Shown piece after piece: positions 1-32,147 of a stretch of DNA of 32,147 nt. The DNA lies in contig NZ_AQXE01000002.1 of NCBI RefSeq assembly GCF_000375485.1, positions 167,392 through 199,538 on the forward strand, in the 5' to 3' direction. The translations under genes and the position numbers were made by a program. Every line of letters begins with the position of its first letter. Within the stretch, counting starts at the first letter, position 1. The stretch comes from Desulfovibrio oxyclinae DSM 11498 (lineage in GTDB: Bacteria; Desulfobacterota; Desulfovibrionia; Desulfovibrionales; Desulfovibrionaceae). The notes below the pieces were generated by a model. It saw nothing but the letters and a program-made list of their open reading frames with translations, made no database searches and was not told the origin of the DNA.

Positions 1-6
1 GGCCGA

Positions 7-38
7 CCTTCTTTTTTGCTTGCGCAGAAAAAAGAAGG
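7..38. repeat. Perfect 11-bp inverted repeat, terminator-like
   Basis: The arms CCTTCTTTTTT (7-17) and AAAAAAGAAGG (28-38) are perfect reverse complements around a 10-base loop. T- and A-runs lie inside the arms, so either strand could form a terminator-like hairpin. It may end transcription of a gene left of the window, or be a dispersed repeat. Confidence 0.6.
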
Positions 39-78
39 CAAAAACTGCGCTGTTGGGGGTGAGCCGCCGCTCTCGGCG

Positions 79-168
79 AGAGGCTCTATGACGCGGTCAC
101 TGCTCCGGGTGAAACGTTTGTGGCTACAAACATCACCCGGACCTGCGTGACCGGTCAAAAGAGCCTCT
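79..168. repeat. 90-nt extended imperfect hairpin
   Basis: Four nested arm pairs line up in register: AGAGGCTCT (79-87) with AGAGCCTCT (160-168), CGGTCAC (94-100) with GTGACCG (147-153), TCCGGGTGA (104-112) with TCACCCGGA (133-141), and GTTTGT (116-121) with ACAAAC (126-131) around a GGCT tetraloop. The result is one long stem with small internal loops. It lacks a T-tract, so it does not look like a plain terminator. A miniature mobile or REP-like element or a structured RNA are both possible. Confidence 0.6.
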
Positions 169-318
169 ATGCCTCGATCGGCATTGCTGCGGTATTTGGT
201 TGGCGGGAGTAGATGTTTTGCTGGGAGTATTGGTGAGCGTGTGCGCCGCGAGAGTCCCTTGAGATGTCGTTTGGTTAACGGAGTTCGTCAGCCAAGACGC
301 AAAGACCCGATAATTCCC

Positions 319-387
319 GTCAGCGGGGTTGCAGCTGGGATGCGAGTTATGCGGTCGCATGAACCCGGCAGCTGCAACGCCGCTGAC
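319..387. repeat. 69-nt hairpin with 19-bp stem
   Basis: The arm at 319-337 pairs with 369-387 at 18 of 19 positions. An inner pair ATGCGA (340-345) and TCGCAT (355-360) extends the stem. There is no T-run after either arm. Its long, near-perfect arms indicate selection for pairing or a palindromic repeat unit. Confidence 0.6.
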
Positions 388-400
388 AACACAGGGATTC

Positions 401-460
401 CAAAGGGGGCCCGCCCCTTTGGCGGGGTGCAGGGGCAGCGCCCCTGCCCGCCGGAGGCTC
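401..460. repeat. GC-rich intergenic repeat with alternative stems
   Basis: The segment has CAGGGGC (430-436) facing GCCCCTG (440-446), enclosed by GGCGGG (421-426) and CCCGCC (447-452). A competing CCCGCC lies just upstream at about 410-415. From memory, very similar GC-rich blocks recur downstream of genes in Desulfovibrio-type genomes, but I could not check this. It abuts the sulP stop codon and may act as its 3' hairpin on the minus strand. Confidence 0.5.
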
Positions 461-463
461 CCA

Positions 464-2068
464 TTATGAGGCTTCTGCGGCGAGTTGTTCCTGGTATTTT
501 CGGTAGTCGTCGATGCTGACGAAGTAGTCGGGGTCTTCGAGCACGTTTACGACGCAGATCTTTTCGGCTTTTTTGATGAGTCGGATGCAGTCTTTGCTCA
601 GATGCCAGAGGTGGATGGTTTTTCCGGCTCTGTCATAGAGGGCGGCGAGCTTGTTGATTGTTTCGATGGCAGACTGGTCCATGATTCGGGACTCTTCGAA
701 GTCTATGATGACTTCGTCGGGGTCGTTGGCGACGTCGAATTTGCTGAGGAAAAGCTCGGTGGAGGCGAAGAAGAGTGGGCCGTATATCTGGTAGTGTTTG
801 ATGCCGTGTTCGTCGATCATTTTTCGGGCTCGGATTCGCAGGGCGTTTTTCCAGGCGAAGATCAGGGCCGAGATGATGACGCCGCAGACGACTGCGATGG
901 CGAGGTCGTATTTGACGGTCAGCGCGGTTACGAGAGCGATTACCAGAACGTCCCATTTGGGGATCTTGTTCATGATCTTGAAGGTGCTCCAGGCGAAGGT
1001 CTTGATGACTACGATGAACATGACGCCGACGAGTGCGGCGATGGGTACCTGTTCGATGTATTGTGATGCGAACAGGATGAAGATCAGCAGGGCGCAGCCT
1101 GCGACGATGCCTGAGAGGCGGCCTCTTCCGCCGGACGTGATGTTGATGATGCTCTGGCCGATCATGGCACAGCCGCCCATGCCGCCGAACAGGCCGTTGA
1201 CGAAGTTGGCGATTCCCTGGGCGAGACACTCCTGATTTCCTGAGCCGCGGGTTTCGGTCAGTTCATCGATAAGCGACAGCGTCATTAGCGACTCGATGAG
1301 GCCAATGGCCGCGAGGATGAGTGCGTAAGGTGTGATGAAGGCAAGGGTTTCCCACGTGAAGGGGACGCTGGGAATTGCGAATGTGGGGAGCCCTCCCTGA
1401 ATGCCGGTGCCGCCGTTGGACTGGATGTAGGAAAGGACGGTCTGGGTGTCGATTCCGGAGAAGATGACCAGCAGGGAGACTGAGAGGATCGCTATGAGGG
1501 CACTGGGTGCCTTGCTGGAAATTTTGGGGACGATGTACATGAGCGCCATGGTCAGGGCAACAAGTCCGGCCATGATCCATAAAGGCTGTCCCTGCATCCA
1601 GTTGCCGCCGGATTTGAACATTTCCAGTTGGGACAGGAAGATCACGATCGCCAGTCCGTTGACGAATCCCATCATGACGGATCGGGGTACCATGCGAATG
1701 AATTTGCCGAGGCGGAAGATGCCGGCAAGCATCTGGAAAACACCGACCAGCAGGAGTGTGAAGAAAAGATATTGCAGCCCGGTGTGGGACCCTGCTGCGC
1801 CGAGGGCGTTGCCTTCCTGAACGAGGCCGACCATGACGACTGCCATGGCGCCGGTTGCGCCGGAGATCATACCCGGGCGTCCGCCAAGTACGGCGGTGAT
1901 CAGACACATCATGAGCGTGCCGTACAGGCCGACCATGGGAGATACGCCTGCTACAAACGAAAAGGCCACTGCTTCCGGGATGAGGGCGAGGGCGACGGCG
2001 GATCCGGAGAAAATATCGGCAAGGGCGCTGCCTTTGGACTTGGCAACAAAAGAGGGACTCGCTTCCAT
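464..2068 (-). CDS. SulP/SLC26-family anion (sulfate) transporter with STAS domain
   Basis: This 534-residue inner-membrane protein probably moves sulfate or bicarbonate, coupled to Na+ or H+. The N-terminal transporter domain (about residues 15-400) is a series of hydrophobic segments and carries family signatures ALIPEAVAFSFVAG near residue 28, GRPGMISGATGA near 63 and a GLFGGMGGCAMIGQS stretch in the middle. The C-terminal STAS domain (about 420-534) has the typical D-F-E-E-S-R-x-x-D-Q-S-A core. The ATG is preceded by AAAGGA at good distance. It is transcribed alone from a long leader that contains an intrinsic terminator. The substrate cannot be told from sequence. In a sulfate reducer sulfate is plausible, but bicarbonate-transporting SulP proteins look similar. 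Confidence 0.93.
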   Translation of the reverse strand: MEASPSFVAKSKGSALADIFSGSAVALALIPEAVAFSFVAGVSPMVGLYGTLMMCLITAVLGGRPGMISGATGAMAVVMVGLVQEGNALGAAGSHTGLQYLFFTLLLVGVFQMLAGIFRLGKFIRMVPRSVMMGFVNGLAIVIFLSQLEMFKSGGNWMQGQPLWIMAGLVALTMALMYIVPKISSKAPSALIAILSVSLLVIFSGIDTQTVLSYIQSNGGTGIQGGLPTFAIPSVPFTWETLAFITPYALILAAIGLIESLMTLSLIDELTETRGSGNQECLAQGIANFVNGLFGGMGGCAMIGQSIINITSGGRGRLSGIVAGCALLIFILFASQYIEQVPIAALVGVMFIVVIKTFAWSTFKIMNKIPKWDVLVIALVTALTVKYDLAIAVVCGVIISALIFAWKNALRIRARKMIDEHGIKHYQIYGPLFFASTELFLSKFDVANDPDEVIIDFEESRIMDQSAIETINKLAALYDRAGKTIHLWHLSKDCIRLIKKAEKICVVNVLEDPDYFVSIDDYRKYQEQLAAEAS

Positions 2069-2122
2069 GAAGATCCTTTAAGAAACGGTAAAAAGGTTGT
2101 GATGTCGGCAACTCCCGACACC

Positions 2123-2150
2123 AAAAAAAGACACCGGGCGTGACCCGGTG
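2123..2150 (-). terminator. Intrinsic terminator inside the sulP leader
   Basis: On the minus strand CACCGGG and CCCGGTG (2144-2150 and 2132-2138) form a perfect 7-bp stem with a 5-base loop, followed after one C by seven T residues. It lies about 55 nt upstream of the sulP start codon, so it is either an attenuator or the end of a short leader RNA. Confidence 0.7.
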
Positions 2151-2425
2151 CGAATGCAAAGGGGAGCCTTGGGGGCTCTCGGCTGAAACGGGGACGTATA
2201 TTATGGGGAGTCGGACGAAGGGCTGAAAGCAGGAACCTCGAACTGGGCCATAAAATATGACGAAATCTCAGGCGGCGACTCTAATGACTGATAAGTTGGG
2301 CAGAGTCAACATATAACTCTTCCGGGAAATGATTACTGCTGTCGATGGAACGCGCACTTCGACCGAGTTGTCGTAAAGACTGTGAAATTGGCGGCGATTT
2401 CTTTGCTCTTGCGACAGAAGGAATC

Positions 2426-2458
2426 AATAAAAAGGCGGCATCCCGGGCTGCCGCCTTT
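2426..2458 (-). terminator. Intrinsic terminator of the desulfidase operon
   Basis: AAAGGCGGCA (2431-2440) and TGCCGCCTTT (2449-2458) form a perfect 10-bp stem with an 8-base loop. On the minus strand it ends in a T-run. It sits 22 nt downstream of the stop codon of the gene ending at 2480. Confidence 0.85.
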
Positions 2459-2479
2459 GGCTGAGAAGGGTCTTGGGGG

Positions 2480-3793
2480 CTACACGTCGGTAAACTTTTT
2501 TTCCAACATGATGTTGAGAATGGTGCGGTCGGTGGCGATCATGCCTTCGGTGGAGAGGGTGCCGACGTTTCGCATGGTGTCTTCGGGGGACTGCCCGATG
2601 ATGCCATCCGTGAAATGCACGTTGACACCCTGAAGGGAGAAGAGCGCTGCCTGAACGGCGGTGCCTGCTGCGGTGGCGAGCTTCAGGGAGCAGCCAGCCT
2701 TGGCTCCGTCGCAAATTATGCCTGCGAGGTCTTCCATCAGGTTCTTGATGGCTCCGGCGATATGGCGCACATCGCCGCCGAGCAGGTGTGTTACGCCCGC
2801 CGTGGCTCCGGCGCCTGCGGCCACAGAGCATCCGCAGACGGCTGAGAGCCTGCCGGTGTGTGCTTTGACGTAGGCGGTGATGACGTGCGAGAGGGCCACG
2901 GCTTCCAGCACCTGCCTCGGGGTCACGTCGAGGTAGTCCTTGACGGCCCAGATGGTCAGGATGGCGGTGAGGCCGTGGTTTCCCGAGCCGCCCGAACTCA
3001 TGGCGGGCAGCGGCGCTCCGGCCATTCGCGCATCGGAGGCCGAGGAGGTCAGCATCCGGGCGGCGAGGATCATGTCCTTCTTGATGAGCTGCTGCCGCAC
3101 GAGGCGTTCCAGCGTTTTGCCCACGCCGAGTCCCATGCCGAACTTGAGTCCCTGTTCGGCAAGGGCGATGTTCATGTCCACGCCTTGTTGCAGGAAGTCG
3201 AGGTCTTCGTCGTCCAGCTGGTCAAGCAGGGCCACGAGTTCGCGCAGGGAGAGCGTCTTCAGCCAGTTCTCAAGATCGTCGATGCGCGACGAGCCGCCGG
3301 GCGTGCAGCCGGGGACGATGAGCGGGCTTTCCACTTCCTTTCCGTCAAGGGAGAGGGCGACGATGTTGTCGTGCAGACCCTCAATGAATGCCTCGGCTTC
3401 ATGATTGGCCGAGATGGCCCTGGCTCGCACGTGAAGGCCCCGGACATCCGGCAGGAGGGTGACCTCGACGCGCCCGGATGCGGCGGCTTCGCGTGCTGCG
3501 GCAACGCAGTCCCCATCGACCTCGGCAAGAACCTCCAGCTTGCGCTCGGGAAGGCCGCAGGAGGCTCCGAGGGCCGCGGCCAGATCCAGACCGGAGAGGC
3601 CGTCCGTGCCGGGGATGGAGACTGCCAGACCGTTCTTGTACACGTTGGGGTCCAGCCAGAGTTCGAGCCGCTGCCACGGTTCGGGCAGCAGGGAGGAAGC
3701 GGCGGACGCGGCCAGCGCGATGGCGACCGGTTCGGTGCAGCCGAGGGCGGGCACCACTTCAAGGCGCAGGAGGTCCTTGACGGCGTAGGCCAT
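2480..3793 (-). CDS. L-cysteine desulfidase family protein (UPF0597, YhaM/CyuA-like)
   Basis: At 437 residues this matches the UPF0597 / serine dehydratase-alpha-like family, whose studied members are cytoplasmic [4Fe-4S] enzymes that split L-cysteine into pyruvate, ammonia and sulfide. Visible hallmarks are ALGCTEP with Cys19 at the N-terminus, a GSGNHGLTAILT glycine-rich loop, a CGCSVAAGAGATAG segment and a C-terminal CDGAKAGCSLKLATA segment. These cysteines are the expected cluster ligands. The gene begins one base after the stop of the upstream hypothetical gene, so the two form an operon, and it ends at a strong terminator. Serine could be an alternative substrate. In this organism the enzyme would feed sulfide and pyruvate into central metabolism; that is inference. 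Confidence 0.88.
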   Translation of the reverse strand: MAYAVKDLLRLEVVPALGCTEPVAIALAASAASSLLPEPWQRLELWLDPNVYKNGLAVSIPGTDGLSGLDLAAALGASCGLPERKLEVLAEVDGDCVAAAREAAASGRVEVTLLPDVRGLHVRARAISANHEAEAFIEGLHDNIVALSLDGKEVESPLIVPGCTPGGSSRIDDLENWLKTLSLRELVALLDQLDDEDLDFLQQGVDMNIALAEQGLKFGMGLGVGKTLERLVRQQLIKKDMILAARMLTSSASDARMAGAPLPAMSSGGSGNHGLTAILTIWAVKDYLDVTPRQVLEAVALSHVITAYVKAHTGRLSAVCGCSVAAGAGATAGVTHLLGGDVRHIAGAIKNLMEDLAGIICDGAKAGCSLKLATAAGTAVQAALFSLQGVNVHFTDGIIGQSPEDTMRNVGTLSTEGMIATDRTILNIMLEKKFTDV

Positions 3794-3794
3794 A

Positions 3795-4313
3795 TTATTG
3801 CCTTACGGTGGAGTTGGGACAGCTTTCGCTCATGGTGCACACGGCACAGCCGCCGGAGTACGGAAACGGGGTGAACACGGCGTACTTGCGGTTGATGGTG
3901 TTGTCGTCCTTCCATTCGATGCCGAGTTCGCCGGTGGCATCTTTGACGCCTTCCGGGGCGCGAGGCAGCGGGGCGCAGGCGCCTTGCTCCAGTTCGGGCA
4001 CGAGGCCGCGGGCGGCGGTCATGACCATGCATACGGCCAGATTGTGGAAGGAAAGCGCGAATGCCGGAGAGTCGTTCCAGATGTAGTCGATCTCCTCGTC
4101 CACGTCAGCGTCGAGGAAAACGAGGATGTAGCCGTTTTCCCCTTCGGTGTTGGTGAGCTTGTAGGCATTGAGCTTCTTGACCCAGTCGTCCCAGCGGGGG
4201 GCGAATTCATCAAGCAGCTCCTGATCGATGCGTGTCTCGCCGGTAAGCTCGGCAAACATGAAGAGGTCGAATTCCGGTGTGGCTTCGAGTGTTTCCATTT
4301 CGTATTTCGGCAA
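3795..4313 (-). CDS. Hypothetical acidic protein, partner of the cysteine desulfidase gene
   Basis: I do not recognise this 172-residue soluble protein. It is acidic, with no signal peptide or membrane segment. It has a central hydrophobic patch (HNLAVCMVMTAARG) and a cysteine-containing C-terminus (GGCAVCTMSESC), which could bind a metal or form disulfides. The start is TTG at 4313: AAGGAG lies seven bases upstream, whereas the in-frame ATG at codon 6 has no such site. It is the first gene of a two-gene operon, one base ahead of the desulfidase gene, which suggests a role in cysteine or sulfide handling. That function is inferred only from position. Confidence 0.8.
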   Translation of the reverse strand: MPKYEMETLEATPEFDLFMFAELTGETRIDQELLDEFAPRWDDWVKKLNAYKLTNTEGENGYILVFLDADVDEEIDYIWNDSPAFALSFHNLAVCMVMTAARGLVPELEQGACAPLPRAPEGVKDATGELGIEWKDDNTINRKYAVFTPFPYSGGCAVCTMSESCPNSTVRQ

Positions 4314-4342
4314 GGTCGTTCTCCTTGAATGCGTTGTTTTGT

Positions 4343-4370
4343 CGGTGCCTGATTACCTTTTTTGGCACCG
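4343..4370. repeat. 7-bp inverted repeat in divergent promoter region
   Basis: CGGTGCC (4343-4349) and GGCACCG (4364-4370) flank a 14-base T-rich spacer between the divergently transcribed genes starting at 4313 (minus) and 4494 (plus). The arrangement fits a regulator operator, or a leader hairpin of the minus-strand operon. No regulator is identified. Confidence 0.35.
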
Positions 4371-4493
4371 TGGCACAAGTTTTACGGGGGTGCGTTGCAA
4401 TGAGCGGCGGGAGCGGGTAAAAGGGAAGTACTGTCGGAGGGATGAGTCCCCGTCATCCTTTTTGCCGGCAGCGAGAACCGAACCGGAGGCCGG

Positions 4494-6245
4494 ATGACGA
4501 ACGATCCTTCACCGACCGAGCGCAAGCAGCCGTTTCTGAACCGCGACCTGACCCAGCTGATGCTCGCCATCCTCATCGGCGTGCTTTCGGGCTACGGGGC
4601 GATTCTCTTCAAATACCTGCTCAAATCCATGCAGTGGCTGTTTTACCAGCACTCCGGGGAATTTCTCGAATACGCTCACGAGATACCCATGTGGGCCAAG
4701 GTTTCCATGCCCGCACTTGGAGGGTTGATAGTGGGACTCGTGGTGCACTTCTTTGCCAGCGAGGCCAAGGGGCACGGCGTGCCGGAAGTAATGCAGGCCA
4801 TCGCCCTGCGTGGCGGTGTCATCCGCAAGCGCGTGGCGGCGGCCAAGATCTTCGCCTCGGCCGTGACCATCGGGTCGGGCGGCTCGGTTGGTCGTGAAGG
4901 ACCCATGGTGCAGATCGGCTCATCCATCGGTTCGAGCATCGGTCAGGTATTCAAAGTCCCGAGCCGACACATGCGAACCATGATCGGCTGCGGCGCGGCA
5001 GCAGGTATTGCGGCCACCTTCAACGCGCCCATCGCGGGCGTGCTCTTTGCGCTTGAGATTATCATCGGCGACTGGGGCATGACATCGTTCTCGCCCGTGG
5101 TGCTGTCCTCGGTTACGGCCACGGCCATATCCCGTTATTATTTCGGTAACTTTCCGGCGTTTGAAATCCCGCATTACGCGGTGGTTTCCCCTTGGGAATA
5201 TCTCATGTACCCGTTCCTCGGCGTGGCATCGGGGCTGATCGCTCTGAGCTTCACGCGCATTCTGTACGCCTTCGAGGACGGCTTCGAAGGCCTGCGGTTC
5301 ATGCCGGAGTGGATCAAGCCGGCGGTGGGCGGCGCCATGCTCGGCGTGCTGGTGATCTTCTGCCCCGAGAGTTTCGGCGTGGGCTTCGGCGCCATGAACC
5401 TTTCGCTGACCAACCAGATGGGCTTTGTCATGCTTTTTGCCCTCATATGGGTCAAGATTCTGGCCTCGTCCCTGACGCTCGGTTCCGGCGGATCGGGCGG
5501 CATCTTCGCTCCTTCGTTGTTCATAGGAGCCATGACCGGCGGCGCGTTCGGCAGCCTCATGAATATCATGTTCCCCGGCGTGACTGCATCGCCCGGAGCC
5601 TATGCGCTGGTGGGTATGGGCGGCCTTGTGGCCGGGACCACCTATGCGCCGATCACCGCCATCCTGATCATCTTCGAGATGACCGGCTCGTATTCGATCA
5701 TTCTGCCACTGATGCTGACCTGCATCACGGCGCTGGTGCTGAACTCGTCCATCAGCAAGGCCAGCATCTACACCATCAAGCTGCTCAGAAAGGGCATCGA
5801 TCTGACGGGCGGACGCGTGCAGAACGTCTTGAAGAAGATGCTTGTGGTGGAGATGATGAGCGAGGACGTGGTCACCGTGAGCGAGGGAGCCACGCTGGAG
5901 TCCATCGTCTGGACCTTCAAGACGGAGAACGCGTCCTACCTGCACGTGGTGGACGGAGAGGGGATGCTCAAGGGTATCATCTCGTTCCGGGACATCCGGC
6001 CAGTCCTGCACGAAGAAGGGTTGCTGCAATTGCTCATCGCCAAGGACATTTGCACGACGGATCTTGCCACCATTCACATGGAGGACACGCTACAGACCGC
6101 GCTGGACCTGATTACGGAAAAGGGGGTCTCGCAGCTTCCGGTGGTGGATGCGGACGGCAGGCTCATCGGCTCGCTTACGGAGAGTGCCATCAATTCAGCC
6201 TACGGGCAGGAGCTGGTGCGGCAGGAGCTTTCCGGAGAAGGGTGA
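4494..6245 (+). CDS. ClC-family chloride channel/transporter with CBS pair
   Basis: This 583-residue membrane protein belongs to the ClC family of Cl- channels and Cl-/H+ exchangers. The anion-site motifs are GHGVP (residues 93-97, corresponding to GSGIP), GREGP (133-137) with the gating glutamate Glu135, and GSGGSGGIFAP near residue 330. After the membrane domain, residues about 448-583 form two CBS domains (LVVEMMSEDVV onward), which usually bind adenine nucleotides and regulate gating. His replaces the usual Ser in the first motif. GGAGG five bases before the ATG supports the start. It is a single-gene unit, divergent from the desulfidase operon and convergent with the TPR gene. Sequence alone does not tell channel from exchanger. 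Confidence 0.93.
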   Translation: MTNDPSPTERKQPFLNRDLTQLMLAILIGVLSGYGAILFKYLLKSMQWLFYQHSGEFLEYAHEIPMWAKVSMPALGGLIVGLVVHFFASEAKGHGVPEVMQAIALRGGVIRKRVAAAKIFASAVTIGSGGSVGREGPMVQIGSSIGSSIGQVFKVPSRHMRTMIGCGAAAGIAATFNAPIAGVLFALEIIIGDWGMTSFSPVVLSSVTATAISRYYFGNFPAFEIPHYAVVSPWEYLMYPFLGVASGLIALSFTRILYAFEDGFEGLRFMPEWIKPAVGGAMLGVLVIFCPESFGVGFGAMNLSLTNQMGFVMLFALIWVKILASSLTLGSGGSGGIFAPSLFIGAMTGGAFGSLMNIMFPGVTASPGAYALVGMGGLVAGTTYAPITAILIIFEMTGSYSIILPLMLTCITALVLNSSISKASIYTIKLLRKGIDLTGGRVQNVLKKMLVVEMMSEDVVTVSEGATLESIVWTFKTENASYLHVVDGEGMLKGIISFRDIRPVLHEEGLLQLLIAKDICTTDLATIHMEDTLQTALDLITEKGVSQLPVVDADGRLIGSLTESAINSAYGQELVRQELSGEG

Positions 6246-6262
6246 AGGCCGGGCCACAAGGC

Positions 6263-6988
6263 TCAGCGCCTGCGGCAGTAGCTCAGGAATTTCTTCGCTT
6301 CGGTGAACTCGGGGTTGAGCTTCAGGGCGTTTTCAAGCGCGTCCTGAGCCTCAGTGGCATTTCCCCGGTCCCAGTGGGCGCGGGCAAGGTTGAACAGCAG
6401 GTGCTCGTCGTCCCGGTTGTGCTCCAGCGCTTTGGAGTAGTAGCGGATGGACTCCTCAAAGTGCCCGTTCTTACGCAGATTCATGCCGAATTCATTGAGC
6501 TGCCTGCGGTGTTCGTAGCTGAAGGCGCCCTCAATTCCCATAAGGGTGTTCACCACCTTGCGCAGCTTCTCATAATCATTCTTTTCCGAGTACACTTTCC
6601 CAAGGCCGTAATTGGCATCGACGTTGAGATCATCGATCATCAGCGCCTTGACGAACTTGAGTTCGGCCTCGTCGAGCATCCCGAGGCTGAAATAGCGTTC
6701 CCCCTCGCGCAGTTTGCGCGCAAGGGATTCCAGCGCGGGCACGGTGTGCATGCGATAGTAATCGGGTTCGGGGGCGTACTGATGCAGGAATTCGAGCCGG
6801 GGGACCATGGTCTTCACGCCGGAGGGGACGTGATTGGCATTGAGCGGTTGCACCTCGAAGGTCTCATCATCCAGACGACGCACATACCAGAAGGTCTGGC
6901 CCTCATGTTTTCGCTGGGTGCCGCCGCTTCCGATGTCTTCCGCCTGACTGCGGGAAAAGACGCCGAGTATTTTGGGAAATTCCGACAA
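6263..6988 (-). CDS. Tetratricopeptide-repeat protein
   Basis: The protein has 241 residues if it starts at TTG 6988, which has GGAGG seven bases upstream; the open frame continues further back but without a plausible start. The first ~80 residues form a small domain (FPKILGVFSRSQAEDIG, then FWYVRRLDDETFEVQPL). The rest contains TPR-like helical repeats, for example ALMIDDLNVDANYGLGKVY and a canonical pair near the C-terminus (ALEHNRDDEHLLFNLARAH and ALENALKLNPEFTEAKKF). It has no signal peptide, so it is probably a cytoplasmic scaffold. A near-consensus sigma-70 promoter at 7023-7051 gives it its own transcript. Partners are unknown. Confidence 0.85.
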   Translation of the reverse strand: MSEFPKILGVFSRSQAEDIGSGGTQRKHEGQTFWYVRRLDDETFEVQPLNANHVPSGVKTMVPRLEFLHQYAPEPDYYRMHTVPALESLARKLREGERYFSLGMLDEAELKFVKALMIDDLNVDANYGLGKVYSEKNDYEKLRKVVNTLMGIEGAFSYEHRRQLNEFGMNLRKNGHFEESIRYYSKALEHNRDDEHLLFNLARAHWDRGNATEAQDALENALKLNPEFTEAKKFLSYCRRR

Positions 6989-7022
6989 CGTGAATCCTCC
7001 GGGTGCATTGGGTCGAATACCG

Positions 7023-7051
7023 ATTAGACGCATCCGGGGCGGGTCTGTCAA
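7023..7051 (-). promoter_or_regulatory. Sigma-70-type promoter for the TPR gene
   Basis: On the minus strand a perfect -35 TTGACA (7046-7051) and a -10 TCTAAT (7023-7028) are separated by 17 bases. The distance to the TTG start at 6988 leaves a leader of about 30 nt. Confidence 0.7.
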
Positions 7052-7077
7052 GTTCCGATGGCTCGTGCGGAAATGGT

Positions 7078-7224
7078 TCAGGCCAGTACCAGCCGGTAGA
7101 TCAAACGCTCCCAGCAGACACTGATGCGGTGGGCGGCGGAGTCGCAGAGGCCGAGATCGCGCAGTCTGCAATAGACGTGCAGCGGATTCAGTCGGTGTTG
7201 CAGACGTGAGCGCATGGTGTTCAT
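7078..7224 (-). CDS. Small basic protein of 48 residues, function unknown
   Basis: The ATG at 7224 follows an excellent ribosome site (GGGAGG, five bases). The 48-residue product begins MNTMRSRLQHRLNPLHVYCR and is basic and Leu/Arg-rich, with a Cys in VYCR, another in LGLCDSA and a third in SVCWER. It ends with a hydrophobic RLIYRLVLA. It sits 44 bases downstream of the DUF1566 gene, probably on the same transcript. I do not recognise a family. The strong ribosome site and operon position argue that it is a real gene that size cut-offs may miss. Confidence 0.6.
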   Translation of the reverse strand: MNTMRSRLQHRLNPLHVYCRLRDLGLCDSAAHRISVCWERLIYRLVLA

Positions 7225-7268
7225 GGCGGCCTCCCTTTTCCTTCTTATCGGCAGACCGCCGGAAGGCC

Positions 7269-8213
7269 TTAGGGGCGCGACACAGCCCAGACGTGGAACC
7301 CGGCGTCTTTCTTGAAACCGACGCCGACCGCCCCCTTGTGCAGGTACAGGCACATGGCCCAGTCGCGCTCGAAGGAGCTGCTGGTGGAGGACCAGTATGC
7401 CTCGCGCGTGTCGGCAAAGGGATGCTCGGCAGAAAGGGCCGGTGAGTGCTCGGATGCGTCCACCAGCGATTCGAGTTCGCGGATGGTGGGCAGCGCCCAG
7501 CCGGAGCGGTTCTCCGGGACGGGCGTTTCAAGCGCTTTTACGGCGGCGAGGGCATCCTTCCACGAACAGGGGCCGCTGGTCAGATCGGCGGACTTTGTCC
7601 AGAGCAGCCCCGTCAGTTCGTCGAGCACGGTCTCGCCCTGCGGCTTGAAGCGGGGCTCGGGCCATGCGGCACCGGTGGCGGTATCGTCGGCTCCGGTGTC
7701 GGCAAGCACGTCGCTGGTGCCGCACACGGGCCAGACGAGACAGTAACCGTCGCGCCTGCCGTAGAACATGCGCCCGCCTTCGGTGTGGACGTACCACTGG
7801 TAGCCGGGCTGCATGGCGCTGGGGGTGCTGGTCCAGTACCAGCCAAGCGGCCCCTTGTCGAAAGGGTGATCGGCCGGGATGGCGGGTTTGCGGTCGTTGA
7901 AAGAGATCAGTGAAAACATCTCGCGCCGGTTGGGCATTCGCCAGCCGCTGCATCCGCCGGGGCGGGAAGCGTCCAACTCGCGCACGGCCTCAAGGCACTC
8001 CTCGTAAGTGAGGGGAAAGTCGGTAAAATTCGGATTGCCGAGCCATGTCAGGCCGGTGAGTCTGTCGAGAACGGTTTCCCCGTCGCGCTTGAAGCGCGGT
8101 TTGGGCCAGCGGATTCCGGGGGAGAACTCGGCGTCCTGCCCGGAGCCGTCGCAGTCCACGGGATTGCCGTTTTCATCGGCGCAAAATGTCTGTCCGGTAT
8201 TCAGGTATTTCAT
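7269..8213 (-). CDS. DUF1566 (Lcl-type) domain protein, internally duplicated
   Basis: The 314-residue product has two tandem copies of a DUF1566/Lcl-type domain. Copy one begins near RWPKPRFKRDGETVLDRLTG and copy two near AWPEPRFKPQGETVLDELTG. Each continues to a GWRMPN or GWALPT motif, a YW(T/S)STS motif and a C-terminal LVWPV or HVWAV strand. The family is often found in surface or secreted proteins and in modules of unclear role, but no signal peptide is present here. The ATG at 8213 overlaps the stop of the upstream MFS gene (ATGA), implying coupled translation. Function unknown. Confidence 0.85.
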   Translation of the reverse strand: MKYLNTGQTFCADENGNPVDCDGSGQDAEFSPGIRWPKPRFKRDGETVLDRLTGLTWLGNPNFTDFPLTYEECLEAVRELDASRPGGCSGWRMPNRREMFSLISFNDRKPAIPADHPFDKGPLGWYWTSTPSAMQPGYQWYVHTEGGRMFYGRRDGYCLVWPVCGTSDVLADTGADDTATGAAWPEPRFKPQGETVLDELTGLLWTKSADLTSGPCSWKDALAAVKALETPVPENRSGWALPTIRELESLVDASEHSPALSAEHPFADTREAYWSSTSSSFERDWAMCLYLHKGAVGVGFKKDAGFHVWAVSRP

Positions 8214-9370
8214 TGCTTCCTCATGACGAAGATCGCCAGCACGATGATGCCCAGCGCGCAGAGCACCCCACCCAGATACACCGCCTCCATGCCGAAGGCC
8301 GCGAAGAGACCGCCCATGAGCATGGGGGCCAGTGTCTGCGCCGTGCGCAGGATGGTGCCGTTGACGGCCATGAACGCCCCGCGCTGTTCTATTCCTGCCA
8401 TGCTTGAGAGCATGGTCATGACGGTGGGAATGGTCAACCCCTGCGCCAGACCGAAAAAGGTCACCGGGGCGATGCTGTGCCAGAATCCCGGCATGTGCGG
8501 CAGACCCAGCATGGACACGGCGTAGCATACGCCGCCTGCGGCGATGAGGGTGCGCGGCCCGAAGCGGTCGGAGAGCTTGCCGATCTGGAACGAGGCCAGC
8601 GCCGTGATCATGGACGAGGCGAAGAAGATCATGCCGATGGCGGCTGGCGATGCGTGATAGCGCTGGTCCAACAGGATGGGCAGATAGGTCACGATGGGGC
8701 CATAGAGTACCGTGAACGTGAGCAGGGTGCAGCAGAACAGGCCGAGGGCGTTGCGTGAACGCATCTGGCTCAGGGCGTTTTTCAGATAGCTGGCAAGTTT
8801 TTCTTTAGTGCGCGGTTCCGGGGTGTTCATGCCCGAAGCGATGGCGAGTCCCACAGGGATGGCCAGCAGGGGCAGCAGGAACGGCCAGCGCCAGCCGATC
8901 ATGGCCAAGAGGCCGCCCACTGCGGGGAACGCTGCCGTGCCGATGGAGAGTACCGCGGCGTTGTAGCCCATGGCGGTGGCCCGGTCGCGCCCTTCGTAAA
9001 GGTCGCCGATGATGGTGCCGTAGAGGACGCCCAGCGGGGCCGCGCCGCTGCCTTGCAGAAAGCGCAGAATCAGCAGGGAGTGCAGGTTGGGGGCAAAGAA
9101 ACAGGCCGCGCCCGAGATGCCGAACAGGAAGAGCGACGGCACCAGTACGCGCTTTCGTCCCATCCGGTCGGCCAATATGCCCACCAGTGGCGAGAAGATC
9201 ATGCCGGGCAGGGTGAAAATGGATATGACGAGTCCGATGCCCACGGGCCCTATTTCGAGTCCGTGCATGATGTCCGGCAGGGCCGGGATGATGCTGGAGA
9301 CGCCGAGGATGGCCATGAGCGTCACGCTGAAGACGTACTGGAGGTTCTTGTCGAGGTAGAGTTTGCGCAA
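8210..9370 (-). CDS. MFS transporter, drug:H+ antiporter-like
   Basis: A 386-residue major facilitator with about 12 hydrophobic segments. Motif A is clear after the second segment (GILADRMGRKR, near residues 64-74). The RFLQGSGAAPLGVLYG segment resembles motifs B/C of the drug-efflux families. The start is TTG at 9370, the only start that keeps the first membrane segment; its ribosome site is weak. It leads the unit MFS-DUF1566-48-residue protein. The 74-base gap to the diguanylate cyclase gene upstream holds a GGTTTC/GAAACC stem but no clear terminator. Substrate unknown. Confidence 0.88.
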   Translation of the reverse strand: MRKLYLDKNLQYVFSVTLMAILGVSSIIPALPDIMHGLEIGPVGIGLVISIFTLPGMIFSPLVGILADRMGRKRVLVPSLFLFGISGAACFFAPNLHSLLILRFLQGSGAAPLGVLYGTIIGDLYEGRDRATAMGYNAAVLSIGTAAFPAVGGLLAMIGWRWPFLLPLLAIPVGLAIASGMNTPEPRTKEKLASYLKNALSQMRSRNALGLFCCTLLTFTVLYGPIVTYLPILLDQRYHASPAAIGMIFFASSMITALASFQIGKLSDRFGPRTLIAAGGVCYAVSMLGLPHMPGFWHSIAPVTFFGLAQGLTIPTVMTMLSSMAGIEQRGAFMAVNGTILRTAQTLAPMLMGGLFAAFGMEAVYLGGVLCALGIIVLAIFVMRKQ

Positions 9371-9444
9371 GGGTGTTTCCGTCCCGATGAGTAATGAAGG
9401 AGGGAATGTACTTGGTTTCGAACCGGAAGGAAACCCCGGAAGGC

Positions 9445-10887
9445 TTAGCGGGCGCGGCGGATGCGGTTGCGGCCTTCGTTCTTTGCGGCGTAGAGCGCTT
9501 TATCGGCCTTGTGGAACAGGGTGGTGGAATCCTTTTCGTCAAGGATGCTCAGGGAGGCGAAGCCGATGCTGACGGTAATATGCAATGAACCCTCTTCATA
9601 CGGGATTTCCGACGCTTCGACGGTCGAGCGCAGGCGTTCAGCCGCCGTGGCCGCTTCGTTGATGTCGGTATCCGGCATGAGCACGGCGAATTCCTCGCCG
9701 CCCACTCTTGCAAGCAGGTCCTGCCGACGGCAGATCTTGTTCATGAGCCCGGCAAGGTGGCGTATCACGCTGTCGCCCACGGGGTGTCCGTGGGTGTCGT
9801 TGACCTGTTTGAAGTGGTCGATGTCCACCATGAGCAGCGAGAGGTCCGACCCTGATCGGCGCGACGAGTCGAATAATTCCCGAAGCGTTTTTTCGAAGAC
9901 ATGGCGATTCCGGCAGCCTGTAAGGGCGTCGGTTTCCGCCTGTTCCAGCAGACGGGTCTCCCGGGCCTTGCGCGTGCGGATGTCCACCGCGATGCCGGAG
10001 AGGTGCGTCGGTTTTCCCTCACGGTCCCGGGCCACGTTGCCGATCAGTTCCACCCAGCGGCCATTGCCTTTTGGGGCTCGAAGCTGCACGTCCATGCGAA
10101 AGGAAGTCGTGTACGACTCCGCCAGCTCGCGTGCGCGTGCGACCACCGCCCGGGCATGTTCCGGCGTCAGGAGAGCAAGCGCCCCGCGGATGTTGCAGGA
10201 AACGGTTCCTGTGGCGTCCGGCGCGGTGAGCTCCGTGGTGTACCAGACGCGGCTGGTGCGCAGGTCGCAGGACCACGCCGCGCTGTCCGTGAGTACCTTG
10301 AGGATGTCGAACTGCTGAAGCCTTTCCGAGAGCCGCTGCCTGATGACAGCACTGGCGATGAGCTGGGCCGCGGTCTTGAGCAGGGCGATCTCTGTCTCGG
10401 ACCAGTCGTATTCGCGTTCGCAGTCGTCGAAGCCGAGGGTCCCCCACCAGACACCTTCCACCATGATGGGGATAGTGAGCATGGAGTGAATGCCCTGCTG
10501 AACGAGGGTCTCCCGCAGCCATGACTTCTCCATGGCGTGGGGCAGGGTCTTGTAAGGCCTACCCTCGGTACGGCCTTTCACCACGGCGCGATATTCGGGA
10601 AGTTCAAGTGAGCTGCTGAACATGGAGAACTGCGGCATGCCGATCTGGACATACCGCCGGGCCGAGGCCCATTCGAAAATATAGTCCTGGGTAACGCTGC
10701 TTTCCGTCAGGCGGATGGTCTGGAAAATCCAGACGCGGCTGACACCGGTGACGCGTCCGAGTTCGGCCAGCACGGTGTCCACACCGCGTGGCCAGCCCTG
10801 TCCGTTGACGAGGTCTTCTGCTCCGGCGGCAACGGCGGAAAGCAACGCGGTCGCGTCTATGCCGTGTCTGTCGTCGGAGCTGTTCAT
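9445..10887 (-). CDS. GAF-PAS-GGDEF diguanylate cyclase
   Basis: This 480-residue soluble protein makes cyclic di-GMP from two GTP. A GAF-like domain spans about residues 20-195 (GIHSMLTIPIMVEGVWWGTLGF), a PAS-like domain about 205-310 (FRMDVQLR, then GRWVELIGNVARDREGKP), and a GGDEF domain about 315-478. The active-site motif is GGEEF (396-400). RRQD (387-390) lies five residues before it and matches the RxxD product-inhibition site, so activity should be feedback-inhibited. The ATG is nine bases after the proB stop, so it probably ends the obgE-proB operon. The GAF and PAS domains should sense a cytoplasmic signal that cannot be named. Confidence 0.92.
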   Translation of the reverse strand: MNSSDDRHGIDATALLSAVAAGAEDLVNGQGWPRGVDTVLAELGRVTGVSRVWIFQTIRLTESSVTQDYIFEWASARRYVQIGMPQFSMFSSSLELPEYRAVVKGRTEGRPYKTLPHAMEKSWLRETLVQQGIHSMLTIPIMVEGVWWGTLGFDDCEREYDWSETEIALLKTAAQLIASAVIRQRLSERLQQFDILKVLTDSAAWSCDLRTSRVWYTTELTAPDATGTVSCNIRGALALLTPEHARAVVARARELAESYTTSFRMDVQLRAPKGNGRWVELIGNVARDREGKPTHLSGIAVDIRTRKARETRLLEQAETDALTGCRNRHVFEKTLRELFDSSRRSGSDLSLLMVDIDHFKQVNDTHGHPVGDSVIRHLAGLMNKICRRQDLLARVGGEEFAVLMPDTDINEAATAAERLRSTVEASEIPYEEGSLHITVSIGFASLSILDEKDSTTLFHKADKALYAAKNEGRNRIRRAR

Positions 10888-10896
10888 CTGCGTTAC

Positions 10897-12051
10897 CTAG
10901 ATAGCCGCGTCCATGAGCAGGTTGTCGCGGTGAATGGCTTCCTGAAAAGGTACAGGACCGATTGTCTGGGCAATTTCCGACGAGTTCTTTCCGGCGATGG
11001 AGTGCAGTTCGTCTGAAGAGTAGTTCGAGAGACCGACACCGAGCATGTCGCCGTCCGCCACGACCTGCACGAGCGTGCCGCGCGGGAAGCAGCCGTCAAC
11101 CTTTTTGATTCCGGCCGGGAGCAGGCTCTTGCCGCCTTCGGTCAGGGCGCGTGCGGCCCCGGCGTCCACGGTGAGGGTGCCTGCCGGGTCTTCATGGTAG
11201 GCCAGCCAGAATTTCTTGCTGGAGACGGTGTTCTCCACCGGCAGGATGAAGGTGCCGTGGCGTTCGTCCTCGAAGGCCTGTTCAATGGAAAACTCGCCTT
11301 TGCCCGAGACGATGAGCGTGGCCACGCCGAGCTGTGCGGCGCGATGCGCTGCCCGGAGCTTGGAGTACATGCCGCCGGAACCCACGCTGGTCTTGCCGTC
11401 ACACATGGTCTCGAAGTCAAGAGCGGAGATGTCCTCGATGATGCGCAGGCACTTGGCGTCGGGATTGCTGTCGGGGTTGGAGTCGAACACCCCGTCCGCG
11501 CTGGTGAGGTTCACGAACAGGTCTGCTCCGGCGAGGCCGAGGGCCATGGCGGCGAGTGTGTCGTTGTCGCCAAATTCCAGTTCCTGCACCGCAACGGTAT
11601 CGTTTTCGTTGATGATGGGGATGACACCCCACGAAAGCAGGCGTTCAAGCGTGTTGCGGGCGTTGAGGAAACGGTGGCGGTCGCTCAACCCGTCGCGGGT
11701 GATGAGAATCTGCGCGGTGGTCTTGCCGAACCAGCCGAAGGCCTCGTCATAGTCATGCATGAGGCGGCCCTGTCCCACTGCGGACGCTGCCTGACGCGCG
11801 GGCAAGTCGTCCATGTCGGGCATCTGGCCGTTGTGGGCCTCGCGCATGCGCTTCCGGCCGGCGGCAACGGCGCCCGATGAGACGAGGATGATGTCCATCC
11901 CCCGGTCGTGCAGGCGGGAGAGCTGTCCGGCAAGTCGGATCATGGCCTCGCGGTTGAGACCTTCCTCGCGGGTCAGCACGGCGCTGCCCACCTTCACCAA
12001 TACGCGGCCTGCCTGTTGAAGCAGCCCCTTACGCGGATTCTCTCTGGTCAT
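10897..12051 (-). CDS. proB: Glutamate 5-kinase
   Basis: Phosphorylates L-glutamate in the first step of proline synthesis. The 384-residue length fits kinase plus PUA domain. The amino-acid-kinase core begins VLVKVGSAVLT, with IILVSSGAVAAG at about residues 55-66, a PIINENDTVAV loop and the GSGGMYSKL loop. The C-terminal ~85 residues form the PUA domain (FPRGTLVQVVADGDMLGVG). The ATG overlaps the end of obgE by 23 bases. Proline feedback inhibition is usual for the family. The order rplU-rpmA-obgE-proB is common in bacteria. No proA is in the window. Confidence 0.95.
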   Translation of the reverse strand: MTRENPRKGLLQQAGRVLVKVGSAVLTREEGLNREAMIRLAGQLSRLHDRGMDIILVSSGAVAAGRKRMREAHNGQMPDMDDLPARQAASAVGQGRLMHDYDEAFGWFGKTTAQILITRDGLSDRHRFLNARNTLERLLSWGVIPIINENDTVAVQELEFGDNDTLAAMALGLAGADLFVNLTSADGVFDSNPDSNPDAKCLRIIEDISALDFETMCDGKTSVGSGGMYSKLRAAHRAAQLGVATLIVSGKGEFSIEQAFEDERHGTFILPVENTVSSKKFWLAYHEDPAGTLTVDAGAARALTEGGKSLLPAGIKKVDGCFPRGTLVQVVADGDMLGVGLSNYSSDELHSIAGKNSSEIAQTIGPVPFQEAIHRDNLLMDAAI

Positions 12052-13108
12052 CGTCCGGGTCTCCGGTCTTGTTCTCGGCTTCCTTTTCGGTTCTGTTCAG
12101 CTCGCGCAGTCTGTCCCACATGGCGTCGAGCAGTTCGTCCACTCCGTCGCCGTTGAGGGCGGAAATGAAGAACACGCCGGAATCCTGACATTTATCCCTG
12201 AGGTTTTCCAGTGTCTCCTGGTCCAGGGTGTCGATTTTGTTGATGACGCGGATCTGCGGCTTGTTGGCCAGCTCCGGATTGTAATCGGCAAGCTCGTCGT
12301 CGATGATGGAGTAGCCGTCCAGCGGATTCTCCATGTCCAGATCGTCGGCTGCGAGGATGTGCACGAGGAAGCGGGTGCGTTCCACGTGCTTGAGGAACGT
12401 GTGGCCGAGGCCCTGTCCCTGACTCGCGCCTTCGATGAGGCCCGGGATGTCGGCGATGACCATCTTGTTGAACCACTCGTCCTCCACCACGCCGAGGTTG
12501 GGGACCAGAGTGGTGAACGGGTAGGCCGCGATCTTGGGCCGGGCGGCGGAGACCTGCGAAATAAAGGTTGATTTTCCGGCGTTGGGCAGGCCCAGCAGGC
12601 CCACGTCGGCCAGAATCTTGAGTTCGAGGCGCAGCTTTTTTTCCTCGCCCGGCTTGCCTTCCTCGGCATAGCGCGGGGTGCGGTTGACGCTGGACTTGAA
12701 GTGCAGGTTGCCGCGTCCGCCCTGACCGCCCTTGCAGATGACCACTTCGGTGTCATCGTTCACCAGGTCAGCCACGAGTCGCTCGGTCTCGTTCCCGTCT
12801 TCGTCTTCGGTGACTTCGAAGATCAGCGTGCCGGTAGGCAGATCGATGTACAGATCGTCGGCGGCTCGGCCGTAACGGTCGCGTCCCATGCCGGGCTGCC
12901 CGTTTCTGGCGGCGTACTTGCGCTTGAGCCGGAAGTCGTACAGCGACATGAGGCGGGAGCTTGCGCGCAGGATAACGTCGCCGCCGCGTCCACCGTCGCC
13001 GCCGTCGGGGCCGCCCTTGGGGTTGTTGGCTTCGCGGAGCAGAGAGGCGCAGCCGTTGCCGCCCTTGCCGGATATTACCTTAATGGTCGCTTCATCTACG
13101 AATCGCAT
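12029..13108 (-). CDS. obgE: GTPase Obg (CgtA)
   Basis: Essential GTPase tied to 50S ribosome assembly and the stringent response. The 359-residue protein has the glycine-rich Obg fold (about 1-158, with GGPDGGDGGRGGDV) followed by the G domain. Its motifs are GLPNAGKST (G1), a threonine-containing switch I, DIPGLIEG (G3) and NKID (G4). A short acidic C-terminal tail replaces the longer extension seen in some species. GGAG six bases before the ATG supports the start. It lies downstream of the ribosomal protein genes but after their terminator, so it probably also has its own promoter in the 330-base gap. Confidence 0.97.
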   Translation of the reverse strand: MRFVDEATIKVISGKGGNGCASLLREANNPKGGPDGGDGGRGGDVILRASSRLMSLYDFRLKRKYAARNGQPGMGRDRYGRAADDLYIDLPTGTLIFEVTEDEDGNETERLVADLVNDDTEVVICKGGQGGRGNLHFKSSVNRTPRYAEEGKPGEEKKLRLELKILADVGLLGLPNAGKSTFISQVSAARPKIAAYPFTTLVPNLGVVEDEWFNKMVIADIPGLIEGASQGQGLGHTFLKHVERTRFLVHILAADDLDMENPLDGYSIIDDELADYNPELANKPQIRVINKIDTLDQETLENLRDKCQDSGVFFISALNGDGVDELLDAMWDRLRELNRTEKEAENKTGDPDDDQRESA

Positions 13109-13438
13109 GATGTCTCCGTGGTCATGAGGCCGGGCGCAAAACCCTTCATCGGGCCTGCGAGGATTGCTGAAGGTGACTTCGCACCGTGCATCGTCCGGGT
13201 ATTATGCCGAAACCTGCGAAAAATGGAATGGCGAAGTTTCAGCGGCTTGGTCAGCGTGCCCTCGGCTCGGGATCGTCCGGAATGGGACTCCCGGTTCGGG
13301 GTGTCGATCAACGCTCCTAGAGGCGGTCCTTTGGCGAATTTCCGGGCGGAGCTTCGGATTTCAAACGCCAAAACGGATGGGAAGCGCCTGTTAGACGCCT
13401 CCCATCCGAAGGGAAATCCTTAAGACCGGGCGCCGGGC
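13109..13438 (-). other. obgE upstream region with possible promoter
   Basis: No gene is seen in this stretch. Its rpmA-proximal end carries the rplU-rpmA terminator (13369-13408). A CATAAT hexamer on the minus strand (13201-13206) is the best -10 candidate for obgE-proB, but the -35 (TTCCAT) is poor. The remainder shows no strong repeats or open frames. Confidence 0.35.
13369..13408 (-). terminator. Terminator of rplU-rpmA
   Basis: The arms at 13374-13386 and 13396-13408 pair over 13 positions with a single G-U wobble around a 9-base loop. On the minus strand the stem is followed by TTTT. It lies about 30 bases past the rpmA stop. Confidence 0.8.
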
Positions 13439-13708
13439 CTAGGCCTCGGCGGGAACCACGTGTACGCGGGTCTTTACGGCTTTCTTGCGAGTGAACTTCT
13501 CGTACTTGACGATACCGTCGACGAGGGCGAACAGGGTGTAGTCCTTGCCCATGCCGACGCCGTTGCCCGGATGCACCTTGGTGCCGAGCTGACGCACGAG
13601 GATGTTGCCTGCTGCGACGTCCTGACCGCCGAAGCGCTTTACGCCCCGTCTTTGTCCGGCACTGTCGCGTCCGTTCCTGGAACTACCACCAGCTTTCTTA
13701 TGAGCCAT
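13439..13708 (-). CDS. rpmA: 50S ribosomal protein bL27
   Basis: Structural protein of the large subunit whose N-terminal tail reaches the peptidyl-transferase centre. The 89-residue product starts [16 protein letters not shown], the conserved bL27 N-terminus, with no cleavable extension of the Firmicutes type. The central [17 protein letters not shown] and the following [15 protein letters not shown] are also family signatures. It lies 18 bases downstream of rplU and just before a terminator. Confidence 0.98.
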
Positions 13709-13726
13709 GATATCCTCCTGGCAGGG

Positions 13727-14038
13727 CTAGGCCTTGATGGCCTTGACCTTGATTTGAGTGAAGTCCTGGCGGTGACCCTTGGTGTTGCGGGCGTCTTTCT
13801 TGGACAGCTTGTGGAACACCACGACTTTCTTGCCGCGGTTGTGTCCGAGGACTTCGCATTCCACGGCAGCCCCTTCGACGTAGGGAGCACCAACTTTGGT
13901 GTCGCCGTCGTTGTCCACCAGAAGCACCTTGTCGATGCTGAGGGATTCCCCGGCTTCGACCTTCATCAGATCTACGTTGAGTTCAAGACCTTCTTCTACG
14001 CGGTACTGTTTTCCGCCGGTCTCGATAATTGCAAACAT
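13727..14038 (-). CDS. rplU: 50S ribosomal protein bL21
   Basis: Large-subunit protein that binds 23S rRNA. It has 103 residues, the same length as the E. coli protein. It begins MFAIIETGGKQYRVEEG and contains the C-terminal HKLSKKDARNTKGHRQ basic stretch that contacts RNA. The ATG is preceded by GGAGG at six bases. A promoter at 14068-14097 drives it together with rpmA. Confidence 0.98.
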   Translation of the reverse strand: MFAIIETGGKQYRVEEGLELNVDLMKVEAGESLSIDKVLLVDNDGDTKVGAPYVEGAAVECEVLGHNRGKKVVVFHKLSKKDARNTKGHRQDFTQIKVKAIKA

Positions 14039-14067
14039 TGTCTACCTCCATCTGGTCAGAGAGCGGC

Positions 14068-14097
14068 AACCTATCTCCAAAACGCGCAGAAAGTCAA
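14068..14097 (-). promoter_or_regulatory. Sigma-70-type promoter of rplU-rpmA
   Basis: On the minus strand TTGACT (14092-14097) and TAGGTT (14068-14073) are separated by 18 bases. It sits in the only gap between comF and rplU, about 30-60 bases ahead of the rplU start. Confidence 0.55.
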
Positions 14098-14116
14098 GGC
14101 CCGCTGACGTATTTTT

Positions 14117-14845
14117 TCACTTTTTGTACGGCTGGTCCGAAGCGTCCGCAACCGCCGCCACAAGCGCCTCCACGCGCGACGCTCCGGCTCTGCGCAACGT
14201 CCGTGCGCACTCCCGCAAAGTGGTCCCCGTTGTCAGCACGTCATCCACGAGCAGAACGCTTTTGGCTCGGACGGTTTCAGAGTTTGCGACAAAAGCTCCG
14301 GACAGGTTTTTTCGCCGCTCCCCGGGACCCAATTCGCTCTGCGGACGCGTTGCACGGATGCGGCGCAGAGCCTTCGGGCTCAACCGTCCTCCATGCTCCG
14401 ACGTCACAGCATGCGCCAGCAGCAGGCTCTGGTTGAAGCCGCGCCAGCGAAGGCGTCTGCAATGAAGCGGGACTGGAACCACCAGCTCCGGCAGCTCATC
14501 CGTACCCCGTATGGACTCCCTCAGGATGGCGCGCAGTGGCGCGGTCATCTGGATGCCTCCGGCGAACTTCAGGCGCAGGATCATCTCCCGCAGCAGGTCG
14601 TCGTAGGCGCCATGAAAATGAATGCGCTCCCACGGCGGCGGTTCGATGCGACACATGGCGCACAGGGTCGGTTCACTGTCTGGGTCCGAGGAAAGTTCGC
14701 CGCACCGGGGGCAGTATCCTCCGGCGCGGGGGCGGAGCCTTTGTGCGCAGTCTTCGCAAAACAGCATGCCGAACGATGTTTGCGACGGGCAAAGTGTGCA
14801 CCGCCCGGCATCAAGGCCAAGGCTTCGGGCCAATCCGGCAAACAT
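14117..14845 (-). CDS. ComF-family protein (zinc finger plus phosphoribosyltransferase)
   Basis: Homologues of ComF act in DNA uptake or in nucleotide salvage-like chemistry; the biochemical role is unsettled. Of 242 residues, the N-terminal third carries paired cysteines (CTLCP, CEDC, CPRCG, CAMC) forming a double zinc ribbon. The C-terminal part is a type I phosphoribosyltransferase with the PRPP loop VLLVDDVLTTGTTL. The conserved RGFNQ motif lies between them. The chosen ATG overlaps the TAA of the upstream gene (TAATG). A GTG at 14866 would add seven residues. It is the last gene of the redox operon. Confidence 0.88.
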   Translation of the reverse strand: MFAGLARSLGLDAGRCTLCPSQTSFGMLFCEDCAQRLRPRAGGYCPRCGELSSDPDSEPTLCAMCRIEPPPWERIHFHGAYDDLLREMILRLKFAGGIQMTAPLRAILRESIRGTDELPELVVPVPLHCRRLRWRGFNQSLLLAHAVTSEHGGRLSPKALRRIRATRPQSELGPGERRKNLSGAFVANSETVRAKSVLLVDDVLTTGTTLRECARTLRRAGASRVEALVAAVADASDQPYKK

Positions 14846-15453
14846 TACGATTCCGGCCCGGTCCACGCCTCGCGACCGGCCCGCAGGAGGCGCTCTCGGG
14901 CGGACTCGTCGGCCCGCATGTCATTCGGTCCGTCCTTGCCCCGGAAATGAAGCGACTGCGCAATTTCTATCCCATAGTCCTTAAGGAAGAACCTCAGGGA
15001 GCGTTCTGCGCCTTCAAAGAGCTTTTCGCCACGCGGGCGGCCCGCAGCCATGGCCAGTGTCGCGGTGCGCGCAGGCTGTTCGACAAGCCACGACTCGCCG
15101 CGGTTCCGGGCGGCCCAGAACTGCTGCGAACGGTCCATGAGTGTCGTGAACCGCGAGGGCAGGGCATAAAAGTAGATGGGCGAGCTGATCAGGACGGTCC
15201 GGGCCTCCAGCAGAGGGCGGAACAGCTTCATGGAATCATCGCGCGGTGAGAGCACGCAGCATTTTTCCGGGGGCTGGCCCGCGGCCTTTTCGCATGCTCC
15301 ACAGGCGAGGCAGTGCTCCACGGCGTAATCGCGCACGAAGAGGACCCGGGCCTCGCCGCCGGCATCCATGACGCCCTGCGCCATGAGTTCGGCGGCGTGG
15401 TCCGTGTTGCCTCCCTTGCGGTGGCTGCATGCGAATATGGCGGCGTAGCTCAC
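14845..15453 (-). CDS. NAD(P)H-dependent flavodoxin-like oxidoreductase
   Basis: This 202-residue protein belongs to the FMN-dependent NADPH reductase / iron-sulfur flavoprotein-like group. The FMN phosphate loop SHRKGGNTDHAAE is at about residues 10-22. The ISSPIYFYALPSRFTTLMDR segment is the usual FMN and dimer region. A cysteine cluster HCLACGACE at about residues 47-55 could bind an Fe-S cluster or act as redox thiols. GTG at 15453 is the start, with AGGAG seven bases before it. It begins four bases after the selenoprotein stop, so the two are probably co-translated. It could reduce the selenoprotein or small electrophiles, but that is inference. Confidence 0.87.
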   Translation of the reverse strand: MSYAAIFACSHRKGGNTDHAAELMAQGVMDAGGEARVLFVRDYAVEHCLACGACEKAAGQPPEKCCVLSPRDDSMKLFRPLLEARTVLISSPIYFYALPSRFTTLMDRSQQFWAARNRGESWLVEQPARTATLAMAAGRPRGEKLFEGAERSLRFFLKDYGIEIAQSLHFRGKDGPNDMRADESARERLLRAGREAWTGPES

Positions 15454-15457
15454 TCGT

Positions 15458-15718
15458 CTACTCCTGTCCTGCGGCTTCCGTTTTGGACCATACCGGCTCC
15501 TTTCGCCGATAGTGGGCCACCACGTGATCCTCCACGTTCTCTATGTCCACGTCCCATTCGGGATGGATGTCCAGCACATAGAAAATCTGCGGCACGGCGC
15601 CGGGGTCTGCGGTCAGCTCAATCTTGTCCGACTTGGCGAAACGGAGATACCAACCTATCTCCATGGTCAGGCCTCAGCACTTGCCGCGAATGTCGGCGCG
15701 AACGACTTCTTCGCTCAT
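15458..15718 (-). CDS. TusA-like selenoprotein with in-frame UGA (Sec15)
   Basis: Read from the ATG at 15718 (GGAGG five bases upstream), the frame has 14 codons, a TGA at 15674-15676, and then continues open to TAG at 15458, giving 86 residues. Around the UGA the sequence reads D-I-R-G-K-C-U-G-L-T. TusA/SirA sulfur carriers start with D-x-R-G-x-x-C-P, so the UGA falls exactly on their catalytic cysteine. Downstream, a DKIELTADPGAVPQI segment fits the second half of the TusA fold. A SECIS-like stem-loop starts 11 bases after the UGA. It lies between the hydrolase and the FMN reductase genes with tight spacing. A simpler reading, a 68-residue gene from ATG 15664, leaves the conserved N-terminus and its strong ribosome site unexplained. 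The role is probably sulfur or selenium transfer or thiol redox chemistry; that part is inference. Confidence 0.83.
15643..15676 (-). promoter_or_regulatory. Bacterial SECIS element for the TusA-like gene
   Basis: After the UGA (15674-15676) come 11 bases, then GGAGATA (15656-15662 on the minus strand), a GGTTGG loop (15650-15655) and TATCTCC (15643-15649). The 7-bp stem is perfect and the loop begins with G residues. Both the spacing and the G-containing apical loop match what SelB needs in the E. coli fdhF element. Confidence 0.8.
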
Positions 15719-15727
15719 TGCCGCCTC

Positions 15728-16348
15728 CTAAAGTCCCGTGAAGAAGGGGTTATGGTTCTTCTCGTCGCCCACCGTGGTCTCGGGGCCATGGCCCGGATAC
15801 AGCACGGTCTCCGGCGGAAGGGTGAAGATGTTCTCCTCGACGGATTTCTTCAGCACGTCGAGGCTTCCGCCCGGAAAGTCGGTGCGGCCGATGGAGCGGT
15901 AGAAGACCAGATCGCCCACGAAGGCGCACTGGGCATCCGGGAAGTAGAAAGTCAGGCTGCCCTGCGAGTGACCGGGGGTGGCGAAGATGCGGCAGCGCAT
16001 TCCCGCAAATTCGGTCTCGCCGGGAGTCAGCGGCTTGAAGTCGTAGGCCGGAACCTCGGGCAAACCCATCATTCCGCCGCCACCGAGTTCGGTGTCCAGC
16101 AGGGGACGGTCGTCCTCGGAGGCAAGGATGTCTTTTTCGAGGGCGTCGGCGAGGGCCTTGTTGCCCAGCGTGTGGTCGAAGTGCAGGTGCGTGTTGAGAA
16201 TCGCGTCCACTTCGAGTCCCTGCTCTTCAAGGTACTTGAGTAGGGGGCCCGGTTCTCCGCCGGGATCCACCACCACGGCCCGGCCGCCGTCGGACAGAAC
16301 GTAGCAGTTGGTTTCGAGCGGGCCGAGGGGAATGGTCTTTACGGTCAT
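15728..16348 (-). CDS. Metallo-beta-lactamase-fold hydrolase (glyoxalase II-like)
   Basis: This 206-residue cytoplasmic protein has the full metal-binding set: THLHFDH at about residues 53-59, a later GHSQGS histidine, the bridging Asp in FVGD, and the final GHGPETTVGDEK histidine. This suggests a dinuclear Zn or Fe thioester hydrolase of the GloB group, possibly a persulfide dioxygenase relative. Its ATG directly follows the nitroreductase TAG. Its own TAG runs into the ribosome site of the TusA-like selenoprotein, so the three are almost certainly co-expressed. Pairing with a sulfur-carrier-like protein favours a glutathione-independent thiol or persulfide substrate, which is inference. Confidence 0.88.
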   Translation of the reverse strand: MTVKTIPLGPLETNCYVLSDGGRAVVVDPGGEPGPLLKYLEEQGLEVDAILNTHLHFDHTLGNKALADALEKDILASEDDRPLLDTELGGGGMMGLPEVPAYDFKPLTPGETEFAGMRCRIFATPGHSQGSLTFYFPDAQCAFVGDLVFYRSIGRTDFPGGSLDVLKKSVEENIFTLPPETVLYPGHGPETTVGDEKNHNPFFTGL

Positions 16349-16867
16349 CTAGAATTCCTCCAACATGAGGTCGGCGAGTTCGAGGCGGGTGGACGTGCCG
16401 TCCTGCGCAGGCTGTCCGATCGCGAGCACCGCCTGCAATTCCTGGGTGTCGGGGATGCCGGCCGCTTCGAGGGCCGCGTCCTGGTCGTTGATGATCTGGC
16501 CCAGCCAGACGGCTCCGAGGCCCAGGTCGTGCACGGCCAGAAGCATGTTCTGGATGCAGGCGCCCGCGCCCTGATGGTCCTTCATTTCACTGTACATGCG
16601 TTCCTTGTCGAGCGTGATGCATATAAGCGCTGCGCTCTGTCGGACCACATGGGCGTATTTGGTGCATTCGGCCAGCTTTTCCTGTCGCGGGTCGCCCGCG
16701 GGGATGACGAGAAAACGCCACGGCTGGTTATTCAGCCCGCTGGGAGCCCATCGTCCCGCTTCGAGGATGGTCAGGATGTCCTCCCGCGAGACCGCGTCTC
16801 CGGTGAACTTGCGGATGCTTCTTCGTTCTCTGATTGCCTTCAGCACTGGAGTGTCCATTTCAATCAT
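16349..16867 (-). CDS. Nitroreductase-family flavoprotein
   Basis: The 172-residue protein is a short nitroreductase-type FMN oxidoreductase. The N-terminal RRSIRKF FMN-phosphate motif (about 15-21), the APSGLNNQPWRFLVI segment (about 41-55) and the GLGAVWLG stretch are diagnostic. Such enzymes reduce nitro compounds, quinones or other electron-poor substrates with NAD(P)H. GGAG lies five bases before the ATG at 16867; a second ATG three codons in is possible. It is the promoter-proximal gene of the operon leading to comF. Natural substrate unknown. Confidence 0.9.
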   Translation of the reverse strand: MIEMDTPVLKAIRERRSIRKFTGDAVSREDILTILEAGRWAPSGLNNQPWRFLVIPAGDPRQEKLAECTKYAHVVRQSAALICITLDKERMYSEMKDHQGAGACIQNMLLAVHDLGLGAVWLGQIINDQDAALEAAGIPDTQELQAVLAIGQPAQDGTSTRLELADLMLEEF

Positions 16868-16917
16868 ATCTACTCCGGTAGTTTTGGGTTAGCCTTTGTG
16901 GGTACATTATGCAGATG

Positions 16918-16958
16918 GACGCCGCAAGTACCGAAACCCTGTGACCGGATGCGGCGTC
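16918..16958. repeat. 9-bp inverted repeat in a divergent promoter region
   Basis: GACGCCGCA (16918-16926) and TGCGGCGTC (16950-16958) are perfect reverse complements around 23 bases, in the gap between the divergent nitroreductase and ECF sigma genes. It could be an operator for either side or a leader hairpin. Confidence 0.4.
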
Positions 16959-17015
16959 ATTCGTATATGGAACTGAAACGTAGTTGTGAACCGGGGCCCC
17001 GGACGGAGTGAGAGG

Positions 17016-17561
17016 TTGAGCGAGAGCGAAGCGGAAAAGGAAATCATACGTGATGTGCAGGCCGGAGACACTGAGGCGTTCCGGTTTCTGGTGGAGCGTT
17101 ACCAGGGACCGATCTACAACCTCATGCTTCGAAGCGTGACAGAGCGTGAAACCGCTGCGGATCTGGCTCAGGAGACGTTCACCAAGGCCTATGCCGCCAT
17201 CGGCAGGTTCAACGCGTCCAAGCGGTTTTTCCCGTGGCTTTATGCTATAGGGATTAATCTGCTCAGGGACCATATGCGCAAATCCGGGCGGGAATACACA
17301 GGGATGGATCCGGATTGTCTCGGAGAAGGAGTGCCGCCCGTGGACATGCAGACCCGGCTTGATGGCCAGCGAATGGCCCAGGAGATTGAGAGGCTGCCCG
17401 AAGCCTACCGTGAAGCGCTGGTGTTGCGCTTTCGGGAGGATTGCAGCATGAAGGATATTGCCGAGGCGCTTTCCATTAGCGTGAGCGGCGCCAAGATGAG
17501 GGTTTCCAGAGGGCTTTGCATGCTCAGGAAACGATTCGGAGGCGAAAAGCATGACCAATGA
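17016..17561 (+). CDS. ECF-subfamily RNA polymerase sigma factor
   Basis: A 181-residue sigma-70-family factor with only regions 2 and 4. Region 2 contains DLAQETFTKAYAAIGRF and the WLYAIGINLLRDHMRK stretch that melts and reads the -10. Region 4 contains LPEAYREALVLRFREDCSMK and the helix-turn-helix IAEALSISVSGAKMRVSRG. TTG at 17016 has GGAG seven bases upstream and gives an N-terminus typical of RpoE-like factors. An earlier GTG at 16986 would add ten residues. It overlaps the following anti-sigma-like gene by 11 bases, the usual arrangement for a factor held inactive at the membrane. Confidence 0.9.
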   Translation: MSESEAEKEIIRDVQAGDTEAFRFLVERYQGPIYNLMLRSVTERETAADLAQETFTKAYAAIGRFNASKRFFPWLYAIGINLLRDHMRKSGREYTGMDPDCLGEGVPPVDMQTRLDGQRMAQEIERLPEAYREALVLRFREDCSMKDIAEALSISVSGAKMRVSRGLCMLRKRFGGEKHDQ

Positions 17562-18111
17562 ACGTTTTGATGACGAAATGCTTGCCAGCATGATTCGCGA
17601 AATGCCCCGGGCGGATGTCCCGGAGGGGTTCGCAGACAGGGTCATGTCTTCTCTTGAGCCGCGCAGGCCGAGCCTGTGGGAACGGCTTCTGCTGTGGATG
17701 CGCAGGCCGATCACCATCCGGATAACTCCGGTCAGGGTTATCCCGGCCATGGCTGTTGCCGCGCTGCTGATGGTGCTGGCTCTGCCTATGCAGCAAATGG
17801 CGGTCGCGCCAGACGGATCGGGGGCGGTGCCCGTGCGGTTCGTGCTCGGCAAGAATGTCGACGCGAGACAGGTGGCCGTGATAGGCTCCTTCAACAACTG
17901 GTCCCCGGACGAAGCGGCCATGCGGTACGACAAGTCGCTGGGGGCATGGGTCGCCGACCTTGAGTTGCCGCCCGGAACGCACGAGTACGTTTTCCTCGTG
18001 GATGGTGAACGCGTCGTGGCCGACCCGGTGGCGCCGCTGAGCAGGGACGACGGTTTCGGCAACCGTAATTCGGTACTGTACCTCACAGGGGATCATGAAC
18101 AGTCTTTGTAG
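17551..18111 (+). CDS. Membrane anti-sigma-like protein with glycogen-binding (CBM48-type) domain
   Basis: The 186-residue product has three parts. An N-terminal cytoplasmic helix region (1-60, with MLASMIREMPRADVPEGF) resembles anti-sigma domains. One membrane segment follows (about 64-82, RVIPAMAVAALLMVLALPM). The outer domain (about 95-186) has the AMPK/isoamylase early-set hallmarks VAVIGSFNNWSPDE, a GAWVADLELPPGTHEYVFLVDG core and a closing R-N-S-V-L-Y. GGAGG eight bases before the ATG supports the start. It overlaps the sigma factor gene, so it probably inhibits it. The external domain could sense a carbohydrate or cell-envelope polymer, which is inference. Confidence 0.85.
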   Translation: MTNERFDDEMLASMIREMPRADVPEGFADRVMSSLEPRRPSLWERLLLWMRRPITIRITPVRVIPAMAVAALLMVLALPMQQMAVAPDGSGAVPVRFVLGKNVDARQVAVIGSFNNWSPDEAAMRYDKSLGAWVADLELPPGTHEYVFLVDGERVVADPVAPLSRDDGFGNRNSVLYLTGDHEQSL

Positions 18112-18766
18112 AGTCATCCTCTTTACGACATTTCTGACGTTGCAGGCTGTCTCCGCCAGTGCGGATGACGGCCTGCAACGTTCTCACGAGGATTGGAGTC
18201 CGCAGGTGGCGGCGGTTCTCAAGCAGGCGCGGGAGCTTCGTTTCCCCACCTCGCTGCTTGAGGCCAAGGCCATGGAGGGGCGCGCCAAGCGCGTGCCTGC
18301 CGTGCGGGTTGCCGCAGTCCTCAAGGCCCACCTCGACAGTTATCTCAAGGCGCGCGCTGCGTTGGCCGATCTGCCCGGCGAGCGGGACCCCTACAAGGAG
18401 GTCCTGGCTGGCGAAGCCATTGGTTCCGGTGCTTCCGAACAGGCCGTGCGCGCCTATTTCAAACAGTTCCCCGATCAGGAGCTCGACCGCTTTTCTCTCG
18501 GTATGGACATGCTCGGCATGTTCGGCGAGCTGGATTATCCGGTCGAGGACGCCATGCGCATCTTCACGGCCGGATTCCAATCCGGTACGCTTGACGGCGA
18601 GTGGCGATATTTTTCCCGCGTGATTACCCTGACGAGGTCGCGCGGACTTTCTGACGACGCCGCGGCCAAGGTTGCCGTGGAAGTCCTGAAGGAAGGCGGA
18701 ACCGTTCGAGACGCCATGGCCCTGCTCGGGCTGACATCCAGAGGTCTTTTCGAAGAAAGGAAATAG
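18095..18766 (+). CDS. Exported hypothetical protein
   Basis: This 223-residue product begins with a hydrophobic signal peptide (LCRVILFTTFLTLQAVSASA, cleavage probably after residue 23). The remainder is mostly charged helices with no motif I recognise; RSHEDWSPQVAAVLKQA and FPDQELDRFSLGMDMLG are typical. The ATG lies 17 bases inside the upstream gene, with GGGG as a weak ribosome site, so it is translated in the sigma/anti-sigma operon. Probably periplasmic and part of the same envelope response, but no activity can be assigned. Confidence 0.8.
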   Translation: MNSLCRVILFTTFLTLQAVSASADDGLQRSHEDWSPQVAAVLKQARELRFPTSLLEAKAMEGRAKRVPAVRVAAVLKAHLDSYLKARAALADLPGERDPYKEVLAGEAIGSGASEQAVRAYFKQFPDQELDRFSLGMDMLGMFGELDYPVEDAMRIFTAGFQSGTLDGEWRYFSRVITLTRSRGLSDDAAAKVAVEVLKEGGTVRDAMALLGLTSRGLFEERK

Positions 18767-18814
18767 GGCTGTGACCACATGGCCCCTGATCCGTAAATGA
18801 GAACAAGGACGCTT

Positions 18815-18826
18815 TGTTCGCGAACA
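18815..18826. promoter_or_regulatory. 12-bp perfect palindrome, candidate operator
   Basis: TGTTCGCGAACA (18815-18826) is fully self-complementary and lies 17 bases before the start of the TPR lipoprotein gene, in a 76-base gap. A dimeric regulator could bind it, but no regulator is identified and chance cannot be excluded. Confidence 0.3.
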
Positions 18827-18842
18827 CATGGGAGTCCTGAAA

Positions 18843-19811
18843 GTGAAAAGCCGTTTTGTTTCGGCAATTGTGCTGATGATGCTGGCATTGAGTGCCGGAT
18901 GCGTACCATCGCTTACCGGAGCCCACTATCTCCAGCAGGAAGATTACGACGAAGGTATCAGAAGTATGCGACAGGAACTCGCACAGAATCCCAACGATCC
19001 TGCAGCCAATTACTATCTTGGCAGGATGTACATGGCCAAGCAGGAGCCGGAGCCGGCGCTTCCCTATCTGGAGAAAGCGGCAAAGCTGGATCCTGAAGAC
19101 TCGGACTATCATTTCTGGGTCGGCGTGGCCAACTGGGCGCTTCTGAACTTCGACAAGGAGCGCGAGGCATACCGCCGGGCGCTTCAAGCCAACACTCGCC
19201 ATGTCTCCGCGAACCTCTACCTCGCGCACAACTACCTTGACAGAGGCGAGTGGGAAAATGCCCTGGCGTTCTATGATCGCGTGCTTGAACTGGACCCCTA
19301 CAACCCCGAAGCGCTCTACAGCAGGGGTGAGGCCCTTTACGGTATGGGTCGCAAGGAAGAGGCGCATCAGGCCTGGCTCGAATTCATGGAAGCCTACCCC
19401 GACGGCGTCCTCGGATTCAAGGCCACGGAAAATCTGAACTCGCTGGGCGACTACACCTATCGCAACTACATCCTCGGCCAGCGCAAGATTACGCTCCGTG
19501 TCCCCCGGTTCGAAATGGGGGAGACCATCATGACGCTGACCGACGAGTCCAAGCCCTCCCTTTCCGTGCTGGGGGCCATGCTTGAAAACAATAGAAAGCT
19601 CGATGTCCACGTGGTCGTGTTTGACGCGTCCGGTGCGGCATCGGCCAAACGGAAGGCCCTGCTCATCCGCAACTACGTTTCACGGATGTGGCCCGAAGTT
19701 GATCCCTCCCGCCTCAAGCCGAGTTGGTTCGGGCAGGGGGAAAAGGTAGAAACCGAAGACGGCACCATGACCCTTGATGAGACGGTCAAGTTCATCACCG
19801 TGGTCGAGTAG
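18843..19811 (+). CDS. TPR lipoprotein with OmpA-like C-terminal domain
   Basis: The signal peptide ends in the lipobox LSAGC, so the mature protein should be anchored by a lipidated Cys. TPR repeats fill about residues 25-200, for example NDPAANYYLGRMYMAKQEPE and ALAFYDRVLELDPYNPEALY. The C-terminal ~90 residues resemble an OmpA-like peptidoglycan-binding domain: ENNRKLDVHVVVFDASG, then AKRKALLIRNYVSRMW. GTG 18843 is chosen because GGGAG lies about eight bases before it and the signal peptide then starts cleanly. An ATG at 18828 would add five residues but has no ribosome site. It probably tethers complexes to the outer membrane and cell wall. Confidence 0.82.
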   Translation: MKSRFVSAIVLMMLALSAGCVPSLTGAHYLQQEDYDEGIRSMRQELAQNPNDPAANYYLGRMYMAKQEPEPALPYLEKAAKLDPEDSDYHFWVGVANWALLNFDKEREAYRRALQANTRHVSANLYLAHNYLDRGEWENALAFYDRVLELDPYNPEALYSRGEALYGMGRKEEAHQAWLEFMEAYPDGVLGFKATENLNSLGDYTYRNYILGQRKITLRVPRFEMGETIMTLTDESKPSLSVLGAMLENNRKLDVHVVVFDASGAASAKRKALLIRNYVSRMWPEVDPSRLKPSWFGQGEKVETEDGTMTLDETVKFITVVE

Positions 19812-19830
19812 CCGTTTGGAGGAAGAGTCC

Positions 19831-20907
19831 ATGAAGATTTTCATGAAGTATATACTGCTTTCCATGCTGGTGCTGATGCTGGCCGCGCCCGTTGCAATGG
19901 CGCAGACCGACACTGACACGACCGGCGATGACACTACGGTGACCGATACCGACACCGGCACGGAGACCGATACTGGCGCGGAAACGGACACTGATACCGA
20001 CACCGATACCGACACCGGTGACGATACGGCGGAAACTTCGACTTTTGCCAACCCGACGCAGGCCGAACGTGCCGCCACGGTTGCGGAAGCCGCTGCCGAG
20101 GTGGCCGCTGCCGAAATGCAGGGCGACCTTGACGCCGCCACCGCCGAGACCGAAGCCGCCGAAGCCGATGTGGCCGCTGCCGAAGCCGACGTTACCGACG
20201 CTCAGGCCGCAGTAGACGCGGCGCAGGCCGACATCGCAGCCGCAGAGGCCGATCTGGCAGCCGCTGAAACCGATGAAGCGGCAGCCGCCGCCGAAGCGGA
20301 CCTCGCAGCCGCGCAGGCCGACCTCGCGGAAGCGGAATCCGGCCTTGCGGCCGCCGAATCCGGTCTTGCAGCAGCCGAGAACGATCTGGCTGCGGCACAG
20401 ACCAATGAACAGGCCGCTGCCGAAGCCGTGGCCGAAGCCGCATCCCTCGACGCCGGGGATATCGGTTCCATGCGCGATCAGGGCATGGGCTGGGGACAGA
20501 TCGCTCAGGAACTGGGCCTGCACCCGAGCATCCTCGGCATGGGCCACAACAAGGCAAAGAGGCAGACTCAGCGCACGGCGGCCATGGCCGGACCGGGTAA
20601 CGGTCGCGGCAAGGGCATGGGCCTCGCCAAGGGCCGCAAGACCACCCGCAACATGAAGACCGGAATCGCCAAGACCCCGGGCGTGCGCGGTGGCAAGGGC
20701 AACTCCAAGGGCAAGGCCATCGGTCTGAGCCGCGCCTCCTCCAAGGCCAAGGGCGGCGCCAAGGGTTCCAAGTCCGCATCCAGCGCTTCCGCTTCCGGTG
20801 GACGCGGCAACAGCGGTAAGGGAGCCGGCGGCAACAGCAACGCCGGAGGCAACGGCAAGGGCAAGGGCAAGGGTAATGGCCGGGGCAACGGCAACGGCAA
20901 CAAGTAG
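19831..20907 (+). CDS. Exported repeat protein: Thr/Asp tract, Ala-rich helix, basic Gly/Lys tail
   Basis: The 358-residue product has a signal peptide (LLSMLVLMLAAPVAMAQ), then an acidic T-D repeat tract (about 24-65). Next comes a ~125-residue Ala-rich segment built from repeats like ADLAAAE, which should form a long coiled coil. A short conserved-looking motif, MRDQGMGWGQIAQELGLHPS (about 212-231), follows. The tail of about 120 residues is very basic and rich in Gly, Lys and Asn (GNGKGKGKGNGRGNGNGNK). GGAGG eight bases before the ATG supports the start, 19 bases after the lipoprotein stop. Function unknown; a surface-exposed, charge-polarised adhesive or nucleic-acid-binding protein is possible. 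Confidence 0.8.
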   Translation: MKIFMKYILLSMLVLMLAAPVAMAQTDTDTTGDDTTVTDTDTGTETDTGAETDTDTDTDTDTGDDTAETSTFANPTQAERAATVAEAAAEVAAAEMQGDLDAATAETEAAEADVAAAEADVTDAQAAVDAAQADIAAAEADLAAAETDEAAAAAEADLAAAQADLAEAESGLAAAESGLAAAENDLAAAQTNEQAAAEAVAEAASLDAGDIGSMRDQGMGWGQIAQELGLHPSILGMGHNKAKRQTQRTAAMAGPGNGRGKGMGLAKGRKTTRNMKTGIAKTPGVRGGKGNSKGKAIGLSRASSKAKGGAKGSKSASSASASGGRGNSGKGAGGNSNAGGNGKGKGKGNGRGNGNGNK

Positions 20908-20933
20908 CCCGGCCACTGAATGACGCAGATTAT

Positions 20934-20967
20934 GGAGCGGTCCGCAGAGGCGGGACGCTCCTTTTTT
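20934..20967 (+). terminator. Terminator of the ECF sigma operon
   Basis: GGAGCG (20934-20939) pairs with CGCTCC (20956-20961) in an extended, slightly imperfect stem, followed directly by TTTTTT. It lies 26 bases after the repeat-protein stop. Confidence 0.75.
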
Positions 20968-21045
20968 CATGCTTTCGGCGCCACGGCTTTGAAAAACGGT
21001 TGAAACGCGCTATGCTCGCAGTACCCTTGACCCCGGAGGCCCATC

Positions 21046-22071
21046 ATGTCGGATTCGACGGATCAATTGCGCGAGCAGTATCTGCAGATCAGCAGAAACC
21101 TGCTTTCCACGTTCCCAGAGGACGTTCCGCCGGTGCGGCTGTATGAGTGGAACGAGCTTCTGGAGCGGGTGGATATGTTCCATGAAGCCGAGAAGGTCAT
21201 GAGCCCGGAGCGTCGGCGCGAGGCGCAGCAGACCTGCGACGAAGGGCGCCTGTATCTTCACCGCGACGACTATCGAACCTACGCCAAACTCCTGAGCAAG
21301 AACCTCGGCCTCGTCCTGCTTGAGGACGATCTCGACAACCGCGACGTGGCCGAAACCTTTTTTCGCGCTCTGGTCGAGAAGATGGGGACTTTCTATGACC
21401 AGCCGACCCATCACAGCCTCAGGGAGGTGCGCGCGGACCTTGGTGTGCTGTGCGAATATATCTGGACCAATCCCTGCCGCATCGGCTTTCTGGTGCGTAC
21501 GCTGGGCTATGGATATTCGCTGGAAATACACACGGTGAACACCATCTTCATCGGCTTAGGCCTGCGCGTCATGGCTGCATGGCGCGACCTTCAGCGGCTG
21601 GAGCTCGGCAGCCTCGCCCTCGGGCTGGCCTTGCACGACGTGGGCATGATCCGCGTCCCCGGCTTCATCCGCGACAAGCCGGGCGTGCTCATGCACAACG
21701 AGCGGCAGTCCATGAAAAAGCATCCCGACACGGGCATGATGATGCTTGCCCGGCTCAAGGTGAAGGACCCGGTGGTGGAGGAGTGCGTGCAGCATCATCA
21801 CGAGCGGGTCAACGGCACGGGATATCCCGGCAGGCTTCGCGGCGAGGCGGTGGGCCTGAACGCTCGAATCTGCGGCCTTGCAGATGCCTTCTGCGCTTCG
21901 GTGGGAGAGCGCCCCTATCATGGAGCCAAGGAAATGGAAAAGGCCGTCCGCCAGTTTTCGGACGACCCTTCCTATGACAGTCGTCTTGCGGGCCTTCTGG
22001 AACAGCTCGTCCTCAGGCGGGAGGAACCTTGCCCCCTGCCGTTCGTGCCGCGCTCCGGCCCCAGAACCTGA
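21046..22071 (+). CDS. HD-GYP domain protein (probable c-di-GMP phosphodiesterase)
   Basis: The 341-residue cytoplasmic protein has an uncharacterised helical N-terminal half (1-150). A C-terminal HD-GYP domain follows: SLEIHTVN, then ALHDVGMIRVP with the HD pair, HPDTGMMML, HHERVNGTGYPGRLRGE with the GYP motif, and ARICGLADAFCA. This set is typical of enzymes that hydrolyse cyclic di-GMP. GGAGG lies six bases before the ATG. It meets the glpB stop tail-to-tail with no gap. It may oppose the cyclase encoded near 9445-10887, though nothing links them directly. Confidence 0.9.
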   Translation: MSDSTDQLREQYLQISRNLLSTFPEDVPPVRLYEWNELLERVDMFHEAEKVMSPERRREAQQTCDEGRLYLHRDDYRTYAKLLSKNLGLVLLEDDLDNRDVAETFFRALVEKMGTFYDQPTHHSLREVRADLGVLCEYIWTNPCRIGFLVRTLGYGYSLEIHTVNTIFIGLGLRVMAAWRDLQRLELGSLALGLALHDVGMIRVPGFIRDKPGVLMHNERQSMKKHPDTGMMMLARLKVKDPVVEECVQHHHERVNGTGYPGRLRGEAVGLNARICGLADAFCASVGERPYHGAKEMEKAVRQFSDDPSYDSRLAGLLEQLVLRREEPCPLPFVPRSGPRT

Positions 22072-23343
22072 TTATTTCATGCTTTTCACGGCGGCCAGAG
22101 CCGTGGTCACGGCCACGCCCGCGCCGCATTTCATGCGCATCCAGTCCGCGCCGGCAAGCACGGAACCTGCGGCGTGGAGGTGTTGCGCAAACGGCTTGCC
22201 GTCATTCCCCAGCGGCCGCAGGGATTCGTCGCAGACCAGTCCGGTGCGGTGCACTTTGTGGCCGCGCTGGTCGAAGTAATTGAAGCGGTGCCAGTCCTCG
22301 CGGCTATCGGGCTGCTGGACCGGCAGGCCGATGACGGTTTCGCGGATGCCGGTGCGTTCTCCTGTCAGCCCGCCGCCGAGGAAGCGGCCGCTGGCGAGCA
22401 GGACGTTTTTCGCCAGCACTTGGCGCTCCACGCTGGTGCCGGTGACGCGCAGGCGGTATAGTTCGTCGTGTTGGTCTTCCCAGACCAACCTCTGTTGACG
22501 GAAAAGGCGCAGATCCATGCCGGAAGACGCTTCCTCGAAGGCTTCCTTGATGCGGATGCCGGGAACACCCGGAGGCATGGTCGGAATTTCGAATATCCGC
22601 ACGCCCAGCCGTCTTTCCATATCGTCCATAATGTCTTCGGGGCGATAGATGCCAAGACAGGCCGGGAGACCAAGCCACGACGCGTCACCGATCAGCGGTT
22701 GCAGCACCTTGGCGAAGCTTTCGCGGCCGCGTTCGGTTTCCAGCATCCGGGCCACGTTCTCAGCGTAGACTTCTCCGCCCGGTCCGGGCAGGCGTACGGT
22801 TTCGCCTCGCAGGTTCGCCCGTTTCGGGGAGAGGTTGGCCGCTATCTGGCGCGCGCTGAACCCCTTGAGCCCGGCGAAGTCAACGATGACGCATTCTTCC
22901 GTTCCCGCGAGCATCTCTTCCGCAGGCCGCATGGTTGCGGGCACGAACCACGTGCGCTTGAGGGTCCCGGCAGGGCTGGGCAGGCGGTGGTTTGTCTCTC
23001 CGCCCCCTTCGTAGCGGAGGCCGGAGCGGGTGAGGAAATCCGTCAGTTCGGTGAAGGCCTCACGCATCCCCGCTTCGTCAACGAAACGGTAGGGGTGCTG
23101 GGGAAAGGCGTTCAGCAGCTCCGGCAGGGCCTTGAACGGTTCGTTGACCGGTGTGGCCTTACCGCCTTCGTCGGTGGCGGGGATCGAACCAAGCAGGTCG
23201 AAGTAGCCGGTGGTGTAGGCCAGCGAACCCGTGTTGCCCGCCTGGGCCACGCTCATGCCGCGATTGGCTGCAAATATCGCTGCGGCCATGCCCGCGATGC
23301 CGGTCCCTATTATCGCGAGGTCGCAATGGATGGTGTCTGCCAT
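22072..23343 (-). CDS. glpB: Anaerobic glycerol-3-phosphate dehydrogenase subunit B
   Basis: GlpB is a flavoprotein subunit that, with GlpA and GlpC, passes electrons from glycerol-3-phosphate to the quinone pool. The length of 423 residues agrees with the usual ~420. The N-terminal FAD loop is CDLAIIGTGIAGMAAAIFAA. The C-terminal HAAGSVLAGADWMRMKCGAG segment fits the second FAD contact. The start ATG at 23343 sits two bases after the glpA stop, so the pair is co-translated. An upstream start would only extend into glpA. Confidence 0.9.
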   Translation of the reverse strand: MADTIHCDLAIIGTGIAGMAAAIFAANRGMSVAQAGNTGSLAYTTGYFDLLGSIPATDEGGKATPVNEPFKALPELLNAFPQHPYRFVDEAGMREAFTELTDFLTRSGLRYEGGGETNHRLPSPAGTLKRTWFVPATMRPAEEMLAGTEECVIVDFAGLKGFSARQIAANLSPKRANLRGETVRLPGPGGEVYAENVARMLETERGRESFAKVLQPLIGDASWLGLPACLGIYRPEDIMDDMERRLGVRIFEIPTMPPGVPGIRIKEAFEEASSGMDLRLFRQQRLVWEDQHDELYRLRVTGTSVERQVLAKNVLLASGRFLGGGLTGERTGIRETVIGLPVQQPDSREDWHRFNYFDQRGHKVHRTGLVCDESLRPLGNDGKPFAQHLHAAGSVLAGADWMRMKCGAGVAVTTALAAVKSMK

Positions 23344-23345
23344 GG

Positions 23346-24929
23346 CTAGTCGTCCTCTCCTTCGATCTGTTCCAGTCCCAGCAGGCCGCAGTGGAGCGCT
23401 TCGGCCAGCTCCGCCTGCACGAGCTGCGTTTCCCACAGCACCGGGCGCAGCCCCTTGAAGCGCTGGGCAAAGAAGCCCTGCATATTCTTCAGGCCGCCCG
23501 GGGAGTCGAACCGACCGGTGTCGTAAAGATGGGCGGCGATGCGCATTCCGCAGAACGAGCCCTGACAGGAGCCCTTGCCGATGCGGCTGCGAAGTCCCAG
23601 TGCCTGAAGTCCGGGGTCCGGGATGAATTCGGAGCAGTCGTTCATGATTTCGTCAATGGCGCTGGCGGGAACCATCTCGCACTCGCACAGGATGGGGTCG
23701 TCCGCGTCCGGATTGCGCGCCCAAATCTTCGGTGCACGTCCCGGTTCGGTCCACTCGCAGGCGTTGACCGTTGCCAGCGGCTCGGTGGCGGTCAGACACG
23801 GTGCGCTCACGCCGAGGCGCGATGCCACGAGGTCGGAGCATCTTTCGGCCATGACGCGGTAGGTGGTCAGCTTGCCGCCGGTGATGGTGCAGAAGTTGGA
23901 AAGGTTCGCGTCCTCGTGGTCGAACAGGGAGAAGTCGCGGGATACGCTGCGGCCGTCGCCTTCACCGTCGCCCACCAGTACCAGCGGGCGAACCCCGGCG
24001 TAGGCGCGGATATAACGCGTGTGGGCGAGGATGGGCATCATGGGCCAGCCCTGTTCCACGTTGCGGTCCACTTCCTCCACCGTGGGGCGCGCGTCGGCTG
24101 GGTCGTCCACGCGGACGCTGGTGGTGCCGAGGATGGAGACCGTGCCGCCCGGAACGAGAATGTCGCCGTCGGACGGCGGCCTCAGGCGGTTGATGACCCG
24201 GCTGGAGAGCCGCTCCTGCGTTACCAGCAGGGTGCCGCGGGAATAGAGCATGTCAACGGACGCCCCGGCCTGCGCGGCCACGGAGGCCGCCCATGCCCCG
24301 GCGGCGTTCACATACTGTTCGGCCTCAATGCGCAGTTCCTCGCCGGAGTCGGTGTCGCGACAAATGGCGGCGCGGATGCGTCCGTTTTCGATTTCGAAGC
24401 GTACTACCTCGGTATGCCGCAGGTATTTGCTGTTGTTGACGAGCTTGGCGTGCGCCACGTTTTCGAGCGACAGCTTGAAGGGGTCAACGGAGGCGTCGGG
24501 CACCTCGTAAACCGCAATGGTGTCCTCGGCGAGGTGTGGCTCCTGTTCGCGCGCTTCGGCCGGGTCCACTTCGGTACAGTCGATGCCGCACTTTTCGCAG
24601 TGGCTCTTGAAGTCGGCGATGAAGTTCTCGTCGTCTCCGGCGACCGCGCTGAAGTATCCGCCGGTTTCATCGACGCACTGGGGGGCGAGTTTTTTGAGAA
24701 TGTCGCCTTCTTCGCGGCACTCCGCCGCCGCGTGTGCGTCGTTGGAGACGTAGCGGCCGCCGCTGTGCAGCAGACCGTGGTTGCCGCCGGAGGCTCCGGC
24801 GTTGACGTCGGAACGGTCCACAAGGGCGCAGTGCACGCCCCGTAGCGCCAGGTCGCGCATGACCCCGGTACCGGTGGCTCCGGCGCCGATGATCAGGACC
24901 TGTGTCTGTATTGTTTTTCTTGTGCCCAC
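23346..24929 (-). CDS. glpA: Anaerobic glycerol-3-phosphate dehydrogenase subunit A
   Basis: Catalytic FAD subunit oxidising sn-glycerol-3-phosphate to dihydroxyacetone phosphate. The 527-residue protein has the FAD loop VLIIGAGATGTGVMRDLALRG (split here as VLIIGAGATG and the following TGVMRD), the GGNHGLLHSGGRYV substrate-side segment and the FCTITGGKLTTYR motif. A C-terminal BFD-type [2Fe-2S] domain (about 430-500) supplies CECE and GKGSCQGSFC cysteines. GTG at 24929 has AGGG seven bases upstream. It is divergent from the Sec-containing glpC gene rather than in a glpABC operon, so coordinated control from the 224-base gap is likely. Confidence 0.93.
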   Translation of the reverse strand: MGTRKTIQTQVLIIGAGATGTGVMRDLALRGVHCALVDRSDVNAGASGGNHGLLHSGGRYVSNDAHAAAECREEGDILKKLAPQCVDETGGYFSAVAGDDENFIADFKSHCEKCGIDCTEVDPAEAREQEPHLAEDTIAVYEVPDASVDPFKLSLENVAHAKLVNNSKYLRHTEVVRFEIENGRIRAAICRDTDSGEELRIEAEQYVNAAGAWAASVAAQAGASVDMLYSRGTLLVTQERLSSRVINRLRPPSDGDILVPGGTVSILGTTSVRVDDPADARPTVEEVDRNVEQGWPMMPILAHTRYIRAYAGVRPLVLVGDGEGDGRSVSRDFSLFDHEDANLSNFCTITGGKLTTYRVMAERCSDLVASRLGVSAPCLTATEPLATVNACEWTEPGRAPKIWARNPDADDPILCECEMVPASAIDEIMNDCSEFIPDPGLQALGLRSRIGKGSCQGSFCGMRIAAHLYDTGRFDSPGGLKNMQGFFAQRFKGLRPVLWETQLVQAELAEALHCGLLGLEQIEGEDD

Positions 24930-25153
24930 AGTGATACCCTCTCAGGTGTGGATGCGTTGTACGTCCATGGATGGTATCCAAAAGACGCGACTCGTGTATA
25001 GGAATTGTTTGGGCCTCGCAAGTTCGCACGGTGCGGCGAGGTCCGGTGCAGGTTTTCCGGCTCGGGACGAAATGCTTGCTCACCACTGATGCATGCAGTA
25101 TGAGCGGCTCGTCGGGTGCCCCTGCCCCGCACAGCAAACCGGAGTTTCATCCC

Positions 25154-26425
25154 ATGAAGAAATACGGAAAGTCCTTCAAGGAAAAGGCACAGTCCCTGCT
25201 GCCGAGCGATGGCAACTACGACATGTGTCTGACCTGCGGCCTCTGCTCGTCCGGCTGTCCCGCCTCGGGGCTGGCGGATATGGATCCGCGCAAATTTCTG
25301 CGCATGGCCGCCCTGAACATGGAACAGCAGCTCGAAACCACCCCGTGGGTCTGGATGTGTACCATGTGTCAGCGCTGTACGCACGTCTGTCCCATGAACA
25401 TCGACATCCCCCGGCTCGTGTACCACGCCAGAACGCGTTGGCCGCGCGAAAAGCGCCCCAAGGGCATCGTCGGCTCCTGCGACGTGGCGCTTCGAACCGA
25501 CACCGGCTCCGCCATGGGCGCGCGCCCCGAGGATTTCGAGTTCGTGGTGGAGGACATGCTGGAAGAGGTAAAGGAAACGCAGCCCGCACAGGCCGACCTG
25601 AGCGTTTCCATGAATCGAAAAGGGGCAAAGTTTTTTCTGAACCAGAACTCTCGCGAACCCATGACCGAGCCGGACGAGATGGTGCCGCTCTGGAAAATCC
25701 TCAACGTGGTGGGTGCGGACTGGACCTACAGCTCCGTGGGCTGGGCCGCCGAGAACTATTGCATGTTCGCCGCCGACGAAGAGGCGTGGGAGAGCATCGT
25801 CCGTACCAAGGTCCGGGCAGTGGAGGAGTTGGGCTGCGAGGTCTGGCTCAACACTGAATGAGGACACGAATTCTACGCAGTCCGGGCCGGACTGAAGAAA
25901 TTCGGGATCACCCCCTCGTTCAGGCTGGAGAGCATCATCCCGCACTACGCGCGCTGGATTCGTGAAGGGCGGCTGCCCGTGAACAGCGACTGGAACACCA
26001 CCGGCGTGAAATTCACCGTGCAGGATCCGTGTCAGCTGGTGCGCAAGTCGTTGGGCGACGACGTGGCCGATGACCTGCGTTTTGTGGTGAAGAAGGTCGT
26101 TGGCGAGAAAAACTTTATCGACATGCACCCGAACCGCTCCAACAACTACTGCTGCGGCGGCGGTGGCGGAGCGCTTCAGGGCGGCTTTCCCGAGGAGCGC
26201 CGCGCCTACGGGCTGCGCAAGTTCGAGCAGATCGAGGCCACCGGGGCCGCGTACTGCATCACCCCCTGTCACAACTGTCACTCCCAGGTCCACGACATCA
26301 CCGACCATTTCGGCGGTGGCTGGCATACGGTCCACCTCTGGACTCTCATCTGCCTCTCGCTGGGCATTCTCGGCGAAAACGAGCGGTCCTATCTCGGTGA
26401 AGACCTTGCCGAACTTGGACTCTGA
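25154..26425 (+). CDS. glpC: GlpC-like Fe-S subunit, selenoprotein with in-frame UGA (Sec236)
   Basis: The frame reads from ATG 25154 (GGAG nine bases upstream) to TGA 26423-26425, with one internal TGA at 25859-25861 (codon 236). The 423-residue product has two [4Fe-4S] motifs (C25-x2-C-x2-C-x3-C35-P and C69-x2-C-x2-C-x3-C79-P), then two CCG domains. The second CCG domain is complete: Cys293, C333-C334-G, and C372-x-x-C375. The UGA replaces a cysteine of the first, in N-T-E-U-G-H-E. No base shift is needed; both sides are conserved GlpC/HdrD sequence. It is divergent from glpAB and would carry their electrons to the membrane. Sec-containing proteins of this Fe-S oxidoreductase group are known from Deltaproteobacteria. 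A conventional call would split it into two genes. Confidence 0.88.
25859..25903 (+). promoter_or_regulatory. Bacterial SECIS-like element in glpC
   Basis: After the UGA, CAGTCC (25878-25883) and GGACTG (25889-25894) form a stem with a GGGCC loop. An outer stem of GAATT (25868-25872) and AATTC (25899-25903) encloses it. The G-containing apical loop about 22 bases past the UGA is within the range for SelB recognition. Confidence 0.65.
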
Positions 26426-26452
26426 TTCGTTCATGTCCGATATATACGTACG

Positions 26453-26485
26453 AAAAAGGCGACAGGGTCACCCTGCCGCCTTTTT
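26453..26485. terminator. Bidirectional terminator between glpC and the FmdB-type gene
   Basis: AAAAAGGCG and CGCCTTTTT arms enclose CAGGG-TCA-CCCTG, giving a long stem with one mismatch. A T-run follows on each strand, so it can end both convergent genes. Confidence 0.85.
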
Positions 26486-26523
26486 TTTGTGCATTTCCCC
26501 GGACCGGGGATGAAAAATTAGCC

Positions 26524-26778
26524 TCAGGAGAATCCGCCGGAGCCGCAACCGCCGGAACCACACCCTCCACCGGGGCCGCCCGCGCCATATTTGTCGCCAA
26601 GGGCCTTTTTGAAGTCGGGAATCTCGACGCTCACGTCACCTCTGGTGTTTACCTGCGAAATGAGCCTGACGGCCTTTTCCCCGCCACAGGCCGGGCACTT
26701 CGGGGTTTCGTCGGGATCGAAAACAAGCTCCTCGAACTGCTTCTGGCAATCGGGACATTCGTATTCATAGATGGGCAT
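26524..26778 (-). CDS. FmdB-type zinc-ribbon protein
   Basis: The 84-residue protein starts MPIYEYECPDCQKQFEELV, the classic FmdB/putative regulatory zinc-ribbon opening. It carries two CxxC pairs (CPDC, CPACG) that should bind one zinc ion. The C-terminal tail is Gly/Cys-rich (GGPGGGCGSGGCGSGGFS), also common in this family. AAGGAG six bases before ATG 26778 supports that start rather than the upstream in-frame one. Family members are small regulators or electron-carrier-like proteins of uncertain role. It is a monocistronic gene. Confidence 0.88.
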   Translation of the reverse strand: MPIYEYECPDCQKQFEELVFDPDETPKCPACGGEKAVRLISQVNTRGDVSVEIPDFKKALGDKYGAGGPGGGCGSGGCGSGGFS

Positions 26779-26854
26779 GGCTAGCTCCTTGGTGATTGGA
26801 TTTGCTCGGTCCATAAGATTGGTTCCCGATGACGGAATGTCAAGAGCAGGGTGA

Positions 26855-26893
26855 TTGCACTTGTGAGGGGTGTTTTGTGCAAAATTAAGTGCA
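26855..26893. promoter_or_regulatory. Candidate enhancer site for the NtrC-type regulator
   Basis: TTGCAC (26855-26860) and GTGCAA (26877-26882), plus TGCACTT (26856-26862) and AAGTGCA (26887-26893), form overlapping inverted repeats of a GTGCA core. They lie about 80-115 bases upstream of the sigma-54 promoter, where NtrC-family activators usually bind. An AT-rich stretch lies between, which could bend. Confidence 0.4.
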
Positions 26894-26969
26894 GCATGTT
26901 GCGCATTGAGCTGAAGTGTCTTTCTGGTGTTGTGGCTTAATATATTGTTATTATATGATTTTAGTGTTT

Positions 26970-26985
26970 TGGCATGCGCGGTGCT
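26970..26985 (+). promoter_or_regulatory. Sigma-54 promoter of the zraP-like gene
   Basis: TGGCATG followed by four bases and GTGCT matches the sigma-54 consensus TGGCACG-N4-TTGCA. The GG and GC doublets are separated by the required ten bases. It lies about 73 bases before the zraP-like ATG, and the operon encodes a sigma-54 activator. Confidence 0.65.
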
Positions 26986-27057
26986 TTAGTGACAGTACAA
27001 AAGGCGAAAAGGCCCTCCGGGGCATCACACTCTCACTATAAGGCAAAGGAGAATTTC

Positions 27058-27576
27058 ATGACCAAGAAGACACTCATCTTTTCCATCGTTGCAATCGCAA
27101 TGTTTTCCATGGCCGCCATGGCCTATGCCGGACCGGGTTACGGACGCGGCGGCGGATGCGGCGGTCCCGGAATGGGTAGCGGTCACGGCTACGGACACGG
27201 CAACGGCTTTTACAGCCAGCTGACTCCGGAGAAGCAGGCCGCGGTTGACGGTATCTTTGAAAAGTACCGCGCAAAGCAGATCGAGCTTCGTGACAAGGCT
27301 CGCGCCGCACATATCAAGCTCGAAGCGTTTGCCAACTCCGGCAACCCCGACGAGAAGCGCATCGACGCACTCGTGGCCGATCTGACCGATATCCGCGAGC
27401 AGATGTGGGACAACCGCGCGGCCATGTCCAAGGAGATTGAAGCCGAAACCGGACTGCGCTTTGATGGTCGCGGTCGCCGCGGCGGAGGATTCAACTGCGC
27501 CTACCTCGAAGGTGATATGCGCGGCGGTCACGGCACGCACGGCTACGGTGCCGGTCATGGAATGAACCGCTGGTAG
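27058..27576 (+). CDS. ZraP/Spy-like periplasmic metal-binding protein
   Basis: The 172-residue protein has a signal peptide (LIFSIVAIAMFSMAAMAYAG). A Gly/His/Cys-rich stretch follows (GYGRGGGCGG, then GHGYGHGNG), then a helical LTP-type domain (YSQLTPEKQAAVDGIFEKYR) as in ZraP, Spy and CpxP. A second Gly/His stretch (RGGHGTHGYGAGHGMNRW) ends it. ZraP-type proteins bind zinc and act as periplasmic chaperones or repressors of their sensor kinase. AAGGAG six bases before the ATG supports the start. Its sigma-54 promoter and the downstream kinase/regulator pair make a classic ZraPSR-like layout. Metal identity (Zn, Cu, Pb) is not determined. Confidence 0.85.
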   Translation: MTKKTLIFSIVAIAMFSMAAMAYAGPGYGRGGGCGGPGMGSGHGYGHGNGFYSQLTPEKQAAVDGIFEKYRAKQIELRDKARAAHIKLEAFANSGNPDEKRIDALVADLTDIREQMWDNRAAMSKEIEAETGLRFDGRGRRGGGFNCAYLEGDMRGGHGTHGYGAGHGMNRW

Positions 27577-27624
27577 ATTTCGGAAAACGTGACAGGAAAC
27601 AAGTAACCGAAAACGGTAGTGATT

Positions 27625-27654
27625 CGGGGCAGCGGTTTGGGCGCCGCTGCCCCG
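27625..27654 (+). terminator. Strong hairpin between zraP-like and kinase genes
   Basis: CGGGGCAGCGG (27625-27635) and CCGCTGCCCCG (27644-27654) form a perfect 11-bp stem with an 8-base loop, 48 bases after the zraP-like stop. No T-run follows, so it may be an inefficient terminator or an mRNA-stabilising structure that sets zraP above the kinase pair. Confidence 0.45.
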
Positions 27655-27706
27655 TATCTCGATTCTCCCGGTTTCATGGCGATCTTCGCCGTGGTATCGG
27701 GAGGAG

Positions 27707-27832
27707 ATGTTGCAGAAGGGCAGGGCACTGCATCCGCGCAGCATCTGGCGGCTAACGGCCTTGAAAAAGGCCGGCTTCGGGCATAAGGTCGCGCGCAGCG
27801 CACGCATCGGCGAGCGCGGAACGCATCAATGA
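27707..27832 (+). CDS. Possible small basic ORF upstream of the kinase gene
   Basis: A 41-codon frame starts at ATG 27707, next to GGGAGGAG. Its TGA overlaps the kinase's first ATG (27829) as ATGA. The peptide is Arg/Lys-rich (MLQKGRALHPRSIWR near the start). A CGGCCTT/AAGGCCG stem with a GAAA loop lies inside it (27756-27773). The spacing of the ribosome site to ATG is short; TTG one codon later would fit better. Translational coupling to the kinase is plausible, but the frame may be fortuitous. Confidence 0.25.
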   Translation: MLQKGRALHPRSIWRLTALKKAGFGHKVARSARIGERGTHQ

Positions 27833-27840
27833 GGATTTCG

Positions 27841-29679
27841 ATGGAAGTACGTTCGATAGGTTCCGAGCACGGCCCGGTGGTGGCCCTCGTACTGGCGCTG
27901 ATAGTGCTCGGGCTCGGCAGCGTTTTTCTGACGTGGCGCAGCATCGACCGTCAGAAGGAGCTGGTGCGTGAGCACATGATCCTCTCCGGCGGCTCCATCC
28001 TTCGCGGCGTGGAAGCCAACCTCATGCGCATCATGCGCGGCATGCGCGGCAATCCCGAAGTGACTTCACTTTTCCCCACTGTTGCGGCCGACCTTTTTTC
28101 CGAACTTTCCTCTGCCGAGGACATCGCCTTCGTGGGTGTTTACAATCCGGAAGGCACTCCGCTCATCGCCTCGGCGGACAACGAAGGACTCCGCCTCAAG
28201 CTCCCCGAGGACGGCGCAGTCATCAATTCCGGCAGTGCATGGCATGTCCTGAGTGAGCTCAAGGGCAGCGACGTGCTGGTATCCGGTCTGCTCATGCAGC
28301 CTGGTCTGGCCTTTATTTCAGGCGGAAAACGTCCCTTGCAGGAATGTGAGGAAGGCGAAGACTGCGATATGATAGGTGAAAACGATACGCATCGTGGTAT
28401 GATGCACGGCGGCGGAGGCATGATGCACGGTCGCCGTGGCATGATGCACGAGGAAGGAGGGCGCGGACAGGGCAAACGCCTGAATCCGCCCGCAGCCTAT
28501 CTTGTGGTGGGCATCAACGCCGCCAAACACATGGCGCAGTTCCGTCAGTACCGGCGCGCCGCCATTCTTCAGACCGGATATGTTTTTCTTGCGGCCGTGG
28601 TCCTGTGGTCGCTGGCTTTTGCATACCTCAGAAGGCGCGACCAGAGCCGCAGGCTGGACCGCATGGAGCAGTTCCAGAACAGGCTGCTCGACAACATGCC
28701 CGACGGTCTCGTCACGCTGGATTCCGACGGCACCATTCTTGCCGCCAACGGCTCCGCCAAGGTGCTGCTTGGACCGCAGGACGACGAGCCGCCCAACCTT
28801 CTGGGACGCAACTGGAAGGAATTTCCGTGCAGCGAAATAGGGGACGGGTACGACTGGCGTCAGTATGACCTTGAAGGGCGGCGTCTCGAAATACTTTCCA
28901 TCCCGTTCACCGAGGATGAAGATGACGCGCAGGAGTTCGGCCGTCGTCTGGTGCTGATTCGCGACCGTACCCGCATCAAGAGCCTTGAGGAAGACCTCGA
29001 CGAAGCGCGGCGACTGGCCGCGGTGGGACAGCTTGCCGCAGGTGTGGCCCATGAGGTGCGCAATCCGCTGAGTTCGCTGCGTGGCTTTGCACAACTCTTT
29101 GCGGAAAAGCTCAAGGGGCAGGCTCCCATGGACGCTTACGCCGCCACCATGGTCCAGGAGGCCGACCGCCTGAACCGCGTTGTGACGGACCTGCTGTATC
29201 TGGCACGCCCCCGGGCACTGGCGCCGGAACCCGTGGACATAGCCGAAGCCGCGGATGCCCTGAGCCGCCTGATGCATTTTGATCTCGAACACCGCCGCGT
29301 CACGCCGCAGACCGATTTTCAGGCATCGCACGCCATGGCGGATGCCGATGCGCTGCGGCAGATTCTGCTGAATCTCGTGACCAATGCGCTGGACGCCGTG
29401 GGCGACCGCGAGAACGGACAGGTGACCCTGCGCACTCGTCACGGCAAGGGCGGTGTCTGGGTCATCGTGGAGGATAACGGCGTCGGCATGGACGAAGAGA
29501 CGCGTAATCAGGCGCTTGAACCGTTCTTTACCACCGGCAAGCGGTCCGGAACCGGACTGGGGCTTGCCATTGTTCAGAATATCATGCGCGCCCACAAGGG
29601 CCGCGTTGAAATAGAATCCGAACCGGGACACGGCACTGCCGTCAAACTGTTCTTTCCCGACATCGAGGACGACGTATGA
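27841..29679 (+). CDS. ZraS-like sensor histidine kinase with Met/His-rich sensor insert
   Basis: The 612-residue inner-membrane kinase has a first membrane segment (about 12-32, VALVLALIVLGLGSVFLTW), then a periplasmic sensor. That sensor contains Cys169 and Cys175 and three tandem heptads starting GMMH (residues 186, 193 and 200). A second membrane segment lies near 240-260, followed by a PAS-like domain, the HisKA site AAGVAHEVRNPLSSL with His404, and a HATPase domain (NALDAV, DNGVGMD, GTGLGLAIV). GAGGA before ATG 27841 favours that start; ATG 27829 is also possible. Its last four bases overlap the regulator gene. It should detect a metal ion in the periplasm and phosphorylate the regulator encoded next. 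Confidence 0.92.
   Translation: MEVRSIGSEHGPVVALVLALIVLGLGSVFLTWRSIDRQKELVREHMILSGGSILRGVEANLMRIMRGMRGNPEVTSLFPTVAADLFSELSSAEDIAFVGVYNPEGTPLIASADNEGLRLKLPEDGAVINSGSAWHVLSELKGSDVLVSGLLMQPGLAFISGGKRPLQECEEGEDCDMIGENDTHRGMMHGGGGMMHGRRGMMHEEGGRGQGKRLNPPAAYLVVGINAAKHMAQFRQYRRAAILQTGYVFLAAVVLWSLAFAYLRRRDQSRRLDRMEQFQNRLLDNMPDGLVTLDSDGTILAANGSAKVLLGPQDDEPPNLLGRNWKEFPCSEIGDGYDWRQYDLEGRRLEILSIPFTEDEDDAQEFGRRLVLIRDRTRIKSLEEDLDEARRLAAVGQLAAGVAHEVRNPLSSLRGFAQLFAEKLKGQAPMDAYAATMVQEADRLNRVVTDLLYLARPRALAPEPVDIAEAADALSRLMHFDLEHRRVTPQTDFQASHAMADADALRQILLNLVTNALDAVGDRENGQVTLRTRHGKGGVWVIVEDNGVGMDEETRNQALEPFFTTGKRSGTGLGLAIVQNIMRAHKGRVEIESEPGHGTAVKLFFPDIEDDV
28396..28451 (+). repeat. Three 21-bp tandem repeats in the kinase sensor
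   Basis: Copies at 28396, 28417 and 28438 share the core GG(T/C)ATGATGCAC and repeat every 21 bases, encoding GMMHGGG, GMMHGRR and GMMHEEG. The near-identical DNA suggests recent slippage or duplication. Confidence 0.75.
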
Positions 29680-31070
29680 GCGAAGAAAGAAAGACCGCAC
29701 TCATCGTGGATGACGAACCCGGCCACAGGCTGATGGTCCGGGCCGTTCTGGAAGACGCCGGATGGAACGTGGCCGAGGCCGACAGCGGCGAATCCGCTCT
29801 GGAGGAGCTGGCCGCGCTGGCGACGGACGGCTGCAATCCCGCGGACTGTCCGCCGGACGTGGCGCTCGTGGACATGAAAATGCCCGGCATGGACGGGCTG
29901 GAGCTGCTGCGAGAACTCAACATGCGTCGCCCCGGACTCCCGGTGGTGCTGCTGACCGCATTCGGCAGCGTCGGTTCCGCCGTGGAGGCCATGAAAAAGG
30001 GCGCCTTCGACTACCTCACCAAACCGGCCGACAACGAAGAACTCAAGGCCGTTCTCGACAAGGCCCACGAATATCACAGGCTGCTGCGGGAGAACACGCG
30101 GCTTCGCAAAGGCTCCGGAAGTGGTGTGGATTTCATCGGCGCAAGCCCCGGCGTGCAGCGCGTGCGCGAACTCATTGCTCAGGCAGGTCCCAGCGAGGCC
30201 ACCGTCATGGTGCTTGGCGAATCCGGTACCGGTAAGGAACTGGTCGCCGAGGCCCTGCATCAGTCCAGCCTTCGCGCGGACAAACCGCTCATCAAGGTCA
30301 ACTGTGCCGCGTTGCCGGATGACCTGCTCGAATCCGAGCTGTTCGGTTACGTCAAGGGCGCGTTCACCGGCGCGGTGAAAGACAAGCCCGGACGCTTCCA
30401 GCTTGCCGACGGCGGCACGCTGTTTCTGGACGAAATCGGCGAAATGCCTCCGGCGCTTCAGGCAAAGCTGTTGCGCGCATTGCAGGAAAAGACCGTGGAA
30501 CCGCTCGGCGGCGTGAGTACCGTCGAAACCGACGTGCGGATCATCGTGGCCACCAACCGCAACCTGCTGGCCGAAGTGGAGGCGGGCCGCTTCCGCGAGG
30601 ACCTCTATTACAGGCTGGCCGTGCTCGAAATCCGCATCCCGCCGCTGCGCGACAGAAAGGACGACCTGCCGCTTTTGGTCAGCTTTCTGCTCGGCAAACT
30701 CGGCGAAAAGAACCGCAAGAACGTGCGCACCGTCACACCGGCATTCCTTGAAGCGCTCACCCGCTACGACTGGCCCGGCAATGTGCGCGAGTTGGAAAAC
30801 GTCCTGGAACGCTCGCTCATTCTGGCACGCTCGGATGCCCTCGGTCCGGACCTGCTGCCCCCCATGATCACCGGCGCGGGCACCCCCGAGCAGGAGCACG
30901 AGCCGACATCGCACTCACCCGCCTCGCTGGAGGACGCGGAGAAAATGGCCATTGTCCGCGCGCTGGAAGAGAATCAGGGACACAGGGAGCGTACCGCTGA
31001 AGCCCTTGGTGTGAGCCGCAGGACGTTGCAATACAAGCTGAAAAAATACGGTCTGACACGCCGGGCTTGA
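29676..31070 (+). CDS. NtrC/ZraR-family sigma-54-dependent response regulator
   Basis: A 464-residue activator with three domains. The receiver (1-130) has D12/D13 and phospho-acceptor Asp66 ([13 protein letters not shown]). The AAA+ domain (about 150-390) has Walker A GESGTGKE, the sigma-54-contacting GAFTGA and a [13 protein letters not shown]alker B. A Fis-type helix-turn-helix (about 425-464) has [20 protein letters not shown]. The receiver carries an extra loop with DGCNPADC. It shares ATGA with the kinase gene. It should activate the sigma-54 promoter at 26970-26985 and so its own operon. Confidence 0.95.
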
Positions 31071-31137
31071 GATTAGGGCTTTCGATTCGGGCGCATTTGA
31101 TTTAGGTTTTGGTTGAATCCCCTTCTCCGGAGCGCCC

Positions 31138-32147
31138 ATGACTGAAGAAATGCTGAACACGGACCGGATCGAAGTATCGCCGGAAATCCGGGAACAGGCG
31201 AAGGTCTATATGACCCGTCGGTTCCGGCACATCCACAAGCCCGATGCGTTGATGAAGAAGCTCGCCCGCCTCGGTCTGGAACACGTGGCCAAAGACATGG
31301 CGGCCCGGCCCGAAAAGTATGAAGCCGAGCGCTCCGCCGAGGCCCCTGTGGAGATCGGCGAGGAAAAGGTCGATCCTCTTGATTTTCTGCGCAAGGACCA
31401 GCAGCTGCCCTCGTTGCCGCAGGTGTTCATGGAGCTTCAGCAGGCCATCAACGCGCCCAACACCGGCGCGGACGATCTCGCCTCCATCATCAGTCAGGAC
31501 CCCGGCCTCACCGCCTTTCTGCTGCGCATGGTCAACTCGGCCTTTTACAGCCTGCCCATGCAGATAGACACCATCTCGCGGGCCGTGACCGTCATCGGTG
31601 TAAAACAGCTTTCCACCATGGCCATCGGCACCTCGGTCATGAATCTTTTCAAGGATATACCGCCCGAAGTCGTGGATATGGAGCGGTTCTGGATGCACTC
31701 CATCACCTGCGGCCTCGTGGCGCGACGGCTGTGCATCATGACCGGAAGGGGCCAGCCCGAACGGGCTTTTGTGGCGGGCCTGCTGCACGACATCGGCCAA
31801 TTGCTTTTCTTCAAGACCATGCCGGAAAAAGCGGCCGTGTTGCTGGCCGAGGCCAGACGTCGCGGCGAACTGCTTTCCAAGACCGAAGTGGACGTGCTCG
31901 GATTCGACCATGCAACCCTCGGTGGAATGCTGCTTCGCAAATGGAATTTCCCCTACGTCCTTGTGGCGGGGGTCCTTGAGCATCATAACCCCAAGAAATC
32001 CCAGAAAGAAGCCGAGCCGGCTCTCGTGCACTGCGCCGAAACCATCACCACCGGGCTGGGCATCGGCTCCAGCGGCGAATACTATGTGCAGCCGCCTTAC
32101 CCCGAGGTCTGGGCCGCGCTTGGATTGACCCCGGGCGAATTGGAGGA
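31138..32147 (+). CDS. HDOD-domain protein (3' end outside the window)
   Basis: The ATG follows GGAG by five bases; 336 codons are visible before the sequence ends, and no stop is reached. An N-terminal ~80-residue helical region precedes an HDOD domain: QQLPSLPQVFMELQQAIN, then DPGLTAFLLRMVNSAFYSLP, AGLLHDIGQLLFF and the VLEHHNPKKS histidines. HDOD proteins are signalling relatives of HD hydrolases, often without catalytic activity, and appear with cyclic-di-GMP and stress systems. It lies 67 bases after the regulator gene and may be on the same transcript. No terminator is seen between them. Confidence 0.85.
   Translation, partial: MTEEMLNTDRIEVSPEIREQAKVYMTRRFRHIHKPDALMKKLARLGLEHVAKDMAARPEKYEAERSAEAPVEIGEEKVDPLDFLRKDQQLPSLPQVFMELQQAINAPNTGADDLASIISQDPGLTAFLLRMVNSAFYSLPMQIDTISRAVTVIGVKQLSTMAIGTSVMNLFKDIPPEVVDMERFWMHSITCGLVARRLCIMTGRGQPERAFVAGLLHDIGQLLFFKTMPEKAAVLLAEARRRGELLSKTEVDVLGFDHATLGGMLLRKWNFPYVLVAGVLEHHNPKKSQKEAEPALVHCAETITTGLGIGSSGEYYVQPPYPEVWAALGLTPGELE

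Follow-up and report, generated by a model that had tools for sequence, protein, structure and literature searches.

TusA feeds the thiolation of wobble uridines in tRNA. Mammalian thioredoxin reductase carries out vicinal selenenylsulfide chemistry at a GCUG motif; its Cys-Sec-Gly recurs in the protein described here, as an analogy only, since fold and position are unrelated. YedF combines a TusA-type domain with a link to selenium use, and resembles our protein in both respects, but is longer and has Cys instead of Sec. The link of YedF with selenium is made in a passage of PMC4607533, and TusA is named among transcripts affected by selenium supply in the portion consulted of PMC11097638.

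A 2026 review tabulates 119 prokaryotic selenoprotein families (PMC13188914), and several in its table share an adjacent Cys-Sec pair with ours (KCU-star NF033934, SaoC, HgcA, MbdU and others). In the present protein, unlike those, the pair lies near the N terminus of a TusA-like fold, and NCBIfam gave no informative match for any of 48 members. In the parts of that review consulted, no such family is catalogued by name and the text contains neither TusA nor SirA; it gives accessions and not sequences, and absence was judged by names, motifs and a scan of NCBIfam, where many of the tabulated families have models. The open-licence literature yielded no paper joining selenoprotein, selenocysteine, TusA and Desulfovibrio.

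The in-frame TGA and its conservation

The window, meaning the whole 32,147-nt stretch of the Desulfovibrio oxyclinae DSM 11498 genome analyzed here, contains what is almost certainly a real, conserved selenoprotein gene with a TusA-like predicted fold, of a family apparently uncatalogued so far. Its features, in window positions and in the direction of transcription, are:

15728..16348, minus strand: metallo-beta-lactamase-fold hydrolase, directly upstream (PF00753, E 1.9e-32)
15724..15729, minus strand: ribosome-binding site AGGAGG, which overlaps the preceding gene's stop codon (from the sequence)
15458..15718, minus strand: putative selenoprotein gene, 86 residues and stop, TusA-like predicted fold (translated with TGA as Sec; same TGA in 81/83 loci)
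15674..15676, minus strand: in-frame TGA, presumably read as selenocysteine, codon 15, after Cys14 (TGC in two paralogues)
15641..15664, minus strand: SECIS-like hairpin, 9-bp stem, loop GGUUGG (comparative pairing tests)
14845..15453, minus strand: FMN reductase / flavodoxin-fold protein, immediately downstream, with a four-Cys motif of the Fe-S flavoprotein type (PF03358, E 1.4e-10)
14117..14866, minus strand: ComF-like phosphoribosyltransferase, next gene of the cluster (PF00156; TIGR00201 below its cut-off)

The selenoprotein gene runs from an ATG start (15718-15716) to a TAG stop (15460-15458), with 86 codons before the stop and one in-frame TGA; translated with TGA as Sec it reads MSEEVVRADIRGKCUGLTMEIGWYLRFAKSDKIELTADPGAVPQIFYVLDIHPEWDVDIENVEDHVVAHYRRKEPVWSKTEAAGQE. 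The original prediction had a frame from 15718 that crosses one UGA and then stays open behind a strong ribosome site, and both parts were borne out: the UGA is codon 15 (15676-15674) and AGGAGG lies at 15729-15724.

A search with stops read through matched 110 of the 199 genomes of the window's family at 111 places, with a TGA inside 109 of them and absent from two. We read 83 loci (L001 and 82 of the 111 places, among them the window's own). As for the suggested check of homologues for a Cys codon at the UGA position, codon 15 is TGA in 81 of the 83 and TGC in two, both paralogues. The Cys directly before the UGA, predicted from the window as Cys14, recurs in 81/81 TGA loci (TGC 50 times, TGT 31 times), and the motif C-U-G-[VLI] is found in nearly all members. 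D9 and L25 are invariant; E20, R26 and W55 are nearly so. The D-x-R-G opening also claimed is there in the window, but its glycine does not hold in the family, the third residue before Sec being Asp in 31, Gly in 20 and Asn in 18 of the 81.

Sequence is kept on both sides of the TGA, and homologues hold the frame through it; a frame broken elsewhere was looked for among them, and the frame proved intact on either side. Salidesulfovibrio brasiliensis, for one, has a 70% identical relative with the same TGA. An in-frame stop within a short frame could in itself signal a pseudogene or sequencing error, a reading that we rejected and give a negligible probability: it is already contradicted by the same TGA in 81/83 loci of many genera with both sides conserved. 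By this comparison the recurrence of the TGA across many genera is more than chance, and the original observation is confirmed.

A second reading takes the UGA as a true stop, closing a leader peptide ahead of a separate cistron that starts at the ATG of codon 19. In a close relative, gene prediction does yield a product of this kind, 68 residues long, which is the one database relative returned by a single-sequence search with the window's protein; it begins at the downstream Met, as had been guessed in supposing that annotation would keep residues 19-86 only. The family profile, run against 5.8 billion predicted proteins, had six matches: this piece, three further short pieces that would suit the same reading, and two Cys paralogues. 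Across the family, however, the gene finders' ATG (codon +4) is ATG in 24/81 loci only and CTG in 44/81, so translation cannot in general begin there, and the proposal that homologues might start at this codon failed. Furthermore, pN/pS is 0.28 for codons -6 to -1 (0.26 immediately past the TGA, 0.75 beyond), the paralogues have Cys in place of the stop with the frame unchanged, and the first strand of the predicted fold precedes the Sec. Judged by these ratios, purifying selection acts on the codons ahead of the TGA, and the part before the TGA is protein. We rejected reinitiation at the downstream ATG on the codon count, the upstream selection and the paralogue Cys, and regard a true stop as very improbable.

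Beyond the window's family, 27 genomes of other families of the order match; of 13 loci read there, 12 have C-TGA and one (L148, in genome G290) has Cys-Pro-Cys. Across the class the family profile matched 142 of 247 genomes, counting those that have the Cys paralogue alone, and a draw from the whole phylum gave matches in 4 of 297, each of them belonging to the window's family. Within the sample drawn, the selenoprotein family appears confined to the class.

SECIS-like hairpin and selenocysteine machinery

A stem-loop had been placed 11 nt after the UGA, and a seven-pair core does start at that distance, with an outer pair at 9 nt. The arms in the window are ATGGAGATA (15664-15656) and TATCTCCGT (15649-15641), around the loop GGTTGG (15655-15650). 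Throughout the family, x-E-[VI]-G-W-[YH]-L-R is what codons +4 to +11 mostly specify, and with the third positions of these codons GGAG[GA]TA pairs with TA[CT]CTCC; the enclosed loop is often GGTTGG. The Leu codon at +10 is CTC in 78 of 81 loci, while CTC makes up 46 of the 373 Leu codons elsewhere in the same genes.

Among the 70 distinct sequences of the 81, 95.3% of the cells of the seven-pair stem are paired, and all seven pairs form in 71.4%. Shuffling codons within same-amino-acid columns, a procedure that leaves the relatedness of the sequences out of account, gave means of 90.2% and 44.7%, with none of 2000 shuffles reaching the observed values; drawing codons by gene-body usage gave 67.2% of cells paired and 3.9% with all seven. 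The stem has a synonymous divergence of 0.36, while the two preceding blocks have 0.74 and 0.60 and the following one 0.67. These comparisons indicate a constraint on synonymous sites 3' of the TGA to form a SECIS-like hairpin. Folded alone, the hairpin is no better than shuffled sequence (z -0.57, 48/200 shuffles at least as good), so support for it rests on comparison between loci; Rfam at gathering thresholds has no match in the window.

At the order level, six or all seven pairs form in 9 of the 12 TGA loci (70/84 cells overall for the 12), and the other three have 2 to 4 pairs in the same register. By eye, L138 and L141 can form a shifted stem, and L142 a stem with one mismatch. The Cys paralogues, for which a SECIS is superfluous, pair in 33/77 cells at the hairpin position.

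Absence of SelB from the genome had been named as grounds for refutation, and this failed: SelB, SelA and tRNA-Sec are each over cut-off in the window's genome. SelD, the remaining item of that check, had no match in its 32-contig assembly. Of 21 genomes searched together, 20 have SelD over cut-off, in each case a SelD that itself contains an in-frame TGA; only the window's genome does not, and from it SelD is likely missing through an assembly gap. SelB is over cut-off in 167 of the 199 family genomes (at most six candidates scored per genome); 8 of the 110 matching genomes lack a strong SelB, likewise with at most six candidates scored each and with most of those assemblies fragmented. As SelB is present in many genomes without the gene, the selenoprotein is optional. 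In one genome (G031, locus L186) selB and the selenoprotein gene stand on opposite strands, ~1.1 kb apart, and the gene between them encodes a universal stress protein.

The Cys-Pro-Cys gene of G290 (L148 / L193), in which these residues replace Cys-Sec, is the sole one of the 13 order-level loci without TGA, and among the nine order-level genomes tested only G290 has no SelB, and only G290 no tRNA-Sec, over cut-offs, although at 85% completeness of its assembly their absence is no proof of true loss. The gene still adjoins relatives of both usual neighbors. G205, a congener, has SelB, tRNA-Sec and the TGA.

Some UGA read-through occurs in bacteria, and general suppression could in principle insert another amino acid, without Sec. 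We rejected this reading, which we hold to be extremely improbable, on the presence of SelA, SelB and tRNA-Sec together in the genome, the SECIS-like constraint after the TGA and the Cys at this site in the paralogues. The original selenoprotein interpretation is supported by these comparisons, and the recoding itself can be called well supported at the level of sequence.

Predicted fold, TusA and a cysteine paralogue

Likeness to TusA was the other main element of the original prediction, and the predicted structure supports it, with qualifications. The predicted structure has the beta-alpha-beta-alpha-beta-beta order of TusA, with the first strand ahead of the Sec, and the ~80-residue length is likewise that of TusA / SirA / YeeD (PF01206). 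In the model the reactive residue also occupies the catalytic position: U15 aligns on residue 19 of 1dcj, 11 of 3hz7 and 387 of 8k1r, where the TusA profile has Cys, a placement from aligned ranges on the assumption that residue numbers match and that residue 15 is preceded by no gap. By these ranges Sec corresponds to Cys19 of E. coli TusA. A plain Foldseek search against PDB, however, had no match at E 0.001 or better and ranked another small fold first, and the family profile, searched against PDB sequences, had three matches, all at E 0.69 or worse.

Sequence profiles tell against membership in TusA. Neither the window's protein nor any of 48 members matches PF01206 at E 1 or better, and Pfam has no convincing model for those 48 (best chance match PF25726, E 0.0058, one member), nor has NCBIfam (release 20.0) an informative one. 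With no TusA model in 48 scans and 3.1% in the hhalign profile comparison, we rejected membership in PF01206 by sequence. The motif C-P-x-P, found in 27 of 30 TusA stretches of the phylum (C-P in 30 of 30), is absent from the selenoprotein family. What sets the new family apart from TusA is Sec for Cys, the extra preceding Cys, its own conserved positions and the lack of C-P-x-P. The only PF01206 match in the window's genome is a 221-residue frame elsewhere, which may be YedF.

The family of the Cys paralogue ('CGLVP', alignment A5) aligns with that of the selenoprotein (A4) over 78 columns with no gaps, and the comparison of the two alignments gave 99.1%. Its predicted fold also has TusA-family chains among the best rows; it differs in having TGC for TGA, no SECIS-like pairing and a residue before the Cys that is not conserved. 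No Pfam family was found for it (one member scanned). The paralogue MENIPEFDLQGVTCGLVP... (85 residues) is encoded at L190:3643-3900 (minus strand) and at L135 (C2:111675-111896, on a contig of the window's genome). We rejected the paralogue as a bridge to TusA, the comparison giving 3.4% only, though Asp and Cys are in register.

In the window's genome the paralogue gene stands directly behind mnmE and jag (Pfam check of one locus), and mnmE precedes it in 4 of 11 paralogue loci, this one included, with MnmE recognized by what we take to be its C-terminal motif. This position behind mnmE hints at a role in tRNA thiolation for the sister protein, possibly as an uncharacterized TusA-like partner in wobble-uridine modification.

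Taking fold and recoding together, the UGA is very probably decoded as Sec by SelB and tRNA-Sec with the help of the hairpin, in a protein of TusA-like predicted fold with Sec at the catalytic Cys site and an invariant neighboring Cys (C-U-G). Decoding of codon 15 would be directed by the hairpin 3' of the UGA, and would place Sec where TusA has its catalytic Cys, beside an invariant Cys that TusA lacks.

Neighbors, mechanism and significance

The hydrolase, selenoprotein and flavoprotein genes lie on one strand with almost no gaps; hydrolase and selenoprotein genes are probably co-transcribed, and the ComF-like phosphoribosyltransferase is probably unrelated to the selenoprotein. In tblastn searches with the window's two neighbors, a flavoprotein relative was found downstream of 66 of the 81 Sec loci and a hydrolase relative upstream of 62, the window's own included in each; both are present at 62 and neither at 15, some of whose stretches are short. 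At the order level the flavoprotein adjoins 13/13 loci and the hydrolase 8/13. A downstream frame contains CxxCxxC...C in 66 of 83 loci, presumably the cluster motif of iron-sulfur flavoproteins.

Further neighbors were noted: (i) at L187 (G025), where the usual neighbors are missing, the gene is near a MoeA-like gene; (ii) at L189 (G069), also without them, it is directly behind a GDT1 cation exchanger gene; (iii) upstream of the hydrolase in the window (16349-16867, 16860-18829) are a nitroreductase and two frames of 408 and 248 residues, neither of which matches any model of Pfam or NCBIfam at E 1 or better.

The invariant Cys, the two Cys of the G290 form and the linked flavoprotein suggest a Cys-Sec pair that would cycle between selenol and selenenylsulfide with electrons from the flavoprotein, and the TusA-like scaffold suggests sulfane sulfur as the substrate. 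The selenolate would attack a persulfide, polysulfide or other oxidized sulfur species, Cys14 would resolve the intermediate to a Cys-Sec selenenylsulfide, and the co-encoded four-Cys FMN flavoprotein would reduce the pair. We offer this redox or sulfur-relay center on a TusA-like scaffold, reduced by the flavoprotein, as a tentative proposal.

Another mechanism, which leaves the recoding untouched, is that of a plain TusA-type carrier of sulfane sulfur or selenium on a single residue, delivering for example to SelD or a tRNA-modifying enzyme, with Cys14 merely structural. It would agree with the TusA-like predicted fold and Sec at the catalytic position, with the part that TusA plays in wobble-uridine thiolation, and with a Cys paralogue whose pre-Cys residue is not conserved and which directly follows mnmE in 4/11 loci. 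Cys14, on the other hand, is invariant in the Sec forms (81/81, and 12/12 at the order level), the C-P-C that replaces C-U in G290 suggests a pair, and the flavoprotein linkage points to electron transfer; we think a plain carrier unlikely, though well short of negligible.

The family is common in much-studied sulfate reducers, yet it has no model in the copies of Pfam and NCBIfam (release 20.0) searched and, in the parts consulted, no entry by name in the 2026 catalogue (PMC13188914). It illustrates how a selenoprotein with few Cys orthologues can escape homology-based searches. According to the portion consulted of a 2025 paper on a deep-learning predictor, selenoproteins without Cys homologues may be filtered out (PMC12013277), which could explain the omission of this family.

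As far as the sources consulted show, this would be the first TusA-like fold with Sec in its active site. The family comes with built-in comparisons: a paralogue with Cys within the same cell, a C-P-C orthologue from a genome without detected Sec machinery, and a linked flavoprotein. More speculatively, and in our estimate with less than even odds, the whole may form a lineage-wide, selenium-based sulfur relay of sulfate reducers, in which the Cys-Sec TusA-fold protein would take up sulfane sulfur (or selenium), a dedicated, adjacently encoded Fe-S flavoprotein would reset it, and the Cys sister would serve tRNA thiolation beside MnmE.
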